A stretch of DNA of 64,000 bases from the NCBI RefSeq assembly GCF_018413645.1, contig NZ_JAHCDA010000001.1, forward strand, positions 868,001-932,000, read 5' to 3'. Under the pieces are notes generated by a model. It ran no database searches and had not been told where the DNA came from. It saw nothing but the letters and a program-made list of their open reading frames with translations. Positions 1 through 64,000 of this stretch are shown piece after piece; position 1 is the first letter of the stretch, and every line of letters begins with the position of its first letter. The position numbers were made by a program, and so were the translations under genes. The DNA is from Roseococcus pinisoli. Its GTDB lineage: Bacteria; Pseudomonadota; Alphaproteobacteria; Acetobacterales; Acetobacteraceae.

Positions 1-1449
1 GCCAGCGTCCATCTGCTGGAGGCCACCGGCCTCGCGGACCGCAGCGACATCTGGGCCTATCGCCTGCCCTCGCTGCTGGGCGCCATCCTCGCCGTCCTCG
101 CCACCTTCCAGTTCGGGCGCGGGCTCGTGGGTCGGCGGGCGGCGATGCTGGGCGCCGCCATGCTGGCCGGCTGCATGGTGCTGATGGTCGAGGCGCATAT
201 CGCCAAGACCGACGCCGCCCTGCTCGCCAGCGTGACGGCGGCGATGGGCCTCTTCGGCCTCGCCTATCTCCGCCCCGGCAGCTTCAGCGCGCGGCAGGCG
301 GCCGCCTTCTGGGTGATCCTCGGCCTCGGCGTGCTGCTCAAAGGCCCGATCGCGCCTATGGTGCCCCTGCTGACCGGCCTCACCCTGGCCATCACCGACC
401 GCCGCCGGGGCGGCCCCTGGCTCCATGCCCCCTGGCTCGGCGCGCTGCGCCTCTCCTGGGGCCTGCCGCTGATGCTGGCGATCGTGCTGCCCTGGATGAT
501 CGCGATCGGCATCGCGACCGAGGGGCGCTTCTTCTCCCAGGCCATCGGCGGCGACATGCTGGGCAAGGTCGGCTCGGGCGACGAGAAGCACTGGGGCCCG
601 CCCGGCTTCTACCTGCTCACCTTCCTGGTCGCGGCCTTCCCGGCCGGCTTCCTGGTCCTGCTCGCGCTGCGGCAGAGCTGGGCCGAGCGCGGCCAGCCGG
701 CCATCCGCTTCCTCATCGCCTGGGTCGTGCCGACCTGGCTGGTCTTCGAGGCGGTGGCGACCAAGCTGCCGCACTACACCCTGCCCACCTATCCGGCCCT
801 CATGATGCTCGGCGCCGCCTGGGCGCTCGACCCGCTGCGCACCGAGCCGCCGCGCTGGCTGCGCTGGCTCGCCCGGCTGGCGGTGGCCGGCGTGGCGCTC
901 GGCCTCGCCGCCGTGGCCGTGGCGCTGCCCTGGTTCGTCACGGGGCACGAGCCCCTGGGCGCCCTGCTCGCTTTGCCCGCGGCCCTGCTGCTGATCTGGC
1001 TGACCTGGCGCGAGATGGGGCGCGCCCATTGGGCCCGCGCGGCGGCCGTCGCCGTCGTCGCTGCGCTGCCGATCTATGTCAGCGTGATGCAGCTCACCTT
1101 CCCGCGCATCGAGGCGATCTGGATCGCGCCGCGGATCGAGGCCCTGCTGGCGCGCGCCGCGCCCGGCCTGCCTTCCGAGAAATTCGGCATCACCGGCCAT
1201 GCCGAGCCCTCCACCCTGTTCCATGTGGGCGGGGGGTTGCAGCTTCTGCGCCGCGGCGAGGACGCCGCCATCTTTCTGACGGCCGATGCCGGCAGGGTGG
1301 TGGCGGTGGGTGACCGCGCCGAGGCAGACTTCCGCCGCGAGGCCGCGCGGCTTGGGCTGCGCCTGGAGGAGATGGGTTCCGTGGATGGACTGAACTACAC
1401 GCGCGGGCGTCGGGTGACGCTGCGCTTCTACCGGGTGGCCACGCCATGA
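1..1449 (+). CDS. ArnT/PMT-family glycosyltransferase, 5' end cut by window edge
   Basis: Integral inner-membrane glycosyltransferase of the ArnT/PMT (GT83-like) type, which moves a sugar from a polyprenyl-phosphate donor to a lipid or protein acceptor on the periplasmic side. The frame is open from base 1, so the N-terminus, including the first periplasmic catalytic loop, lies outside the window; the GTG at 127 is only an internal codon. What remains shows many hydrophobic segments, an ArnT-like KGPIAP motif, and a soluble C-terminal tail of about 110 residues ending in an NYTRGRRVTLRFYR-like stretch that is typical of the family. The stop overlaps the start of the DedA gene by four bases (ATGA), so the two are probably co-transcribed. 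The true acceptor (lipid A or other) cannot be told. Confidence 0.8.
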   Translation, partial: ASVHLLEATGLADRSDIWAYRLPSLLGAILAVLATFQFGRGLVGRRAAMLGAAMLAGCMVLMVEAHIAKTDAALLASVTAAMGLFGLAYLRPGSFSARQAAAFWVILGLGVLLKGPIAPMVPLLTGLTLAITDRRRGGPWLHAPWLGALRLSWGLPLMLAIVLPWMIAIGIATEGRFFSQAIGGDMLGKVGSGDEKHWGPPGFYLLTFLVAAFPAGFLVLLALRQSWAERGQPAIRFLIAWVVPTWLVFEAVATKLPHYTLPTYPALMMLGAAWALDPLRTEPPRWLRWLARLAVAGVALGLAAVAVALPWFVTGHEPLGALLALPAALLLIWLTWREMGRAHWARAAAVAVVAALPIYVSVMQLTFPRIEAIWIAPRIEALLARAAPGLPSEKFGITGHAEPSTLFHVGGGLQLLRRGEDAAIFLTADAGRVVAVGDRAEADFRREAARLGLRLEEMGSVDGLNYTRGRRVTLRFYRVATP

Positions 1450-2081
1450 TGGACCTAATCACGAGCTGGATCACGGCGGCCGGCTACGTCGGCATCTTCG
1501 GGCTGATGTTCCTGGAGAACCTGTTCCCGCCCATCCCCTCCGAGCTGATCATGCCCTTCGCCGGCTTCGCCGCCGCGCGCGGGCAGCTGTCGGTGTCGCT
1601 GGTGATCCTGGCCGGCATCCTCGGCACCATCGTCGGCAACATGTTCTGGTACGAGGTCGCGCGCGCCTTCGGCGCGGAGCGGACCAAGCGCCTCTGCGCG
1701 AAGTACGGGCGCTGGATCGGCGTGAACGCCGCCGACCTCGACAAGGCGGAGGAGACGCTGCGCCGCTGGGGGCCGCTGGCAGTCTTCCTCGGCCGCATCA
1801 TGCCGGGCATCCGCACGGTGATCTCGATCCCCGCCGGCCTCATCGAGATGCCGCGCTCGACCTTCTATGCCTGGACGACGCTCGGCACGGCCATCTGGGT
1901 CGGAGCCCTGACCATGTTCGGCTACATCCTGGAGGAGGGCTACAACCAGCTCGAGCCCTGGATCGACCCGATCGGCAAGGGGCTGGTGCTGCTGGTGGGC
2001 GTGCTGTTCCTGGTGCAGATCTGGCGGATCTGGCGCCGCCGGTCCGCCGTGCCGGCCGCCCGTTCCGACGGCGAGGCCTGA
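1446..2081 (+). CDS. DedA-family membrane protein
   Basis: A 211-residue DedA/SNARE-associated family inner-membrane protein. The family includes lipid scramblases/flippases that recycle undecaprenyl phosphate or phosphatidylethanolamine and supports envelope homeostasis. Family features visible: an early ENLFPPIPSE motif near residues 20-30, GNMFWYEVAR in the second helix, a conserved FLGRIMPGIRTVISIPAG stretch around residues 113-130, and a basic C-terminal tail. Length is normal. It overlaps the upstream ArnT-like gene by ATGA. Since ArnT-type enzymes consume undecaprenyl-phosphate sugars, a role in carrier recycling is a reasonable inference but not shown. Confidence 0.88.
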   Translation: MMDLITSWITAAGYVGIFGLMFLENLFPPIPSELIMPFAGFAAARGQLSVSLVILAGILGTIVGNMFWYEVARAFGAERTKRLCAKYGRWIGVNAADLDKAEETLRRWGPLAVFLGRIMPGIRTVISIPAGLIEMPRSTFYAWTTLGTAIWVGALTMFGYILEEGYNQLEPWIDPIGKGLVLLVGVLFLVQIWRIWRRRSAVPAARSDGEA

Positions 2082-2200
2082 CAGTCCACACTTGACGGGG
2101 CGGCGCCCAGGTCCTTCATTGAGCGCATGTCGACGACCCTCCCCCTCTCTGGGCTGTATTACGCGCCGCGCATCTAGCGGCGGGATGGTCTTGTCATCTT

Positions 2201-2226
2201 TCAACCGCTGCCTCGCCAGCGGTTGA
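2201..2226. terminator. Perfect 10-bp inverted repeat after the DedA gene
   Basis: TCAACCGCTG, six-base loop CCTCGC, CAGCGGTTGA, followed by TATCTTT. It lies about 120 bases after the DedA stop and 46 bases before the start of the next gene. The strong stem with a short T-rich tail fits a rho-independent terminator; an operator for the downstream gene is the alternative. Confidence 0.55.
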
Positions 2227-2272
2227 TATCTTTCCGACGCCGTTGGCCTTGCAGCTTCGCAGAGGTCCAACC

Positions 2273-3004
2273 GTGTTCCAGTCCCACGATATCGGCATCA
2301 TCGGCTTCGGCGCCTTCGGGCGCCTGATCGCCACGCATCTCGGCCCGCATTTCGGCCTCTGCGCCTACGACCCCGCGCCCTCCGCGCCGATGCCCGGCGT
2401 GGCGCCTGTCGATCTCGCGACGGCCGCCGCCTGCCCCATCGTCATCCTCGCCATGCCAGTCGGCGCCATGGAAGAGACGGTGCGCGCCATCGGCCCGCAT
2501 CTGCGCCACGGCGCGCTCGTCGTCGATGTCGGCTCGGTGAAAATGCTGCCGGCCGAGATCATGCGGCGCGGCCTGCCCGACCATGCGGACATCGTGGCCA
2601 CGCACCCGCTCTTCGGCCCGCAAAGCGCGCGCGACGGCATCCGCGGCCTGAAGATCGCCATCTGCCCGGTGCGCGGCCGCCGCGCGCCGCGCCTCGCGGC
2701 CTTCCTGCGCAAGGTCCTCGGCCTCGACGTCATCATGACGACGCCCGAGGCCCATGACCGGGAGGCCGCCATGGTCCAGGGCCTCACCCACCTCATCGCC
2801 AAGGTGCTGGTCCGGATGGAGCCGCTGCCCAGCCGCATGACCACGCGCAGCTTCGAGCTGATCCACCAGGCCGTCGGCATGGTGCGCGGCGACGCGCCCG
2901 AGGTCTTCCGCGCCATCGAGATGAGCAACCCGCATTCGGCGGGGGTCCGCCGGCGCTTCTTCGACCTGGCCTCGGCGCTGGATGCGGAGCTCACGGAAGG
3001 TTGA
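2273..3004 (+). CDS. Arogenate/prephenate dehydrogenase-like protein
   Basis: A 243-residue NAD(P)-dependent dehydrogenase of the TyrA fold, closest in motifs to plant-type arogenate dehydrogenases. It has an N-terminal Rossmann motif IGIIGFGAFGR, a VVDVGSVK strand, the substrate-side THPLFGPQS motif, and HDREAAMVQGLTHLIAKVL near residues 160-180, all arranged as in arogenate dehydrogenases. It may oxidise arogenate or prephenate in tyrosine synthesis. GTG at 2273 is preferred because AGAGGT lies just upstream; an in-frame TTG at 2243 has no such site. A canonical TyrA exists at 49014-49904, so this is a second, stand-alone copy and could have another substrate. No ACT domain is present. Confidence 0.75.
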   Translation: MFQSHDIGIIGFGAFGRLIATHLGPHFGLCAYDPAPSAPMPGVAPVDLATAAACPIVILAMPVGAMEETVRAIGPHLRHGALVVDVGSVKMLPAEIMRRGLPDHADIVATHPLFGPQSARDGIRGLKIAICPVRGRRAPRLAAFLRKVLGLDVIMTTPEAHDREAAMVQGLTHLIAKVLVRMEPLPSRMTTRSFELIHQAVGMVRGDAPEVFRAIEMSNPHSAGVRRRFFDLASALDAELTEG

Positions 3005-3060
3005 CGGCGGGCCGGCCCGGGCGCGCAAATGAGGTCCATAACAAGACGAGGGAGGACATC

Positions 3061-3810
3061 ATGGCGGGACGTCTGGCGGGAAAGCGGGCCTTCGTGACGG
3101 CGGCCGGGCAGGGGATCGGCCGGGCGAGCGCCCTGGCCATGGCGGCGGAAGGCGCCTCGGTCATCGCCACCGATCGCGACGGCGCCAAGCTGGCCGGGCT
3201 GGAGCAGCACGGCATCACGGTCATGCCGCTCGACGTGATGGACGACCATGCCGTGGAGGCCGCGATCACCGGCGCCGGCACGCTCGACATCCTCTTCAAC
3301 TGCGCGGGCTTCGTGCATCAGAACACGGCGCTGACCTGCACCGAGGACGAGTGGGACTTCGCCTTCAACCTCAACGTGCGCGCCATGTGGCGCTGCCTGC
3401 GCGCGGCGCTGCCGGGCATGCTGGCGGCCGGGCATGGCAGCATCATCAACATGGCCTCCGCCGCCTCCAGCATCAAAGGCGCGCCGAACCGCTTCGTCTA
3501 CGGCACGACCAAGGCGGCGGTGATCGGCATGACGCGCGCGGTCGCGGCCGACACGGTGACGCAGGGCGTGCGCTGCAACTGCCTGGCGCCCGGCACGGTC
3601 GATACGCCCAGCCTCGGCGACCGCATCGCCGCCAATGCAAGCTCGGCCGGCGGGCTGGAGGCGGCGCGGGCGGCCTTCGTGGCGCGGCAGGCGATGGGCC
3701 GGCTCGCGACCGCGGAGGAGATGGCCGCGCTCGTGGTCTATCTGGCCAGCGACGAGAGCACCTTCGTCACCGGCCAGGCCATGGTGATCGACGGTGGCTG
3801 GACGTTGTAG
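3061..3810 (+). CDS. SDR oxidoreductase, DHRS6/BDH2-like
   Basis: A 249-residue classical short-chain dehydrogenase. The cofactor motif TAAGQGIGRA is near residue 15, the active-site Ser lies in NMASAASS, and the YGTTK catalytic Tyr/Lys is followed by the CLAPGTVDTPSL and VIDGGW motifs. The whole pattern, including GFVHQNTAL and the D-rich LDVMDD segment, resembles animal DHRS6/BDH2 and bacterial 2-keto-3-deoxy-L-fuconate dehydrogenases, which oxidise small hydroxy-acids with NAD. Acidic residues at the end of the second strand (ATDRDG) suggest NAD rather than NADP. Start ATG 3061 follows GAGGGAGGACATC, an excellent ribosome-binding site. It stands alone between differently functioning genes, so the substrate is open. 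Confidence 0.82.
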   Translation: MAGRLAGKRAFVTAAGQGIGRASALAMAAEGASVIATDRDGAKLAGLEQHGITVMPLDVMDDHAVEAAITGAGTLDILFNCAGFVHQNTALTCTEDEWDFAFNLNVRAMWRCLRAALPGMLAAGHGSIINMASAASSIKGAPNRFVYGTTKAAVIGMTRAVAADTVTQGVRCNCLAPGTVDTPSLGDRIAANASSAGGLEAARAAFVARQAMGRLATAEEMAALVVYLASDESTFVTGQAMVIDGGWTL

Positions 3811-3943
3811 CGCAGCAAGACGTCACGCGGCCGCCCCTGGACGCTGCGCCGGGGCTTCGTTAGGTGCTGAATCCGGTGCCGGGGGGCGCCTGAAGGGCAA
3901 GGCCGACGGCGCTTGTTCCTCCATGTCGGGGAAGGCGCGCCGC

Positions 3944-4690
3944 ATGCTCAGATCCGGGTTCTGGCTGCTCCTGCTCGGCTTGCTCGGGGCCTGCGCCCTG
4001 CCGGTCAACACCGCGCTGCGGGACTGGACGCGCAGCGCGGAGACCGCCCTCGATCGAAGCGGCGCCGCGCCGGCCTCCCTGGCCGCCCGCGAGGCACTCG
4101 CGACCTATTTCCAGGCCCTCGGCGCGCTGTGGGACGGCGCGGATCTCTCCTTCGATGCCGCCCGCTTCGCGACCCTCGCGGCCGCACAGCCCGATCCGGC
4201 GGTGGCCGGGGCGATCCGCGAGCTCGGGCGGCTGCTGCGCGCGGCGAGCGACGAAAAGCCCCCGCGCTGGCTGCCGGCCGACAATTCCGGCCCCACCCCG
4301 GCCTATGAGGACCGGCGCCTCTCCACGACGATCCGCGCGGCGGATCCCTCGGTGCAGCTTCTGCTCGCCGCGCTGAATCGCCCGGCCGTGCCCGCGGCGG
4401 CGACGCCCATGCCCCCTCACGCCGCGACGGACGATCCGGCGCTGCAGCAGGTCCAGCTGGAGCAGGAGGCCCGCCGGGCGCGCCGCGCTGCCCAGGAACA
4501 GACCGCGCAAAACCGGCAGGCGGCGGTGCTGACCGAGCTCGCCGCCGGACATGCCCTGCTGGCCGGGCTCGCCGGGCGCCTCCGCCAGAGGGAGACGGAG
4601 CGCGAGCTTCGCCGCGCCGAGGACCGCCTGCGCCGCGCCATGGCGGATCGCGGGGCGCTCCAGCCTCCCGGTGCGGAGATCCTCCCATGA
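3944..4690 (+). CDS. Predicted lipoprotein, first of a paralogous pair
   Basis: A 248-residue protein of unknown function with a lipoprotein signal: hydrophobic core and lipobox LLGAC, with the acylated Cys at residue 17 followed by Ala, compatible with sorting to the outer membrane. ATG 3944 is chosen because GGGGAAGG precedes it with good spacing; ATG 3923 in frame lacks a site. The mature protein has a helical first half (REALATYFQAL), an IRAADPSVQLLLAAL motif, then an Ala/Arg/Gln-rich stretch likely to form a coiled coil. The same ordered motifs recur in the next gene, so the two are paralogues. It overlaps that gene by ATGA and is followed by an outer-membrane barrel gene, suggesting a joint envelope assembly. 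Confidence 0.72.
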   Translation: MLRSGFWLLLLGLLGACALPVNTALRDWTRSAETALDRSGAAPASLAAREALATYFQALGALWDGADLSFDAARFATLAAAQPDPAVAGAIRELGRLLRAASDEKPPRWLPADNSGPTPAYEDRRLSTTIRAADPSVQLLLAALNRPAVPAAATPMPPHAATDDPALQQVQLEQEARRARRAAQEQTAQNRQAAVLTELAAGHALLAGLAGRLRQRETERELRRAEDRLRRAMADRGALQPPGAEILP

Positions 4691-5517
4691 CGACACGACC
4701 TAGCCGCACGGCCATGGCCCCCCGAAGGCGCGCGCGCCCGGCCCTCTGGGCATCGCTGGCCGCCGCGCCGCTGATGCTCGCGGCCTGCAATGCGCCGGAC
4801 TACACGCCCGTGCGCGACTGGGCCGCGACGGCGAGCCTGGCCGTGGACGAGCCGCGCATGGCAGGCGGCAGCGTGGCGCCGCCGCCGGGCACGGGCCTGC
4901 CGGCATCGCGCCCCGCCGAGGACGGCATCCTGGCCATGCAGGAGGCCCTGGCGACCTACCTTCAGGCCCTGGCGACCCTCGCCTCCGACGGCGTGCTGCC
5001 CTATCGCGAGAGCCCCTTCGTCCAGCTCGCGACCCGCGCGGAGGCGGCCTCGACGCCCGGCGCGCAGGCCATCACCGCGCTCGGCCTGCTGCTGCGCCGG
5101 GCCACCCACTACAATGCCCGGGCACCGGAGATGCGCGACAATATCCGCGCGGCCGATCCGCAGGTGCAGGCCCTGGTCGCGGCGCTGCGCGAGGCCGTGG
5201 CCCGCCAGGAGGCGGGGGAGGCCGCGGCACGGCGGGAGGCGGCCGCCTTCTATGCCGAGGTCGAGGCCAACGGCCGCGACGCCGCCGCCCAGCAGGCGCT
5301 TCGCGAATGGGCCCGCGAACGCGACGCCGCCTTCGCCGCCGAGGCCGCCCGCCGCCTCGGCTACGGGCAGGTCCTGGCCCGGGTGGCCGAGGGCCATGCC
5401 CTGCTGAAGGCCCGGGCCAGCCGCATGACGCGCCTGGACGTGGTGCAGGAGGTCCGCGCCGCCGAGGCCGAGCTGCGGCGCGCCGCTCAACCGCTCCGGA
5501 CGGGCAGCGCCGGATGA
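4687..5517 (+). CDS. Predicted lipoprotein, second of a paralogous pair
   Basis: A 276-residue lipoprotein of unknown function. After a long basic n-region (about 18 residues with many Arg), a hydrophobic core ends in the lipobox LMLAAC with Cys at residue 34. It shares with the preceding protein a VRDW motif just after the Cys, QEALATYLQAL, IRAADPQVQALVAAL, and a C-terminal VAEGHALLKAR helix followed by RAAEAELRRA. Between these lies an Ala/Glu/Arg-rich coiled-coil-like segment (about residues 165-230). Start ATG 4687 overlaps the upstream stop and the gene itself overlaps the barrel gene by ATGA, so translation is probably coupled across all three. No enzyme motif is seen; a structural or scaffold role is only a guess. 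Confidence 0.72.
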   Translation: MTTRPSRTAMAPRRRARPALWASLAAAPLMLAACNAPDYTPVRDWAATASLAVDEPRMAGGSVAPPPGTGLPASRPAEDGILAMQEALATYLQALATLASDGVLPYRESPFVQLATRAEAASTPGAQAITALGLLLRRATHYNARAPEMRDNIRAADPQVQALVAALREAVARQEAGEAAARREAAAFYAEVEANGRDAAAQQALREWARERDAAFAAEAARRLGYGQVLARVAEGHALLKARASRMTRLDVVQEVRAAEAELRRAAQPLRTGSAG

Positions 5518-6524
5518 GGTTGGCGCGGCTCATCCCTGCCTTGGCCATCGGCTTCCTGCTGGCGCCGGCCGGCGCCGCGGCGCAGCTGCTGGAGGATGCG
5601 GCGGCGCGCGTCCAGAACCGCCTGACGGAGATCGGCTCGACGCTGCAGTCCCGGCATGGCGGCCTGCTCGGGCTGATGGGCTACAACATGACGCCCGACG
5701 GCTCGACCAACTCGCTGCTGATCCAGCGCGGCTCAGGTCGCGCGGGCGGAGACGACGTCACCTCACTGCAGCTGAGCCAGTTCGGCTTCGGCTTCACGGC
5801 GAGCGAGTCGGTGCCGGTCTTCCTCGAAACCTACATCGGCTATGCGCGCTACGATCCGCGCGCCTATCTCACCCAGGGCGAGGCGGGACGGCGGTTGCCG
5901 CTGCGGTGGAACAACTTCACCGGCACCCTCGGCATCGGTTACGACATCCGCCTGGCGGAGAACCTGTGGCTGCGGCCGATCGTGAACGGCTCGCTGGGCG
6001 TCGCTGCCTCGGACGTCACGCTCTTCGCCTCCTTCCTGCACTACCGCACCGGCATCGACATCCCCGCCCTCACCGACAAGCAGGTGAATGTCTACGGCGT
6101 CGGCGGTTCGCTCATGCTGGCCTACTACGACCATCGCCCGGCGCGGGACATCGATGTCGAGCTGCGCTACACGCAGCTGCGCCTGCAGACCTATGGCAAC
6201 ACGCCCTCGGGCCTTCGCGGCTCCTCCACGCCGCGCACCCTGGGCCTCTGGGCGCGGCTGCGCTGGCCCACGGGCTGGGAGGCCTTCGGGCGGCCGGTGC
6301 GCTGGGTGATCGACGGCTCCGGCTCGGCCTATCTCGGCGACCAGCGGGAGGCGCTGGGCTTCGGCTGGTCGGTCAAGATCGGCGGCGGCATCGAATTCGA
6401 TGTCGGGCGCTACGAGGTCGGCGCGATGGGGCTCAACCTCTCCCGCGTGCGGTTGATCGGGCGCTACTTCTTTGGCGACCGCGGCGTGACCGGCGCTTCC
6501 TTCGGCATCGGCATGAGCTTCTGA
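5514..6524 (+). CDS. Predicted outer-membrane beta-barrel protein
   Basis: A 336-residue exported protein. Residues 1-23 form a Sec signal peptide ending in AGAAAQ. The rest is rich in alternating hydrophobic/polar strands with many Gly, Tyr and Trp, and ends in GIGMSF: a C-terminal Phe is the usual BAM-recognised signature of outer-membrane barrels. The segment after the signal (residues 24-50, EDAAARVQNRLTEIGS) looks helical and may be a periplasmic plug or contact site. I recognise no named family; DUF/autotransporter-like barrel domains are possible. It is the last gene of the overlapping operon with two paralogous lipoproteins, so a barrel-lipoprotein complex is plausible. ATG 5514 lies inside the upstream stop (ATGA); longer upstream frames run through the lipoprotein gene and are not credible. 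Confidence 0.72.
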   Translation: MRLARLIPALAIGFLLAPAGAAAQLLEDAAARVQNRLTEIGSTLQSRHGGLLGLMGYNMTPDGSTNSLLIQRGSGRAGGDDVTSLQLSQFGFGFTASESVPVFLETYIGYARYDPRAYLTQGEAGRRLPLRWNNFTGTLGIGYDIRLAENLWLRPIVNGSLGVAASDVTLFASFLHYRTGIDIPALTDKQVNVYGVGGSLMLAYYDHRPARDIDVELRYTQLRLQTYGNTPSGLRGSSTPRTLGLWARLRWPTGWEAFGRPVRWVIDGSGSAYLGDQREALGFGWSVKIGGGIEFDVGRYEVGAMGLNLSRVRLIGRYFFGDRGVTGASFGIGMSF

Positions 6525-6544
6525 GCCGCAGCCGGGCCCACGGT

Positions 6545-6574
6545 TTGACAGTGCGCGCGGCGCGTTCCGATACT
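6545..6574 (+). promoter_or_regulatory. Candidate sigma-70 promoter for the Bug receptor at 6602
   Basis: TTGACA at 6545-6550, an 18-base spacer, and GATACT at 6569-6574 (four of six matches to the -10 consensus), followed by CGGGAGGAC as ribosome-binding site. The perfect -35 stands out in this GC-rich DNA. The position, between the barrel stop and the receptor start, fits an independent promoter. Confidence 0.45.
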
Positions 6575-6601
6575 TCCGGAAAATCGTCCCGGGAGGACAA
6601 T

Positions 6602-7564
6602 ATGAAAACGTCTCGTCGCGCCCTGCTGGCCGCGCCCGCCGCGCTGCTCGCCACGCCCGCGCTCGCTCAGGGCGCCTGGCCCAATCGGCCGGTGCGCATC
6701 TTCGTCGGCTTCCCCGCCGGCGGTACGACCGACATCCTCGCCCGCATCGCCGGCCAGATTCTGCAGGAGGAGCTGGGCCAGCCCTTCGTCATCGAGAACC
6801 GCCCGGGCGCCGGCTCCAACATCGCCGCCCAGGCCGTGCTGCGCAGTCCGGCGGATGGCTACACGCTGCTGCTGGGCTCGCCCGGCACGAATGCCATCAA
6901 CCCCCACCTCTACAGCAATTCCGGCTACGACCCGCGCACCGACTTCCTGCCCATCTCCCAGATCGCGGAGGTGCCGAACCTCATCGCCGCGCATCCGGGC
7001 CTCGGCGTGCGCGACGCGGCCTCGCTCATCGCGCTGGCGAAGCAGCGGCGCCTTTCCTATGGCGAGACGAGCATCGGCGGTTCGACCCATCTCGGCGCGG
7101 AGCTCTTCCGCGTGATGGGCGAGTTCGAGGCGACGCACGTCTCCTATCGCGGCAGCTCGCCCATGATGACGGACCTGCTGCCCGGCCGCATCGATTTCGG
7201 CTGCGACAACCTGCCCTCCATCCTGCCGCATATCCGCTCCGGCGCGCTGGTGCCCATCGGCGTGACCTCGACTTCGCGCTGGGCGGGCGCGCGGGAGATT
7301 GCGGCGATCGGCGAGACGCTGCCGGGCTACGAGGTCACGGCCTGGTTCGGCATCGTGGCGCCGAAGGGCACGCCCGCCGAGGTGATCCGGCGCGCCAATG
7401 CGGCGCTGCGCACGGGCCTCACCAGGCCCGAGACCGTGGCCCGCCTGCAGGAGCTCGGCGCCACGCCGCTGCCCGGCACGCCCGAGGAGTACCAGGCCCG
7501 CAACGTCGCGCAGTACGACCGGATGGGCGACCTGATCCGCCGCGCCGGCATCCGCGCCGAATAG
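6602..7564 (+). CDS. Bug/TctC-family periplasmic solute receptor
   Basis: A 320-residue extracytoplasmic binding protein of the tripartite tricarboxylate transporter (Bug) family, which captures small carboxylates or related solutes in the periplasm. The first 23 residues form a signal with an SRRALLAAP Tat-like start and cleavage after ALAQ. Then come the family motifs: NRPVRIFVGFPAGGTTD (ligand loop), GQPFVIENRPGAGS, a DGYTLLLGSPG strand and YDPRTDF. The start ATG 6602 follows CGGGAGGACAAT. No TctA/TctB membrane genes are anywhere in the window, as is common for this hugely amplified family. The next gene, an FAH-family hydrolase, may act on the imported compound; that link is positional only. 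Confidence 0.92.
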   Translation: MKTSRRALLAAPAALLATPALAQGAWPNRPVRIFVGFPAGGTTDILARIAGQILQEELGQPFVIENRPGAGSNIAAQAVLRSPADGYTLLLGSPGTNAINPHLYSNSGYDPRTDFLPISQIAEVPNLIAAHPGLGVRDAASLIALAKQRRLSYGETSIGGSTHLGAELFRVMGEFEATHVSYRGSSPMMTDLLPGRIDFGCDNLPSILPHIRSGALVPIGVTSTSRWAGAREIAAIGETLPGYEVTAWFGIVAPKGTPAEVIRRANAALRTGLTRPETVARLQELGATPLPGTPEEYQARNVAQYDRMGDLIRRAGIRAE

Positions 7565-7635
7565 GCCGTGGCACGGGACTTCGCGCCACGCGCTTTCCCG
7601 TGCAGTCTTCGCCCCGCTCTGACAGAGGAATATCC

Positions 7636-8487
7636 ATGAAGCTGCTTCGCTACGGCCCCAAGGGCCAGGAAAAGCCCGGCCTGCTCGATGCGGCCGGCAC
7701 CATCCGCGATCTGTCGTCGCTGGTGCCCGACATCAACGGCGACACGCTCTCGCCCGGCGTCCTGGCGAAGCTCGCCTCGGTCGATCCCGCGAGCCTGCCC
7801 GCCGTGACCGGCAATCCGCGCCTCGGCGCGGCGGTCATCGGCATGAAGAACCTGATCTGCATCGGCCTGAACTACGCCGACCATGCGGCCGAGACGGGTT
7901 CGGCCCTGCCGAAGGAACCGATCGTCTTCATCAAGTCGCTCGGCGCGCTGAACGGCCCCTTCGACGACATCATCATCCCCAAGAACTCGGTGAAGACCGA
8001 CTGGGAATGCGAGCTGGCGATCGTGATCGGCACCACGGCGCGCTACGTGACCGAGGAGCAGGCGCTCGACCACGTGGCCGGCTATGCCGTCGGCAACGAC
8101 GTCTCCGAGCGTGAATGGCAGCAGGAGCGCGGCCCGACCTGGGACAAGGGCAAGGGCTTCGAGACCTTCGGCCCGCTCGGCCCCTACGTCGTCACGAAGG
8201 ACGAGGTGCCGGACCCGCAGAACCTGAAGATGTGGACCGACGTGGACGGCGTCCGCCAGCAGGACGGCAGCACGAAGACCATGATCTTCGGCGTGAAGAC
8301 GCTGGTCAGCTACGTCAGCCAGTGCATCACGCTCTTCCCGGGCGACGTGATCTTCACCGGCACGCCGCCGGGCGTGGGCCTCGGCAAGAAGCCGACCCCC
8401 TGGTTCCTCAAGGCCGGCCAGCAGGTCAAGGTCGGCATCGAGGGCCTGGGCGAGCAGGTCTCGAACACGGTCGCCTACCAGGGCTGA
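7636..8487 (+). CDS. Fumarylacetoacetate hydrolase (FAH) family protein
   Basis: A 283-residue FAH-superfamily enzyme; members cleave or isomerise beta-diketo and related acids in aromatic or ureide catabolism. Family features: a short N-terminal domain (MKLLRYG...GLLDAAGTIRDLSS), then the catalytic core with LNYADHAAETG, the metal-binding WECELAIVIG acidic pair, GNDVSEREWQ, KGFETFGPLGPYVV and a C-terminal GDVIFTGTPPGVGLG motif. This pattern resembles ureidoglycolate lyase and 2-hydroxyhepta-2,4-diene-1,7-dioate isomerase homologues, which are often over-annotated, so the substrate is left open. ATG 7636 has GACAGAGGAA upstream. Divalent metal (Mg/Mn) use is expected. Confidence 0.88.
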   Translation: MKLLRYGPKGQEKPGLLDAAGTIRDLSSLVPDINGDTLSPGVLAKLASVDPASLPAVTGNPRLGAAVIGMKNLICIGLNYADHAAETGSALPKEPIVFIKSLGALNGPFDDIIIPKNSVKTDWECELAIVIGTTARYVTEEQALDHVAGYAVGNDVSEREWQQERGPTWDKGKGFETFGPLGPYVVTKDEVPDPQNLKMWTDVDGVRQQDGSTKTMIFGVKTLVSYVSQCITLFPGDVIFTGTPPGVGLGKKPTPWFLKAGQQVKVGIEGLGEQVSNTVAYQG

Positions 8488-8513
8488 GCGCCAAGGCGCT
8501 TTCGCCCAAGGCC

Positions 8514-8542
8514 GGCGCGCGGGAACAGGTTTTCCGCGCGCC
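8514..8542. terminator. Stem-loop after the FAH gene
   Basis: Left arm GGCGCGCGG plus GAA, loop CAGGT, right arm TTT plus CCGCGCGCC: a stem of 12 pairs including one G-T, located 27 bases after the FAH stop. A smaller hairpin AGCGCC-AA-GGCGCT starts on the last base of the stop codon. There is little T-tail; the stem may act as terminator or mRNA stabiliser. Confidence 0.55.
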
Positions 8543-8650
8543 GCACCTCCGCCGGCCCTGAGGCCGCGCCGAAACGTACCGCCTCCGCAACTTTTCCTCG
8601 CTTCCCCTCGTTTGGATGGCCAAAGGCGCTGTCCAGGAGAGGCGATATTC

Positions 8651-9391
8651 ATGCGGGGACGATCCACCTCCAGAAGGCATCTCCTCGCGGCGACGGCGCT
8701 CGTCGCCTGCTCGCTTCCTGCCGCCCAGGCCCGCACCATCCGCGGCGCGCTGCCCTGGTCGGCCGGTGAGGCCTATCCGCCGCCGCGCCTCTCCGCCGCG
8801 GGCTGGCTCTTCTTCACCGAGGCCGAGGCCGCTGCCGTCACGGCCATGGCCAATCGTCTCATCCCGCCGGACGAGCTGGGCGCCGGGGGCGCCGAAGCAG
8901 GCTGCGCCACCTTCATCGATCGCCAGCTCGCCGGTTCCTTCGGCACCTCGGACTGGCTCTACATGCAGGGGCCCTTTCCCGCCGGCACGCCGCAGCAGGG
9001 CCTGCAGGAGGAGCATCCGCCGAACCGGCGCTATCGCGAGGCGCTGGCGGCCATCGCCGCCCATTGCCGCGAGAAGATGGGCGGGCGGCTGTTCCACACG
9101 CTTTCCAGCCAGGAGCAGGATGCCCTGCTGACGGCGATGGAGGCCGGCACCTCCGGCATCGCCGGGCTGCGCGACAAATCCTTCTTCGAGCTGCTGCTGC
9201 AGAATGTGATGGAAGGCTACTTCGCCGACCCGGCCTATGGCGGCAACCGCGAGATGGTGGGCTGGAAGCTCGTGGGCTTCCCCGGCGCGCGCTACGACTT
9301 CCGCGAGATGCTGGACCGTCTCGACCAGCCCTATACCGATCCGCCGGTCGGCCTGTTCGGTCGCCCCGCCTGGACGAGGGCTGCGCAATGA
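8651..9391 (+). CDS. Gluconate 2-dehydrogenase subunit 3 (gamma) family protein
   Basis: A 246-residue small subunit of a membrane-bound FAD-dependent sugar/polyol dehydrogenase. Residues 1-26 (RGRSTSRRHLLAATALVA) form a twin-arginine signal ending AQA; in this enzyme class the gamma subunit carries the Tat signal and pulls the flavoprotein across with it. The body shows the subunit-3 motifs FFTEAEAAAVTAMANRLIP, CATFIDRQL, the SSQEQDALL helix and a FFELLLQNVMEGYFADP segment near the C-terminus. Start ATG 8651 follows AGGAGAGGCG. It overlaps the flavoprotein gene by ATGA, and the cytochrome c gene follows, giving the classic three-subunit operon. Confidence 0.88.
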   Translation: MRGRSTSRRHLLAATALVACSLPAAQARTIRGALPWSAGEAYPPPRLSAAGWLFFTEAEAAAVTAMANRLIPPDELGAGGAEAGCATFIDRQLAGSFGTSDWLYMQGPFPAGTPQQGLQEEHPPNRRYREALAAIAAHCREKMGGRLFHTLSSQEQDALLTAMEAGTSGIAGLRDKSFFELLLQNVMEGYFADPAYGGNREMVGWKLVGFPGARYDFREMLDRLDQPYTDPPVGLFGRPAWTRAAQ

Positions 9392-11157
9392 CGCGCCGTC
9401 TTCCATCCACCGACGTCGTGGTGGTGGGGCTCGGCTGGACCGGCTCCATCATGTCCCTCGAGCTGGCGCGCGCCGGCCTGAACGTCGTCGCCATCGAGCG
9501 CGGCCCCTGGCGGGACACCGCGGCGGACTTCCCGCCCGCGACCTCGGCGGACGAGCTGCGCTACGCCGTCCGCCAGGACCTCTTCCTGCGCCCCGCGCAG
9601 GAGACGCTGACCTTCCGCAACAACATCTCCCAGAACGCGCTGCCGATCCGCCGCTGGGGCAGCTTCCTGCCCGGCAACGGCGTGGGCGGCGCGGGGGTGC
9701 ACTGGAACGGCCATACCTGGCGCTGGCACCCCTGGGACTTCACGCATCGCAGCTCAACGATCGAGCGCTACGGCGCGGATTTCCTGCCGCCGGACAACAT
9801 GATGCAGGACTGGGGCATCACCTATGACGAGCTCGAGCCCTTCTATGACCGGTTCGAGTATCTCTGCGGCATCGCCGGCAAGGCGGGCAATCTCCGCGGC
9901 GTGATCCAGGAGGGCGGCAATCCCTTCGAGGGCCCGCGCCAGCGCGAATACCCGACGCCGCCCATGCGCCTCACCCAGGCGCCGACGATGTTCGAGAAGG
10001 CGGCGCGGGAGCTGGGATGGCATCCCTTCCCGAACCCCTCGGCCAATATGTCGCAGGCCTATACCAACTCCTACGGCTGCCGCCTGGCGCCCTGCACCTA
10101 TTGCGGCTTTTGCGAGCGCTTCGGCTGCGGCAATTATTCCAAGGCGAGCCCGCAGACCTGCGTGCTGCCCGCCCTCGTCCGGCAAAGCAACTTCGAGGCG
10201 CGGACGGAGTGCCAGGTGACGAAGGTGAATCTGAGCGCCGACGGCAAGCGCGCCACGGGCGTCACCTATCGCGACACTTCCGGCCGCGAATGGGAGCAGC
10301 CGGCGGAGATGGTGCTGCTCTGCGCCTATCAGCTCTTCAACGTGCGCCTGCTGCTGCTCTCGGGCATCGGCACGCCCTACGACCCGCGGACGGGCGAGGG
10401 CACGGTGGGCCGCAACTATGCCTATCAGATCACGGGCGGCGCGACGGGCTTCTTTCCCGGCGAGCGCCACTTCAATCCCTTCGTCGCCTCCGGCTCCGAA
10501 GGCATCGTCGTGGACGATTTCAACGACGACAATTTTGACCACACGCAGGTCGGCTTCGTCGGCGGCTCCAGCGTTGCCTGCATCCCGACCAATGGCCGTC
10601 CGATCCTCAACCGGCCCGTGCCCGAGGGCACGCTGCGCTGGGGCAGCGCCTGGAAGCGCGCGACGCACGAGAACTACAACCGCACGGCCTCGGTCGGCAT
10701 CCAGGGCAGCGTCATGCCTTATCGCGGCGCCTATCTCGACCTGGACCCGACCTACAAGGACCCGTTGGGCCTGCCGCTGCTGCGCCTGACCTTCGACTTC
10801 CAGGAGAACGAGCGGAAGCTGCGCCGCTTCGGCGTCGACCGCTGCATCGAGGCGGTGCGCGCCATGGGGGCCGATCGCGTGATCCGCAACGAGATCACCG
10901 GGCCCTATGACATCGTGCCCTATCAATCCACCCATACGACGGGCGGCGCGATCATGGGCGCCGATCCGAAGACCAGCGTGGTGAACAAGTATTGCCAGAG
11001 CTGGGACGTCCCCAACGTCTTCATGGCGGGCGCCTCGCTCTTCCCCATGAATGCCGGCTTCAACCCGACAGGGACCGTCGGCGCCCTGGCCTATTGGGCC
11101 GTGGACGCGATCCGCGAACGATACCTGAAGGCCCCCGGGCCGCTGGTGCCGGCATGA
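9388..11157 (+). CDS. GMC oxidoreductase, large FAD subunit of gluconate/polyol dehydrogenase
   Basis: A 589-residue glucose-methanol-choline flavoprotein. The Rossmann FAD motif is VVVGLGWTGSIMSLELARAG (residues about 11-30); GNGVGGAGVHWNGHTWR is the second FAD-contact region; a cysteine-rich stretch CTYCGFCERFGCGN lies near residues 234-247; and the C-terminus carries HTTGGAIMGADP and NAGFNPTGTVGALA active-site motifs. It oxidises a sugar acid, polyol or alcohol in the periplasm and passes electrons to the neighbouring cytochrome c subunit. It has no signal of its own, as expected if it is co-exported with the Tat-bearing gamma subunit. The cysteine cluster resembles positions that hold a [3Fe-4S] cluster in FAD-glucose and fructose dehydrogenases, an inference here. 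Exact substrate unknown. Confidence 0.9.
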   Translation: MTRRLPSTDVVVVGLGWTGSIMSLELARAGLNVVAIERGPWRDTAADFPPATSADELRYAVRQDLFLRPAQETLTFRNNISQNALPIRRWGSFLPGNGVGGAGVHWNGHTWRWHPWDFTHRSSTIERYGADFLPPDNMMQDWGITYDELEPFYDRFEYLCGIAGKAGNLRGVIQEGGNPFEGPRQREYPTPPMRLTQAPTMFEKAARELGWHPFPNPSANMSQAYTNSYGCRLAPCTYCGFCERFGCGNYSKASPQTCVLPALVRQSNFEARTECQVTKVNLSADGKRATGVTYRDTSGREWEQPAEMVLLCAYQLFNVRLLLLSGIGTPYDPRTGEGTVGRNYAYQITGGATGFFPGERHFNPFVASGSEGIVVDDFNDDNFDHTQVGFVGGSSVACIPTNGRPILNRPVPEGTLRWGSAWKRATHENYNRTASVGIQGSVMPYRGAYLDLDPTYKDPLGLPLLRLTFDFQENERKLRRFGVDRCIEAVRAMGADRVIRNEITGPYDIVPYQSTHTTGGAIMGADPKTSVVNKYCQSWDVPNVFMAGASLFPMNAGFNPTGTVGALAYWAVDAIRERYLKAPGPLVPA

Positions 11158-12407
11158 GCCCGCGCACCCCCGCCCGCCGGCTCGCCGCGCTGCTGGCGCC
11201 CGCTTTCGTGCTGCTGCTCGGCGCACTACCGGCGCAGGCAGACGACAACGACTACGTCGCCATCGAGCGCGGGCGCTATCTGGCGACGGTCGGCGACTGT
11301 TCCTCCTGCCATCTGCATCGCGAGAGCCCCTATGCCGGCGGCCGCGGCATCGAGGCGCCCTTCGGCACCATCAACGCGCCGAACATCACGCCCGATCCGG
11401 AGACCGGCCTCGGCCGCTGGACGCGCGACGACTTCGCCCGCGCCCTGCAGCAGGGTGTCAGCCGCAACGGCGGGCATCTCTATCCCGCGCTGCCCTACCC
11501 CTGGTTCACGCGGATCAGCCGCGAGGATTCCGACGCGATCTACGCCTATCTGCGGACCGTCCCGCCGGTGAGCAACGCGGTGAATCGCGATACCTTGCCC
11601 TTCCCCTTCAGCATCCGCGCCGTGATGCGCGTGTGGAACGGCATGTTCTTCGAGCCGGGCCGCTTCCAGCCCGTCATTGGCCGCACCGACGAATGGAATC
11701 GCGGCGCCTATCTGGTGGAAGGGCTCGGCCATTGCGGCGCCTGCCACACGCCGGTGAACGCGCTGGGCGGCAGCCGCCGCAGCCAGTCCTTCGCCGGCCA
11801 GGCGCTGCAGGGCTGGTACGCCCCCAATATCGGCGGCAGCAGCTACCAGGGCATCGGCGAATGGGGCGTCGACGACGTGGTGCAGTATCTGCGCACCGGC
11901 GCGAATGGCTGGACGCGCGCCAGCGGCCCCATGGCCGAGGTGGTGCAGCGCAGCACCAGCCGCATGACCGAGGCCGATCTCCGCGCCATCGCCGTCTATC
12001 TCCGCGACCAGCCGGGCCGCGGCCCCGCCACCGCGCCGCCGGCCCTGGCCGCCGACAGTCCCCGGATGCGCACGGGGCAGGCGATCTACGTCGACAATTG
12101 CAGCGCCTGCCACCGCCGCGACGGGCAGGGCGTCGAGAGCATGATCCCCTCGCTCGCCTCCAACCAGATCGCGGTGCAGGCGGGCCCCGAGACGCTGATC
12201 CGGCTGGTGCTCTCCGGCTCCCGCCCCGCCGCCACCGACGCCGAGCCGACGGCCCCGGCCATGCCCGCCTTCGGCTGGCGCCTGAACGACGCGCAGGTCG
12301 CGGATGTGGTGACCTATCTGCGCAACAGCTGGGGCAATGCCGCCCCCCCGGTCGAGGCCTCCGTGGTGCAGACGATGCGACGGCAGCTGGCCGCCCGCGG
12401 CGAGTAA
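11154..12407 (+). CDS. Triheme cytochrome c subunit of GMC dehydrogenase
   Basis: A 417-residue periplasmic, membrane-attached cytochrome c. A Sec signal (residues 1-29, ending PAQA) is followed by three CXXCH heme sites: CSSCH at about 49, CGACH at about 194 and CSACH at about 316, one per cytochrome c domain. This three-domain plan is that of the electron-transfer subunit of gluconate, sorbitol and alcohol dehydrogenases, which hands electrons to ubiquinone or a terminal oxidase. Its ATG overlaps the flavoprotein stop (ATGA). No obvious C-terminal anchor helix is seen, although family members often have one, so attachment may depend on the partners. Confidence 0.92.
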   Translation: MSPRTPARRLAALLAPAFVLLLGALPAQADDNDYVAIERGRYLATVGDCSSCHLHRESPYAGGRGIEAPFGTINAPNITPDPETGLGRWTRDDFARALQQGVSRNGGHLYPALPYPWFTRISREDSDAIYAYLRTVPPVSNAVNRDTLPFPFSIRAVMRVWNGMFFEPGRFQPVIGRTDEWNRGAYLVEGLGHCGACHTPVNALGGSRRSQSFAGQALQGWYAPNIGGSSYQGIGEWGVDDVVQYLRTGANGWTRASGPMAEVVQRSTSRMTEADLRAIAVYLRDQPGRGPATAPPALAADSPRMRTGQAIYVDNCSACHRRDGQGVESMIPSLASNQIAVQAGPETLIRLVLSGSRPAATDAEPTAPAMPAFGWRLNDAQVADVVTYLRNSWGNAAPPVEASVVQTMRRQLAARGE

Positions 12408-12408
12408 C

Positions 12409-12459
12409 GCGCGCCTCGGGCGCGCATCGCGTGTCTCGGGCGTTGCACAAACACGCCCG
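12409..12459. terminator. Two consecutive stem-loops after the cytochrome c gene
   Basis: First GCGCGCC-TCG-GGCGCGC (12409-12425), starting within two bases of the cytochrome stop, then CGGGCGT, nine-base loop, ACGCCCG (12437-12459). Together they separate the dehydrogenase operon from the Bug gene that follows at 12498. Confidence 0.5.
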
Positions 12460-12497
12460 GTCGTCATGATGCGCAAAACAAATCCGGGGGAAACAAC

Positions 12498-13478
12498 ATG
12501 AATCGCCGCCAAATGCTGGCCGTCTCGGCCGCGCTGCCCGCCAGCCTCGCCTCCCCGCTGGCCTCGCCCGCGATCGCGCAGACCTTCGACCGTCCCTTCC
12601 GCCTCGTGGTGCCCTTCGCGCCCGGCGGCACCAGCGACATCCTGGGCCGCATCCTCGCGCCGGAGCTGACGCGCCTCCTCGGCCAGAACGTCGTGGTGGA
12701 GAACCGCAGCGGCGCGGCCGGCAATCTCGGCGCGCAACTCGTCGCCCAGAGCAATCCGGACGGGCAGGCCATCCTGCTCATCGATACCGGCGTGCTGGCG
12801 ACGGCGCCCTCGCTCTACACGCGCCTGCCCTTCGATCCCTCAAAGGACCTCGCGCCGGTCAACCTGCTGATCTACGCGCCCTATATCCTCGCCGTGCATC
12901 CTTCCGTGCCCGCGCGCAACGCGGCGGAGCTGGTGGCCTATGCCAAGGCAAATCCGAACCGCATCAATGTCGCCAATTCCGGCGTCGGCGCCGCCAATCA
13001 CCTGACCTCGCTGATGCTGGCCGGCCATTGGGGCGCGGAGGTGACGCAGGTCCCCTATCGCGGCGGCGCGGCGGCGCTTTCGGCGGTCACGGGTGGCGAG
13101 GCGCAGCTCATCGTCAACGGTGCGACCGCGACCGCGCCCTTCGTGAAGGACGGCCGCCTGCGCGGCATCGCCGTCTCGGGCCCCCGCCGCTTCGCCGACC
13201 TGCCCGACCTGCCGACCTTCACGGAGCTCGGCTGGCCGGCCGGCGACAGCGGCACCTGGCAGGGTGCCCTGGTGCAGGGCGCCACGCCCGCGCCGATCAT
13301 CGCCCGGCTCGACCAGGCCTTCCGCGCGGCGCTGGCCGTGCCCGACGTGGCGCGGCGCATGGCCGAGCTGGGCGCGGAGGTGCGCGCCATCGGCCCCGCG
13401 GAGTTCAGGACCTGGCTGGCCACCGAGACGGAGACCTGGGGCCAGGTGGTGCGGGCGAACAACGTCCGGCTGGATTGA
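12498..13478 (+). CDS. Bug/TctC-family periplasmic solute receptor
   Basis: A 326-residue Bug-type receptor. The N-terminus NRRQMLAVSAALPASL is Tat-like, with cleavage near PAIAQ (about residue 28). Family motifs follow in order: RLVVPFAPGGTSD, GQNVVVENRSGAAG, and a Leu-rich second lobe with YAKANPNRINVANSG. It binds a small carboxylate-type ligand in the periplasm; which one cannot be read from sequence. It follows the GMC dehydrogenase operon, from which paired hairpins separate it, and it overlaps the ProX-type gene downstream by one base (TGATG). The ribosome-binding site is CGGGGGAAACAAC. Confidence 0.92.
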   Translation: MNRRQMLAVSAALPASLASPLASPAIAQTFDRPFRLVVPFAPGGTSDILGRILAPELTRLLGQNVVVENRSGAAGNLGAQLVAQSNPDGQAILLIDTGVLATAPSLYTRLPFDPSKDLAPVNLLIYAPYILAVHPSVPARNAAELVAYAKANPNRINVANSGVGAANHLTSLMLAGHWGAEVTQVPYRGGAAALSAVTGGEAQLIVNGATATAPFVKDGRLRGIAVSGPRRFADLPDLPTFTELGWPAGDSGTWQGALVQGATPAPIIARLDQAFRAALAVPDVARRMAELGAEVRAIGPAEFRTWLATETETWGQVVRANNVRLD

Positions 13479-13978
13479 TGGAATCACCTGAAGGGCTGCT
13501 GGCCCGGCTCGCCGCCGCGGGCATCGACACGCGCACCGTGCAGCACCAGGCCGTCTTCACCGTGGCGGAATCCGAGGCCGTGCGCGCGGAGATGCCCGGC
13601 GCGCATTCAAAGAACCTCTTCCTCGCGCCCGCCAAGGGCGAGGGGCCCTTCTGCCTCGCCGTGCTGGAATGCGACCGCCGGGTCTCGGTCAATGCGCTGG
13701 CCCGCGCGGCGGGCTGGGGCAAGGTGAGCATGGCGCCGGCCGAGGCCCTGGTCGCCACGCTCGGCGTCGCGCCCGGCAGCGTCACGCCCTTCGGGCTGGT
13801 CAATGCGCCGCCCGGCTCGGTCCGCGTCGTTCTGGATGCGGAACTGGCGGAAGCGCCGGAGCTCGCCTGGTTCCATCCGCTGGTGAACACGGCCTCCACC
13901 GGCATCCGCCCGGACGATCTGCTGCGCTTCCTGCGCGGCCTCGGCCATGAGGTCGCAGTGCTCGGACTTGACGCCTGA
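13478..13978 (+). CDS. YbaK/ProX-type aminoacyl-tRNA deacylase
   Basis: A 166-residue stand-alone editing-domain protein of the YbaK/ProX (INS) family, which hydrolyses mis-charged Ala-tRNA(Pro) or Cys-tRNA(Pro). Visible features: HSKNLFLAPAKG near residue 46, the family's conserved K in that strand, a VSVNALARAAGWGKVSMA segment, and the GSVTPFGLVN catalytic-loop motif around residues 106-116, followed by a WFHPLVNTAST strand. Length matches bacterial ProX (about 165-170). The start ATG shares its A with the stop of the upstream receptor gene. Translation coupling with an unrelated receptor is probably accidental packing. Confidence 0.88.
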   Translation: MESPEGLLARLAAAGIDTRTVQHQAVFTVAESEAVRAEMPGAHSKNLFLAPAKGEGPFCLAVLECDRRVSVNALARAAGWGKVSMAPAEALVATLGVAPGSVTPFGLVNAPPGSVRVVLDAELAEAPELAWFHPLVNTASTGIRPDDLLRFLRGLGHEVAVLGLDA

Positions 13979-13984
13979 CGCGGG

Positions 13985-14006
13985 AGACAAGCCGCACGGG
14001 TTGTCT
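13985..14006. terminator. Imperfect inverted repeat between prolyl-editing and thioredoxin genes
   Basis: AGACAAGCC, loop GCAC, GGGTTGTCT: eight of nine positions pair. It sits seven bases after the deacylase stop and is followed by a C/T-rich stretch leading to the thioredoxin gene. Either a terminator or a palindromic operator for the thioredoxin operon. Confidence 0.4.
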
Positions 14007-14064
14007 TATGCCCGCCCCCACAACATCTCTCCTTATCTCTTTGCTTTCGCCAGGACCCAGCCCG

Positions 14065-15000
14065 ATGGACGTGATCTTAGACCCCAACCAGCCCAACCCC
14101 TCCGGCGGCCCCGATCCTGTCATCGACGGCGATCAGAAGACCTTCATGCAGGATGTGGTCGAGGCTTCGCGCCAGGTCCCCGTCCTGGTGGATTTCTGGG
14201 CGACCTGGTGCGGCCCCTGCAAGACGCTGACGCCCACGATCGAGAAGGTGGTCCGCGCCGCCGGCGGGCGCGTGCGCCTCGTGAAGATCGACATCGACAA
14301 GAACCGCCAGCTCGTCCAGCAGCTGACGCAGATGGGCCTGCCGCTGCAGTCCGTGCCTACGGTCGCGGCCTTCTGGCAGGGCCAGATCGCCGACATCTTC
14401 CAGGGGGCGCTGCCCGAGAGCGAGGTGAAGAAGTTCATCGAGAACCTGCTGAAGGTCGCCGGCGGCCAGATGCCCTCGGCCGACCTGATCGGCGAGGCCA
14501 AGGAGCTCTTCGAGGCGCAGGATTTCTCCGGCGCGCTCGAGATCTACGCCGCCCTCGCGCAGCAGGAGCCGGAGAATGCCGAGGCCCTCGCCGGCCTGGC
14601 GCGCTGCCTGATCGCCCTCGACGAGGAAGGCCAGGCCAAGGAGATGCTGGACGGCCTGGACGCCAAGCTGAAGGCCAGCGCCGAGATCTCCGCCGTCCGC
14701 GCGCAGATCGAGCTGGCCGAGGCCGGCCGCGCCGCGCAGTCCAAGTTCGGCATCTTCGAGGAGCGGCTGGCCGCCGACCCCGATGACCATGAGGCGCGCA
14801 TCGAGCTTGCCGTGGCGCTCAACGCCGCCGACAAGCGCGTGGAGGCCTCGCAGGCCCTGCTGGAGGCGATCAAGCGCGACCGCGCCTGGAACGACGAGGC
14901 GGCGCGCAAGCAGCTGCTGAAGTTCTTCGAGGCCTGGGGCCTCGACGATCCCGCGACCCTGAAGGCGCGACGCGGCCTCTCCGCGCTGCTGTTCAGGTAA
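14065..15000 (+). CDS. cnoX: Thioredoxin-TPR co-chaperone (CnoX/YbbN family)
   Basis: A 311-residue cytosolic protein with an N-terminal thioredoxin domain and C-terminal TPR-like helices, the plan of CnoX/YbbN, a chaperedoxin that guards clients and hands them to GroEL or DnaK. The active site WCGPC is at residues 48-52, with both cysteines kept, so redox activity is likely (E. coli CnoX has lost it). QSVPTVAAFWQG carries the cis-Pro. The TPR part (from about residue 135) ends with a MLDGLDAKLK...ALLEAIKRD series. ATG 14065 is preferred since residues before it (ATG 14008) look non-domain and an AGGA lies ten bases upstream. It abuts the LON-domain gene (TAATG). Confidence 0.9.
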   Translation: MDVILDPNQPNPSGGPDPVIDGDQKTFMQDVVEASRQVPVLVDFWATWCGPCKTLTPTIEKVVRAAGGRVRLVKIDIDKNRQLVQQLTQMGLPLQSVPTVAAFWQGQIADIFQGALPESEVKKFIENLLKVAGGQMPSADLIGEAKELFEAQDFSGALEIYAALAQQEPENAEALAGLARCLIALDEEGQAKEMLDGLDAKLKASAEISAVRAQIELAEAGRAAQSKFGIFEERLAADPDDHEARIELAVALNAADKRVEASQALLEAIKRDRAWNDEAARKQLLKFFEAWGLDDPATLKARRGLSALLFR

Positions 15001-15671
15001 TGGACCCCTTCCAGCCCGCGCCGGAGCAGCTGCCGGCCGAGATCGCGGTGTTTCCGCTCTCGGGCGCGCTGCTCCTGCCGGGCGGGAAGCTCCCGCTGAA
15101 TATCTTCGAGCCGCGCTATCTGGCCTTGGTGCTGGACAGCCTGGCGCGGGGGCGGATGTTCGGCATGGTCCAGGCGAATTCGAACGCGCCCGAAACGGAG
15201 AGGGGCGGCGGCCTGTACCAGGTCGGCTGCCTCGGCCGGATTTCCTCCTTCGCCGAGACCGAGGACGGGCGCCTCCTCATCACCCTCACCGGGCTGGTCC
15301 GCTTCCGCCTGGGGGAGGAGCTGGCCCCCCGCCGTGGCTATCGCCGGATGCGCGCCGACTACGCGCCCTATCTCGCCGACCTCGACCCGCCCGAGGTGGA
15401 GCCCGCGGACCTGCCGCGCGAGGCCATCCTGGAGGCGCTGAGGCCCTATTTCATGGCCCAGGGCATCGAGGCCAACTGGTCCGCCATCGAGCAGATGAGC
15501 TGCCTGACGCTGGTGAACACCCTTTCCATGGTCTGTCCCTTCGCCACCGCGGAGAAGCAGGCGCTGCTCGAGGCCGTGACTGTGGCCGAGCGCGCCGACG
15601 ACCTCGTCGCCCTGCTGCGCATGGCCGTCCTGGGCGGTGGGGACCTTCCGCCCGACGGGCGGCCGAGCTAG
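15000..15671 (+). CDS. LON substrate-binding-domain (LonN/PUA-like) protein
   Basis: A 223-residue protein made only of the Lon N-terminal substrate-recognition domain; there is no AAA+ or protease part. Motifs: the strand [26 protein letters not shown] (residues 14-40), MFGMVQ, and a G-rich turn in [25 protein letters not shown]. The helical C-terminal part contains the [18 protein letters not shown] segment typical of this alphaproteobacterial family. The gene usually sits between the thioredoxin-TPR gene and Trm112, as here, and may present clients to Lon or act in redox proteostasis; the function is not established. The start overlaps the previous stop by one base (TAATG). Confidence 0.88.
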
Positions 15672-15681
15672 GAATCCCCTC

Positions 15682-15876
15682 ATGACCGATACGCCCAGCC
15701 CCTCCGGCGCCGTGGATCCGCAGCTCCTGGAAATCCTCGTCTGTCCGGTGACCAAGCAGCCGCTCCGCTACGATCGCGAGGCGGGCGAGCTGGTGAGCGA
15801 GGCGGCCGGCCTCGCCTATCCGGTGCGCGACGGCATCCCCATCATGCTGCCCGACCAGGCCCGCAAGCTGGATTGA
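15682..15876 (+). CDS. Trm112-family zinc-ribbon-like protein
   Basis: A 64-residue Trm112/YcaR-family protein. Trm112 proteins activate methyltransferases in eukaryotes and archaea; bacterial members are small and of less certain role. Core motif [17 protein letters not shown] followed by [18 protein letters not shown] gives the typical beta-hairpin fold; only one Cys of the zinc site remains, as in most bacterial copies. ATG 15682 is chosen over an upstream GTG because it follows AGGAATCCCCTC. Its stop overlaps the DUF971 start by one base (TGATG). Confidence 0.9.
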
Positions 15877-16226
15877 TGGCGGTCTCGGTCACCGAGCTGC
15901 GCTACCGCTCGGCCGACCGGGTGCTCGACGTGGGTTTCGACGATGGCAGCCGCTTCGCGCTGCCGGCGGAATACCTGCGCGTGGAAAGCCCCTCCGCCGA
16001 AGTACAGGGCCATGGCCCCGGCCAGAAGAAGCTCGTCACCGGGCGGCGGCAGGTGGGCATCATGAAGATCGAGCCCGTGGGCAACTACGCCGTGCGGATC
16101 TTCTTCGACGACCTGCACGACACCGGGCTCTACACCTGGGAAACGCTGCACACCCTGGGCCGCGAGCAGGCGGAGCGCTGGGCCGCCTACGAGACGGCGC
16201 TCGCGGAAAAGGGCCTGTCCCGTTAG
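15876..16226 (+). CDS. DUF971 (gamma-butyrobetaine hydroxylase-like N-terminal domain) protein
   Basis: A 116-residue stand-alone DUF971 protein. The domain is named after the zinc-binding N-terminus of gamma-butyrobetaine hydroxylase; in bacteria small DUF971 proteins have been linked to Fe-S or P-loop (Mrp/ApbC) partners, but the role is unproven. Motifs: LDVGFDDGSRFALPAEYLRVESPSAE-type strands and IEPVGNYAVRIFFDDLHDTGLYTW near residues 66-90. It ends the thioredoxin-LON-Trm112 run with a one-base overlap (ATG 15876); a TTG one codon earlier is a weaker choice. A palindromic element follows. Confidence 0.85.
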   Translation: MAVSVTELRYRSADRVLDVGFDDGSRFALPAEYLRVESPSAEVQGHGPGQKKLVTGRRQVGIMKIEPVGNYAVRIFFDDLHDTGLYTWETLHTLGREQAERWAAYETALAEKGLSR

Positions 16227-16234
16227 AGCAGATT

Positions 16235-16260
16235 CCGATCAAGCTGCTTGGCTTGATCGG
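16235..16260. repeat. Palindromic element between convergent genes, REP-like or terminator
   Basis: CCGATCAAGC, loop TGCTTG, GCTTGATCGG: a perfect 10-pair stem nine bases after the DUF971 stop and about 77 bases from the ManC stop on the other strand. The surrounding text (AGAGCAGATTCCGATC...) looks like interspersed palindromic repeats I associate with alphaproteobacterial intergenic regions; I saw no second copy in this window. It could terminate both convergent transcripts. Confidence 0.6.
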
Positions 16261-16337
16261 GTGAAGGTGCTTGAGAAGCGGAAATTTCCAACCTGTGCCG
16301 GAGCGCGAGATCCGCGCCCCGGGATGCCGAAGAGGCC

Positions 16338-17762
16338 TCAGCTCCGGCCGTAGGTGTCCTCCAGCCGGACGATGTCGTCCTCGCCGAGATAGGAGCCGAC
16401 CTGCACCTCGATGAGGGCCAGCGGGATCATGCCCGGATTCTCCAGCCGGTGCGTGCAGCCCAGCGGCAGGTAGACGCTCTGGTTCTCGCTCAGCAGGATG
16501 CTCTCGCCGTCGCGCTGCACCAGGGCCGTGCCGCTGACCACCACCCAATGCTCGGCGCGGTGATGGTGCTTCTGCAGGGACAGCTTGCCGCCCGGCCGCA
16601 CGACGATCTGCTTCACCTGGAAGCGGGCGCCGCGGATATGCCCCTCGTAATGGCCCCAGGGGCGGTACATGCGGCGATGCTCGGTGGCGAGCTTCGAGCC
16701 CTTGGCCCGCAGCTGCTCGACCACCTTCTTCACGTCCTGCGCACGGTCGCGCGGCATGGCGAGCACGGCATCGTCCGTCACCACCAGCACCACGTCCTTC
16801 AAGCCCAGCACGGCGGTCAACACGCCTTCCGAGCGCACGAGGCACCCGCTGGAATCAACCAGCTCCACGGGTCCGTGCAGCGCATTGCCCTGCGCGTCCT
16901 TCGGCGAGGTCTCCCACAGCGCGTCCCAGCTGCCGACGTCGCTCCAGCCGAGATCGGCGGGGACCACGGCGGCGTGGCGCGTCTTCTCCATGACCGCGTA
17001 GTCGATGGAGATGGAGGGCGCCTTGCGGAAGGCCTTGGCATCGAGGCGGACGAAGTCCAGGTCGCGCGTGGAGGCCGCGAGCGCGGCGCGGCTCGCCTCC
17101 AGCACGGCCGGCGCATGCTGCGCCAGCTCCTGCAGCAGCGTCGCGGCGGTGGCGACGAACATGCCGCTGTTCCAGACGTGCCGGCCGTCGGTCGAGAGGC
17201 GCCGGGCGGTCTCGAGATCGGGCTTCTCCTGGAAGCTCGCGACGGCGCGGACGCCCGCGACGCCCGCCAGCGCCTCACCCATCTCGATATAGCCGAAACC
17301 AGTATGCGGCTGGTTCGGCTGCATGCCGAAGGTCACGATGCGACCGGTGCGCGCCGCCGCGGCGGCCAGCTCCAGGGCGGCATGCAGCGCCGGGACATCC
17401 TTGATCGCCGCATCGGCGGCCATGATCCACAGCACCGCGTCGGGGCGGGATTCGGCCACCAGCAGCGCGGCGGTGGCGATGGCGGGGGCGGAGTTGCGGC
17501 CCTCGGGCTCCAGAATGATCTGGGGATCGCGGATACCGGCATCGCGCAGCTGCTCGGCCACCAGGAAGCGATGACCCTCGCCCACCACGGCGATGGGCGG
17601 CGCGAAGCCCGGGCCGGAAGCGCGGTTCGCCGTCTCCTGCACCATGCTCCGGTCGGTAATCAGCGGCCAGAACTGCTTCGGGTTCGATTCCCGCGACAGC
17701 GGCCAGAGCCGGCTTCCCGTTCCGCCGGACAGAATGACGGGAACGATGTCGGTTGCACTCAT
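16338..17762 (-). CDS. manC: Mannose-1-phosphate guanylyltransferase / mannose-6-phosphate isomerase (type II PMI)
   Basis: A 474-residue bifunctional enzyme making GDP-mannose for exopolysaccharide or LPS. The N-terminal nucleotidyltransferase begins VPVILSGGTGSRLWPLSRE (residues 6-24), with NPKQF and FGYIEMG further on; it continues through FQEKPDLETARRL. The C-terminal cupin (from about residue 350) carries VRPGGKLSLQKHHHRAEHW and a LENPGMIPLALIEVQ strand, the isomerase metal site. Length matches AlgA/ManC/CpsB. ATG 17762 is preferred; ATG 17774 in frame is directly abutted by AGGA and less likely. No other polysaccharide genes flank it, though a GT4 gene lies far downstream at 45 kb. Confidence 0.93.
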   Translation of the reverse strand: MSATDIVPVILSGGTGSRLWPLSRESNPKQFWPLITDRSMVQETANRASGPGFAPPIAVVGEGHRFLVAEQLRDAGIRDPQIILEPEGRNSAPAIATAALLVAESRPDAVLWIMAADAAIKDVPALHAALELAAAAARTGRIVTFGMQPNQPHTGFGYIEMGEALAGVAGVRAVASFQEKPDLETARRLSTDGRHVWNSGMFVATAATLLQELAQHAPAVLEASRAALAASTRDLDFVRLDAKAFRKAPSISIDYAVMEKTRHAAVVPADLGWSDVGSWDALWETSPKDAQGNALHGPVELVDSSGCLVRSEGVLTAVLGLKDVVLVVTDDAVLAMPRDRAQDVKKVVEQLRAKGSKLATEHRRMYRPWGHYEGHIRGARFQVKQIVVRPGGKLSLQKHHHRAEHWVVVSGTALVQRDGESILLSENQSVYLPLGCTHRLENPGMIPLALIEVQVGSYLGEDDIVRLEDTYGRS

Positions 17763-17946
17763 GGGATTGAGCATTCCTGTGTCAGCGGCCTGAGGTCTCT
17801 GGCTGCGGGATTGCCGGTGGATGCGGGTGATTTCATGGCAGCGCTGTCGCGTTGTCGCCGCGAATAGAAGCGCGGCGAGAGGCGGGTGACAACGTTGCTT
17901 CCCCGCGGGCGCCCACAGGCGGCGGCCCACACCGGTGGAAAAGCGG

Positions 17947-18663
17947 CTAGCCCTGCCGTTTCCAGGTCAGCACCAGGACGTCCCGGCTGGAAGGCAGGGC
18001 GTCATCCGCCGGCTGCACCGAGGTCACCCCATGCATCACGCGGCGATCGTCCAGGATCGTGAGGTCGAGCAGCCCGTCCAGCGTGAAGCGCGCCAGCTCC
18101 TGCCCCTCGTCATCCGTCACCCGCGTCTCGCCGCCCTTCAGGTTGGTGCGCGCCAGCATGGCGATGAGGACCACGTCCACCCCGTCATGATGCACGCCCT
18201 CGGGCGTCGGATGACCGGGGGAATTGGCCTGCGCCTGGACGCGGAACTGGTGCATCTCGACGAACCAGCGCGTGCCGGGGTGCAGGCGGTCCGCCACATC
18301 GCGGCCGAGATCGAGCAGGCCCTGGCAGAAGGGATTGGCCACCGTCGCATCCTCGACGGGCGCGAACCAGCGGTCCACCCCGCCGTTCAGCGTGTTGTGG
18401 ACGGTCGCCTGGAAATGCGCGCGATGCAGGCCGCGGCGATGACCGGCCTCGCCGGGAATCGTGGAGAAATTCGCCAGCCGGCGCAGGCGGTAGCGGCCGC
18501 CATCGCGCATGAAGCCGTCGGTCTCCAGCCGCTGCCAGCTCTCCGCGAAAGCCTGCAGCTGGGCCTCGGAGCCGCGGATCACGTCCCGCACCTCGGCGGG
18601 GCTGCGGCGGGCGAAGCCGCGATCGGCGACCTCGTCGGCAATGCTGTCCAGGGTCAGGCTCAT
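17947..18663 (-). CDS. 2OG-Fe(II) dioxygenase family protein
   Basis: A 238-residue member of the 2OG-Fe dioxygenase family (Pfam 2OG-Fe_dioxy, as in L-isoleucine-4-hydroxylase, IDO). Iron ligands are H158-x-D160 in VHHDGVDVV and H211 in RRVMHGVTSV; an Arg downstream would bind 2-oxoglutarate. ANFSTIPGE and RGLHRAHFQ near residues 64-85 match the family's N-terminal pattern. Such enzymes hydroxylate free aliphatic amino acids, but the substrate here is unknown. The start overlaps the stop of the LutA-like gene by ATGA, so the two are co-translated; whether they share a pathway is not known. Confidence 0.85.
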   Translation of the reverse strand: MSLTLDSIADEVADRGFARRSPAEVRDVIRGSEAQLQAFAESWQRLETDGFMRDGGRYRLRRLANFSTIPGEAGHRRGLHRAHFQATVHNTLNGGVDRWFAPVEDATVANPFCQGLLDLGRDVADRLHPGTRWFVEMHQFRVQAQANSPGHPTPEGVHHDGVDVVLIAMLARTNLKGGETRVTDDEGQELARFTLDGLLDLTILDDRRVMHGVTSVQPADDALPSSRDVLVLTWKRQG

Positions 18664-19424
18664 GGCGCCTCTCCGATCGGCGGGGCTTCGCGCGTTATGT
18701 CGGCCAGTACCTCGGCGACGTGCCGCACATGGATGGGGCTGCCCTCGCGCCGCAGGCGGCCGGCCATGTTCAGCAGGCAGCCCATGTCGCCGGCGAGGAG
18801 CGTGTCGGCGCCCGTGCCCTCGATGTCCTTCACCTTGTCGGTGACCATCCGGGTCGAGATCTCGGGGTATTTCACGCAGAAGGTGCCGCCGAAGCCGCAG
18901 CAGATCTCGGGCTCGGACAGCTCGGCGATATCGAGGCCCTCGACCGAATCGAGCAGACGGCGCGGCTGCTTCTTCACGCCGAGCTCGCGCAGGCCCGCGC
19001 AGCTGTCGTGATAGGTGATGGTGCCCTCGTACTGCGCCTTCACGCGCTCCATCCCCATCACGTCGGTGAGGAAGGAGACCAGCTCGTGGGTCTTGGCGGC
19101 CATGGCCTCGGCCTTGCCGCGGTAATGCGGGTCGGTGTCGCCGAAGAGGCCGGGATAGTGGTGGGCCATCATGCCCCCGCAGGAGCCGGAGGGTGCGACG
19201 ACATAGTCGTAGCCGGAGAAGTTATCGATGACCTGGCGGGCGATCTCCTGGGCCGAGCGCCGGTCGCCGCCATTGAAGGCGGGCTGGCCGCAGCAGGTCT
19301 GCGCCTCGGGCACGACGACGTCGCAACCGGCCTCCTCGAGGAGGCGGAGGGCGGCGAAGCCCACCGTGGGCCGGTAGAGGTCCACGAGACAGGTGACGAA
19401 GAGGGCAACGCGCGGCTTGGCCAT
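18660..19424 (-). CDS. LutA/LldE-family (Fe-S)-binding oxidoreductase subunit
   Basis: A 254-residue protein with two CCG (DUF224) domains, the plan of LutA/LldE, a subunit of NAD-independent L-lactate dehydrogenase complexes, also related to GlcF. Cys motifs in order: FVTCLVDLY, TCCGQPAFNGG (about residue 43), SGSCGGMM, HDSCAGLRELG, and EICCGFGGTFCVKYPE near residue 180. These bind non-canonical Fe-S clusters in relatives. LutB and LutC, which usually adjoin it, are missing from the window, so it is an orphan; it is translationally coupled instead to a 2OG dioxygenase. Confidence 0.85.
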   Translation of the reverse strand: MAKPRVALFVTCLVDLYRPTVGFAALRLLEEAGCDVVVPEAQTCCGQPAFNGGDRRSAQEIARQVIDNFSGYDYVVAPSGSCGGMMAHHYPGLFGDTDPHYRGKAEAMAAKTHELVSFLTDVMGMERVKAQYEGTITYHDSCAGLRELGVKKQPRRLLDSVEGLDIAELSEPEICCGFGGTFCVKYPEISTRMVTDKVKDIEGTGADTLLAGDMGCLLNMAGRLRREGSPIHVRHVAEVLADITREAPPIGEAP

Positions 19425-19513
19425 GAAGGGAGGCTATCGCCCTTCGGCAGGTCTTTGGAAGGGACATGGCCTTGCATGGCGCAGTCCACAGGCGTGCAAA
19501 CCGTGCAGGGGAC

Positions 19514-19552
19514 CGGACCAATTTCCGCCCCGCCAGGGAGGCGATTGGTCCG
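19514..19552. terminator. Interrupted inverted repeat downstream of uup
   Basis: CGGACCAAT and ATTGGTCCG form a perfect 9-bp outer stem around a 21-base loop that itself contains a GCC/GGC pair set. It lies eight bases beyond the uup stop on the minus strand, in the right place for a terminator, though there is no T-run. Confidence 0.45.
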
Positions 19553-19559
19553 CCGGCCC

Positions 19560-21368
19560 TCAGCCCTCGATCTCTTCCCGCAGCATCTCCAGGCGGAGCC
19601 ACTCCTCCTCCGCCGCCTCCAGCGCCGCCTGGCGCTCGGTCAGCGCGTCCGTGCGCTGCTGGAAGCCCTTGGGGTCGCGGGAATAGAGGCCTGGATCGGC
19701 GAGCCAGTTCTGCAGCACGGCGATCTCCTTCTGCAGCTTCTCCATCGTGGCCGGCAGGGTGGTCAGCGCGTGCTGGTCCTTGAAGCTGAGGCGCTTTGAG
19801 GCCGCCGGCTGCGGCCGGGGGGCCGCCGCTTCGCGCGGAGGCGCCGCGGATTTCGCGACCGCCCGCGCGGTCACGCCCTCGCCGCGCTGGTTCAGCATGT
19901 CGGAATAGCCGCCGGCGAAATCCTGCCAGCGCCCACGTCCCTCGGACATGATGATCCCGGTGCAGACGCGGTCGAGGAAGTCGCGGTCATGACTGACCAG
20001 CAGGACGGTGCCGGCATATTCCGCCAGCAGCTCCTCCAGCAGGTCGAGCGTCTCCAGGTCCAGGTCGTTGGTCGGCTCGTCCAGCACCAGCAGGTTGGAG
20101 GGCGCGGCGAGCGCCTTGGCCAGCAGCAGCCGGCCCCGCTCTCCACCCGAGAGCTTGCCCACCGGCGTCCGTGCCTGCTCCGGAATGAACAGGAAGTCCT
20201 GCATGTAGCCGATGACGTGGCGCGGTTTGCCGTCCACCCAGACCTGGTCGCCATTGCCGTCGGTCAGCGTATCGGCCAGCGTCCGGTCCGGGTCGAGCGT
20301 GGCGCGCAGCTGGTCCAACGCCGCCATGGCGATATTGGTGCCGAGCTTCACGCTGCCCGCATCCGGCGGCAGCTTGCCGATCAGGATGTTCAGCAGCGTC
20401 GTCTTGCCCGCGCCATTGGCGCCGACGATGCCGATCCGGTCGCCCTTGATGATCCGGGTCGAGAACTTCTCCAGGATCGGCGTCTCGCCCCAGGACTTGG
20501 AGACGTCCTCGGCGGTGATCACCAGCTGGCCCGAGCTCCCGGCCTCGGCCGCCTGCATGGTCACGGTGCCGGTCGGCTTGATCCGGTCCCGCCGGGCGGC
20601 CCGCAGCGCCTGCAGCTCCGCCACACGGCGGACGTTGCGCTTGCGCCGGCCCGAGACGCCGTGCCGCAGCCAGTGCTCCTCGCGGACGATCTGCCGGCCG
20701 AGCTTGTGGGCGGCCTGCTCCTCCTGCTCCAGCTGCTCCTCGCGCCAGGCCTCGAACTCGCCGAAGCCGCGATCCAGCCGGCGGGTGACGCCGCGGTCCA
20801 GCCAGAGCGTCGCGCGAGACAGGCGCGAGAGGAAGCGGCGGTCATGGCTGATGAGCACCAGCGCCCCGCGCAGGGAGGAGAGCTCGCCCTCCAGCCATTC
20901 GATGGCCGGCAGGTCGAGGTGGTTGGTCGGCTCGTCCAGCAGCAGGATGTCGGGCTGTGGCGCAAGGGCACGGGCCAGGGCCGCGCGCCGGGCCTCGCCG
21001 CCCGAGAGGCGGGAGGGGTCTTCCTCGCCGGTCAGCCCCAGCCCTTCGAAGAGGGCGCGGGCGCGGTACGGATCGTCGGAGGGGCCGAGCCCCGCCATCA
21101 CATAGTCCTCGACCGTGCGGTGGCCGGAGAGGTCGGGCTCCTGCGGCAGATAGCGCATGGTGGCGCCGGGCTGCAGGAAGCGCGTCCCGCCCTCGGGCTC
21201 CAGCTCGCCGGCCGCGATGCGCAGCAGGGTCGACTTGCCGCTGCCGTTGCGCCCCACCAGCGCCAGCCTTTCGCCGGGCGAGACGGAGATGCCCGCCCCC
21301 TGGAGAAGCGGCGAATTGCCAAGGGTGAAGCGGATGCCGTCGAGCAGCAGGAGGGGGGGCGCGGCCAT
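19560..21368 (-). CDS. uup: ABC-F ATPase, Uup-like
   Basis: A 602-residue soluble ABC-F protein with two ATPase domains in one chain. Walker A GRNGSGKST at residues 39-47 and a second GANGAGKTT in the C-terminal half; signatures LSGGEARRAALARAL and LSGGERGRLLLAKAL; Walker B with DEPTNHLDL and DEPTNDLDL. The inter-domain linker is rich in Arg/Glu. The last ~80 residues (RLSFKDQHALTTLPATMEKL and on) form the coiled-coil tail that distinguishes Uup from EttA. ABC-F proteins act on ribosomes, resolving stalls. ATG 21368 fits the domain start; the longer reading upstream has no coding character. Monocistronic, with a divergent gene beyond. Confidence 0.9.
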   Translation of the reverse strand: MAAPPLLLLDGIRFTLGNSPLLQGAGISVSPGERLALVGRNGSGKSTLLRIAAGELEPEGGTRFLQPGATMRYLPQEPDLSGHRTVEDYVMAGLGPSDDPYRARALFEGLGLTGEEDPSRLSGGEARRAALARALAPQPDILLLDEPTNHLDLPAIEWLEGELSSLRGALVLISHDRRFLSRLSRATLWLDRGVTRRLDRGFGEFEAWREEQLEQEEQAAHKLGRQIVREEHWLRHGVSGRRKRNVRRVAELQALRAARRDRIKPTGTVTMQAAEAGSSGQLVITAEDVSKSWGETPILEKFSTRIIKGDRIGIVGANGAGKTTLLNILIGKLPPDAGSVKLGTNIAMAALDQLRATLDPDRTLADTLTDGNGDQVWVDGKPRHVIGYMQDFLFIPEQARTPVGKLSGGERGRLLLAKALAAPSNLLVLDEPTNDLDLETLDLLEELLAEYAGTVLLVSHDRDFLDRVCTGIIMSEGRGRWQDFAGGYSDMLNQRGEGVTARAVAKSAAPPREAAAPRPQPAASKRLSFKDQHALTTLPATMEKLQKEIAVLQNWLADPGLYSRDPKGFQQRTDALTERQAALEAAEEEWLRLEMLREEIEG

Positions 21369-21508
21369 GTGGCGGCGATGGCCCGCGCGCCGCGAGCCGT
21401 CAAGAGCGCGCCGCCATGCCGCATCCTTGCCAGGAGGGGCAACCAAGCCTGGACAGGCGGTGCCCGCCACGACATCCATCGGGCGTCAGAAGCCTACGGA
21501 GCTTATCC

Positions 21509-22645
21509 TTGTCCCAATCCGACGGCGGGGACGTCTTCACGTCCACTTCCTCCAAATCCTGGTTCTCGCGCCTCGGCGGCGCCTTCACGGGCCTGCTGGT
21601 GGGGATCGTCCTGATTCCCCTGGCCGGCTGGCTGCTCTTCTGGAACGAGGGCCGCGCGGTGCAGACCGCGCGCTCGCTGACAGAGGGGGCCGGCCTCGTG
21701 CAGTCCGTCTCCGCCGACCGGCCGGATCCCGCCAATCAGGGCCTGCTGATCCATGTGGCGGGACCGGCGCGCAGCGCCCGCCTCCCCACCGACCAGGAGC
21801 TGGATGTCAGCCCGCCCGCCGGATCGCTGCGCCTGGTCCGGCAGGTCGAGATGTACCAGTGGATCGAGGAAAGCCGCAGCGAGACCCGGACGCGCCTCGG
21901 CGGCGGGACGGAGACGGTGACCACCAGCAGCTATCATCGCGAATGGCGTGAGGGGCGGGTCGATTCCGGCCGCTTCCGCCAGCCCGACGGCCACCGCAAC
22001 CCCCAGCCCCGCTACGGCGACCGCAGCTTCGCTGCCGAGGGCGTGACGCTGGGCGGCTTCCGCCTCGCCCCCGGACAGCTCGACGGCCTTCCGGCCGACG
22101 AGGCCGTTACCCTGCCGGACGGCCAGGCGACGCGCTTCATCGGGCGCGATCCTGACGAACCCACCGTGGGCGACCTGCGGATCACCTGGCGCGTGGCGCG
22201 CCCTGATGGGCTTTCCGTCATCGGCGCGCAGCAGGGCGACGGCTTCGCGCCCTTCGCCACCCGCGCGGGCGACCGCCTGCTGATGGTGCGCGGCGGCAAT
22301 CTGCCCGCTTCGGAAATGTTTCAGCAGGCGCAGGACGACAACGCGCTGAACACCTGGCTGGTGCGCCTCGTGGGCGTGATCCTGATGTTCGCGGGCTGGG
22401 CGCTGGTCTTCAACCCACTGAAGGTCCTCTCGGACGTGATCCCGCCGCTGGGCGCGGTGGTCGGCTTCGGCACGGGCGCGCTGGCCATGGTGCTGACGGC
22501 GCTGGTGGCGCCGGTTGTCATCGCGGTGGCCTGGCTGGTGTATCGCCCGCTGGTCGGCATCGCGATCCTGGTGGTGGGTGCCGCGATCGCTTTCGGCATC
22601 GCCCGGCTGCGGCGCGGCCGGCGGCCGGCGGCGCAGCCCGCCTGA
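21509..22645 (+). CDS. TMEM43-family membrane protein
   Basis: A 378-residue protein of the TMEM43/LUMA family, whose bacterial members have no agreed function. Layout: one N-terminal membrane helix (about residues 20-42, GLLVGIVLIPLAGWLLFW, with the conserved NEGRAVQTARSL just after), a large extracytoplasmic domain with QVEMYQWIEES and FRLAPGQLD, and three membrane helices near the C-terminus. TTG 21509 is chosen because GGAG lies seven bases upstream and the resulting start (SQSDGGD...SKSWFSRLGG) looks like family members; no ATG is suitably placed. Divergent from uup. Confidence 0.78.
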   Translation: MSQSDGGDVFTSTSSKSWFSRLGGAFTGLLVGIVLIPLAGWLLFWNEGRAVQTARSLTEGAGLVQSVSADRPDPANQGLLIHVAGPARSARLPTDQELDVSPPAGSLRLVRQVEMYQWIEESRSETRTRLGGGTETVTTSSYHREWREGRVDSGRFRQPDGHRNPQPRYGDRSFAAEGVTLGGFRLAPGQLDGLPADEAVTLPDGQATRFIGRDPDEPTVGDLRITWRVARPDGLSVIGAQQGDGFAPFATRAGDRLLMVRGGNLPASEMFQQAQDDNALNTWLVRLVGVILMFAGWALVFNPLKVLSDVIPPLGAVVGFGTGALAMVLTALVAPVVIAVAWLVYRPLVGIAILVVGAAIAFGIARLRRGRRPAAQPA

Positions 22646-22786
22646 GCCACCAGGGCGGAAAAGCCCCTCCTTCCGGTCGGGCGGCGCATTTCCTGTACGC
22701 CGCATCCTCGCCGCCCGCCGGAGCCTCGCCTATGCTGCTCCCTCTGCCCCCCTCCGCGGCGGCGCAGGATACGAGGGGAGAATTCC

Positions 22787-23524
22787 ATGAGCTTCGATTT
22801 CACCGGCAAGCGCGTCATCGTCTGCGGCGGCAGCAAGGGCATCGGCCGCAGCGTCGCGATCGGCTTCGCCAAGGCGGGCGCTTCCGTTTCCATCTGCGCG
22901 CGCGGCGCCGAGGCGCTGGCCGCCACCAAGGCCGAGCTCGGCGCCAAGGGCCATGCCGCGAGCTGCGACCTGGCCGACAAGGCGGCCGTGAACGGCTATG
23001 TCGCCGAGGCGATCGGCGCGCTGGGCGGGCTCGACATCCTGATCAACAACGCCAGCGGCTTCGGCATGACGGACACCGAGGAAGGCTGGAACTCGGCCCT
23101 GAACGTGGACGTGCTGGCCACCTTCCGCGCCAGCCGCGCCGGGCTCGACGCGCTGAAGGCCAGCAAGGGCAACATCGTCAACGTGTCCTCCATCTCGGGC
23201 TACCGCGCCTCGGTCCGCAGCCCGGTCTACAATGCGGTGAAGGCGCTACTGGTGAACTACACCATGAGCCAGGCCGCGCTCTTCGCCGAGGACGGCATCC
23301 GCGTGAACGCGGTGGCGCCCGGCTCGGTCGAATTCCCGGGCGGCAGCTGGGAGAAGCGGAAGACCGAGGCGCCGGACCTCTACAACCGCACCCTGGCCTC
23401 CATTCCCTTCGGGCGCCTGGGCACGCCGGAGGAGATCGCGAATGTGGTGCTCTTCCTGGCCTCGCCGCTGGCGAGCTGGGTCACGGGCCACACCGTCGTG
23501 GTGGATGGCGGCCAGCTTCTCTAG
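22787..23524 (+). CDS. Short-chain dehydrogenase/reductase (FabG-like)
   Basis: A 245-residue classical SDR. The motif CGGSKGIGRSVAIGFAKAG binds the dinucleotide (residues 13-31), NNASGFG follows, Ser lies in NVSSISG, the catalytic YNAVK is near residue 150, and VAPGSVEFPGG and VVDGGQLL close the family pattern. ARGAEALA after the second strand hints at NADP. The closest general label is 3-oxoacyl-ACP reductase-like; the true substrate is open. It has its own ribosome-binding site (GAGGGGAGAATTCC) and ends in a hairpin shared with arfB on the other strand. Confidence 0.85.
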   Translation: MSFDFTGKRVIVCGGSKGIGRSVAIGFAKAGASVSICARGAEALAATKAELGAKGHAASCDLADKAAVNGYVAEAIGALGGLDILINNASGFGMTDTEEGWNSALNVDVLATFRASRAGLDALKASKGNIVNVSSISGYRASVRSPVYNAVKALLVNYTMSQAALFAEDGIRVNAVAPGSVEFPGGSWEKRKTEAPDLYNRTLASIPFGRLGTPEEIANVVLFLASPLASWVTGHTVVVDGGQLL

Positions 23525-23547
23525 ACGACGAACTCCGACGAAAGCCT

Positions 23548-23564
23548 GAGGGGCGGCGCCCCTC
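23548..23564. terminator. Bidirectional terminator hairpin between SDR and arfB
   Basis: GAGGGGC-GGC-GCCCCTC, a perfect 7-bp stem, between the convergent stops at 23524 and 23574. Its place and strength suit both genes; there is no T-run. Confidence 0.6.
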
Positions 23565-23573
23565 GGGCCGCGC

Positions 23574-23981
23574 TCAATCCGTGACCGGGTTGGAGCGCAG
23601 CTTCTTGGTCAGGCCGTGCTTGGTCTTGCTGTCCATGCGGCGCCTCTGGGAACCCTTGGTGGGCTTCGTGGCGCGGCGGATCGGCGGCGGCGGCTTGGCC
23701 GCCTCGTCCACCAGCTCCTGGAGCCGGGTCATCGCCTCCTCGCGGTTGCGCTCGCGGCTGCGGTGCTCCTGCGCGGTGAGGACGATCACGCCGTCCTTGG
23801 TCATGCGCCGGCCCGAAAGGGTCTTCAGGCGCATATAGACCCGCTCGCTCAGCCCGGCCCGATAGGCGTGGTACCGGAGCTGGACGGCGGTCTCCACCTT
23901 GTTGACGTTCTGGCCGCCGGGCCCGGAGGCGCGGAGGAAATCCTCCTCCAGGTCGGCAGGGTCGATGGTGATGCGGGGCAC
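23574..23981 (-). CDS. arfB: Peptidyl-tRNA hydrolase ArfB (YaeJ), ribosome rescue factor
   Basis: A 135-residue class-I release-factor-like protein that frees ribosomes stalled on truncated mRNA. The catalytic GGQ motif is at residues 22-24 in SGPGGQNVNKVETAVQLR. The C-terminal tail is strongly basic (PTKGSQRRRMDSKTKHGLTKK), the part that enters the empty mRNA channel. Length matches ArfB (about 140). The start is GTG 23981. Next to the convergent SDR, with a shared hairpin; a Bug receptor gene lies upstream on the same strand after 40 bases. Confidence 0.95.
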   Translation of the reverse strand: MPRITIDPADLEEDFLRASGPGGQNVNKVETAVQLRYHAYRAGLSERVYMRLKTLSGRRMTKDGVIVLTAQEHRSRERNREEAMTRLQELVDEAAKPPPPIRRATKPTKGSQRRRMDSKTKHGLTKKLRSNPVTD

Positions 23982-24021
23982 GGCCGGCTTTTGGCGCAGA
24001 ACCCCGCATCGTGGCCAGCGC

Positions 24022-24972
24022 TTATTGGCGGTTGATGCCCAGTTCCTGCAGCAGCACGCGGTTGGCCGCGCTCTCGGTCACGAAGCGCTCGCGGAAGACG
24101 CCGGCCGGCTGGAAGCTCGGCACGGCGTTCAGCCGCTCGGCGATCACGCGGAAGCCCTCGCTCGTCACCGCGGTCCGGCAGGCGCGCTCGATGGTCTCGG
24201 CGATGGCGTCGGGCAGGTCGGCCGGGGCGATGAGGCCGCCATAGGTGGTGCCCGCCATCGGGTAGCCGAGCTCCCCGGTGCTGGGCACGTTGGGCAGGGA
24301 GGGCATGCGCTGCGTGCCCAGCACCGCCAGGACGCCGAGGCCGGTCGAGGCCGGGATGGAGGCGGCCTCCACGAAGACGTGGATCTGCCCGGCCAGCGCG
24401 GCCTGGGCGATCGGACCCGCGCCGGTGAAGGGCACGTTCAGGCCTTCCACGCCCATCGCGCGCAGCAGCTGCACGGTCAGGATGTGCTGCGTGCTGCCGA
24501 CGCCGGGCGCGCCGTAGATCAGGGCCTCCCGGCCCGTGCGGGCGAAGGCGGCCATGCCGGCGAAGTCGGAGAAGGGCGCGTTGCGGCCCAGGATCAGCAC
24601 CTGCGGGTTGTCGTAGGCGAGGCAGAGGTACCGGAAGCCCTCGGCCGTGTAGTTCACGTTCTGCAGGTGGGGCTGCGTCGTGATGGCGTTGTTCGGCGAA
24701 ATGCCGATCGTGTAGCCGTCGCCCCGCGCGCGGAAGAGCTCGGCATTGCCGATGGCGCCGGCCGCGCCGCCGCGATTGACGCCGACCACGGGCTGGCCCA
24801 GCGCCTTCGAGAGCTCCTGCAGCAGGCCGCGGGCCATCAGGTCCGTGTTGCCGCCGGGCGGGAAGGGGATGATGAGCTGCACCGCGCGGCTCGGATAGGC
24901 GTCCTGCGCGCTCGCGGGCGGCCCGCCCAGCCATGACAGCAGCAGGGCCGTGAATATGATGATACGGCGCAT
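24022..24972 (-). CDS. Bug/TctC-family periplasmic solute receptor
   Basis: A 316-residue Bug-type receptor with a Sec-type signal (residues 1-22, IIIFTALLLSWLGG...ASAQ), unlike the Tat-like starts of several paralogues here. Motifs: LIIPFPPGGNTDLMARG, GQPVVGVNRGGAAG, GDGYTIGISPNN, NVNYTAEGFRYL. ATG 24972 follows AAGGGAACGGACA. It is divergently placed from the split ThDP decarboxylase cluster, sharing a 172-base promoter region, so it is a good candidate to bind the substrate of that cluster. Confidence 0.9.
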   Translation of the reverse strand: MRRIIIFTALLLSWLGGPPASAQDAYPSRAVQLIIPFPPGGNTDLMARGLLQELSKALGQPVVGVNRGGAAGAIGNAELFRARGDGYTIGISPNNAITTQPHLQNVNYTAEGFRYLCLAYDNPQVLILGRNAPFSDFAGMAAFARTGREALIYGAPGVGSTQHILTVQLLRAMGVEGLNVPFTGAGPIAQAALAGQIHVFVEAASIPASTGLGVLAVLGTQRMPSLPNVPSTGELGYPMAGTTYGGLIAPADLPDAIAETIERACRTAVTSEGFRVIAERLNAVPSFQPAGVFRERFVTESAANRVLLQELGINRQ

Positions 24973-25144
24973 TGTCCGTTCCCTTCCCTTGAAGGGGCCG
25001 GAGGCTAGTGCCTCCGGGCGTCGGCGCCAACGGAGCATTCGCGGCCATCGCCCGGACCGCCCGAAAATCGCGAGGCGCCCTGCGCCGGGCTGGCTTGTCA
25101 GATCGCCCCCCGGCGCGGAAACTCCGCCCATCGGAGGAATTTCC

Positions 25145-25696
25145 ATGGATGGCAAGGTGATCGAGAGCGCGCCGAATGCGGCGGCCGACTGGCCGGATCG
25201 CATCTACGATCTGCTCAAGCAATATAATGTCCGCCAGGTGGCCCTGGTGCCGGATGCGGGCCATTCGCGCCTCATCAAGCGCTGCCTCGCCGACAATGAG
25301 CTGCGCGTCGTGACGCTGACCACCGAGGAGGAGGGCGTGGCCCTCATGCAGGGCGCCTGGCTGGGCGGCCAGCGCTCCGTGCTGCTGATGCAGTCCTCCG
25401 GCGTGGGCAACTGCATCAACATGCTCTCGCTCTCGAGCATCCATCGCACGCCGATGCCGATGATCATCACGATGCGCGGCGATTTCGGCGAGTTCAATCC
25501 AGCGCAGATCGCCATGGGCCAGGCCACGCAGACGGTGCTGGAGGCGATGGGCACCCTCGTCCACCGCGCCGACCGCGCCGAGGACGTGGCCGAGACCGTC
25601 GAGGCCACGCTCAAGCTCGCCTACAACACCTTCCGCCCCACCGCGACGCTGATCGGCCAGCGCGTGCTCGGCGCCAAGACCTTCGGGAAGGATTGA
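25145..25696 (+). CDS. ThDP decarboxylase, N-terminal (Pyr) subunit, ComD-like
   Basis: A 183-residue protein equal to the PYR domain of a thiamine-diphosphate enzyme, as in the alpha subunit (ComD) of sulfopyruvate decarboxylase and in phosphonopyruvate decarboxylases. The conserved Glu that activates ThDP lies in LTTEEEGVALMQGAWLGG (residues 57-74); QSSGVGNCINML and MRGDFGEFNPAQ match the family. The cofactor's diphosphate is bound by the partner encoded four bases downstream, so the enzyme is an alpha/beta complex decarboxylating a 2-oxo acid to an aldehyde. No sulfoacetaldehyde acetyltransferase is nearby, so the sulfonate label is not assumed. Start ATG 25145 follows GGAGGAATTTCC. Confidence 0.85.
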   Translation: MDGKVIESAPNAAADWPDRIYDLLKQYNVRQVALVPDAGHSRLIKRCLADNELRVVTLTTEEEGVALMQGAWLGGQRSVLLMQSSGVGNCINMLSLSSIHRTPMPMIITMRGDFGEFNPAQIAMGQATQTVLEAMGTLVHRADRAEDVAETVEATLKLAYNTFRPTATLIGQRVLGAKTFGKD

Positions 25697-25700
25697 GGCC

Positions 25701-26306
25701 ATGGTGAAGCTCGGAGCCTCCGGCAAGCTCGACCGGCGCGAACTGACGCGCGCCCTCTTCGAGGATCGCGGCGACCTGCTGGTCGTCGCCGGCCTCGGCG
25801 CCCCCGCCTGGGACATCACGGCCGTGGGCGACGGCCCACAGAACCTGCCGCTCTGGGGCGGCATGGGCGGCGCGGCCATGATCGGCCTCGGCCTCGCGCT
25901 GGCGCAGCCGGACAAGACCGTGCTGGTGCTGACCGGCGACGGCGAGATGCTGATGGGCATCGGCAGCCTGGCCACCATCGCGCACCAGGCGCCGAAGAAC
26001 CTCAGCATCGTCGTGCAGGACAACGAGCATTACGGCGAGACCGGCATGCAGGAGACCGCGACGCGCCAGGGCACGGACCTCGTGAAGATGGCCGAGGGTG
26101 CCGGCATCCGGAACACGATGCTCGTCACCGAGCCCGGCCAGGTGCCGGCGCTGAAGGCGGCGATCCATAAGAAGGACGGCCCGCTCTTCGCCGTCGCGAA
26201 GATCGACCCCGCGACCCTGCCGCTGGTGCTGCCGCCGCGCGAGGGGGCCATCCTGCAGGCCCGGATGCGCGAGCATCTCCTGGGCCCCGCTGCCCACCTC
26301 GCCTGA
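25701..26306 (+). CDS. ThDP decarboxylase, C-terminal (PP) subunit, ComE-like
   Basis: A 201-residue protein equal to the PP domain of ThDP enzymes. The ThDP/Mg motif is GDGEMLMGIG (about residues 80-89) followed after some 25 residues by DNEHYGETG; LWGGMGGAAMIGLGLALAQP precedes it as in decarboxylases. It pairs with the PYR subunit encoded just upstream (four-base gap), together forming a sulfopyruvate-decarboxylase-like enzyme that acts in the cytosol on a 2-oxo acid. Downstream lie a D-2-hydroxyacid dehydrogenase and an MmgE/PrpD protein, in the same direction and tightly spaced, so an operon is likely. The physiological substrate is unknown. Confidence 0.85.
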   Translation: MVKLGASGKLDRRELTRALFEDRGDLLVVAGLGAPAWDITAVGDGPQNLPLWGGMGGAAMIGLGLALAQPDKTVLVLTGDGEMLMGIGSLATIAHQAPKNLSIVVQDNEHYGETGMQETATRQGTDLVKMAEGAGIRNTMLVTEPGQVPALKAAIHKKDGPLFAVAKIDPATLPLVLPPREGAILQARMREHLLGPAAHLA

Positions 26307-26331
26307 AGACCTTACTGAGGAAACGATACGA

Positions 26332-27306
26332 ATGCCCCATGTTGCCCTGCTGCGCTCCGTCCATCCCGACGCGATCGCGGCCCTCGAGGCCGAGCCCGGC
26401 TTCACCGTCGAGATCGTGCACGACACCACGCGCGAGAACCTGGCCCGCGCGATGGAGAAGGCCGAGGCCATCATCGTCCGCGCGACGCCGATCGACGCCG
26501 ACTTCCTCTCCTACTCGCCGAAGCTGAGCATCGTCGCGCGCCACGGCGTCGGCTACGACGCGGTGAACGTGCCGGAGCTGACCAAGCGCGGCATTCCGCT
26601 GACCGTCACGGCCGACGCCAATGCGCTGAGCGTGGCCGAGCACGCGATGATGCTGATGCTCAACATCGCGCGCGGCACCAAGGCCTTCGACGCGAACACG
26701 CGCGCCTTCAAGTGGAGCACGACCGACGCGCCCGTGACCTGGGACCTCTCGGGCATGACGGTGCTGGTGGTGGGCTTCGGCCGCATCGGCGGCCGCGTCG
26801 CGCGGCTCTGCGCCGCCTTCGGCATGGACGTGGTGATCTGCGATCCCGCCGTGCCGATGAACACGGTGAAGGGCGCGGGCTTCCGCCACGTGAAGACGCT
26901 GCAGGAAGGCTTGGCCCAGGCCGACTGGGTGACCGTCCATTGCCCCTCCAACGCCGAGAATCGCGGCATGGTGAATGCCGAGTTCCTGGCCGCCATGAAG
27001 CCGGGCGCGCGCTTCATCAACACCGCGCGCGGTACCCTGGTGCAGGAAGAGGCGCTGGCCGGCGCGCTGAAGAGCGGCCACATCGCCGCCGCCGGCGTCG
27101 ACGTCTTCTGGGACGAGCCCACGAAGCAGGACAACCCGCTGCTGAGCGCGCCGAACCTCATCATGACGCCGCACTCCGCCGCCGCGACGGAGCAGAGCAT
27201 GCGCCGCATGGGCCTGTCCTGCGTCGACTCGATCGTGCGCCACTTCCGCGGCGACATCGACCTCGACATGGTGATTAACAAGGAAGTGATCCGGAGCAAC
27301 CGATGA
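26332..27306 (+). CDS. D-isomer-specific 2-hydroxyacid dehydrogenase
   Basis: A 324-residue NAD-dependent dehydrogenase of the SerA/D-2-hydroxyacid family. NAD motif VVGFGRIGGRVARLCAAFG (about residues 146-164); NTARGTLVQEEAL carries the catalytic Arg region (about 227-240); DEPTKQDNPLL the Glu; and MTPHSAAATEQSM the catalytic His near 281. It has no ACT domain, unlike typical SerA. The adjacent ThDP subunits would use a 2-oxo acid, which this enzyme could produce from a 2-hydroxy acid, so the two may be consecutive steps. It is 25 bases after the ThDP PP gene and overlaps the MmgE/PrpD gene by ATGA. Confidence 0.88.
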   Translation: MPHVALLRSVHPDAIAALEAEPGFTVEIVHDTTRENLARAMEKAEAIIVRATPIDADFLSYSPKLSIVARHGVGYDAVNVPELTKRGIPLTVTADANALSVAEHAMMLMLNIARGTKAFDANTRAFKWSTTDAPVTWDLSGMTVLVVGFGRIGGRVARLCAAFGMDVVICDPAVPMNTVKGAGFRHVKTLQEGLAQADWVTVHCPSNAENRGMVNAEFLAAMKPGARFINTARGTLVQEEALAGALKSGHIAAAGVDVFWDEPTKQDNPLLSAPNLIMTPHSAAATEQSMRRMGLSCVDSIVRHFRGDIDLDMVINKEVIRSNR

Positions 27307-28652
27307 ACCCACTCCTCGTCCTGGCGGAGCACGCCGCCTCCTGGCGCCAGGCCCCGCTGACGGAGGAGGTGGAGCATCACGCGCGCCGCGCCCTGATCGA
27401 CTGGTTCGCCTCCCTGCTACCCGGCTGCCACCTGCCGCCGGCGACGCTGATGGCGAAGGCCCTGGCCAAGGAGCGCGGCAACGGCCGCGCCGTCTCCTAT
27501 GTGGACGGCGCGCGCACCGGGCTGCGGCACGCCGCGCTGATCAACGGCACGGCGAGCCATACGGTGGAGTTCGACGACATCTGGCGCTGGGGTGTCTACC
27601 ACCCCGGCTGCCCGACCATCGCGGCGGCCCTGGCCGCCGCGCAGACCCGGGACCTCGATATGCGGGCGCTGCTGCGCTCAATGGTCGCGGGCTATGAGGT
27701 CTCCTGCCGCATCGCGCAGGCGGTGCAGCCCTCGCATTACGATTTCTGGCACACCACGGGCACGGTCGGCACCTTCGGCGCCGCCGCCGCCGTCGCGGTG
27801 ATCTACGACTGCGACGCGACGCAGACGGCGCATGCCATCGCGACCTCGGCCACCATGGCCGGCGGCCTCCAGCAGGCCTTCCGGGGCGACGGCATGAGCA
27901 AGCCGCTGCACCCCGGCCATGCCGCCGAGGCCGGCGCGCTCGCCGCAATGTCGGCCAAGGAAGGCATGACCGGCGCGCTCGACGTGCTGCACGGCCCCGC
28001 GGGCTTCGCCGCTGCCACGAGCGAGGACACCGGCAAGTGGGAGAAGGCCATCGCGGCCATCGGCCAGCCGCTCACCATCACGCAGATGACCGTGAAGAAT
28101 CACGGCTGCTGCGGCCATATCTTCGCCGCGCTGGACGCCACGCGCGACCTTCAGCGCGAGCACGGCTTCGCCGCGCAGGACGTCGCGGCGCTGCACGTCG
28201 CGGGCTATGCGGCGACGAAGAACGTCTGCGACCGCCCCTCCGTCACGACGGAGCAGGAGGCGCGCTTCTCCACGCAGTTCACCGTCGCCTCGCTGATGGA
28301 ATATGGCGGCGTGCGCCTCGACGCCTTCGCGCCGGAGCGCCTGGCGGATCCGAAGATCCGCGCCGTCATGCCGCGCATCAGCGTGAGCCTGGACGAGGAA
28401 TGCGAGGCCGCCTTCCCCGGCGCCCGCAGCGCCAAGGTCTCCATCCGCCTGAATGACGGGCGCGAGCTGTTCCGCTACCAGCCCACGCGCAAGGGCGACC
28501 CCGACGCGCCGCTGACGGATCGCGACCTCGACGAGAAGTTCCTGGAGCTGGTGACGCCCGTGCTGGGCGAGCGGCCCGCGAAGGACTTCCTCCGCGCGCT
28601 CTGGACCGGCGGCGATCTTCCGGGAGAGCTGGACCTTCTCACCCGCCGCTGA
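27303..28652 (+). CDS. MmgE/PrpD-family protein
   Basis: A 449-residue MmgE/PrpD-fold protein. Known members include 2-methylcitrate dehydratase, cis-aconitate decarboxylase and iminodisuccinate epimerase, so a tri- or dicarboxylate substrate is likely. The family pattern is clear: LIDWFASLLPG near residue 30, LINGTASHTVEFDD (about 80-93), HPGHAAEAGALAA (about 203-215) and TVKNHGCCGHIFAALD around 261-276. Length is normal. It is the last gene of the ThDP/hydroxyacid-dehydrogenase operon and is followed by a strong terminator and another Bug gene facing it. Confidence 0.88.
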   Translation: MNPLLVLAEHAASWRQAPLTEEVEHHARRALIDWFASLLPGCHLPPATLMAKALAKERGNGRAVSYVDGARTGLRHAALINGTASHTVEFDDIWRWGVYHPGCPTIAAALAAAQTRDLDMRALLRSMVAGYEVSCRIAQAVQPSHYDFWHTTGTVGTFGAAAAVAVIYDCDATQTAHAIATSATMAGGLQQAFRGDGMSKPLHPGHAAEAGALAAMSAKEGMTGALDVLHGPAGFAAATSEDTGKWEKAIAAIGQPLTITQMTVKNHGCCGHIFAALDATRDLQREHGFAAQDVAALHVAGYAATKNVCDRPSVTTEQEARFSTQFTVASLMEYGGVRLDAFAPERLADPKIRAVMPRISVSLDEECEAAFPGARSAKVSIRLNDGRELFRYQPTRKGDPDAPLTDRDLDEKFLELVTPVLGERPAKDFLRALWTGGDLPGELDLLTRR

Positions 28653-28658
28653 ATCGGC

Positions 28659-28680
28659 CGGGAGGCCGAAAAGCCTCCCG
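28659..28680. terminator. Bidirectional terminator between PrpD and Bug genes
   Basis: CGGGAGGC, loop CGAAAA, GCCTCCCG: a perfect 8-bp stem with an A-rich loop, between convergent stops at 28652 and 28697. This is one of the clearest hairpins in the window. Confidence 0.75.
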
Positions 28681-28696
28681 CCCTCGTTCCTCCGCC

Positions 28697-29686
28697 TCAG
28701 TCGACGGTGATGTTCGCCGTGCGGATCACATTGCCCCAGCGCTGCACCTCCTCGGCGAGGAACTGACCCGTCGCAGCCGGCGTGCGGCCTTCCACGACGA
28801 AGCCGATCTCCTCGAGGCGGCGCGTCATCGCGGGTTCGCGCACGATCTTGCCGACCTCTTCCGAGAGCCGGTCCACGATCGGCTGCGGCGTGCGCGCCGG
28901 GGCCAGCAGCATGCACCAGGTGCTCGCGTCGAAGGGCGCGATGCCCGCCGCCTCGCCCACCGTCGGCAGGTTCGGCATGAAGGAGGAGCGCGCGGCCGTG
29001 GCGATGGCCAGCGGGCGGATCGTCTCAGCCTCGAACTGCGCCCGGAAGGACGAGATCGTGTCGAACATGATGCTGATATGGCCGGCCATCAGGTCCTGCA
29101 GGGCAGGCTGCGTGCCGCGATAGGGAACATGCGTCATCCGCACGCCGGTCAGGATGGCCAGCTGCTCCATCGCCAGATGCGCCGTGGCGCCGATGCCGCT
29201 CGAACCGAAGTTCACCTGGCCCGGTCGCTCCTTCGCATAGTCGAGGTAGCCGCGCAGCGTCGTCGCCTGGATGTGCTTGCTGCCGGCCGCGACGAGCGGC
29301 GAGGTCACCATGAGCGAGACGGGCGAGAAGCTGTTGATCACGTCGAAGGGCAGCTTGCCGGCCTGCAGCGTGGCATTCGCCGCATGGGCGGGAAGCACCG
29401 TGACCAGCGTGTAGCCATCGGCCGGGCTGGTGGCCGCGGCGCCCGCGCCCACGATGCTGTTGGCTCCCGCGCGGTTCTCCACGATCACGGGCTGGCCGAG
29501 CGCGCGGCCCAGCGGCTCGGCGATCAGGCGGGTGGCGATGTCGGTCGTGCCGCCGGGCGTATAAGGCACGATGATGCGCAGCGGCTTGGACGGAAATGAC
29601 TGCGCCTGCGCGACGGCGGGCGCCGCAAGGCCAGCGGCGACCGTGAGCGCGGCCCGGCGCGTGAGACGGATTTTATTGACCTGCAT
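28697..29686 (-). CDS. Bug/TctC-family periplasmic solute receptor
   Basis: A 329-residue Bug-type receptor. The signal carries a twin-arginine motif (RLTRRAALTVAAGL) and ends near AQAQ (residue 29). Motifs: LRIIVPYTPGGTTD, GQPVIVENRAGANS, and FGSSGIGATAHLAME in the second lobe. ATG 29686 has AAGGGAAGCGACCC upstream. It converges on the ThDP/PrpD operon and is preceded on its own strand by a small ACT-like gene, 82 bases upstream. Together with the receptor at 24022 it brackets that operon. Confidence 0.9.
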   Translation of the reverse strand: MQVNKIRLTRRAALTVAAGLAAPAVAQAQSFPSKPLRIIVPYTPGGTTDIATRLIAEPLGRALGQPVIVENRAGANSIVGAGAAATSPADGYTLVTVLPAHAANATLQAGKLPFDVINSFSPVSLMVTSPLVAAGSKHIQATTLRGYLDYAKERPGQVNFGSSGIGATAHLAMEQLAILTGVRMTHVPYRGTQPALQDLMAGHISIMFDTISSFRAQFEAETIRPLAIATAARSSFMPNLPTVGEAAGIAPFDASTWCMLLAPARTPQPIVDRLSEEVGKIVREPAMTRRLEEIGFVVEGRTPAATGQFLAEEVQRWGNVIRTANITVD

Positions 29687-29768
29687 GGGTCGCTTCCCTT
29701 CTTGGATGGCCGCAACCTACGTCCGCTGACGGATCGGGCAAGCCACCCAGGAAGAAAAGGGCCGCGTC

Positions 29769-30035
29769 TCAGGCCGCGGCGCGCAGCCCCGTCTCGCGGA
29801 TCTCCGTCACGCGATAGACGCCGACCACCTGGCCCAGATTGCCGGCAACGAGATGCACCATTTCAGCCGGCATATATTCCATGCCGAGCTCGACGCGCAG
29901 GCGGTCACGATGGCGCTGGCTCACCACATGATCCGGCGTGAGGTCGCGCTTGGCGAAGGGCTGCAGAAGGCGCGGAAGCAGGCCGGGCGAGGCCTCGGCC
30001 TCGACGGTGAAGAGGACGGAAACGGTATCGGACAT
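29769..30035 (-). CDS. Small ACT-domain-like protein
   Basis: An 88-residue protein that looks like a single ACT domain: VSVLFTVEAEASPGLLPRLL (strand, then helix with the Pro-Gly-Leu turn typical of ACT), FAKRDLTPDHVVSQRH (second strand), and a C-terminal VVGVYRVTEI strand. ACT domains bind amino acids and regulate metabolic enzymes; the closest stand-alone relatives are IlvM/IlvN-type small subunits of acetolactate synthase, but no large subunit is nearby, and the ThDP enzyme at 25.1-26.3 kb is another fold class partner only by proximity. ATG 30035 is preceded by CAGGA nine bases upstream. Confidence 0.68.
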   Translation of the reverse strand: MSDTVSVLFTVEAEASPGLLPRLLQPFAKRDLTPDHVVSQRHRDRLRVELGMEYMPAEMVHLVAGNLGQVVGVYRVTEIRETGLRAAA

Positions 30036-30072
30036 CGGGAAATTCCTGAGAGCGGGTTGCGGCAGCGAGGCC

Positions 30073-30090
30073 CGGCGCGGTGACGCGCCG
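30073..30090. terminator. Short hairpin between hemW and the ACT-like gene
   Basis: CGGCGCG-GTGA-CGCGCCG, a perfect 7-bp stem with a tetraloop, about 90 bases beyond the hemW stop on the minus strand. Possibly a terminator isolating hemW. Confidence 0.45.
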
Positions 30091-30179
30091 CAGCATCGCG
30101 GCGCGGATCAACCGGCCGGGCGCGTAATTCGCAGCGTGGAGCGCTTCAGGAACATGCCGTGGATATTAGGCAGCCGGGC

Positions 30180-31367
30180 TCAGCGAAGCAAGGCCGGCAG
30201 CAGCGCGTCGAGCCGGACCCGGCCTTCCGCCGTCGCGACCAGGCGCGTCCCCTGCCATTGCAGGTATTCTTCCTCGAGGCAGGCCGTGAGCATCGCGGGA
30301 TCGATGGTCTCGGAGAAGGCGAGCCCGCTGCGCGCCTCGATGCGCTGCGGGTCGATGCCCTCGGCGAGGCGCAGGCCCATGAGCAGCGCCTCCCGGCCGC
30401 GGTCCCGGGGGGAGAGCGTCTCCTCCTCCACGATCGCATGGCCGGCGGCCTCAACGCGGGAGAGCCATTCCTCCGGTGCCCGATGCCGGCGCGTGGCGAT
30501 CATCGCGCCTTGCAGCAGCAGGCGCTGATGCGCGCCGGCGCCGATGCCGAGATAGTCGCCATACCGCCAGTAGGCGAGGTTGTGGCGGCTCTCCGCGCCT
30601 GGCTTCGCGTAGTTGCTGACCTCATAGGGTGCGAGGCCGAAGCGCGCGGCCTCCTCGGCGGTCGCCTCGTACATGCGCGCCGCGTCATCCTCCTGCGGCA
30701 GCGCGAAAGCGCCGCGGGCATGCTCGGTGAAGAAGCGCGTCCCGGGCTCGATGGTGAGCTGGTAGAGGCTGAGGTGATCGGCGGCGAGCGCCAGCGCCTG
30801 GCGCAACTCGGCACGCCAGGATTCCTCGGACTGGCCGGGCCGGGCATAGATCAGGTCGAAGGAAAGACGGGGAAAAATGCCCCGCGCCGCCTCCAGCGCG
30901 GCGATCGCCTGCGGCGCATCGTGCCGGCGGCCGAGGAAGCGCAACGCTTCCGCATCCAGCGACTGCACGCCGAGCGAGGCGCGGTTCACGCCGGCGGCGG
31001 CGAATTCGCGCAGCTTGCCGGTCTCGACACTGGTGGGGTTGGCCTCCAGCGTGATCTCGATGCCGTCGGCCGCATCGAAGAGCCGCCGCGCATCGGCGAT
31101 CAATGCGGCGACGGTCTCCGGCTCCATCAGGCTCGGCGTGCCGCCGCCGAAGAAGATGCTGGCCAGCGGCCGCTTCGAGTTCCGGCCGGGCTCCGACGCC
31201 GAGATCCGCTCCGCCTCATGGGCCAGCTCCCGCCGCAGCGCCTCGCGATGGCGCGCATGGTCCACGCCCCCCTCCCGGACATGCGAGTTGAAGTCGCAAT
31301 AGGGGCATTTGGAGGCGCAGAAGGGCCAGTGGATGTAGAGGGCGAGGGGATCGGGCACGCGGGGCAT
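30180..31367 (-). CDS. hemW: Radical SAM heme chaperone HemW
   Basis: A 395-residue radical SAM protein of the HemW family (formerly called oxygen-independent coproporphyrinogen oxidase-like), which binds and delivers heme. The [4Fe-4S] motif is CASKCPYCDF with Cys at residues 17, 21 and 24; the start LALYIHWPFC is a hallmark. FFGGGTPSLM and ITLEANPTSVE follow, then RASLGVQSLDAEALRFLGR. True coproporphyrinogen dehydrogenase (HemN) has an extra N-terminal CXXXCXXC context and length near 460, so HemW is the better call. The MFS gene lies 43 bases upstream in the same direction. Confidence 0.93.
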   Translation of the reverse strand: MPRVPDPLALYIHWPFCASKCPYCDFNSHVREGGVDHARHREALRRELAHEAERISASEPGRNSKRPLASIFFGGGTPSLMEPETVAALIADARRLFDAADGIEITLEANPTSVETGKLREFAAAGVNRASLGVQSLDAEALRFLGRRHDAPQAIAALEAARGIFPRLSFDLIYARPGQSEESWRAELRQALALAADHLSLYQLTIEPGTRFFTEHARGAFALPQEDDAARMYEATAEEAARFGLAPYEVSNYAKPGAESRHNLAYWRYGDYLGIGAGAHQRLLLQGAMIATRRHRAPEEWLSRVEAAGHAIVEEETLSPRDRGREALLMGLRLAEGIDPQRIEARSGLAFSETIDPAMLTACLEEEYLQWQGTRLVATAEGRVRLDALLPALLR

Positions 31368-31410
31368 ATAGGCGTCCTGGCCGCGCGACGAAATGTCGCC
31401 GCCCGATATG

Positions 31411-32592
31411 TCATGCCCTGGGCCTGTCTCCCGCCACGAGCCAGAGCGCCAGCGCCGCCGCCGCGATGACCCCCAGCACCAGGAAGGCGGCCCCGTAGCC
31501 GAGCCATTCCGCCGCCATCCCCGCCAGCAGGGGGCTGCAGGCCGCGCCGATGCCCTGGGCCGTCATCACCAAAGCAAGGCCGGTGTTCACGCGCCCCGTC
31601 CCGTCCAGCAGCCGGGCGATGAGCCCGGGCATGGCCACGCCGAGCAGGCCTGCGCCCACGCCATCCAGCATCTGGACCGGGATCAGCACCATCGGGCTCT
31701 GGATGGCGCCGGCCAGCGCCCCGCGGAGGGGCAGGGCGACGAGCGCCAGCACGAAGACGATCCAATAGCCGCGCCGCTCCGCCAGCCACGCGGCGAGCAG
31801 CGCCATGGGGATCATCGTGCCCTGCGCGACCAGCACGGTCGCCGCCGTATAGGCGCTCGCATCCCCCGCCGTGCCGCGCGCCACCATCGCCTGGCCCAGC
31901 AGTGGCAGCATGGCGGCATTGGCCAGGTGGAACAGCATCATGGCCGCGGCCAGCACGTGCAGCCGACGGTCGGCCAGCAGGTCCCGCAGGGAGACGGCCG
32001 GGGCGCCCTCCCGGTCTCCCGCGCCGGTGGCGGCGGCGTAGTCGATGGCCGCGGCGGGAATACGGAGCAGGGCGAAGATGGAGCCGCCGGCCATCGCCGC
32101 CATCAGGACGAAGACCGCCGGCAGGCCGAACGACCAGCCGAGCACGCCGGACAGCACGGCCGCCGTGGCGTTGCCGGCATGGTTCCAGGCCTCGTTGCGG
32201 CCGAGCTGGTGCGGATAGCCCTTCTGGCCGACCAGCCCAAGGGTCAGCCCCGCCACCGCCGGGGCGACCACCGCCGCGGCGATGCCCGTGACGATCTGGG
32301 CCGGCGCCACCACGCCCATCACCGGCATCACGAAATTCGCCCCGCAGGAGAGGATGATGGCGATCGCCGCCAGGCCCAGCAGCAGGCGGATCCGGCGGGA
32401 ACGGTCCACCATCATGCCCAGAGGCGTGGCGGCGGCCATGCCGGCCAGGCCGCCGATGGTCATCACCAGCCCGATCCCGCCCGGGGACCAGCCTTGCCCC
32501 TGGAGGTAGACCCCGAGGAAGGGGCCGAGGCCATCCCTCACATCGGCCATGAAGAAGTTGAGCGCATTCAGCGCGGCAACGGGCGAGTTCAT
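31411..32592 (-). CDS. MFS transporter
   Basis: A 393-residue major facilitator with about 12 hydrophobic segments. Cytoplasmic loop between helices 2 and 3: GMAAATPLGMMVDRSRRIRLL, the MFS motif A position; the second half repeats the pattern around AAWLAERRGYW. It resembles small drug/sugar efflux-type MFS proteins of unknown substrate. No regulator is next to it. It lies upstream of hemW in the same direction and after the phosphonate permease gene cluster, with no functional link visible. Confidence 0.85.
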   Translation of the reverse strand: MNSPVAALNALNFFMADVRDGLGPFLGVYLQGQGWSPGGIGLVMTIGGLAGMAAATPLGMMVDRSRRIRLLLGLAAIAIILSCGANFVMPVMGVVAPAQIVTGIAAAVVAPAVAGLTLGLVGQKGYPHQLGRNEAWNHAGNATAAVLSGVLGWSFGLPAVFVLMAAMAGGSIFALLRIPAAAIDYAAATGAGDREGAPAVSLRDLLADRRLHVLAAAMMLFHLANAAMLPLLGQAMVARGTAGDASAYTAATVLVAQGTMIPMALLAAWLAERRGYWIVFVLALVALPLRGALAGAIQSPMVLIPVQMLDGVGAGLLGVAMPGLIARLLDGTGRVNTGLALVMTAQGIGAACSPLLAGMAAEWLGYGAAFLVLGVIAAAALALWLVAGDRPRA

Positions 32593-32647
32593 GCGGCCAT
32601 CCGAGGATCGCCTGCACGGGGCAGGCCGGCGTTGAGGAACGCCAGCC

Positions 32648-33490
32648 CTAACGCGCGCCGATCAGCTTTCGTCGCACGCGGCCCGAAATCCAGTCGATCA
32701 CGGCCACGGTGATGACCATCAGGATGATGATGAAGGCCACCTCGTCCCAGTAGCGGACGCGGATGCGCTCGGCGATCTGCAGCCCGATGCCGCCCGCGCC
32801 GACGACGCCCAGGATGGTTGCGCTGCGCGTGTTGCTCTCGAAGAAGTAGAGCACGTGGCCCAGCATGATCGGCGCCACCTGCGGCAGCAGCCCGAAGCGC
32901 ATCACCATCAGCGAGGAGCCGCCCGCCGCCGCAATCCCCTCGGCCTGCTTCTTCTCCGCGTTCTCGATCGCCTCGGCGAAGAGCTTGGCCAGCACGGCGA
33001 TATCGGCCGTCGCGATGGCCAGAACGCCGGCCAGGGGGCCGAGGCCCACCGCGCGCACATAGGCCAGCGCCCAGATCAGCGAATCCACCCCGCGCATGCC
33101 GTCGAAGAAGCGGCGCAGCGAGAAGCGGAACAGCGTGTTCGTCACCACGTTGCGCGCGCCGAGGAAGCCGAGCGGCAGCGCGATGAGGGCCGCGATGAAG
33201 GTGCCGAGGAAGGCCATCGCCAGGCTCTCGCCGATGCCCCGCAGGATATCCAGCCAGAGCTCGCCGGGCGAAGGCGGGATCATCAGGCGGATGATGACCG
33301 CCAGGCCCGAAAGCCCGTTCCAGATCCGCTGCGGCGTGACCTGGAACATCCAGAGCGTGCCGATGAGCCAGGTGAGGAAGGCGACGCCGCCCAACACGCG
33401 CAGAGCCTTGCCGCCCGCGCTGGGCCCGAAGGCGCGCGGCATGCGCTCGCGCCAGGCGTCGATCTCGGCAGGGGCGATGCGAAGGGTCAT
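32648..33490 (-). CDS. phnE: Phosphonate-type ABC transporter permease PhnE, second copy
   Basis: A 280-residue inner-membrane permease of the PhnE type. About six membrane helices; the cytoplasmic coupling loop is VGLGPLAGVLAIATADIAVLAKLFAEAIEN, and FFESNTRSATILGVVGAGGIG near residue 225 matches PhnE. It overlaps the upstream permease by ATGA. With the neighbouring permease it would form a heterodimer, which is common in organisms with PhnE1/PhnE2 pairs. No C-P lyase (phnG-M) genes are in the window, so the ligand may be phosphonate, phosphite or another phosphorus compound. Confidence 0.9.
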   Translation of the reverse strand: MTLRIAPAEIDAWRERMPRAFGPSAGGKALRVLGGVAFLTWLIGTLWMFQVTPQRIWNGLSGLAVIIRLMIPPSPGELWLDILRGIGESLAMAFLGTFIAALIALPLGFLGARNVVTNTLFRFSLRRFFDGMRGVDSLIWALAYVRAVGLGPLAGVLAIATADIAVLAKLFAEAIENAEKKQAEGIAAAGGSSLMVMRFGLLPQVAPIMLGHVLYFFESNTRSATILGVVGAGGIGLQIAERIRVRYWDEVAFIIILMVITVAVIDWISGRVRRKLIGAR

Positions 33491-34359
33491 GCCACGGCCT
33501 CGATCACGCGGCGGCGGAGCCGCTCGGAAGTCAGGTCGATGAGCATGACGGCGAGGATGATCAGCAGGATGATGGCGCTGATCTCCTCGTAGTAGTTGAA
33601 GGAGATGACCTTGTAGAGCTCCTCGCCAATGCCGCCGGCCCCCACGAAGCCGATCACGCTGGCGGAGCGCAGATTGATCTCGAAGCGCAGCATCGCATAG
33701 CTCAGCAAGTCAGGCAGGGCGGCCGGCAGCACGGCGAAGCGGCAGGCCTCGAACCAGGTGCCGCCCGAGGCGCGGACGCCGTCCCAGGGCCGCAGCTCCA
33801 CATTCTCCATCGCATCCGCGAAGAGCTTGCCCAGCGCGCCCGTGGTGTGCAGCGCGATGGCCAGGATGCCGGCCAGCGCACCCACGCCGAAGGCCCAGAC
33901 GAAGATCAGCGCGAAGACGATCTCGGGCACGGTGCGCGTCGCCTCGAGCAGGCGTCGCGTCAGCTGGAAGACCCAGTTCGGCGCGCCCAGGTTCTTCGCG
34001 GCGGGAAAGGCCAGCAGCAGCGCGACCGAGGCGCCCATGACGGTCGCGATGGCCGCCATCTGCGCCGTCTCGAAGAGCAGCAGCAGCCACGCATCGGCAC
34101 GATAGAGCCAGAAGGCGAGGCTGCCTTCCGTCTCCGCGTCGGAGAGCAGCTTCGCCCATTCCAGCGAGGGCAGGATCCTGGAAAAATACTCGCCGATGCG
34201 CGGCGCGCCGGCGACGAGCGTGGAGGGATAGAACTCGCTCATCCAGGCGGCCGCGAGCAGGCAGGCGCCCAGCACGAGCACGCCGATGAGCGTGGAGAGA
34301 CGGCGCTGCCGGCGGAGATCCCGGAAGGCGGCCTCCTGGGCGCTAATCCCCTCGCTCAT
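33487..34359 (-). CDS. phnE: Phosphonate-type ABC transporter permease PhnE, first copy
   Basis: A 290-residue permease of the PhnE type with an N-terminal helix near residue 25, WAKLLSDAETEGSLAFW in a periplasmic loop, the coupling-loop region GVGALAGILAIALHTTGALGKLFADAMEN, and FEINLRSASVIGFVGAGGIGEEL near residue 235. It is a paralogue of the next gene, with which it overlaps by four bases, and overlaps the PhnD gene upstream by ATGA. The pair presumably makes one translocation pore for the PhnC ATPase encoded at the operon's start. Confidence 0.9.
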   Translation of the reverse strand: MSEGISAQEAAFRDLRRQRRLSTLIGVLVLGACLLAAAWMSEFYPSTLVAGAPRIGEYFSRILPSLEWAKLLSDAETEGSLAFWLYRADAWLLLLFETAQMAAIATVMGASVALLLAFPAAKNLGAPNWVFQLTRRLLEATRTVPEIVFALIFVWAFGVGALAGILAIALHTTGALGKLFADAMENVELRPWDGVRASGGTWFEACRFAVLPAALPDLLSYAMLRFEINLRSASVIGFVGAGGIGEELYKVISFNYYEEISAIILLIILAVMLIDLTSERLRRRVIEAVA

Positions 34360-35357
34360 GAGCGCCGCCGCCGTGCCGAGGCTTCCTCGCGCCGCATCTC
34401 CACGAAGAGCTCGTAATCGGCGTGGCGCGTCTCGCGATAGCCGGTGCTGGTGCCGCGCGCGATCTGCTGAAAGACGGCGGGATGCGCCAGGGGCAGAGCG
34501 AGGTGGAAGCGCGTCATGTCCTCGCGGAAATCGGCCGGGAGGTTACGGCGGATGGTCATCGGACCGTTCATGATCGGCTCGCTGCGCCAGAGGATGCGCA
34601 GATCCGCCATGTTCAGCATGCCCTTCTCGACCATCGCGCGCAGGTTTCCGCGCGAGAAGCCCTGGGCGGGATCGCCCATGCCGGAGGCGAAGGTCACCGC
34701 GGCGTCGTATTGCCGCTGCAGCAGCGCGACGACCGCCTGCTCATGCCCGCCGCCGAAGCCGGTGCGGCCGAAGAACTGCCCCGGCTCCACGCCCATGCCC
34801 TGCCGGCGCAGCTGGAACCGCGGGATCAGGTAGCCAGAGGTGGAATTGGGATCGGCCCAGGCGAGGCTCTTCCCGCGCATCTGCTCGAGGCTGGTGATGC
34901 CGCTGTCGGCGCGCGTCACGATGACGGAAATGTAGCTGACCGAGCCGTCTTCCTGCTCGGCGGTGAGGAAGGGCTCGACGCCGCCCTCGGTGTCCAGCCA
35001 GGCGCCGGCATAGCCGCTGGAGCCGAGTGTCGCGAATTCAATCTGTCCGGCCGAGAAGGCCTGCATCACGCCCGCATAGTCGCTCGCCGGCATGAGGCGA
35101 ACGGGGACGCGGAACGTCTCCTCGAGGAGGCTGCGCAGCCCGTCATGGCGCGCGAGCCGGTCGGCCTCGTTCTCGCCGCCCATCAGGCCGACGCGGATGA
35201 CGGGAACCTGGTCGGCCCAGGCGCGGCGTCCCGGCTCGGGCATGGCATGGCTGCCGACGGCGGTCCGGCGCGGGGTCCATTCCTGGGCACGGGCGGCGAC
35301 GGGAAGGAGGGCGGCGCCGGCTAGAAGGGCGCGCCGGGCCAGGAACGGTTGCGTCAT
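34356..35357 (-). CDS. phnD: Phosphonate ABC transporter substrate-binding protein PhnD, second copy
   Basis: A 333-residue periplasmic binding protein of the PhnD family. Residues 1-25 form a Tat-like signal (FLARRALLAGAALLP...ARAQ). Motifs: IRVGLMGGENEADRLARHDG, ASDYAGVMQAFSAGQIEF, GSSGYAGAW, WADPNSTSGYLIPRF, and FGGGHEQAVVALLQRQYDAA. It ends in REEASARRRRS, almost the same tail as the next paralogue, so the pair is a fairly recent duplication. A strong hairpin (35381-35404) lies just upstream, between the two binding-protein genes. Confidence 0.92.
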   Translation of the reverse strand: MTQPFLARRALLAGAALLPVAARAQEWTPRRTAVGSHAMPEPGRRAWADQVPVIRVGLMGGENEADRLARHDGLRSLLEETFRVPVRLMPASDYAGVMQAFSAGQIEFATLGSSGYAGAWLDTEGGVEPFLTAEQEDGSVSYISVIVTRADSGITSLEQMRGKSLAWADPNSTSGYLIPRFQLRRQGMGVEPGQFFGRTGFGGGHEQAVVALLQRQYDAAVTFASGMGDPAQGFSRGNLRAMVEKGMLNMADLRILWRSEPIMNGPMTIRRNLPADFREDMTRFHLALPLAHPAVFQQIARGTSTGYRETRHADYELFVEMRREEASARRRRS

Positions 35358-35380
35358 GCGGGTACAATCGAAAGAGAAGC

Positions 35381-35404
35381 GGCACGCGGCCGAGGCCGCG
35401 TGCC
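35381..35404. promoter_or_regulatory. Intra-operon hairpin between the two phnD genes
   Basis: GGCACGCGGCC-GA-GGCCGCGTGCC: both 11-base arms are exact complements (about nine pairs once a loop is allowed). It stands between two genes of one operon, not at its end, so it probably attenuates downstream transcription or stabilises the upstream message, giving more of the first binding protein than of the permeases. Confidence 0.65.
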
Positions 35405-35434
35405 AGGAAGCAGGCCCCTGAGAGCTGCTGAAAC

Positions 35435-36451
35435 TCAGCTCCGGCGACGGCGCGCGGCGGCTTCCTCGCGGCGCAGGTCGACGATCATCTCGAACATCGC
35501 GTGGTTGGCCTCACGATAGCCCGTGCCGCCGCCGCGCTCGACCTGCTCGTAGATCGCCGGATGCGACTTCGGCAGCGCCAGGTGGAAGAGGCGCATATCC
35601 TCCTTGAAGGAGGCGGGCAGGTCGCTGCGCGCCGCCGTCGGGCCGTTCGGGATCGGGTCCGAGGTCCAGATCACGCGGAGGTCAGCCATGTTCAGCATGC
35701 CCTTGTCCACCATCGCGCGGAGGTTGCCGCGGCTGTAGCCCTGCGCCGGATCGCCCTGGCCCGAGACCCAGGTGACCGCGCCGTCGTACTGGCGCTGCAG
35801 CACGGCCACGACCGCCTGCTCATGCCCACCGCCGAAGCCGGTGCGCGAGAAGTACTGGCCCGGCTCCACGCCGATGCCCTGGCGGCGCAGCGCGAAGCGC
35901 GGGATCAGGTAGCCCGAGGTGGAGTTCGGGTCGGCCCAGGCCAGCGCCTTGCCGCGCATGGCTTCCAGGTTGGCGATGCCGCTGTCGGCGCGCACCACGA
36001 GGACGGAATGATAGGCGATGGAGCCGTCATTCTCCTCGGGCACCACCAGAGGCTCGATGCCGCCATTGGTGTCGAGCCAGGCACCGGCATAGCCGGAGGC
36101 GCCGAGCGACGACATCTCGATCTGCTTGGCCGAGAAGGCCTGCAGGACGCCGGAGTAGTCGCTCGCGGGAAAGAGGCGCACGGGAACCTGAAACGTCTCC
36201 TGCAGCAGGTTCTGGTAGGCGCCGAAGCGGCCGAGGCGGTCGGCCTCGTTCTCGCCGCCGAGCAGGCCGATGCGCAGGGCCGGCACCTGGTCGGCCCAGG
36301 CGCGCCGGCCGGCGGCCGGCATGGGGATGTTGTCGGCCGTGCGGCGCAGCGCCGGCTGGGCGGCCGGGGCGGCCGTCTGCGCCCGTGCCAGGCTTGCGGC
36401 GACGACGGGGGCCCCGAGGACGAGCGCCCCGAGATAGCGGCGATTGATCAT
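35435..36451 (-). CDS. phnD: Phosphonate ABC transporter substrate-binding protein PhnD, first copy
   Basis: A 338-residue PhnD-family periplasmic protein, paralogue of the one at 34356. Signal with INRRYLGALVLGAP (Tat-like) ending LARAQ at residue 25. Shared motifs: LRIGLLGGENEADRLGRFG, PASDYSGVLQAFSAKQIE, GASGYAGAW, WADPNSTSGYLIPRF and FGGGHEQAVVAVLQRQYDGA. The same REEAAARRRRS tail. It lies 22 bases after the ATPase gene and upstream of the hairpin, so it is likely the more highly expressed of the two. Confidence 0.92.
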   Translation of the reverse strand: MINRRYLGALVLGAPVVAASLARAQTAAPAAQPALRRTADNIPMPAAGRRAWADQVPALRIGLLGGENEADRLGRFGAYQNLLQETFQVPVRLFPASDYSGVLQAFSAKQIEMSSLGASGYAGAWLDTNGGIEPLVVPEENDGSIAYHSVLVVRADSGIANLEAMRGKALAWADPNSTSGYLIPRFALRRQGIGVEPGQYFSRTGFGGGHEQAVVAVLQRQYDGAVTWVSGQGDPAQGYSRGNLRAMVDKGMLNMADLRVIWTSDPIPNGPTAARSDLPASFKEDMRLFHLALPKSHPAIYEQVERGGGTGYREANHAMFEMIVDLRREEAAARRRRS

Positions 36452-36473
36452 GATCGGCTCTCCGTGAGCAGGG

Positions 36474-37298
36474 TCAGGCCAGCGCCGGCTGGCGCGGGAA
36501 CTCGAATTCGGAACGGGCGTTCACGGCCGCGGCGGCCTCCGCCTGGAACTCGGCCTCGGTGAGGCCATAGATCTGCGTGATGCGGGCCGAGTTCAGCTCG
36601 GAAGGCGGGCCGTCGAAGACGACGTGGCCCTGCTGCATCGCCACGACGCGGTCGCAATATTCGCGCGCGGTATCGAGGTGATGAAGGTTCACCAGAACGG
36701 TGATGCCGTCGCGGTTCACCTGCGTCAGCGCGTCCATCACCGTGCGCGCGTTGCGCGGATCGAGGCTGGCGATCGGCTCATCGGCGAGAAGAAGGCGCGG
36801 CTGCTGCATCAGCGCGCGGCAGATGGCGACGCGCTGCTGCTGCCCGCCCGACAGCGTGTCGGAGCGCTGGAGCGCGGTGGACAGCAGGTCGAAGCGGTCC
36901 AGCGCGGCGAGGGCCATCGCGCGCTCCTCCGGCGAGAAATGGCAGAGCAGCGAGCCGATCTTCGCCATCATGCCGTGCCGGTGGTTCAGCCGGCCGATCA
37001 GCACGTTGGTCAGCACGTCGAGGCGCTGCACCAGGTTGAACTGCTGGAAGATCATCGCGCAGTCGGTACGCCAGTCGCGCAGAGCGCGGCCGCGCAGCGC
37101 GGTCACGTCCTTCCCGTTGAAGAGGATCCGCCCCTCGCTGGGCTCGGCCAGGCGGTTGAGGAGCCGCAGCAGGGTGGACTTGCCCGCGCCCGAACGCCCG
37201 ATCACGCCGACCATCTGGCCCGCGGGTATCTGCAGGGAAACGCCGTCCACGGCCTTCTTCTGGCCGAAGCGGCGCGTCAGGCCTTGGATTTCGAGCAT
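36474..37298 (-). CDS. phnC: Phosphonate ABC transporter ATPase PhnC
   Basis: A 274-residue ABC ATPase. Walker [10 protein letters not shown] near residue 35, Q-loop [15 protein letters not shown], signature [15 protein letters not shown], Walker [15 protein letters not shown]-loop [10 protein letters not shown]. The LNHRHG and [17 protein letters not shown] segments are characteristic of PhnC. ATG 37298 is preferred over ATG 37310: GGGGGA lies just before it and the sequence starts [13 protein letters not shown] as in PhnC. It is the first gene of a five-gene importer operon (C, D, D, E, E), read leftwards, divergent from a Bug gene. Confidence 0.93.
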
Positions 37299-37415
37299 CG
37301 GGTCCCCCATCGCATGGCGCGGGGCTTAGACGCCTTGTGTTTCATCCAGATGGCAGTTGCGCGGAGGCCTGATGACAGACACCCTCCGCCGCAAGAAGAC
37401 ACTTGGAGGATGGCC

Positions 37416-38378
37416 ATGAATTCACGCCGCGCCCTGCTGGCCGCGCCCGCTTTGCTCGCTTTGCCTGCCTCGGCGCAGGAAGCCTACCCCTCGCGCGCCG
37501 TCGCCATCGCCTCGGGCTACGCGCCGGGCGGCGTCACAGACGTCACGAGTCGCGCCGTCGCCGAGCGGATGGGGCGCGAGCTCGGCGTGCCCGTGGTGAT
37601 CGAGAATCGCGTGGGCGCCGCCACCGCCGTCGCCAATACCTACGTCGCGCAGGCGCGGCCCGATGGCTACACGCTGCTGATGGGCACCTCGACCCTCGCG
37701 ATCAATCCGGGGCTGCAGCCCAGCCTCACCCCGCGTGAGCCGATGCGCGAGCTGGTGCCCGTCGGCATGATCTTCCGTTCGGCCTTCGCGCTGCATGTGC
37801 ATCCCAGCCTGCCGGTGCGCAACACGGCGGAGTTCATCGCCTATTGCCACGCCAATCCGGGCAAGGTGAATTTCGGCAGCAGCGGCACGGGCGCGGTGAA
37901 CCACCTGGCGCAGGCGCTGCTCGCCTCCCGCGCCAATCTCGACGTGGTGCACGTTCCCTTCCGCGGCGGCACGCCCGCGCTGATCGAGCTGCGCGCCGGC
38001 CGCATCCACGCGATGTTCCAGGCCCTGCTGGAGGCGATTCCGACGCTGCGCGAGGGCCAGACACGCGGCCTCGCCATCTCCTCCACCACGCGCAACACGC
38101 TGGTGCCGGACCTGCCGCCCGTCGCCGATACGGTGCCCGGCTTCGAGGCGGTGTTCTGGCAGGGCCTCTTCGCGCCCGTCGGCACGCCGGAGCCCGTGGT
38201 CCGGAAGCTGAGCGCCGCGCTGAACGCCGCGACGGAAGATCCCGCCCTGCGTTCCCGGATGGCGGAGCAGGGTGTAGAGTTGGTCACCGGCGACGCCGCC
38301 TATCTGCGTGACCTGCTCGCCCGCGAGACCACCATGTGGGGCGACCTGATCCGCAGCGCCAACCTTCGTGCGGAGTAG
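37416..38378 (+). CDS. Bug/TctC-family periplasmic solute receptor
   Basis: A 320-residue Bug-type receptor. The signal NSRRALLAAPALLALPASAQ is Tat-like, close to that of the receptor at 6602. Motifs: RAVAIASGYAPGGVTDVTSRA (the usual PAGG/PPGG loop reads YAPGG), GVPVVIENRVGAAT, DGYTLLMGTST and GKVNFGSSGTGAVNHLAQAL. ATG 37416 is chosen because GGAGG lies seven bases upstream; the ATG at 37410 abuts that site. Divergent from the phosphonate-type operon. A tiny lipoprotein gene follows after six bases. Confidence 0.92.
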   Translation: MNSRRALLAAPALLALPASAQEAYPSRAVAIASGYAPGGVTDVTSRAVAERMGRELGVPVVIENRVGAATAVANTYVAQARPDGYTLLMGTSTLAINPGLQPSLTPREPMRELVPVGMIFRSAFALHVHPSLPVRNTAEFIAYCHANPGKVNFGSSGTGAVNHLAQALLASRANLDVVHVPFRGGTPALIELRAGRIHAMFQALLEAIPTLREGQTRGLAISSTTRNTLVPDLPPVADTVPGFEAVFWQGLFAPVGTPEPVVRKLSAALNAATEDPALRSRMAEQGVELVTGDAAYLRDLLARETTMWGDLIRSANLRAE

Positions 38379-38384
38379 ACTGCG

Positions 38385-38564
38385 ATGAAATTTGCCCTTC
38401 CCCTGCTGCTGGCCCTCGCGCTCGGCGCCTGCGACTCGCTCGACACCTCGCCGGGCTCGTCGGGCGTGCCTGATACCGCCATCGGCCCGATGAACTTCAC
38501 GCGCGGCCAGATCACCACCGGCGGCCAGGTGATCATGGACCGCGAGATGGCGCCGCGGCGCTAG
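38385..38564 (+). CDS. Small predicted lipoprotein (59 residues)
   Basis: A 59-residue protein of unknown function with a complete lipoprotein signal: MKFALPLLLALALGAC, acylated Cys at residue 16 followed by Asp. The D at +2 would, in enterobacteria, retain it in the inner membrane; the rule is weaker elsewhere. The mature part (43 residues) has FTRGQITTGGQVIMDREMAPRR and no known domain. The GGAG nine bases before ATG 38385 supports translation. It lies six bases after a Bug receptor stop, so they are probably co-transcribed. Confidence 0.7.
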   Translation: MKFALPLLLALALGACDSLDTSPGSSGVPDTAIGPMNFTRGQITTGGQVIMDREMAPRR

Positions 38565-38622
38565 CTTTCGCCCCATCGGGCCGCCATGATGCTCCCAACA
38601 AAGGACTTTCAGGGAGGTTCAC

Positions 38623-40248
38623 ATGCGCGGCCTGATGCAGGAGCACCAGCTCCTCGTCTCGTCGATCCTGCGCCACGCGGCGCGGCATCATCGTGGCGCC
38701 AAGATCGTCTCCGTCGATCCGGAAGGCGTTGCGAGCCGCGCAGGCTGGCCTGACGTCGCCCTCGGCGCCGCCAGGCTGGCCCAGGCGCTGACGCGCCTCG
38801 GCGTGAAGCCGGGCGACCGCGTCGCGACGCTCGGCTGGAACTCCCGCGAGCACCTCGAGCTCTACTACGCCGTCTCGGGCATGGGCGCGGTGCTGCACAC
38901 GGTCAATCCGCGCCTCTTCGCCGACCAGATCGCCTATATCCTCGAGGATGCGCAGGACGTCCTGGTCTTCGTCGACCCCGCGGTGCTGCCGGCGCTGGTG
39001 GCGGTGGCCGGTCGCCTGCCCGCCTCGGTGCGCGCCGTCGTGCTGATGCGTCCCGCCGCCGTGCCGGACCTGCCCGTGGAAGTGCTGGAGCAGGGCGCGC
39101 TCTGCGCCGCGGAATCGGGCGACTACACCTGGCCCTCCTTCGACGAGCGCTCCGCCTCCTCGCTTTGCTACACCTCGGGCACGACGGGCATGCCGAAGGG
39201 CGTGCTCTACTCGCACCGCTCCACCGTGCTGCACGCCATGGGCGCCATCCAGCCCGACGCCTTCGCGCTGGCGGCGGTGGATGTGGCGATGCCGGTGGTG
39301 CCCATGTTCCACGTGAACGCCTGGGGCATTCCCTATGCGGCGCCCATGGCCGGCGCCTCGCTCGTGCTGCCGGGGCCGAAGCTGGATCCCGCCAGCTTGT
39401 TCAAGCTGTTCGAGACCGAGGGTGTCACCTTCTCCGCCGGCGTGCCGACGATCTGGACGCTGATGCTGCAATGGCTGCGCGAGGATCCCTCCCGCCGCTT
39501 CGCGAAGCCGCCGCGGCTGGTGGTGGGTGGCACGGCGCTGCCCGTCGCGGTCACGGCGGGTTTCCTGAAGGAATACGGCGTGCCGATCCTGCATGCCTGG
39601 GGCATGTCGGAGATGAGTCCGCTCGGCAGCCTCAACGCGCTCAAGCCCGAGAATGCCGGCTGGGACGAAGACCGCCAGCTCGACTACGGCCGCAAGCAGG
39701 GCCGTGCCCTCTTCGGCGTGGATTTCCGCGTGCTGGATGGCGACGGCCAGCCCATCGCGGAGGACGGCGTGGCCTTCGGCGAGCTGGAGGTCCAGGGCCC
39801 CTGGGTCGCCGGCAGCTACTTCCACCGCGACAACGACCCGGCCTTCACGCCCGATGGCTGGTTCCGCACCGGCGACGTGGTGACGATCGACGCGCTGGGG
39901 GAGATCGAGATCGTCGATCGCGCGAAGGACGTCATCAAGTCGGGCGGCGAATGGATCAGCTCCATCACGCTCGAGAACCTGGCGCTGGCACATCCGGACG
40001 TGGCGCTGGCCGCCGCCATCCCGGTGCATCACCCGAAATGGGACGAGCGGCCGCTGCTGCTGGTCGTGGCGCGGCCGGGCACGGAGCCCACGGCCGAGAG
40101 CATCCTGGCGGTGCTGGAGGGCAAGGTCGCGAAATGGTGGATGCCCGACCGCGTGGAGTTCGTGGAGACGCTGCCCCTGACGGCCACGGGCAAGCTGTGG
40201 AAGGCGGAGCTGAAGCGGCAGTTCAAGGACTATTCCCTGCCTGGCTGA
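38623..40248 (+). CDS. Acyl-CoA synthetase (AMP-forming)
   Basis: A 541-residue ANL-superfamily fatty acid/organic acid-CoA ligase, which activates a carboxylic acid through an acyl-adenylate. Motifs: the ATP loop [12 protein letters not shown] (about residues 183-194), the A5-type [12 protein letters not shown] near 325, [22 protein letters not shown] (hinge) near 412-433, and C-terminal [13 protein letters not shown] with the catalytic Lys. It resembles medium/long-chain FadD-like ligases. GGGAGG precedes ATG 38623. A NIPSNAP gene follows; both could serve a fatty- or aromatic-acid pathway, but nothing else in the neighbourhood fixes it. Confidence 0.9.
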
Positions 40249-40324
40249 CCGCCTCGGCCGGGGGCGGAGTAGACAGGACCCGCGTGCCGGGGATGATGCG
40301 CGCTTTCCACCGGGGAACCGTCAC

Positions 40325-40654
40325 ATGATCGTCGACATCCGCATCTACACCTGCCTGCCGAACCGCATGAATGAGTTCGTGAAGCTCTACGAGGAGAAGG
40401 CCTGGCCGCTGCAGACCAAGTATCTGGAGAACTGCCTGGGCTGGTACACGACCGTGGAGGGCGAGCTGAACACCGTCGTCCATCTCTGGGCCTATAAGGA
40501 CCAGGGCGACCGCGAGCAGCGCCGCACCGCCATGGCGGCCGACCCCGCCTGGGGCGAGTTCCTCGCCGCCGTCGGCAAGGCCGGCTGCCTGGTGAAGATG
40601 GAGAACCGGATCGGCAAGGAAGCGCCGCACTTCACCGCCTGGAAGGCGAAGTAA
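40325..40654 (+). CDS. NIPSNAP-family protein
   Basis: A 109-residue NIPSNAP protein, a ferredoxin-like alpha/beta fold of unclear function often beside acyl-CoA ligases and catabolic dehydrogenases. Motifs: IVDIRIYTCLPNRMNEFVKLYEEKA at the N-terminus and LWAYKDQGDREQRRTAMAADP near residues 58-78. Length is right for one domain. It follows the acyl-CoA ligase by 76 bases and ends in a strong bidirectional terminator. Confidence 0.88.
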   Translation: MIVDIRIYTCLPNRMNEFVKLYEEKAWPLQTKYLENCLGWYTTVEGELNTVVHLWAYKDQGDREQRRTAMAADPAWGEFLAAVGKAGCLVKMENRIGKEAPHFTAWKAK

Positions 40655-40659
40655 GAAGA

Positions 40660-40679
40660 AAGGGGGCTCAGGCCCCCTT
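40660..40679. terminator. Bidirectional terminator between NIPSNAP and superoxide dismutase genes
   Basis: AAGGGGGC-TCAG-GCCCCCTT, a perfect 8-bp stem, 6 bases after the NIPSNAP stop. Runs of A before and T after give each strand a short U-rich end, fitting rho-independent termination of the NIPSNAP transcript and the SOD transcript. Confidence 0.75.
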
Positions 40680-40722
40680 CACCGGCCAGGGCTACGCGCT
40701 CTGGCCGCCTGCCTGCGAGGGG

Positions 40723-41451
40723 TCAGACCTTCAGCGTGCCCGCCGTCGCCGCCTGGTAGCGTGCGCCGATCTTCGCCCAGTCCAGCACATCCCACCACTT
40801 GCCGACATATTCGTTCCGGCGGTTCTGGTAGCGCAGGTAGTAGGCGTGCTCCCAGACGTCGTTGCCCATCAGCGCGCGCTGGCCGTCCATCAGCGGGCTG
40901 TCCTGGTTCGGCTTCGTCGTCAGCGCCAGCCGGCCCTCGCGCGTCACCGTGACGAAGGCCCAACCCGAGCCGAAGACGCCCATCGCCGCGGCATTGAAGC
41001 GGTTCTTGAAGTCGCCGAAGCCGCCCAGGTCGCGGTCGATGGCGGCCTTCAGCGGGCCCGTGGGCTCGCCGCCAGCGCCGCCCATGATCTCCCAGAACAT
41101 CGTGTGGTTGGCATGGCCGCCGCCGAAGTTGCGCAGGCGGGTGCGCAGCGCCTCGGGCGCCTGGCTCACCTGCATCACCAGCTCGTCCAGCGGCAGGCGC
41201 GCCAGGGCGTCCTGGCCGGCGACGGCGGCGTTCAGGCCGTTGACATAGGCCTGGTGGTGGAAGCGCCAATGCAGCTCCATCGTGCGCGCGTCGATGGCGG
41301 CCTCGTTCTTGTCGAAGCCATAGCCGAGCTGGGGCAGGGTGAAGGGCCCGGAGGGCGGTGTCGGCGCCTGCGCGAAGGAGGGGCGGGACAGTGCGGCAAG
41401 GCCAAGTCCAGCCGCGCTGAGAAGCAGTCCGCGGCGTCGAAGGATGCTCAT
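40723..41451 (-). CDS. Exported Fe/Mn superoxide dismutase
   Basis: A 242-residue Fe/Mn-type superoxide dismutase. Metal ligands are in place: H61 in ELHWRFHHQAYV, H116 in ANHTMFW, and D198/H202 in DVWEHAYY. What is unusual is the N-terminus: residues 1-29 make a Tat-like signal (ILRRRGLLLSAAGLGLAAL) ending SFAQA, so the enzyme should act in the periplasm, where pre-folded metal cofactor proteins travel by Tat. Cytosolic SODs start near residue 37 here. Gly/His pattern does not settle Fe or Mn. Convergent with NIPSNAP; divergent from the enoyl-CoA-hydratase-like gene. Confidence 0.9.
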   Translation of the reverse strand: MSILRRRGLLLSAAGLGLAALSRPSFAQAPTPPSGPFTLPQLGYGFDKNEAAIDARTMELHWRFHHQAYVNGLNAAVAGQDALARLPLDELVMQVSQAPEALRTRLRNFGGGHANHTMFWEIMGGAGGEPTGPLKAAIDRDLGGFGDFKNRFNAAAMGVFGSGWAFVTVTREGRLALTTKPNQDSPLMDGQRALMGNDVWEHAYYLRYQNRRNEYVGKWWDVLDWAKIGARYQAATAGTLKV

Positions 41452-41611
41452 ATCTCGTCTCCTGCTTGAGGGGCGGCACCGAGGCCTGCCAGCGAAACAC
41501 CTATAGACGGCCCAGGGCGGCATCCCGGGTTAAATCCCGGATGGCCGGGCCGGCTTGCCACGCCCGCCCCCCCGCGCTACCGGCGGGCAAACCACATTCC
41601 GAGGACCCAAG

Positions 41612-42622
41612 ATGAGCGAAGCCAGCCTGATCCTGAACCGCGAAGGCGCCGCCGGCACTCTCCTGATGAACCGGCCCAAGGCCCTGAACGCGCTGGATAT
41701 CGGCATGATCCGGGACTTCGCCAGGGCCATCGCCGAGTGGAAGGACGACGCCTCGGTCAAGCTGGTCATCCTCGAGGGCGCGGGTGGCCGGGCCTTCTGC
41801 GCCGGCGGCGACGTGCGCGCCGTCCGCGAGGCGGCCATCGCCGGCGACCGCGCGCCGGTCGCCGCCTTCTTCACCGAGGAATATGCGGTGAACGAGGGCA
41901 TCGCCCTCTTCCCCAAGCCCTGGGTCTCGCTGATCGACGGCGTCTGCATGGGTGGCGGCATCGGCCTCGCCATCCATAACGGCCCGCGCGTGGTGAGCGA
42001 GCACGCGCTGCTCGCCATGCCGGAGACCGCCATCGCGCTCTTCCCCGATGTCGGCACCAGCTACATCCTGCCGCGCCTGCCCAACTCGGTCGGCACCTGG
42101 CTCGCGCTGACCGGCGCGCGGCTGAGCGGCGCCGATGCGGTGCATGCCGGCCTCGCCACCCATTTCGTCCCGCGCGAGAAGATGGCCGCGCTGCGCGCCG
42201 CCCTGGTCGAGACCGGCGACGCCAAGGTCGTCGACCAGTTCGCCGAGCCGGCGCCGGAGCCCAGCTTCGCCCCGCACATGGAAGCCATCGGCCGCTGCTT
42301 CTCGATGGACAGCATGCTCGGCATCATCGATGCGCTGGAGGCTGAGGACACCGAGTGGTCCGCCGCCCAGATCAAGACCCTGCGCCGCATGTCGCCGACC
42401 AGCCTCAGCGTCTCGCTGGAGCTGCTGCGCCGCGGCGCCAAGCTGGACCTGCGCGGCTGCCTCGACGAGGAGCTGAAGCTGACGCGCAGCGTGGTGCACG
42501 ACCATCCCGACTTCCGCGAGGGCGTGCGCAGCGTGCTCGTGGACAAGGACGGCAAGCCCGAATGGTCCCCGAAGACGCTGGAAGAGGTCCAGCCGGAGCA
42601 GATCCTCAGCCTCTTCCGCTGA
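41612..42622 (+). CDS. 3-hydroxyisobutyryl-CoA hydrolase-like enoyl-CoA hydratase/isomerase family protein
   Basis: A 336-residue crotonase-fold enzyme. Length and C-terminal motifs fit 3-hydroxyisobutyryl-CoA hydrolase of valine breakdown: LMNRPKALNALDIGMIRD at the start, GRAFCAGGDVRAV (oxyanion hole, about 59-71), GVCMGGGIGLAIHN (about 111-124), MPETAIALFPDVGTSYILPRL with the catalytic Glu region, and SPTSLSVSLELLRRG followed by DFREGVRSVLVDKDGKPEW. Short crotonases lack this last part. ATG 41612 follows CCGAGGACCCAAG. A strong hairpin closes the transcript. Confidence 0.9.
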   Translation: MSEASLILNREGAAGTLLMNRPKALNALDIGMIRDFARAIAEWKDDASVKLVILEGAGGRAFCAGGDVRAVREAAIAGDRAPVAAFFTEEYAVNEGIALFPKPWVSLIDGVCMGGGIGLAIHNGPRVVSEHALLAMPETAIALFPDVGTSYILPRLPNSVGTWLALTGARLSGADAVHAGLATHFVPREKMAALRAALVETGDAKVVDQFAEPAPEPSFAPHMEAIGRCFSMDSMLGIIDALEAEDTEWSAAQIKTLRRMSPTSLSVSLELLRRGAKLDLRGCLDEELKLTRSVVHDHPDFREGVRSVLVDKDGKPEWSPKTLEEVQPEQILSLFR

Positions 42623-42630
42623 ACGGAAAC

Positions 42631-42651
42631 GAGGGGGGCAGCGCCCCCCTC
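42631..42651. terminator. Bidirectional terminator overlapping a stop codon
   Basis: GAGGGGGGC-AGC-GCCCCCCTC, perfect 9-bp stem between convergent genes. Its right arm includes the first two bases (42650-42651) of the stop codon of the amylo-alpha-glucosidase gene, so the minus-strand transcript starts folding as the ribosome leaves. Confidence 0.75.
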
Positions 42652-44866
42652 AGCTCGTCGCCATCACGCGGATCGGCCCCCGCCGGTCCGTCACGTCGAC
42701 CAACACCTGCGTGCCGGAGCGCCGCAGATTGACGTCGACCGACCGGCCGTCGATGGCGAGGTTGCGCAGCGTCACCTCATCCAGGAAATCCGGCAAGGCG
42801 GGTTCCTCGAAAGTGATGCGCGACTGCTCGGGGTCGAAGCCGAGGCCGAGGCAAGCCTGCATCATCAACAGGGGCGCCCCCGCCGCCCAGGCCTGCGGCG
42901 CACAGGCCACGGGATAGAAGGTCGGCCCCTGGGTGCGCTGCCGCGGAAAGCCGCAGAAGAGCTCGGGCAGCCGGCGCAGGTCGATATAGGTCGAGGCGCC
43001 GAACATGCCCTCGAAGATCCTCACCGCCTCGCGCTTGAAGCCGTAGCGCGCGAAGCCCGCCGCGATCAGTGCATTGTCGTGCGGCCAGACCGAGCCGTTG
43101 TGGTAGCTCATCGGATTGTAGCGCGCTTCCGTCGCCGCCACCGTCCGCACGCCCCAACCGCAGAAGAAGCAGGGCGACATCAGCGTGTCGACCACGGACT
43201 TCGCGCGCTCCGGCAGGGCGAGGCCGGTGAGCAGGACGTGCCCGGCATTGGAGGTCAGCACGCGGCACGGCTTCTTCTGCCCGTCCAGTGCGATGACGTA
43301 GGTGCCCAGCGCCTTGTCGAAGAAATGCGCGTCGAAGGATTTGCGCAACTTCGCCGCCAAGCCCTCGTACTCCGCAGCGAGATCAGCGAAGCCCAGCCGA
43401 TGCGCGATCTCGGCGGCCGACTGCCAGGCGCCGTAGACATAGGCCTGCACCTCTGCCAGCGCGATAGGCCCCTTCGCGAGCGTGCCATCCGCGTGGAAGA
43501 CGGAATCGTGGCTGTCCTTCCAGCCCTGGTTGATCAGGCCGTCATCCGTCTGGCGCCCGTATTCGACGAAGCCGTCGCCGTCGCGGTCGCCGTAGTCGCT
43601 GATCCAGGACAGGGCGGCCTGCAGGTTCGGCCAGATCCGCCGTACCGTCACCAGATCGGCCGTGCGCCGCAGATAGGCGCCGGCCAGCATGACGAAGAGC
43701 GGCGTGGAATCGACGCTGCCGTAGTAACGGCGGAAGGGCACCTCGCCGAGCTGGGCCATCTCGCCGTGCCGCACCTCGTGCAGGATCTTCCCCGGCTCCG
43801 CGTCCGCGGCCGGATCGACCGCCGTGGCCTGGTTCGCCGCCAAATGCCCCAGCACGCCGCGGGCGATGGCCGGGTCCATCCACAGCGTTTCCAGCGCCGT
43901 GATGATCGCATCGCGGCCGAAGACGGCGCTGAACCAGGGAATGCCGGCATAGGGGTAGGGCCCCTCCGGCGTCTCGGTCATGAGCATGTAGAGGTCCGCG
44001 ACGGAGCGGCGCGCCGCCTCGTTGAAGATCTCGTTGGAGCTGACGATCGATGCAGCGCGCGAGGAAGCGTTGCGCAGCGCGCGCCGCGCGTCGCGCAGGC
44101 CGGTGAAGAAAGCGCGCCGGGGCGGCAGGTTGCGCAGCCCTTCCGAGCCGCAATCCACTTCCAGGAAAAGCGCCTGGGTCGCGCGCGGCGCCAGCTCGAT
44201 CTCGAAGACGGCGCGGTTTCCCGTGAGGCGCGTGGGCAGGGGATCGAAGGCGAGCAGCGTCGTTCGCCGCTCCTTGTCGAGGCCGGTGTAGCTCAGCGTG
44301 ACGTGGTTGCCGCTGACCTCAGGCGCGTGCATCTCGCCGCGCTTCTCCCGCGCCGTGCCCCGTACCTCGAAGAGGTCGGCGAAGTCCGCCTCGAAGGCGA
44401 GCTCGACCGAGACCTTGCGCGTCTCCTCGTCGTAGTTGCGCAGTACCAGCCGCTCGAAGCTCGTCGCGTTCCAGAGAAAGCGGGAGCGCCGCAGATGAAC
44501 GAGGTCATGGCCCAGCACCATCGCCCCATTGGCATCGAAGAGATCGGGATTGGTGAGGTCGCAGGTGAGGGTGGCGTTGTCCTCCCGCAGCGTGGAGCTC
44601 AGCAACATGGGCCGCGCGCCGTCGAGCGTGAGGTAGAGGTGGGACAGGTGCCGCGTGTCGCGGTGATAGACGCCCTCCGGGCTACCGGGCCCGGCATGCG
44701 CATCGCCATTGTGGTCGAAGAGCGCGAAGGTGTCGTCATGCTTCAGGATCCGCGGGCGCCGCTCCTGCAGGGAAGCGGCGGCGGGGACGAAGAACTGCGC
44801 GACCGGCGAGGCATTGGCGGGAGGGCCGCCCTGCGCGACGGTCTCGCCGCTGCCTTTTTCGTTCAC
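42650..44866 (-). CDS. Amylo-alpha-1,6-glucosidase / glycogen-debranching-type enzyme
   Basis: A 738-residue protein with an N-terminal bacterial debranching domain (about residues 40-230: FALFDHNGDAHAGPGSPEGVYHRDTRHLSHL) and a C-terminal (alpha/alpha)6 barrel of the GH133/GH15-like type (from about 270). Barrel motifs: YPYAGIPWFSAVFGRDA near 302, DPAADAEPGKILHEVRHGEM, DGLINQGWKDSHDSVFHADG, and YHNGSVWPHDNALIAAGF with the catalytic acids. Such enzymes remove alpha-1,6 branches in glycogen or act on trehalose/sucrose-type stress sugars. Start is GTG 44866; the GT4 gene ends eight bases upstream, so they form one operon. Confidence 0.88.
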   Translation of the reverse strand: MNEKGSGETVAQGGPPANASPVAQFFVPAAASLQERRPRILKHDDTFALFDHNGDAHAGPGSPEGVYHRDTRHLSHLYLTLDGARPMLLSSTLREDNATLTCDLTNPDLFDANGAMVLGHDLVHLRRSRFLWNATSFERLVLRNYDEETRKVSVELAFEADFADLFEVRGTAREKRGEMHAPEVSGNHVTLSYTGLDKERRTTLLAFDPLPTRLTGNRAVFEIELAPRATQALFLEVDCGSEGLRNLPPRRAFFTGLRDARRALRNASSRAASIVSSNEIFNEAARRSVADLYMLMTETPEGPYPYAGIPWFSAVFGRDAIITALETLWMDPAIARGVLGHLAANQATAVDPAADAEPGKILHEVRHGEMAQLGEVPFRRYYGSVDSTPLFVMLAGAYLRRTADLVTVRRIWPNLQAALSWISDYGDRDGDGFVEYGRQTDDGLINQGWKDSHDSVFHADGTLAKGPIALAEVQAYVYGAWQSAAEIAHRLGFADLAAEYEGLAAKLRKSFDAHFFDKALGTYVIALDGQKKPCRVLTSNAGHVLLTGLALPERAKSVVDTLMSPCFFCGWGVRTVAATEARYNPMSYHNGSVWPHDNALIAAGFARYGFKREAVRIFEGMFGASTYIDLRRLPELFCGFPRQRTQGPTFYPVACAPQAWAAGAPLLMMQACLGLGFDPEQSRITFEEPALPDFLDEVTLRNLAIDGRSVDVNLRRSGTQVLVDVTDRRGPIRVMATS

Positions 44867-44874
44867 GGGGCCGC

Positions 44875-45969
44875 TCAGGCGACGACCTGCAGGTCGAGAT
44901 CGTCGCCCCTCAGGCGCCGGAGCCGTGCCGCGTTGCGCCGGGCACCCGCGAGATCGCGGTAGATGCGCACGTAGTCAGACGCCATGCGCGAGGCCGAGAA
45001 GCGCTCCTCGAAGCAGGCCCGGACCTGGGAACGGCTTATATGGTCGAGCTGCCCGACCGCCTCCACCGCCTCGTCCATGCCGTTCACGATGAAGCCCGAC
45101 ATGCCGTGGTCGATGACCTCGGGCACGGAGCCGCAGTTGAAGGCGATGACCGGCGTGCCGCAGGACATGGCCTCGATCATCACGAGGCCGAAGGGCTCTG
45201 GCCAGTCGATGGGAAAGACCAGCGCGCGCGCATTGCCGAGGAACTCAGCCTTCTGCTGCTCGTTGATCTCGCCGATGTAATGGACGTTGTCATGCGCGGC
45301 GATGAGCGGCGCGATCGTCTCGTCCCAATAGGCCTGGTCCACCCGGTCCACCTTGGCCGCGATGCGCAACTCCTGCCCCGATCGCGCGGCGATCTCGATG
45401 GCGCGATCCGGCCGCTTCTCGGGTGAGATACGGCCCAGGAAGGCGAGGTAGCCGCCCGCCCCGCGCGCCTTGTAGGGCAGCAGGTCGGCCGGCAGCCCGT
45501 GATAGACGGTGCCAGCCCAGTTCACCGGCGGCATCGGACGGCGCTGGTCGTCCGAGATGGAGACCAGCGGCACCTCGGAGAAGGTGCGGAAGAAGGGCTG
45601 CAGGTCCGGCATGTCGAGGCGACCGTGCAGCGTGGTCAGGGTGCGGTCCGCGAAGTCGCGGATCAGCGGGTAGTGGAAGATGTCCGTGTGGAAGTGCAGC
45701 ACGTCGAAATCGTCGAAGCGCTTCCGCACCTCCTCCAGCATGAGGACGTGGTAGGGAATGAAGTCCTTGACCGCCGGGTTCAGCCGCAGCGCCATCTCCG
45801 TGCAGGGCACGAGCGTCGCATTCGTCCTGGAATCACCGCTCGCGAAGAGCGTCACCTCATGTCCCTGCCGGACGAGCTCGTCGGTCAGGTAGGCGACGAT
45901 CCGTTCGGTACCGCCGTAGAACTTGGGGGGGCATGCCTCGGCGAGCGGGGCGATCTGGGCGATCTTCAT
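44875..45969 (-). CDS. GT4-family glycosyltransferase
   Basis: A 364-residue GT-B fold, family 4 retaining glycosyltransferase. N-terminus KIAQIAPLAEACPPKFYGGTE shows the donor/acceptor Gly-rich loop; GRISPEKRPDRAIEIAAR (about residues 178-195) opens the C-terminal nucleotide-sugar domain; EPFGLVMIEAMSCGTPVI contains the E-x7-E motif. No signal or membrane helix. It is upstream of the debranching enzyme with an eight-base gap. This gene pair occurs in many proteobacteria and likely makes or trims an alpha-glucan or glycosylated stress compound; the product is unknown. Confidence 0.88.
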   Translation of the reverse strand: MKIAQIAPLAEACPPKFYGGTERIVAYLTDELVRQGHEVTLFASGDSRTNATLVPCTEMALRLNPAVKDFIPYHVLMLEEVRKRFDDFDVLHFHTDIFHYPLIRDFADRTLTTLHGRLDMPDLQPFFRTFSEVPLVSISDDQRRPMPPVNWAGTVYHGLPADLLPYKARGAGGYLAFLGRISPEKRPDRAIEIAARSGQELRIAAKVDRVDQAYWDETIAPLIAAHDNVHYIGEINEQQKAEFLGNARALVFPIDWPEPFGLVMIEAMSCGTPVIAFNCGSVPEVIDHGMSGFIVNGMDEAVEAVGQLDHISRSQVRACFEERFSASRMASDYVRIYRDLAGARRNAARLRRLRGDDLDLQVVA

Positions 45970-46086
45970 GGACGTCTCCGAGGGAGGGGGAGCCCCTCAC
46001 CGGGTAGAACGCGCCGGCGACCCATTCAGCGGCATGCGATTTTCCGAAACTCGGGGATATCCGCGACCCGCAGCGCCGCGCCGCCT

Positions 46087-46998
46087 TCATCTGAGGGCGC
46101 CGACCAGCACCAGCACCACGCCGGAAACCAGGGTCAGCGCACCCAGCACGTCCTTCGTCTTCAGGCGCTCGCCGAGGAAGAAGCGGCTGAACAGCAAGGT
46201 GAAGATGATCTCCGACTGGCCCACCGCGCGCACCATCGCGACCGGCGCCAGCGAGAAGCCCACGAACCAGCAGCTGGAGCCGAAGGCCGACAGCGCGCCG
46301 ACCTGCATCGAGTTCCGCCAGGTGCGGAAGACGGCCAGCAGCTGCTTCGGCTCGCGGAGCAGGAGCCAGCCGCCCTGCAGCAGCGTCTGGATGACGTTGG
46401 TAACCACGACCGAGAAGAGCGCCTTCAGGATCGCATCCTCGCCCGGCAGGGTCATGTTCGCCTTGCGGATGAAGATCGAGGTCAGCGCGAAGCAGAAGCC
46501 CGCGCCGATGCCGCAGAGCGCCGCCGGCTGCGTCGTGGCCCGCAGGATATCCGCCCCCTTCAGGCCGCGCCCCGCCAGGCTCAGATACATCACGCCCGAG
46601 AGGCTGACCGCGATGCCGAGCCAGGAGAGGGCGGGAAGCACCTCGCCCAGCAGGATGACGGCGATGACCGCGGCCTGGACCGCCTCCGTCTTCGAATAGG
46701 CCGTGCCCACGGCGAAGCCGCGCGGACCGAAGGAGGAGATCAGCAGGTTGGTGCCGAAGATCTGCCCGATGCCGGCCAGGGCGCAGAGGCCGATGAAGCC
46801 GAGGTTCACCGGCCCGAAGCTTCCCCCCATGATCAGCCAGTAGGTCAGCAGGATCATGAGGCCGAAGGGCACGCCGTAGAGGTAGCGTACGACCGCCGCC
46901 CCATTGAGGGAAAGCTGGCCGCGAAGGCGCTGCTGGAGGGCGGTGCGCCAGCACTGGAACAGCGCGGCGGAGAGGGTGATGAAGACCCAGAGCGGCAA
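46087..46998 (-). CDS. EamA-family drug/metabolite transporter
   Basis: A 303-residue membrane protein with about ten helices in two EamA repeats. Motifs: LSAALFQCWRTALQQRLRG in the first half, AYSKTEAVQAAVIAVILLGE around residue 100 as the end of repeat 1, and RAVGQSEIIFTLLFSRFFLGERL in repeat 2, where the conserved Glu-Arg lies. The start is TTG 46998, preceded by AAGGGGTTCC; no ATG is suitably placed. Direction of transport and substrate unknown. Downstream on the same strand comes the GT4 gene, separated by 117 bases. Confidence 0.85.
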   Translation of the reverse strand: MPLWVFITLSAALFQCWRTALQQRLRGQLSLNGAAVVRYLYGVPFGLMILLTYWLIMGGSFGPVNLGFIGLCALAGIGQIFGTNLLISSFGPRGFAVGTAYSKTEAVQAAVIAVILLGEVLPALSWLGIAVSLSGVMYLSLAGRGLKGADILRATTQPAALCGIGAGFCFALTSIFIRKANMTLPGEDAILKALFSVVVTNVIQTLLQGGWLLLREPKQLLAVFRTWRNSMQVGALSAFGSSCWFVGFSLAPVAMVRAVGQSEIIFTLLFSRFFLGERLKTKDVLGALTLVSGVVLVLVGALR

Positions 46999-47094
46999 GT
47001 GCGGAACCCCTTGATGGCCGCAGCTTAGCCAAGCTTCCCCGCGCCGCCAGCGGGGCGGGCCGTCAGGCGCGCGCCCTGTGGCGGGCTCGGCGCC

Positions 47095-47649
47095 TCAGTG
47101 CCGCCAGGCGAGCTCCCGCGGCGGGCCGATGGTCGGGTCGGCCTCGAGGATCTCGCCATTCGTCACCGACTTGCCGGTGAAGGCAAGGATGAAGCCCCAA
47201 TGCGAGACGACCAGCGTGTGCGCCCAGTCGTCCAGCGCCGCCATCTCGGCCCGGAACAGGGCCGCGCGCTCCATGATCTGCTCCTGCGGCTCCTCGATGG
47301 CGGGCCACCACACCTCGTCGAGGGCGTGGAAGGCCACGTCCGGCCAGTCGGCGCGGAGCTGGCTGATGGGCGAGCCGACGTCGCAGACGAAGGCGTAGCG
47401 CTCGCGCACCGTCGGCGTCACCGTGAGCGGCAGGCCCAGCCGGCGGCCGATCGGCGTCGCGGTTTCGAGCGCGCGGGTGTAGGGAGAGACGATGATCCGG
47501 CGGATATCGCGCCCGGCCAGCACCTCGGCGGCCTGCGCCGCCTGCTCATGGCCCAGCGGCGTCAGCCGGGGATCGACGATTCCGGGGTCGACCCGGGTCG
47601 CCGAAAAGTGGAGGTTGAACTCGCTCTGTCCGTGGCGCAGGAAGATCAT
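47095..47649 (-). CDS. Histidine phosphatase family protein
   Basis: A 184-residue phosphoglycerate-mutase-like histidine phosphatase. The catalytic RHG is at residues 5-7 (MIFLRHGQSEFN); ARALETATPIG-like SPYTRALETA gives the second Arg near residue 60; VVSHWGFILAF near residue 148 carries the second active-site His. Acidic donor in the middle (DVGSPISQLRADW). Family members dephosphorylate small metabolites or nucleotides; the substrate is unknown. Divergent from the Tim44-like gene. Not clearly linked to the EamA gene downstream. Confidence 0.88.
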   Translation of the reverse strand: MIFLRHGQSEFNLHFSATRVDPGIVDPRLTPLGHEQAAQAAEVLAGRDIRRIIVSPYTRALETATPIGRRLGLPLTVTPTVRERYAFVCDVGSPISQLRADWPDVAFHALDEVWWPAIEEPQEQIMERAALFRAEMAALDDWAHTLVVSHWGFILAFTGKSVTNGEILEADPTIGPPRELAWRH

Positions 47650-47757
47650 GCTCCGAGGCGTAGCCGGTGATCCGGGGAGTGGGCAAGCGGGTCTTTACCC
47701 AACGAGACATTGCAGCGGGGCCATGCACCGCCTAAGTAGAGAAGCCTGGAGGTGTTG

Positions 47758-48426
47758 ATGCAGGGCGGTTTTCCCATCGATCTGATCTTGTTCGCGATGG
47801 TCGCGGCCTTCCTGGTCCTGCGCTTGCGCAGCGTGCTGGGCAAGCGCCAGGGCTATGAGCGTCCGCCGGCCGCGCCTGGCGTGCCGGAGGCTCGTTCCAC
47901 CCGCGTCGAGAACGTGAACGACGATATCGTGCCGCTGCCGCGGACGGATGGCGCACGCCGCGTCGTGCCGCCCACGTCGAGCGCCGCGGGCCAGAACCTG
48001 TCACGCATCGCCGCGGCCGATCCCGCCTTCAACGCCGAGGCCTTCCTGGACGGCGCCGAGGGTGCCTTCCGCATGGTCGTCTCGGCCTTCGCCCAGGGCG
48101 ACCGCCAGACCCTGCGCAGCCTGCTCTCCGACGACACCTATGCCGGCTTCGAGCAGGCAGTGACGGCCCGCGAGAATGCGGGCGAGCAGCAGCGCACCGA
48201 GATCCGCGCCATGCAGGAGATCGGCGTCGAGGACGCGGCGCTGAACGGCAATGTCGCCGAGGTGACGGTGCGCTTCGTCTCCGACCAGGTGAACATCACC
48301 ACGCGCAACCAGGAGATCGTCGCCGGCGCCGATGCGGTGACCGAGGTGGTCGATATCTGGACCTTCCAGCGCGACGTGTCCCAGAAGGACCCGACCTGGC
48401 GCCTGACCGCGACGCGGAGCGCCTAG
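47758..48426 (+). CDS. Tim44-domain membrane protein (TimA-like)
   Basis: A 222-residue protein with one N-terminal membrane helix (residues 5-22, FPIDLILFAMVAAFLVLRL) and a Tim44/TIM44-like domain from about 80 to the end. The linker has low complexity with Pro/Arg. Motifs: FLDGAEGAFRMVVSAFAQGDRQTLRSLL and EVVDIWTFQRDVSQKDPTWRL at the C-terminus. Alphaproteobacterial relatives (TimA in Caulobacter) are bacterial homologues of the mitochondrial Tim44 with a possible role near the Sec machinery or inner-membrane protein handling. ATG 47758 follows GGAGG. The TAG stop sits at the centre of a perfect palindrome. Confidence 0.88.
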   Translation: MQGGFPIDLILFAMVAAFLVLRLRSVLGKRQGYERPPAAPGVPEARSTRVENVNDDIVPLPRTDGARRVVPPTSSAAGQNLSRIAAADPAFNAEAFLDGAEGAFRMVVSAFAQGDRQTLRSLLSDDTYAGFEQAVTARENAGEQQRTEIRAMQEIGVEDAALNGNVAEVTVRFVSDQVNITTRNQEIVAGADAVTEVVDIWTFQRDVSQKDPTWRLTATRSA

Positions 48427-48434
48427 GCGCTCCG
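48415..48434. terminator. Perfect palindrome containing the Tim44-gene stop codon
   Basis: CGGAGCG, loop CCTAGG, CGCTCCG: exact dyad symmetry over 20 bases, with the TAG stop codon of the Tim44 gene in the loop. It sits between convergent genes (next stop at 48447), fitting a compact terminator for both strands. Confidence 0.55.
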
Positions 48435-48446
48435 TCTCCGCCGGGA

Positions 48447-48936
48447 TCATTCCTCTCCCGCGCGATGCTCCGTCAGATGGGCGGAGAGCTTCTCGATGAT
48501 CGCCAGCATCTTCACGATCTCCTGCTCGCGGAGCGAATCAAGCTTCGCGTGCAGCGCCTCGATCTCGAGCTCGGCCTTCACGTTCACCTTGTAGTCGAAC
48601 TCGGCGTTCCGGCGGTCGATCTCCGATTGCCGGTTCTGGCTCATCATGATCGATGGGCGCGGTGTAGGCCGCCTGGAAGGACAGGGCGAGGTTCAGCAGG
48701 ATGAACGGGTAGGGATCCCATCGCAGGACGTATCCCGTGACGTTCAGCACGATCCAGACCACCAACAGACCGCTCTGGATGATGATGAAGCGCCAGGAAC
48801 CAACGGTTGCCGCCACCCAGTCGGCGACGCGCTGGCCGGTGCTGGAGCCGGGCGGGCGCAGGCTGCGGGCCGGCCGCTGGGCGCGCAGCGCCAGGAGCTC
48901 CGCCCTGTCCTCGGCGGTGAAATGGGAGTGGGGCAT
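48447..48936 (-). pseudogene. DUF1003 membrane protein gene, broken by a one-base insertion
   Basis: The first part (start ATG 48936) encodes a normal DUF1003 start: TAEDRAELLALRAQRP, then VADWVAATVGSWRFIIIQSG and WDPYPFILLNLALSFQAAY, two membrane helices. After AAYTAPI the frame goes wrong; the family's IMMSQNRQ continuation, followed by EFDYKVNVKAELEIEALH and a coiled tail to stop 48447, lies in the next frame. Removing one base at about 48651 (the C in ATGATCGATGGG) restores a 162-residue protein. The total is 490 bases, three times 163 plus one. Either a real frameshift or a sequencing error; the sharp in-frame match on both sides favours one recent event. DUF1003 proteins have no settled function. 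Confidence 0.85.
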
Positions 48937-48985
48937 CGGCGGGAACCGTCGGCTGTTTCCCGCAGGATATGGGCTTCGGCGCCCG

Positions 48986-49010
48986 CCGGCGCAGGAAGAA
49001 CCTGCGCCGG
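48986..49010. terminator. Terminator hairpin downstream of tyrA
   Basis: CCGGCGCAGG, loop AAGAA, CCTGCGCCGG: a perfect 10-bp stem three bases beyond the tyrA stop on the minus strand, ending the chorismate mutase-hisC-tyrA transcript. Confidence 0.75.
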
Positions 49011-49013
49011 GCC

Positions 49014-49904
49014 TCAGGCCTGCTTGTGCTCGATCAGTTCCTTGCGGATCTTCCGGCCGCGCTCGATGCGGTCGACGATGAAGTCCTCCTGGCCCCAGCG
49101 GATGGCGCGACCGAAAGCCTGCGCGTCCTCGGTGAAGCGAGCCAGCATCTCCAGCACCGCCGGGCGGTTGTTCAGGAAGACGTCGCGCCACATGGCCACG
49201 TCGCTGCCGGCGATGCGCGTGAAGTCGCGGAAGCCGGAGGCGGCGAATTTCAGCACGCTCTCGCGCGTCTCTTCCGAGAGGTCGTCGGCCGTGCCGCAGA
49301 TGGTGAAGGCGATGAGGTGCGGCAGGTGCGAGACGATGGCCACGACCTTGTCATGCGTCGCCGCGTCCATGCATTCGATCATGGCGCCGCAGCGGTGCCA
49401 CATCTCGCGCAGCGTGGCGATGGCGGCCGGGTCGGTGCCCTCGGGCGGTGTCAGGATGGTGTAGCGGCCCTCGAAGAGGGCGGAAAAGCCGGAATCCGGG
49501 CCGGAGAACTCGGTGCCGGCCATGGGATGGGCGGGGACGAGGTGCACGCCCTCGGGCAGCAGCGGCTGCAGGTCGCGCAGGACGGAGCCCTTGGTGGAGC
49601 CCACGTCGCTGAGAATGGCGCCCGGCTTCAGGTGCGGCGCGATCTGCGCCATCACCCCGGCATAGGCGCCGACGGGCACGCAGAGGATCACGCAGTCGGC
49701 ACCCTCGACGGCCTGGGCCGGATCTTCCTCCACGCGGTCCGCGAAGCCGAGCTCACGCACGCGGGCCAGGGTGCTGGCGCTGCGGGCGCTGACCACGACC
49801 TCGCGGGCGATGGCGCCCGTCTCCCGCGCGCGGCGGGCGATGGAACCGCCGATGAGGCCCGCGCCGATCAGGCAGAGCCGGTCGAAGAGGGGTTCAGCCC
49901 CCAT
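49014..49904 (-). CDS. tyrA: Prephenate/arogenate dehydrogenase (TyrA)
   Basis: A 296-residue NAD-dependent dehydrogenase for tyrosine synthesis. NAD motif [19 protein letters not shown] (residues 10-28); the [22 protein letters not shown] segment holds the catalytic His region (about 130-155); [19 protein letters not shown] contains the substrate-binding His/Ser cluster; [22 protein letters not shown] near 225-245 completes the TyrA pattern. Single domain without ACT. It overlaps hisC by 11 bases and ends the operon chorismate mutase-hisC-tyrA. A hairpin follows. Confidence 0.93.
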
Positions 49905-50985
49905 CGCGCATGAAGGCCGTCAGCGCCTCCGCGACCAGGGTGCATTCCTCGGCGGTGCCCACGGTGATGCGCAGGCACTGGGCGAGGCCGTAGGCGCCCA
50001 TGGCGCGCACGATCAGGCCGCGCTGACGCAGATAGGCATCGGCCGCCTTCGCCTTCTCCGGCGCGCCGAAATCGGCCAGGAAGAAGTTGCAGTGGCTTGG
50101 CCAGACCTTGATGCCCGCCGCCTCCAGCGCCGCGCTGAGCTTGCCGCGCCATTCGGTGTTGTGCGCGACCGACTTCTCGAGCCAGCCCTTCTCCGCCAGG
50201 GCCGCGATACCGGCGGCCTGGGCCGGGGCGTTCACGTTGAAGGGCCCGCGGATGCGGCCGACCACGTCCATGACCTGCTTCGGCATATAGGCCCAGCCGA
50301 GCCGCGCGCCGCCGAGGCCGAAGATCTTGCTGAAGGTGCGCGTCATGACCGTGTTGCCGCTGGCATCCACCAGGGCCTGGCCGGGATCGAAGTCCGGCTC
50401 GGTCACGTATTCGGCATAGGCCGCGTCCAGCACCAGCAGGATATCGCCGCGCAGGCCGGCGCGCAGGCGGCGCACCTCGGCATTGGGCAGCAGCGTGCCG
50501 GTCGGGTTGTTCGGGTTGGCCAGGCAGACGATGCGCGTCCGCGGGCCGACCGCGGCGAGGATCCCGTCCACATCGGCGGTGAGGTTCTTCTCGGGCACCT
50601 TGATGACCTGGCAGCCGGCATAGCGGCCGGTCAGGTCGTACATGGTGAAGCCGTGGGCCGACATGATCAGCTCGGTGCCCTCGCCGCCATAGGCGAGGAT
50701 CAGATAGGCCAGCAGCTCGTCCGAGCCGTTGCCGCAGACGATGCGGGCGGGGTCGAGGCCGAAGCGCGCGCCGATGGCCTCGCGCAGCGCCGTCGCATTG
50801 CCGTCCGGATAGCGGTGCAGCTCCTTCGCCAGGGCCGCATAGGCCTCCATGGCGGCCGGCGGCGGCCCGAAGGCGCCCTCGTTGCTGGAGAGCTTCACGA
50901 TCCGGTTCACGCCCGGGATCTTCGACTCGCCGCCGATATAGGGCTCGATCGAGAGGATGGAGGGACGGGGGTTAAGGGCGTTCAT
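49894..50985 (-). CDS. hisC: Histidinol-phosphate/aromatic aminotransferase (HisC family)
   Basis: A 363-residue class-I/II PLP aminotransferase. PLP-Lys K220 in [28 protein letters not shown] near residues 156-164; VLDAAYAEY at 185; an arginine-rich C-terminal part binds substrate carboxyl/phosphate. In this operon, between chorismate mutase and tyrA, it is well placed to transaminate prephenate or phenyl/hydroxyphenylpyruvate as well as imidazole-acetol phosphate. The start ATG overlaps the chorismate mutase stop by four bases. Whether a second hisC exists elsewhere is unknown. Confidence 0.92.
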
Positions 50986-51797
50986 GTCTTCGCTCCTCGT
51001 TCGGGCACGGCATAGCGGCCGAGGATGACGGCGTCGGGCGGGGCTTCGCCCATGGTCTCGATCAGCGCGCGGGTGAAGCCTTCCTCGCGCCGCATGGCGA
51101 CGACGCGCCCGGTGCCCGAGAGGGTCGCCAGCGCGGCCCGGCTCGGCTCGCCCTGGACCTCGAGGCGCAGCAGCGTGGCGTCATGGCCGGAAGGATCAGC
51201 CGAGTGCAGGCCGATCACGGCGGCCTCCAGCGGCGGCTCGCGGTCGCTGTAGAAGGGCAGGCGGGCGATCACCGAGAGGTGCGTGGGGTCGAAATGCGCC
51301 CACCATTCCTCGGCGTTGCGGTCGCTCTCATGTGGCCAGGGAAGGATGGCGATGCTCGCATCCCGGGAGCCAAGGGCGGCGAGGGCCGCGTGGAGCGAGG
51401 GGTGCTGGCGCTGCGGCGTGTTGACGCCGAAATGCTCCGCCGCCAGCCGGCCCAGGGCCGGATCGGCGGGCAGGGCGATCGAGAACTGGCTCTGCTGAGC
51501 CACGGAGCTGGCGAAGAGCTCACGCCAAAGACGCACCAGGGCGGTCGGCGGCAGGGGACCGCTGTGCCGTCCGAGGAGGCGCCGCAGGATCGCGGCCTCG
51601 CGTCCGGGGCGCAGCACCGTCCCCGTGGGCTTCGCGCCGCCGCTGGCCAGGCGATGCACCACCTCGGAGCGACGGATCAGGATATCCTGAAGGGCGTCGT
51701 CGAGCGCGTCGATCTCCGCGCGCACGGCGGCGAGGTTGTCGAGGGCGGTGTCGCGGGGGGTCGCGCTGGGCGTCGGGGCGTCGGGCATGGGTGACAT
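50982..51797 (-). CDS. Chorismate mutase (AroQ) with PDT-like C-terminal half
   Basis: A 271-residue protein. Residues about 16-90 form an AroQ chorismate mutase domain ([20 protein letters not shown] and [14 protein letters not shown]), converting chorismate to prephenate. The last ~170 residues (from [21 protein letters not shown]) look like a divergent prephenate-dehydratase-type or periplasmic-binding-like fold, but I see no TRF catalytic motif and no ACT domain, so dehydratase activity is doubtful. The gene overlaps hisC and precedes tyrA. ATG 51797 is chosen; ATG 51788 in frame is also possible, and no strong ribosome-binding site tells them apart. Confidence 0.82.
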
Positions 51798-51901
51798 GAC
51801 GCATAGCCGCGCCGCCGCGTCGCGCCAAGGCGCCACGACAGAAGGTGTGGCCCGGCCGACACGTTGCGGCCCCCGGGGGCAGGCCTTATCTCCCCTCAGG
51901 C

Positions 51902-53050
51902 ATGGAGCAGACCGCCCCCTTTCCGGTGATCGAGCATCAGCGGGCCGTGTTTCCCGAAGGGGTCACGCTGGATTGCGGCGCGGTGCTGCGGCCCCTTTCC
52001 GTCGCCTATCGGACCTATGGCACGCTGAACGCCGCGCGGAGCAACGCCGTCCTGGTCTGCCATGCGCTGACCGGCGACCAATACGTGGCCGAGCGCCAGC
52101 CGCTGACCGGCCGGGGCGGCTGGTGGGAGGCGCTGGTGGGCCCGGGCAAGCCGGTCGACACGGACCGCTTCTTCGTCATCTGCGCCAATGTGCTGGGCGG
52201 CTGCATGGGCTCCACCGGCCCGGGCGAGGAGATGACGGACGAGAACGGCGTGCCGCAGGGCCGCCCCTGGGGCACGGATTTCCCCAGCGTCACCATCTGC
52301 GACATGGTCCGGGCGCAGAAGAAGCTGGTGGAGAAGCTGGGCGTCGACCGGCTGCTGGCGGTGATCGGCGGCTCCATGAGCGGAATGCAGGTGCTGGAAT
52401 GGGCGGCGACCTATCCGGAGGCCGTCTTCGCCGCCGCCCCCATCGCCGCCGCGACGCATCATTCGGCGCAGAACATCGCCTTCCACGAGGTGGGCCGCGC
52501 GGCCATCCACTCCGACCCCGACTGGAAGGGCGGCCGCTACTGGGAGGACGGGCGCATCCCGGCCCAGGGCCTGTCGGTGGCGCGCATGGTCGCGCACATC
52601 ACCTATCTTTCCGAAGCCGCGCTCACGCGGAAATTCGGGCGGCGGCTGCAGGGCGCCTCGGCGGTGACCTTCCTCGAGGACGTGTTCCAGGTCGAGAGCT
52701 ACCTGCGCCACCAGGGCAGCACCTTCGTGCGCCGCTTCGACGCGAACTCCTACCTCACCATCACCCGTGCGATGGACTATTTCGACCTGGCGAACGAGCA
52801 CGGCAGCGTGACCGCGGCCTTCGCCAACACGCCCACGCGCTTCTTCGTGGCGAGCTTCTCCTCGGACTGGCTCTTCCCCACGAGCGAGAGCCGCGCGCTG
52901 GTCCGCGCGCTCAATGCCGCCGCGGCGCCGGTCAGCTTCATCGAGATCCCGACCGACAAGGGCCACGACGCCTTCCTGCTCGACGAGCCGGAATTCCACC
53001 GCGCGATGGGCGGCTTTCTCGCCGGCGCAGCCCGGGCCCTGGGCGTATGA
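51902..53050 (+). CDS. metX: Homoserine O-acetyltransferase (MetX)
   Basis: A 382-residue alpha/beta hydrolase-fold acyltransferase that acylates homoserine at the start of methionine synthesis. Nucleophile Ser lies in [14 protein letters not shown] (about residue 158); [12 protein letters not shown] near 96-107 is a MetX signature; [13 protein letters not shown] (about 315-327) holds the Asp, and TDKGHDAFL the His near 358. A few alphaproteobacterial MetX proteins use succinyl-CoA, so the acyl donor is not certain. It is divergent from the chorismate-mutase operon, overlaps a DinB gene by ATGA, and is two genes before metW, its usual partner. Confidence 0.93.
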
Positions 53051-53613
53051 GCGCCTATCCCGCAACGGTCTATTTCGCCGCCCAGGCGCGCAACAACGCC
53101 TGGGCGAACCACCGGCTGCTGAAGGCCTGCGCGCGGCTGTCGCAAGAGGAGTTCGAGGCGACGCGCACGAGCTTCTTCCCCTCCATCAAGGCGACGCTGA
53201 ACCACATCCTGGTCGTCGGCCGCTTCTACGTGGACGCGATGGAGGGCGGCACGCTCGGCCCCGCCGCCTTCGCCGACCCGCTTCCCTGCGCGACGGCGGC
53301 CGAGCTGCATCGCGCGCAAGGGGAGCTGGACCGCCGTCTCCTCGCCTGGTGCGAGGCGCTGGACGATCCCGGCCGCATCGTCGAGGTGCATCGCGGCACG
53401 CGCATCCAGCGCGAGCGCGCGGACCGGCTGCTGCTGCATTGCTTCGAGCACGACATCCATCATCGCGGGCAGGTGCATGCCATGCTCTCCGGCACTTCCG
53501 TGAAGCCGCCGCAGCTCGACGAGTTCTTCTCGGTTGGCGAGGCGCCGCTGCGCGCCGGCGACTTCGCCGAGCTCGGCTGGACGGAAGCCGACATCTGGCC
53601 GGAGACGCGCTGA
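53047..53613 (+). CDS. DinB-family protein
   Basis: A 188-residue DinB/YfiT-fold four-helix protein; the family often binds a metal and acts as a thiol-dependent (e.g. bacillithiol/mycothiol-type) S-transferase or is of unknown function. Features: [19 protein letters not shown] at the N-terminus, [18 protein letters not shown] with the first His, and [20 protein letters not shown] with two or three further His near residues 132-145. It is an unusual insertion between metX and metW, overlapping metX by ATGA and lying three bases before metW, so it is surely co-transcribed with them. A role in sulfur or thiol metabolism is possible but unproven. Confidence 0.85.
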
Positions 53614-53616
53614 CCA

Positions 53617-54249
53617 ATGCCCGAGGCGCCCGTCCAATACGTCGCGAAAAACATGCGGCTCGACCTGCGGCTCATCGCGGAGATGATTCCGCCCAATGTC
53701 CGCGTTCTGGATATCGGCTGCGGCGACGGCGCGCTGATGGCGCAGCTCGCCACCAAGGGCGTGGATGCGCGCGGCATCGAGATCGACATGCAGGCCGCGA
53801 CCGAAGCCGTGTCCCAGGGCCTCGCCGTGATCCATGGCGATGCCGACAACGACCTCGCCTTCTATCCCGACCAGGCCTTCGACTACGTCGTGCTGAGCCG
53901 CACGCTGCAGGCCGTCGAGAAGCCGCGCGAGGTGCTGCGCCAGATGCTGCGCATCGGCCGCCACGCGATCGTGAGCTTTCCCAATTTCGGCCATTGGGAG
54001 ATGCGGCTGAAGCTGCTCTTCGGCGGCCGCATGCCGGACACCGAGACCTGGTCGCGCCCCTGGTACGAGACGCCCAACATCCACCCCTGCACCATCCTCG
54101 ACTTCCTCGCGCTGGCGGAGATGGAGGGCTACGTGATCGAGCACTGGCTTGCCGTGGACGAGAAGGGGCTGAAGGCGCCGTGGCGCCGCTCCGTGCGCCT
54201 CGCCAACCTCTTCGGGGAGCAGGCGCTCTTCCAGCTCCGGCGCGGATGA
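53617..54249 (+). CDS. metW: Methionine biosynthesis protein MetW
   Basis: A 210-residue SAM-methyltransferase-fold protein of the MetW family. The SAM motif is VRVLDIGCGDGALMAQLATKG near residues 28-48; GIEIDMQAATEAVSQGLAVIHGDAD follows, then the family strand FDYVVLSRTLQAVEKPREVL and NFGHWEMRLKLLFGGRMP. MetW works with MetX in homoserine acylation (it activates MetX in some bacteria) although it looks like a methyltransferase. It normally follows metX directly; here the DinB gene separates them. ATG 53617 is three bases after the DinB stop. Confidence 0.93.
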   Translation: MPEAPVQYVAKNMRLDLRLIAEMIPPNVRVLDIGCGDGALMAQLATKGVDARGIEIDMQAATEAVSQGLAVIHGDADNDLAFYPDQAFDYVVLSRTLQAVEKPREVLRQMLRIGRHAIVSFPNFGHWEMRLKLLFGGRMPDTETWSRPWYETPNIHPCTILDFLALAEMEGYVIEHWLAVDEKGLKAPWRRSVRLANLFGEQALFQLRRG

Positions 54250-54464
54250 TGCGCGCGGCGTGACGCCTGCGCGGCAGTGCGTGGGCAGGTCATCAAAACG
54301 TCTTTCCATGCCGAGGCGACCGGCGGATTGACGCCGCGTCCCGTCCTCGCCGCAGCGCACGACGAATGTCTGGTTTCGCCGCAGGCCATTCGCTACAGCT
54401 TGCAGGTAAGATCGCGCAACGACACAGGCGGCTTCGCCACGCGATCGAGCGGGAGGAACGCGAC

Positions 54465-55187
54465 ATGGTACGTGTGGCATTGGTGACTGGTGGTCAGCGC
54501 GGCATCGGCGCTGCGATCAGCGAGGCCCTGCAGGCAGCAGGCCGCAAGGTCGTCGCGAATTACGCCGGCAACGACGCCGCCGCCCAGGCCTTCACCGAGC
54601 GCACGGGTATCCCCTGCATCAAGTTCGACGTTTCCGACTTCGATCAATGCGTGGCGGCGATCGCGAAGATCGAGGTCGAGCACGGGCCGGTCGAGATCCT
54701 GGTGAACAATGCCGGCATCACGCGCGACGCGGTGATGAAGCGACTCGACCGCAAGATGTGGGACGAGGTGATCGATACCAACCTCGGCTCCTGCTACAAT
54801 CTCTGCAAGGCCGTCTGGGACAGCATGAGCGCGCGCAAGTTCGGGCGCATCGTGAATATCGGCTCGATCAACGGGCAGGCGGGCCAGTACGGCCAGGTGA
54901 ACTACGCCGCCGCGAAATCGGGCATCCACGGCTTCACGAAGGCGCTGGCTCAGGAAGGCGCGCGCGCGCAGATCACCGTGAACGCGATCGCGCCCGGCTA
55001 CGTCGATACCGAGATGGTGCGCGCCGTGCCGCCGGAAGTGCTGGAGAAGATCATCGCGCGCATCCCGCGCGGGCGCCTCGGCACCGCGCAGGACATCGCG
55101 CGCGGCGTGCTGTTCCTCACCGCGGATGATGCGGATTTCGTCACGGGGTCGACGCTGTCGATCAATGGCGGCCAGCACATGTATTAG
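54465..55187 (+). CDS. phbB: Acetoacetyl-CoA reductase (PhbB/PhaB)
   Basis: A 240-residue NADP-dependent SDR that reduces acetoacetyl-CoA to 3-hydroxybutyryl-CoA for polyhydroxybutyrate. Motifs: ALVTGGQRGIGAAISEAL (residues 5-22), NNAGITRDAVMKRLD near 80-95, active-site GSINGQAGQYGQVNYAAAKSG with Ser/Tyr/Lys, and ITVNAIAPGYVDTEMV near 165. Length and motifs match PhaB; FabG is the alternative. ATG 54465 follows CGGGAGGAACGCGAC. No phaA or phaC is nearby. Its stop is immediately followed by the AT-rich island. Confidence 0.9.
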   Translation: MVRVALVTGGQRGIGAAISEALQAAGRKVVANYAGNDAAAQAFTERTGIPCIKFDVSDFDQCVAAIAKIEVEHGPVEILVNNAGITRDAVMKRLDRKMWDEVIDTNLGSCYNLCKAVWDSMSARKFGRIVNIGSINGQAGQYGQVNYAAAKSGIHGFTKALAQEGARAQITVNAIAPGYVDTEMVRAVPPEVLEKIIARIPRGRLGTAQDIARGVLFLTADDADFVTGSTLSINGGQHMY

Positions 55188-56079
55188 AAAATATAAATGT
55201 TTACGACACCCATTATTCTTCAAAAAAGAAAACATATATTATCGTCTGTTACGTCTTGAGGCGAGGCCTGACGGTTCGATATTGATAATTATTGATCGTC
55301 AGCCCTCACTAAAATCTGGTGGATTAACTTTAAGGCATGGAAACATAGAAATAGACCCAGAAAAAGTCGGCGAAATAGTCCATCATGGGAAATTTACTTG
55401 CCATGTCACCGGACAGGTAAATTACTACAAAAATGGCACGTCAAAACCACACATAACATACATTGATCCGTTATATAAATTAACTGAATTTAGCGTAATC
55501 GGATTCTATTCTGTTCCGTGTATAAGCAGACTTGATAAATATTATGAGAAAATAGATAAAACGAATATTTTGCCAATTATGGTGCCGCCAACCCACACAG
55601 GAAGATTTTCCTTTCGTTTTTCTCTTTCGCCAAATGAAAATATTAAAAATTCTGATTCGCTTATTGTAAAATATGAATTGTATTCTCTCGTAATCGAGCC
55701 AATTAATATAGAAATCCCAGCGGAAATGGCAGGCCATTTTGTTGTCGGGAATATAGATTCGGGAAAATATAATAACCGACAGGTGAATATAGATCATGCG
55801 GAGTTGGAGTTTCACAAGCGCATTCTCAAGGGCGCCCCTCCTATATACCGAGAAGCGGCAGGATCATATATTGTTTTTGCTGAAGTTCCGATGCGAATCC
55901 CCCCGAAATTAACAGTAAAATTTGATCACCCATCGCTGTCCGCAGAACAAATTTCGATCGAGGGAAATACCCCGAACGTCCACAAGATTAGATTTTGGAT
56001 AAGAGATGCGGGAGGTAGGAACAAAAAAGACGACCTTCGCCGTCATATAATTTCTGTAGAATTAGACGCGGAAATGTAA
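55165..56079 (+). CDS. AT-rich orphan reading frame of unknown function, start uncertain
   Basis: A long open frame of up to 304 codons in DNA far poorer in GC than the rest: two sampled 60-base lines (55621 and 55861) have 15 and 23 GC bases, where neighbouring genes run near 70%. The encoded protein is rich in Ile, Lys, Asn and Tyr, e.g. RLDKYYEKIDKTNILPIM and KYNNRQVNIDHAELEF, with beta-strand-like alternation; no domain, signal peptide or membrane helix is recognised. The frame is already open inside the end of phbB: the first ATG in frame that is not far upstream is 55165, within phbB, and no ribosome-binding site is seen there; TTG 55282 is another, also unsupported. It is probably a truncated, horizontally acquired gene fused to the end of phbB. 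Codon use clearly differs from the host. Confidence 0.5.
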   Translation: MAASTCIRKYKCLRHPLFFKKENIYYRLLRLEARPDGSILIIIDRQPSLKSGGLTLRHGNIEIDPEKVGEIVHHGKFTCHVTGQVNYYKNGTSKPHITYIDPLYKLTEFSVIGFYSVPCISRLDKYYEKIDKTNILPIMVPPTHTGRFSFRFSLSPNENIKNSDSLIVKYELYSLVIEPINIEIPAEMAGHFVVGNIDSGKYNNRQVNIDHAELEFHKRILKGAPPIYREAAGSYIVFAEVPMRIPPKLTVKFDHPSLSAEQISIEGNTPNVHKIRFWIRDAGGRNKKDDLRRHIISVELDAEM

Positions 56080-56113
56080 TTTTCGTTTCCGACATTTATT
56101 CTAAATCATCGTT

Positions 56114-56398
56114 TCAGATGAACTGCCCTCGCAAAAAACCCAACGCGGGCAGCGGCGTCCATTTCTTCGGAAGGTCGGAACGACGGATCGGCGCCACCGA
56201 GTAATGCGGCAGCGGCTGCTTCGAGCGGAGCAGGAAATCCTCATAGGCCCGCACCTGCTGCGCGCGCCACGCCCGGTCCTCCAGGGCGGCGGTCCGGCTG
56301 CGGAAAATCTCGGCGATGCGATTGGCGCGCCCCACGGTCGCCACCACGGCCCACAAGCTATCTTCGTCGCCCCTCGGAAGGGCCGCGATGTCCCGCAT
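56114..56398 (-). CDS. Small hypothetical protein
   Basis: A 94-residue protein of unknown function and host-like composition (GC-rich), bordering the AT-rich island. ATG 56398 is preferred over TTG 56434, which would add 12 residues. It is charged and largely helical at first (DEDSLWAVVATVGRANRIAEIF, RAWRAQQVRAYEDFLLRSKQ), and ends in a Pro/Leu-rich SDLPKKWTPLPALGFLRGQ tail. No signal or membrane segment. It lies downstream of amtB on the same strand, beyond amtB's terminator, so it should have its own promoter. Confidence 0.6.
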   Translation of the reverse strand: MRDIAALPRGDEDSLWAVVATVGRANRIAEIFRSRTAALEDRAWRAQQVRAYEDFLLRSKQPLPHYSVAPIRRSDLPKKWTPLPALGFLRGQFI

Positions 56399-56446
56399 GA
56401 TCCCAGTGAAGATCGTCCCGGGGCGCCGGGTCAAGCGGCAAGAAAA

Positions 56447-56474
56447 AGGCGCCGGAGGTCTCCCCCCGGCGCCT
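56447..56474. terminator. Rho-independent terminator after amtB
   Basis: Stem AGGCGCCGG / CCGGCGCCT (9 bp) around a ten-base loop, about 20 bases beyond the amtB stop on the minus strand. Read in that direction the stem is followed by a run of T (TTTTTCT), and on the other side by GATTTT, so it can work for either strand. The most canonical terminator in the window. Confidence 0.85.
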
Positions 56475-56495
56475 GATTTTCCCTCGTAGGAGGGT

Positions 56496-57824
56496 TCAGC
56501 CCAGCCGTTCGCCGTGCTGCGTGACGTCGAGGCCCTCGCGCTCCTCCTCCTCGCTCACGCGCAGGCCGATGATCACGTCCACGACCTTCAGCAGGATGGC
56601 CGTGGCCACCGCCGTGAAGACGAAGACCGCCGCCACCGCCTGGAACTGGATGAGCAGCTGGCCCATCGAGCCCGACACGCCGGCCGGTGCCGCTTCCGTG
56701 GCCGAGAGCGGGCCATAGGCCAGCACGCCCGTCAGCAGCGCGCCCAGGATGCCGCAGACGCCGTGCACGCCGAAGGCGTCCAGGCTGTCGTCATAGCCGA
56801 GCCAGTGCTTGAGGGCCGTCGCGCCCCAGAAGCCGGCCAGGCCCGCCACGATGCCGAGCAGGATGGAAGCGCCCGGCAGCACGAAGCCCGCCGCCGGCGT
56901 GATGGCGACGAGACCCGCCACCGCGCCCGAGATCACGCCGAGCACGGAGGGCTTACCCTTGATGGCCCATTCCGCGACCATCCAGCTCAGCGCCGCCGCG
57001 GCGGCCGCCGTGTTGGTCACCAGGAAGGCCATGCCCGCGCGGCCGCTCGCGCCGCCGGCCGAGCCCGCGTTGAAGCCGAACCAGCCCACCCACAGCAGCG
57101 CCGCGCCGATGACCGCGAAGGCGAGGTTGTAGGGGGAGAGGTTCTCCGTGCCGTAGCCCACGCGCTTGCCGAGGATCAGCGCGCCGACCAGGCCCGCGAC
57201 GCCGGCATTGATGTGCACGACCGTGCCGCCCGCGAAGTCGAGCGCGCCGAGGCCGAAGATCCAGCCATTCGGGTGCCAGACCCAATGCGCGACCGGCGAA
57301 TAGACCAGCAGCGTCCAGAGCGCGACGAAGACCATGAGGGCCGAGAACTTGATGCGATCGGCCAGGGCGCCGGTGATCAGCGCGGCGGTGATCACCGCGA
57401 AGGTGCCCTGGAAGGCCACGAACACACTCTCGGGGATGGTGAAGGCCACGGCGTCGGGGCCCGAGCCGAGGCTGAAGGGCTTGTCCCAATTCTCCGCGAT
57501 GCCGCCGAGCAGCAGCTTGGAGACGTCGCCGATATAGGCACCGCCCTCACCGAAGGCGAGGCTGTAGCCGATCACGACCCAGAGGACGGAGACCAGCGCC
57601 GTGATGGCGAAGGACTGCGCCAGCGTGGAGAGGACGTTCTTCTTCCGCACCATGCCCGCGTAGAACAGCGCGAGGCCCGGGATCGTCATCATCAGGACGA
57701 TCGCCGTGGAGATGAGCATCCAGGCCGTGTCGCCCGTGTCCACCTTCGGGTCCTGCGCGAAGGCCGGCATCGAGAGGGCCAGCAGCGGGGCGGCCCCGAG
57801 CGCGCCGCGCATCCAGGATTTCAT
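56496..57824 (-). CDS. amtB: Ammonium transporter AmtB
   Basis: A 442-residue ammonium channel. The first 23 residues (RGALGAAPLLALSMPAFAQ) are a cleaved signal, as in many AmtB proteins, then 11 membrane helices. Family motifs: IPGLALFYAGMVRKKNVLSTL, GGAYIGDVSKLL, DFAGGTVVHINAGVAGLVGAL (the conserved His of the pore), and YDDSLDAFGVHGVCGILGALLTG with the second pore His near residue 345. ATG 57824 follows GGGGAGATTACC. Downstream of glnK with a 62-base gap, in one operon; GlnK blocks the channel when nitrogen is plentiful. Confidence 0.95.
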   Translation of the reverse strand: MKSWMRGALGAAPLLALSMPAFAQDPKVDTGDTAWMLISTAIVLMMTIPGLALFYAGMVRKKNVLSTLAQSFAITALVSVLWVVIGYSLAFGEGGAYIGDVSKLLLGGIAENWDKPFSLGSGPDAVAFTIPESVFVAFQGTFAVITAALITGALADRIKFSALMVFVALWTLLVYSPVAHWVWHPNGWIFGLGALDFAGGTVVHINAGVAGLVGALILGKRVGYGTENLSPYNLAFAVIGAALLWVGWFGFNAGSAGGASGRAGMAFLVTNTAAAAAALSWMVAEWAIKGKPSVLGVISGAVAGLVAITPAAGFVLPGASILLGIVAGLAGFWGATALKHWLGYDDSLDAFGVHGVCGILGALLTGVLAYGPLSATEAAPAGVSGSMGQLLIQFQAVAAVFVFTAVATAILLKVVDVIIGLRVSEEEEREGLDVTQHGERLG

Positions 57825-57886
57825 GTTCGGTAATCTCCCCAAAACCGCGCCCGACGGCGCGCGCCGATGTTGTTCGAAGCGCCGGG

Positions 57887-58378
<492 letters not shown>

Positions 58379-58453
58379 TCAGAATCGCGCCGCCTTGTGC
58401 TGGCCGGCCATCGCGGGCTCCGCGCCCGCCGCGGGATGGCGTAGGATGCCGGC

Positions 58454-59698
58454 ATGACCGCATCCTCTTCCGCAGATCTCGAAGTCGTCGTCGCCGTCAT
58501 CGGCGCGGGGCCCGTGGGCGCGACGCTCGCGGCCGCCCTGGCCGCGCGCGGCGTGCCCGCCGCGGTGATCGACGCCGCGCCGCTGCCGCCCATGGAGCTC
58601 GGCCATTTCGACGGGCGCGCCTATGCCATCGCCCTGGCCTCGCGGCGGCTGCTGGACGAGGCGGGCATCTGGGAGAGGCTGCCGACGACGCCCTGCCCCA
58701 TCGAGGGGATCAAGGTCGCCGACGGGCGCGTGGGCGAAGCGCCGTCCCGGCTCGACCTGGATTTCGACGCGGCCGAAGTCGCCGGCGAGCCTTTCGGTTG
58801 GATGGTCGAGGCGCGTGCGCTCCGCGTGGCGCTGAATGCGCGGCTGCCCGGCATGGCAAACCTCCACGCCTTCGCCCCCATGACCGCGACGGTCGTCCGC
58901 GAGGCCGAGGGCGCCAAGGTCACCCTGGCCGATGGGCGCGTGATCCGCGCGCAGCTGGTGGTGGGGGCCGAGGGCCGCAACAGCCCGCAGCGCCAGGCGG
59001 CCGGCATCGGCACGGCGCGGCACGATTACGGGCAGATCGGCATGGTCGGCGCCTTCGCGCATGAGCATCCGCACCACAACCGGGCGCTGGAGCTCTTCCT
59101 GCCGGCCGGCCCCTTCGCGCAGCTTCCGCTGTCGGACCTCGGCAGCTTCGGCACCAGCGTGCTGCCGCACGCCTCCTCCTTCGTCTGGACGGAGCGGCGG
59201 GCCTCGGCCGCGAAGCTCCTGGCGCTGCCGGACGAGGCCTTCTCCCGCGAGCTGCGCCGGCGCATCGGCGATCATCTCGGCGCCATCGAGCCGATCGGCC
59301 GGCGCTGGCACTATCCGCTGACGGCCATGCACGCGACCCGCTACGTCGCCGACCGGCTGGCCCTGGTGGGCGACGCCGCGCATGGCATGCACCCCATCGC
59401 CGGCCAGGGGCTGAACATCGGCTTCCGCGACGTGACGGCGCTGGTGGAACTGGTGGCCGAGGCCCATGCGGCGGGCGCCGACGCCGGGTCTGCGGCGCTG
59501 CTGGCGCGCTACCAGGCGCGGCGGCGGCCCGACGCGCTGATGATGATCGGCGCGACGCATGTGCTGGAGAAGCTCTTCGCCAACGATATCGGGCCGGTGC
59601 GCCTGGCGCGGCGGCTGGGCATCGCGGCCGTGAACCGGATCCCCTTCCTCAAGCGCAGCTTCGCGCGGCAGGCCATGGGCCTCCCGCTGCGCGGATAA
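58454..59698 (+). CDS. UbiH/UbiF-family FAD monooxygenase
   Basis: A 414-residue flavoprotein hydroxylase for ubiquinone ring modification. FAD motif VVAVIGAGPVGATLAAALAARG (residues 10-31), then the DG motif in VVGAEGRNSPQR (about 169-180), and the GD motif with the conserved VGDAAHGMHPIAGQGLNIGFRDV near 308-330. Length and motifs fit the UbiH/UbiF/UbiL group; which ring position it hydroxylates cannot be told from this alone. It starts 228 bases from the divergent glnK gene and converges on the lipid-transport operon; a hairpin lies between. Confidence 0.9.
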   Translation: MTASSSADLEVVVAVIGAGPVGATLAAALAARGVPAAVIDAAPLPPMELGHFDGRAYAIALASRRLLDEAGIWERLPTTPCPIEGIKVADGRVGEAPSRLDLDFDAAEVAGEPFGWMVEARALRVALNARLPGMANLHAFAPMTATVVREAEGAKVTLADGRVIRAQLVVGAEGRNSPQRQAAGIGTARHDYGQIGMVGAFAHEHPHHNRALELFLPAGPFAQLPLSDLGSFGTSVLPHASSFVWTERRASAAKLLALPDEAFSRELRRRIGDHLGAIEPIGRRWHYPLTAMHATRYVADRLALVGDAAHGMHPIAGQGLNIGFRDVTALVELVAEAHAAGADAGSAALLARYQARRRPDALMMIGATHVLEKLFANDIGPVRLARRLGIAAVNRIPFLKRSFARQAMGLPLRG

Positions 59699-59744
59699 CC
59701 CCTCGGGCGGCGCTCTGCAGCCTTTTGTCTTGCGAGCCTCGTTA

Positions 59745-59772
59745 CCCGACCGGATGTTTCCATCCGATCGGG
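59745..59772. terminator. Bidirectional terminator between UbiH-family and lipoprotein genes
   Basis: CCCGACCGGATG, loop TTTC, CATCCGATCGGG: 11 of 12 positions pair (one C-A mismatch). It lies between the convergent stops at 59698 and 59780 and should end both transcripts. Confidence 0.65.
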
Positions 59773-59779
59773 CAGGGCT

Positions 59780-60397
59780 CTAGCGCCGCCGGCCCTCGGC
59801 CGGAATGCTCGCAGCCAGCCACCCCTCCAGCTCGCCGAAGAGGCGCCCCAGTGCGTCCTGCATGCCGGCCGCCTGCGCCGCCGGCGTCGCCTCGGCGGGA
59901 AGCGGCGTCGTGACCTCGAAGCGCCGCTGCGCCAGGACACGGGGATCGGCGAGGCCGACGCCCTCGGCCAGCAGCAGCGCGGTCATCCCGGCGCGGGCCT
60001 GGGCCGGCTCGGCCTGCAGGGTGATCAGCTCGGCCTCCAGGATATAGGGCGTGGACAGGCGCGAGCCCGGGGCCGCCACGGCGGTGAAGGTGCCGGAGGC
60101 GATGAGCCATTCGCGCAGCGCCGCTTCCACGAGGTCCGCCGGGGGGGCCAGCCATTCGTCGTAGAAGGCGACGTCGAGCGTCCCGTCCTGCCGCACGCGG
60201 CGCAGCCCGCGCACCTCCATGCCCGGCCCGCTGCGGAGAGTGCGCAGCAGGATCGCGCCCCTGGGCGAGGACAGGCGCGGCCCGGCCGGCCGGCGCGGCT
60301 CCAGCGCGTAGCGCCGGGTCTCCAGATAGGGGCGGCTCGGCAGCACGGAGCAGCCGGCCGCCAGCAGCGGAAGGGCAAGTAGAAAGCGCCGGTTCAT
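59780..60397 (-). CDS. ABC-type transport auxiliary lipoprotein (LptE/PqiC-like)
   Basis: A 205-residue lipoprotein. Signal RFLLALPLLAAGC with the acylated Cys near residue 15-16, then a small alpha/beta domain with RPYLETRRYALEPRRP, ILLRTLRSGPGMEVRGLRRV (about 48-68) and ATPYILEAELITLQ-like strand. This matches the 'ABC-type transport auxiliary lipoprotein' family (PqiC/YmbA-like), which pairs with MCE-domain lipid transporters and sits on the inner face of the outer membrane. Last gene of the Mla-like operon, overlapping the MlaD-like gene by four bases. Confidence 0.83.
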   Translation of the reverse strand: MNRRFLLALPLLAAGCSVLPSRPYLETRRYALEPRRPAGPRLSSPRGAILLRTLRSGPGMEVRGLRRVRQDGTLDVAFYDEWLAPPADLVEAALREWLIASGTFTAVAAPGSRLSTPYILEAELITLQAEPAQARAGMTALLLAEGVGLADPRVLAQRRFEVTTPLPAEATPAAQAAGMQDALGRLFGELEGWLAASIPAEGRRR

Positions 60398-61410
60398 CGG
60401 CGGGCTCCGGTCGGGGGTGGGGCGCCCAGGATGGCTTGCGACGGCGAGCGCCGCAGCGCCTCCGTCGTTTCGCGCAGGTTCGCCGTGGTGGCGCGCAGAT
60501 CGCGCAGGAGGGGGGCCAGGTCGGCCTGGAGGTCGCCGGTGGTGCCGCGCACGCCGCGCACCCCGGCCTCAAGCTGGGCGACGGTGGCGGGCAGGCGGGC
60601 CGCGGTGCGGCGCAGGTCCTGTGCGGCAGCCGCCAGGGAGGCCAGGGCACCGCGGACCTCTTCCGAGGACACGGTCGCGCGGAGCGACTCGGCGGTGCCG
60701 CGGATTTCGCTGACGGCGCCCGGGAGATCGGCCTCCTGGGCGATGCGGCGGATGTCGCGCAGCAGGGCGGTCGCCTCGCCCACGACCTGGGACAGCTCCG
60801 CGCCCTTCACCTGGTCACGCAGGTCGGTCGCCAGGCCGCTGATGGTGGCGAAAAGCGCTGCGAAATCGACGTCCTGCAGCTGCCGCATCACATTCTCCGC
60901 GGCCGTCTGGACCTGCGCGACGGTGGAGGGCACCGCCGGAACCCAGGGGTAGCGCGGCTGCCAGGGGACGGTGGGGGCGGCCGCCCCCCGATCCGCGACG
61001 AAGTCCAACTCGATATAGGAGACGCCGGTGATGCCCTGGCTCGACAGCCGGGCGCGAAGGCCGAGCGCCACCGCGTCGTCGAGCGAGGGCACGTCGCCCG
61101 TGCGCCGCAGGTCCACCGCGAAGCGCACCACCACGTTCTGGAAGGCGCCGGCGAAGGGCTGCCCCTCCGGCCGGCGGTACTCCGCCGCGGCGAGCCCGAT
61201 CTCCGTGACCCGGCCGACGGCGACGCCGCGATAGCGGACGGGCGAGCCCACCTCGAGCCCCTGCACGCTCTCCCGGATATAGGTCTCCAGGACCATGTCG
61301 TTGCCCGAGAGCCGGTTCTTGGTGAGGAAGAGGACGAAGGCCAGCAGCAGGCCGACGCCCACCAGCACCATGATCCCGACCGACAGCTGAATTCTGCGTG
61401 CGCTCGCCAC
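60394..61410 (-). CDS. MCE-domain protein (MlaD-like)
   Basis: A 338-residue inner-membrane anchored MCE protein. N-terminal helix near residues 8-30 (QLSVGIMVLVGVGLLLAFVLFL), then the MCE beta-barrel with LETYIRESVQGLEVGSPVRYRGVAVGRV near residues 41-68 and QGITGVSYIELDF near 130. The rest (about 160 residues) is helical and alanine-rich, longer than E. coli MlaD (183 residues in all), so it is expected to form a long periplasmic coiled-coil. GTG 61410 is chosen because GGGAGG lies about nine bases upstream; there is no ATG in the right place. It binds the MlaE/MlaF complex and forms the lipid channel. Confidence 0.88.
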   Translation of the reverse strand: MASARRIQLSVGIMVLVGVGLLLAFVLFLTKNRLSGNDMVLETYIRESVQGLEVGSPVRYRGVAVGRVTEIGLAAAEYRRPEGQPFAGAFQNVVVRFAVDLRRTGDVPSLDDAVALGLRARLSSQGITGVSYIELDFVADRGAAAPTVPWQPRYPWVPAVPSTVAQVQTAAENVMRQLQDVDFAALFATISGLATDLRDQVKGAELSQVVGEATALLRDIRRIAQEADLPGAVSEIRGTAESLRATVSSEEVRGALASLAAAAQDLRRTAARLPATVAQLEAGVRGVRGTTGDLQADLAPLLRDLRATTANLRETTEALRRSPSQAILGAPPPTGARR

Positions 61411-61411
61411 T

Positions 61412-62173
61412 CTACATCGCCTCCCGCCGGAAAAAGGCGCGCACCGTGGGGTGCTCGCTCTCGTCGCGGAGTTTCTTCGGATCGCCTTCCGCAATCATTC
61501 CTTGGGCGTCCTTGTCCAACATGATGCACCGATCGCCGATGGCGAGGATGGATTGAAGCTCATGGGTCACCACCACGAAGGTGGTGCCGGTCTCCCGCGC
61601 CAGCGAGACGATGAGCTGGTCGAGCCCGGCCGAGGTGATGGGGTCCAGCCCCGCCGAGGGCTCGTCCAGGAACAGGATCTCGGGGTCGAGCGCCATGGCG
61701 CGCGCGATGCCCGCGCGCTTCAGCATGCCGCCCGAGATCTCCGAGGGCAGGCGGTCCCCGGCATCGCCCAGGCCCACCAGCCCCAGCTTGGCGCTGGCGA
61801 TCAGGGCCCGTGCGGCCTCGGGGAGGCGGCTATGGGCCTCGATGGGCAGCTCCACATTCTCGGAGAGGGTGAGGGAGCCCAGCAGCGCCCCGGACTGCCA
61901 CATGACGCCGATGCGCCGCAGCAAAGCGCGCCGTGCCTCGCCCTCCAGGTCGCTCCATTCCTCATCCAGCACCGCGATCTCGCCCGCGCTCGGCGGCATG
62001 AGGCCGATGAGCAGCTTCAGCAGGGTGGACTTGCCGCAGCCCGAACCACCGAGGATCACGAAGATCTCGCCGCGCCGGACGTCGAAGGTCACGTCCTTGA
62101 AGATGGTGCGGGAACCGAAGCGCATGGCCACGTCCCGCGCCTCGATGACCGCCTCGGGCCGATCTTCCGCCAT
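61412..62173 (-). CDS. mlaF: Lipid-transport ABC ATPase (MlaF-like)
   Basis: A 253-residue ABC ATPase. Walker A GGSGCGKST near residues 43-51, Q-loop MWQSGALLGSLTLSENVELPI, signature ISGGMLKRAGIARAM, Walker B ILFLDEPSAGLDP, and H-loop VVVTHELQSI. GALLGSLTLSENVELP and SGGMLKR are diagnostic of MlaF rather than general importers. ATG 62173 shares a base with the MlaE stop (TGATG); the MlaD-like gene follows. It powers retrograde or anterograde phospholipid movement between the membranes. Confidence 0.92.
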   Translation of the reverse strand: MAEDRPEAVIEARDVAMRFGSRTIFKDVTFDVRRGEIFVILGGSGCGKSTLLKLLIGLMPPSAGEIAVLDEEWSDLEGEARRALLRRIGVMWQSGALLGSLTLSENVELPIEAHSRLPEAARALIASAKLGLVGLGDAGDRLPSEISGGMLKRAGIARAMALDPEILFLDEPSAGLDPITSAGLDQLIVSLARETGTTFVVVTHELQSILAIGDRCIMLDKDAQGMIAEGDPKKLRDESEHPTVRAFFRREAM

Positions 62174-63315
62174 CACCAGCCCAGCCTGAAGAAGAGGACG
62201 GCGAAGAGCCCGTCCAGCAGCACCAGGGCCACGATGCCGCCGACGACGGCACCCGTGGCCGCATCGCCGACCGCGCGCGGCCCCCGGCCCGCGGAGAGGC
62301 CCGCGCGGCACCCCACATAGCCGATCGCCAGCCCGAAGAACGCGCCCTTGCCGAGCCCGCCCGCGAGATCGCCGATCGAGAGCCACTGCCCGAGCTGGTT
62401 CAGCACCGCGACGGGGGGATAGCCCAGCGTCGCCATCACGATGCCCATGCCGATCAGGCCGGTGATGTTCATGACCATGCTCAGGGCCGGCATGACCAGC
62501 GTGGAGGCCAGGATACGCGGCACCACCAGCCAGGCCGTGGGGTCGAGCCCCATGGTCTTCAGCGCGTCCACCTCCTCGTTCACGCGCATGGTGCCGAGCT
62601 CCGCCGCATAGGCCGAGCCGGTCCGCCCCGCGAGGATGACGCCGGCCAGCAAGGGGCCGAGCTCGCGCGTCAGCGAGATGCCGACGAGCTGCGGGATGAA
62701 GATCTCCGCGCCGAACTGGCGCATGGGCACGGAGGACTGGAAGGCCAGGATCACGCCGATCAGCGTGCCCAGCAGGATGCAGAGCGGAAAGGCGCGGGTG
62801 CCGGCCTCGTCGAGATGCCGCAGCACCTCCGACCAGCGCAGCCGCCAGGGCCGGGGCAGGAGGCTGAGGGCGGTGAGGACGGTCTCGCCCATGAAGGCGG
62901 CTCGCTCGAGGAACTTCTCGTAGCGGCCGAGCGTATAGGCGCCGAGGGCGGAGATCGGGCGGAACTTGCGGGGCGGTGCCTCGCGCGCCTTCACCATGCC
63001 CAGACCGTTGCGGAAGCGCTCCAGGCTGCCGCGCGCCATCGCGTCCCGCGGCTCGATCCATTCGGCTTCGCTGCCCGCGAGCGAGGCCAGAAGCGCCGCG
63101 CCCCCGGAATCCAGCGCCGTCACCTCGCCGGCGTCGATGGTGACGGCGGTGGTGGCGCCACGGGCGCGATGCGCCTCCTCCCAGAGCCTGGCCGCGACAT
63201 CGCGTTCCAGCGGCCCCGAGAAGCGGAGGTGCAGCCGCCCCTCGCGGGTCTGGGCGCTGAACGCCTCCCTCGCGGGGGAGGCGGCAGGCTCGGCGGGAGA
63301 GGGCACGGGCTTCAA
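62173..63315 (-). CDS. mlaE: MlaE permease with N-terminal STAS domain
   Basis: A 380-residue fusion. Residues about 22-120 form a STAS/MlaB-like domain (LHLRFSGPLERDVAARLW, TIDAGEVTALDSGGAALLASL), normally a separate subunit (MlaB) in E. coli. The rest is MlaE: FPLCILLGTLIGVILAFQSSVPMRQFGAEIFIPQL and GVILAGRTGSAYAAELGTMRVNEEVDALKTMG are signatures. It forms the inner-membrane core of the lipid transporter. It starts in overlap (ATGA) with the TrmH-like gene and overlaps MlaF. The MlaC periplasmic shuttle is not in the window. Confidence 0.9.
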   Translation of the reverse strand: MKPVPSPAEPAASPAREAFSAQTREGRLHLRFSGPLERDVAARLWEEAHRARGATTAVTIDAGEVTALDSGGAALLASLAGSEAEWIEPRDAMARGSLERFRNGLGMVKAREAPPRKFRPISALGAYTLGRYEKFLERAAFMGETVLTALSLLPRPWRLRWSEVLRHLDEAGTRAFPLCILLGTLIGVILAFQSSVPMRQFGAEIFIPQLVGISLTRELGPLLAGVILAGRTGSAYAAELGTMRVNEEVDALKTMGLDPTAWLVVPRILASTLVMPALSMVMNITGLIGMGIVMATLGYPPVAVLNQLGQWLSIGDLAGGLGKGAFFGLAIGYVGCRAGLSAGRGPRAVGDAATGAVVGGIVALVLLDGLFAVLFFRLGW

Positions 63316-64000
63316 GTGGCCTGGCGACGGGCGCTGGTCAGCGCGTGCATCAGGACGGCGGCGGCCGCCGCGACGTTGAGGCTCTCCACCAGGCCGGAGC
63401 CCGGCAGCGTGACGCGCATCTCGCAGGCGGCGAGGACGTCGGGCGAGAGGCCATTTTCCTCATGACCCAGCACGAGGGCGATGGGCTTGCCGCGCGGCAG
63501 CGCCTCGGGCGGGACGCCGCCGGACGCGGCCGCGCCGACTGTCAGCAGCTGGCCGGAAAGGCGCCGGAGGTTCTGGGCGAGGCTATCCGCCCGGATGACG
63601 GCAAGGTGCTCCAGCGCCCCTTCGGACGTCCGGAAGGCGGCATCGGAGAGATCGGCCTGCCGGGCATCGCCCGAAAGCAGCATGGCCTTGGCGCCGAAGA
63701 AGGCCGCACCACGGGCGATGGCGCCGAGATTGTGCGGATTGCCGATGCCATCCAGCACGGGAAGGATGGGCGAGGCGAAAAGGATCGGCTGCGGCGGGTT
63801 GCCCAGCGGCTCGGCACGGCGCGGATCGGCGATGGCGACGATGCCGCCGTGATGCTCGGTGCCGGCGATCCTGGCGAGCTCGTCCGGCAGGACCTCGCGA
63901 TAGGCCTTGTGATGGCGCGCGAGATATCGGCACAGCGGGCCCGCCACCGGCCGGCGCTCGGCGAGGTAGTGCAGGCGCTGCACGGCTTCGGGTCGGCGCA
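63312..64000 (-). CDS. TrmH/SpoU-family RNA 2'-O-methyltransferase, 5' end cut by window edge
   Basis: A SPOUT-fold RNA ribose methyltransferase; the frame is open to base 64000, so the N-terminus lies outside. GTG 63983 is a possible start but upstream codons (RRPEAVQ) also read as protein. Knot motifs: IGNPHNLGAIARGAAFFGAKAML (about 150 bases in), VLGHEENGLSPDVLAACEMRV, and VTLPGSGLVESLNVAAAAAVLMHAL near the C-terminus, the SAM-binding end. It resembles the YfiF/RlmB group. It is the first gene seen of the Mla-like operon, overlapping mlaE by four bases. Confidence 0.85.
   Translation of the reverse strand, partial: RRPEAVQRLHYLAERRPVAGPLCRYLARHHKAYREVLPDELARIAGTEHHGGIVAIADPRRAEPLGNPPQPILFASPILPVLDGIGNPHNLGAIARGAAFFGAKAMLLSGDARQADLSDAAFRTSEGALEHLAVIRADSLAQNLRRLSGQLLTVGAAASGGVPPEALPRGKPIALVLGHEENGLSPDVLAACEMRVTLPGSGLVESLNVAAAAAVLMHALTSARRQAT

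Follow-up and report, generated by a model that had tools for sequence, protein, structure and literature searches.

Gene organization of the locus

The window (the whole 64,000-nucleotide stretch of Roseococcus pinisoli DNA analyzed) contains four plus-strand genes in the order PYR, PP, D-2-hydroxyacid dehydrogenase and MmgE/PrpD, with a divergent Bug receptor gene (Bug1) on one side and a convergent one (Bug2) on the other.

24022-24972, minus strand: Bug1, TctC receptor (TctC 117.1 bits, scored on the longer open reading frame)
25095-25101, plus strand: -35-like box TTGTCAG upstream of PYR, conserved in the clade, possible operon promoter
25139-25696, plus strand: PYR half of a split ThDP-dependent decarboxylase, 185 aa (TPP_enzyme_N 27.2 bits)
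25701-26306, plus strand: PP half of the split ThDP-dependent decarboxylase, 201 aa (TPP_enzyme_C 61.3 bits)
26332-27306, plus strand: NAD-type D-2-hydroxyacid dehydrogenase, 324 aa (2-Hacid_dh_C 199.6 bits, 2-Hacid_dh 95 bits)
27303-28652, plus strand: MmgE/PrpD-family protein, 449 aa (MmgE_PrpD_N 206.9 bits, MmgE_PrpD_C 121.8 bits)
28697-29686, minus strand: Bug2, TctC receptor (TctC 203.7 bits)

All six genes were present in the layout that the earlier note had described, and all exceeded the Pfam gathering score, TPP_enzyme_N on PYR barely so (cut-off 26.8 bits). Four bases separate the PYR stop from PP, the MmgE start overlaps the dehydrogenase stop by 4 bases and Bug2 ends 44 bases past the MmgE stop. 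As Bug2 is on the opposite strand, it lies outside the transcription unit. The Bug1 open reading frame opens at 25203, with the signal-peptide methionine at 24972. The window also encodes a phosphonate-type ABC transporter (32648-36451). No aldehyde dehydrogenase was found among the genes of the unit, and no ring-opening or oxygenase gene directly flanks it.

Conservation of the four-gene core

The clade referred to throughout is the Acetobacteraceae clade of the split ThDP enzyme (76 tips, support 0.976). The dehydrogenase gene lies 3' of the split pair in 60 of the 70 clade loci having enough downstream DNA, and MmgE is found in 49 of the 66 testable loci, the other 17 lacking an adjoining MmgE. 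When only the 62 fully flanked clade loci are considered, MmgE is present in 47, all 47 of which also carry the dehydrogenase. In four genomes (G042, G052, G118 and G177) the MmgE match and PP lie on different contigs. The dN/dS values of PYR, PP, the dehydrogenase and MmgE against the nearest relative were 0.14-0.19, which indicates purifying selection. Given these co-location counts and dN/dS values, the proximity of the four core genes is more than coincidental. Hence, the coherent unit of dehydrogenase and split decarboxylase seen by the earlier note was upheld, with MmgE/PrpD included in most testable relatives, and the neighborhood survey, in which dispersal of the core genes would have spoken against that reading, recovered the co-inherited core across many genera.

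It could be argued that the genes have no common pathway and are held together by slow rearrangement within one bacterial family. The arrangement is indeed confined to one clade, the dehydrogenase being found in 0 of 58 loci outside it (by the limits used), but among relatives having PP proteins 65-92% identical to that of the window, eutBC and Bug genes vary and the core remains intact. As the core genes in the window are also tightly packed, we consider this explanation very improbable.

A sequence matching TTG[CT]CA[GT] occurs no more than 90 bases from the PYR start in 53 of the 76 clade members and is absent from 23, whereas mononucleotide shuffles gave a mean of 0.66 and a maximum of 4 matches. 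The TTGTCAG box was not listed by a simple sigma-70 scan. It is possibly the promoter of the operon, as judged from this conservation.

The split ThDP-dependent decarboxylase

Residue E63 of PYR was present at a frequency of 1.00 over 138 aligned rows, as were G79, D80, G81 and N108 in the PP alignment. We take E63 to be the catalytic glutamate and G79-D80-G81...N108 to be the ThDP motif. With their adjacent chains and these motifs, PYR and PP have the sequence features of a heteromeric ThDP-dependent decarboxylase of the ComDE/RhiEF kind. Among solved structures, the one nearest in sequence to both subunits is the heteromeric phosphonopyruvate decarboxylase RhiEF (PDB 9iz3/9iz4, with 9iz3 the closest), which, unlike a catabolic enzyme of this type, serves natural-product biosynthesis by the available text of PMC12141560. 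In that text the functionally characterized relatives, RhiEF and ComDE, use 3-anionic pyruvates as substrates. The carboxylate analogue of such compounds is oxaloacetate, and by analogy we take this to support an oxaloacetate-type substrate.

The earlier note had suggested a sulfonate variant. In such a route the dehydrogenase would oxidize (R)-sulfolactate or phosphonolactate and PYR/PP would form sulfoacetaldehyde or phosphonoacetaldehyde. In favor of this, the best NCBIfam matches are the sulfopyruvate decarboxylase alpha and beta models, the best solved relative is 9iz3, and ComDE likewise has adjoining PYR and PP genes and shares the logic of 2-hydroxyacid oxidation plus decarboxylation, a 2-hydroxyacid oxidase gene coming next to comDE on the Leisingera and Alisedimentitalea plasmids. 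The ABC transporter of the window would also fit. However, identity with ComDE was rejected because neither subunit reached the curated cut-off: PYR scored 119.9 bits against TIGR03845 (cut-off 147.95) and PP 132.5 bits against TIGR03846 (cut-off 221.5). A genome search with TIGR03846 gave 132.2 bits, and 2 of 14 control genomes exceeded the cut-off. Moreover, PP residues E82, E109, H110 and E113, each conserved in at least 97% of the clade, are S, G, S and S in Leisingera ComE and S, G, M and S in RhiF, such that the three glutamates of the clade are S/G/S in RhiEF. No Xsc (sulfoacetaldehyde acetyltransferase) or phosphonatase above cut-off was found in the genome, a search of undemonstrated sensitivity since no control genome passed either cut-off. 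Among named loci, only the nearest two (L112 and L113) have a permease of the ABC transporter close to the operon, and the route leaves no place for a 1,4-dicarboxylate isomerase. The sulfonate proposal was thus not supported, and we regard a C3-sulfonate or phosphonate route as improbable. The single-chain phosphonopyruvate decarboxylase model TIGR03297 was also rejected (67 and 93.5 bits, cut-off 312.5), a result that says little about two-chain RhiEF because this 360-position model was built for a single-chain enzyme.

A catabolic precedent is LumKL of riboflavin catabolism, a two-subunit ThDP decarboxylase compared here by its description in the available text of PMC12746152, in which a split pair decarboxylates a quinoxaline carboxylic acid. 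PYR/PP could likewise be a heterocycle or aryl-acid decarboxylase, or else a carboligase, with the neighboring genes serving another step. The many gene contexts of the wider split family, which include aldehyde dehydrogenase, acyl-CoA dehydrogenase, CaiB and MaoC genes, would accommodate this. However, LumKL has, by that description, a ring substrate and other partner enzymes, the unit has no directly adjoining ring-opening or oxygenase gene, and a 2-oxo acid is directly available from the adjoining 2-hydroxyacid dehydrogenase. We consider such an activity an outside chance.

The dehydrogenase and the MmgE/PrpD protein

Dehydrogenase residues R233, E262, H281 and D171 are conserved in at least 98% of 60 rows. 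We assume that the first three form the Arg/Glu/His triad and that D171 is the NAD-binding aspartate; together with the Pfam domains, these residues place the protein in the D-2-hydroxyacid dehydrogenase class as far as sequence can. Assignment as 3-phosphoglycerate dehydrogenase was rejected (TIGR01327, 269.2 bits, cut-off 454).

MmgE residues H86, H100, Y146, H150, K200 and K265 are present in 65 of 65 rows and E89 in 63, the other two having D. According to the available text of PMC12290011, a 1,4-dicarboxylate backbone is common to the known substrates of the MmgE/PrpD family, and an additional catalytic tyrosine marks the two isomerases, (S)-(R)-methylsuccinate isomerase and iminodisuccinate epimerase, whose carboxylate-binding residues and catalytic His and Tyr (roles as given there) the window protein appears to share. 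Y146 aligns with a Tyr in 2hp3 and in B. subtilis IRG1 (IRG1 function unknown) and with a Pro in one cis-aconitate decarboxylase. The top fold match of the MmgE model was iminodisuccinate epimerase (Z 43.0, rmsd 3.3, 434 residues aligned, 24% identity in the structural alignment); methylsuccinate isomerase was compared by its published description. Dehydratases matched more weakly (Z 34.0-36.6) and cis-aconitate decarboxylase nearly as well as the epimerase (Z 41.4-42.0). The protein therefore has the marks of a two-base isomerase, and we predict that it isomerizes or epimerizes a 1,4-dicarboxylate instead of dehydrating one. Counting against this reading, the Y146 loop is of low confidence in the model (pLDDT <50 at 144-147). 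The earlier note had proposed that the protein rearranges or dehydrates its substrate: rearrangement is favored, whereas dehydration is less likely given the tyrosine and the ranking of the epimerase first.

The tyrosine speaks against assignment as cis-aconitate decarboxylase, which has a one-base site lacking it. Assignment as 2-methylcitrate dehydratase PrpD was rejected, only NF042438 having matched (32 bits, cut-off 950).

Relatives of MmgE (53-61% identity) occur together with Bug and D-2-hydroxyacid dehydrogenase genes in Pseudoroseomonas, Martelella and Agrobacterium plasmid clusters, but those clusters have CoA ligase, SDR or enoyl-CoA hydratase genes and, over the stretch covered, lack a split ThDP decarboxylase. 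Elsewhere the relatives adjoin CoA ligases, CoA transferase, acyl-CoA dehydrogenase or enoyl-CoA hydratase. The known isomerases also differ from the window protein in adjoining a CoA transferase and hydratase rather than a ThDP decarboxylase.

The Bug receptors and eutBC

Bug1 groups with the Bug proteins of eutBC loci (11 tips, some double entries, support 1.0). Phylogenetically, it is the orthologue of the Bug protein of a divergent ethanolamine ammonia-lyase (eutBC) operon, retained without eutBC: the genome has a gap where relatives carry eutBC, and eutBC was not found by a genome search run without a positive control. Of 69 testable clade loci, 42 have eutB divergent from PYR, among them loci lacking MmgE. 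This frequent neighbor is left unexplained by the pathway proposed below and counts against it.

One explanation would be a shared acetaldehyde node, in which the dehydrogenase and PYR/PP would convert D-lactate or another simple (R)-2-hydroxy acid to acetaldehyde, which EutBC makes from ethanolamine. The eutB frequency and the scores of the sister locus (EutB 690.1 bits versus a cut-off of 554, EutC 285.3 versus 230) are consistent with this. However, eutB was found in 0 of 53 loci outside the clade and, within an 11-tip Roseomonas/MAG group retaining the core, in none of the 10 members that could be scored; the search of this genome, run without a positive control, did not find eutBC either. 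Moreover, the unit lacks an aldehyde dehydrogenase and MmgE is left unexplained. We therefore think a shared acetaldehyde node quite improbable.

Bug2 has close orthologues at the same place in L112 and L113 (38% in L115). Seven other loci carry a more distant convergent Bug past MmgE, and these group with Bug2 in a clade of 16 tips (0.916). Many relatives have a Bug gene inside the operon, and Bug2 lies outside the clade of such operon-internal Bugs from other genera. The genome encodes at least 150 Bug proteins (150 of 160 candidates scored), about one per 32 kb, so the flanking receptors are nearer to background. As Bug1 also belongs to the eutBC operon, the two-Bug bracket of the earlier note is a weak clue. 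As regards a tripartite tricarboxylate transporter (TctABC), in which a Bug receptor is joined by TctA and TctB, two Bugs adjoin the core and all five TctA matches of the genome are outside the window.

A proposed pathway

We tentatively favor, at somewhat less than even odds, a short catabolic module in which the PYR-PP-dehydrogenase-MmgE unit would turn a substituted (R)-2-hydroxy-dicarboxylate into an aldehyde acid by isomerization, oxidation and decarboxylation. The four genes would be co-transcribed. A Bug receptor, here one other than the operon-internal type and perhaps Bug2 or Bug1, would supply the acid, and MmgE/PrpD would interconvert stereoisomers of the substituted 1,4-dicarboxylate as a two-base isomerase. 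The NAD-dependent dehydrogenase would then oxidize the (R)-2-hydroxy acid, yielding a 2-oxo acid of the oxaloacetate type, and PYR and PP with thiamine diphosphate would irreversibly decarboxylate the latter to an aldehyde (3-oxo) acid, which would pull the uphill oxidation forward. We infer this direction and order of steps, the dicarboxylate substrate and the product with its further use.

This route is favored because the core and its gene order are conserved, the box recurs, dN/dS is low and MmgE has the catalytic residues plus the tyrosine. It is also favored by the ComDE/RhiEF substrates, the comDE-oxidase pairing, the Bug/dehydrogenase/MmgE clusters elsewhere and the betaproteobacterial group of the split enzyme, where 3 of 14 tips have, after PP, genes encoding a CMD protein and a tartronate-semialdehyde-reductase/HIBADH-like dehydrogenase. 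Counting against it are the lack of an aldehyde-processing gene within the operon, the incomplete linkage of MmgE to the other core genes and the CoA-type neighbors of the MmgE relatives, which represent different chemistry. Moreover, in the available text of PMC12290011 neither (R)-malate nor citramalate was detectably converted by the assayed methylsuccinate isomerase, so a hydroxy acid as isomerase substrate is without precedent there.

A more specific proposal, which we advance as unlikely in its full detail, is that the wider split pairs are a further, largely uncharacterized two-chain class. This operon would alpha-decarboxylate an oxaloacetate-type 2-oxo-dicarboxylate to a malonate- or tartronate-semialdehyde-like 3-oxo acid, fed by MmgE/PrpD epimerizing a hydroxy-/alkyl-malate- or tartrate-like acid. 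The operon is a compact case that could assign a substrate to a split decarboxylase group and an uncharacterized MmgE/PrpD branch together, and such an assignment could suggest the ligand of one Bug receptor clade. Two-chain ThDP decarboxylases are called rare in the available text of PMC12746152, which names two earlier cases. In overlapping genome samples, PP relatives (E up to 1e-30) occur here in at least 120 of 299 genomes from the order, at least 83 of 385 from the class and at least 17 of 398 from the phylum.

Organization and conservation of the core

Positions 24022-29686 hold six genes, four of which form a unit on the forward strand that is flanked by two genes for Bug (TctC-type) receptors. 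These and the neighbouring features discussed here are:

24022-24972 (-), Bug1, divergent from PYR
25095-25101, TTG[CT]CA[GT] box, window copy upstream of PYR
25139-25696 (+), PYR half of a split ThDP-dependent decarboxylase
25701-26306 (+), PP half of the same enzyme
26332-27306 (+), D-2-hydroxyacid dehydrogenase
27303-28652 (+), MmgE/PrpD protein (MmgE)
28697-29686 (-), Bug2, convergent beyond MmgE
32648-36451, phosphonate-type ABC transporter, two permease and two binding-protein genes

The layout read earlier from the sequence proved correct: PYR and PP are separate genes with 4 bases between them, the dehydrogenase stop and the MmgE start overlap by 4 bases, and one receptor gene is divergent and the other convergent. 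As Bug1 starts at 24972, a divergent intergenic region of 166 bases is common to Bug1 and PYR. The host genome (G000; Acetobacteraceae) comprises 4.79 Mb in 12 contigs.

A PP query (E up to 1e-30) gave matches in at least 120 of 299 genomes of the order, at least 83 of 385 of the class and at least 17 of 398 of the phylum, these samples overlapping. The tree input was 152 loci: the window, 60 stretches from sampled genomes, 80 named loci (the best 80 of at least 531 confirmed loci) and 11 plasmid stretches. Loci L176 and L234 were left out for want of a usable PYR-PP pair, and 12 of the remaining 150 were dropped because both chains were identical to those of another locus, leaving 138 tips. 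Concatenated PYR and PP rows analyzed with FastTree placed the window in a clade of 76 tips (FastTree local support 0.976); the nearest named loci, among the best 80 of at least 531, are from Roseococcus and Rubritepida.

Gene finding in the relatives was a GC3 heuristic that misses genes, and neighbours were counted by tblastn: the dehydrogenase at >45% identity within 2.5 kb on the same strand, MmgE at >50% within 4.5 kb on the same strand and eutB at >60% within 4 kb on the other strand. Among clade loci with enough flanking DNA, the dehydrogenase was found in 60 of 70, MmgE in 49 of 66, a same-strand Bug directly after PP in 31 of 71 and a divergent eutB in 42 of 69. The core thus survived a check that the earlier note had proposed, co-location of its genes in other genomes. 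By these limits, which exclude more remote dehydrogenases such as the 37-39% identical ones on the other strand in L164, L183 and L190 outside the clade, all loci with the dehydrogenase or MmgE fall in the clade; the counts outside it were 0/58 (dehydrogenase), 0/52 (MmgE), 4/59 (Bug after PP) and 0/53 (eutB). When both flanks were long enough (62 clade members), MmgE was present in 47, all 47 of which had the dehydrogenase and 32 of which had eutB; five of the 62 had none of the four neighbours. The dN/dS values against the nearest relative, L112, were 0.163 for PYR, 0.193 for PP, 0.144 for the dehydrogenase and 0.153 for MmgE, and show that all four genes are under constraint. The core is well conserved and easily tested, and its component families are ordinary.

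The split decarboxylase

The catalytic glutamate is retained in PYR and the GDG...N motif in PP. Both chains score below the curated models for sulfopyruvate and phosphonopyruvate decarboxylases. The clade has E at PP positions 82, 109 and 113 (each at least 97%), whereas Leisingera ComE (sulfopyruvate decarboxylase) and RhiF (phosphonopyruvate decarboxylase) both have S, G and S there; across the full set of 138 rows the letters of the window occur at frequencies of 0.97, 0.85 and 0.99, respectively. The group is thus related to the characterized ComDE and RhiEF kinds, yet distinct from both in these letters. Two-chain ThDP decarboxylases are known as a kind; this one is a variant that its gene cluster and its probable substrate class set apart, and the papers listed in an open-access (PMC) search, in which the slash spelling 'MmgE/PrpD' was weakly covered, include none joining these genes.

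The earlier note had suggested a sulfonate variant of the pathway. This was not borne out, given the scores below the sulfopyruvate decarboxylase models and the lack of any sulfoacetaldehyde acetyltransferase (Xsc) above cut-off in the genome. Sulfonate and phosphonate end products were both rejected on genome searches run without a positive control (0 of 14 control genomes passed either cut-off), the best Xsc match having 276.7 bits versus a cut-off of 676.4 and the best phosphonatase match 23.9 versus 220. The phosphonate-type ABC transporter at 32648-36451 is present although no phosphonatase passes the cut-off. It was set aside as a part of the unit, since of the 80 named loci just L112 and L113 have its first permease labelled near the core (L035 is the same place as L112), in flanks that span 8 kb or less and are often shorter. 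A 38% match also lies near PYR in another locus, L096.

The genome has a second split ThDP pair (L069, G000:C5:151773-152357; PP 49% identical), which lies near an acyl-CoA dehydrogenase and a CaiB-type gene. In two plasmid loci, L193 (Sphingobium) and L195 (Variovorax), PP is annotated 'aldehyde dehydrogenase', as is the next gene; on PP this label is probably a misnaming.

The dehydrogenase and the MmgE/PrpD protein

The dehydrogenase carries the triad R233, E262 and H281 plus the Asp that, as a general rule, selects NAD. In MmgE, residues H86, H100, Y146, H150, K200 and K265 are present in 65 of 65 rows and E89 in 63, with D in the other two. PMC12290011 names these residues for methylsuccinate isomerase and links the tyrosine to two enzymes with a two-base mechanism, that isomerase and IDS epimerase. 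IDS epimerase and Bacillus subtilis IRG1 (of undetermined function according to that paper) both align with this tyrosine; a cis-aconitate decarboxylase differs in having proline at the position (pairwise alignment). The predicted MmgE structure has a mean pLDDT of 86.4, but its tyrosine loop is below 50 and so the model does not place that residue. In the fold ranking (ranks 1-11 only, later rows being partial) IDS epimerase came first (Z 43.0 over 434 aligned residues, rmsd 3.3), closely followed by the mouse and human cis-aconitate decarboxylases (Z 42.0-41.4) and then by B. subtilis IRG1 (Z 39.5) and 2-methylcitrate dehydratases (Z 34.0-36.6). Of the two PrpD-fold activities envisaged earlier, rearrangement is favoured by the isomerase tyrosine and the top-ranked fold, and dehydration is less likely.

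MmgE relatives occur together with Bug and a D-2-hydroxyacid dehydrogenase in three other clusters, in which CoA or other enzymes replace the decarboxylase. In other places they stand beside Bug and CoA enzymes but the dehydrogenase is absent, or beside CoA enzymes with Bug and the dehydrogenase both absent.

A proposed pathway

Oxaloacetate, the carboxylate version of a pyruvate with an acidic group at C3, is itself a 1,4-dicarboxylate. Pyruvates acidic at C3 are used by characterized relatives of the split decarboxylase (PMC12141560), and a 1,4-dicarboxylate backbone is common to the known MmgE/PrpD substrates (PMC12290011). The dehydrogenase could link the two by converting an (R)-2-hydroxy-1,4-dicarboxylate to the 2-oxo acid, which PYR/PP would decarboxylate to a 3-oxo acid. 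We infer the substrate as well as the reactions and the order in which they occur: most likely a hydroxy-1,4-dicarboxylate is oxidized and then decarboxylated. In 3 of the 14 tips of a betaproteobacterial group (L164, L168 and L175) PP is followed by a CMD protein and an enzyme resembling HIBADH or tartronate-semialdehyde reductase, which in L164, the only one scored, falls below curated cut-offs; two clade loci, L148 and L165, carry genes from the same pair of gene clusters beside PYR-PP. Such a HIBADH-like protein could act on the 3-oxo acid as a reductase, or it could stand in for the dehydrogenase.

Several points stand against this pathway. MmgE is sometimes unlinked (present in 49 of 66 testable clade loci), the unit has no aldehyde-processing gene, and the assayed methylsuccinate isomerase rejects (R)-malate and citramalate (PMC12290011). 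Another dehydrogenase encoded in the genome might in principle process the aldehyde.

Furthermore, the scheme has no role for eutBC, and a rival reading is that eutBC is a functional partner of the core. Divergent eutB is a frequent neighbour (42 of 69 testable clade loci), and the nearest relatives carry arfB, Bug1, eutC and eutB in that order, followed by the divergent PYR-PP-dehydrogenase-MmgE. In L035 eutBC lies between Bug1 and PYR (L035:6136-8360), and both proteins exceed their NCBIfam cut-offs. However, eutBC is missing in the window, although its Bug (Bug1) is kept, and in other lineages, and was therefore retained only as a rival. The alignment of the window with L035 breaks off after 24948, inside Bug1, and resumes at 25061, leaving 112 bases (24949-25060) unmatched; a genome search without a positive control found no EutB.

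The flanking receptors

The earlier note had read the two receptors as a bracket. Both genes are present. At least 150 Bug genes were counted in the genome, against only five TctA matches, and Bug1, still constrained (dN/dS 0.243), falls with the receptors of eutBC loci in a group of 11 tips (support 1.0) that counts some genes twice; on the Bug tree and the Bug count, Bug1 was set aside as a bracket partner. For Bug2's link to the core the tree points in both directions. Bug2 groups closely with the convergent Bugs of L112 and L113, and a looser clade of 16 tips (0.916) joins it to nine tips of convergent Bugs beyond MmgE from seven loci of Neoroseomonas and relatives (L043, L116, L118, L119, L133, L134 and L163; about 36-39% identity to Bug2). 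It falls outside the single clade (support 0.911; 47 tips, double entries included) formed by the operon-internal Bugs of other loci of the 76-tip clade. These placements and the Bug gene count make the bracket a weak clue, and the operon-internal Bug of the relatives is a better one. The search for its orthologue in the host genome gave several near-equal best matches (48-50% identity), and thus no single orthologue can be named.

The upstream region and other observations

A TTG[CT]CA[GT] box lies at most 90 bases from the PYR start in 53 of the 76 clade members, where mononucleotide shuffles give 0.66 members on average; 42 of the 53 boxes sit 43-51 bases before the start, and 23 members have no box. 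A sigma-70 scan gave one site only, 24933-24960 (+), which is other than the box, and a scan of the locus found no terminator after MmgE. Just upstream of Bug1, positions 24998-25017 form a perfect 8-base inverted repeat with a 4-base loop, the sole match in the window versus 0.01 expected. Farther along, positions 54001-56000 have a G+C content of 0.547 versus about 0.68-0.73 in the surroundings and are perhaps acquired DNA.
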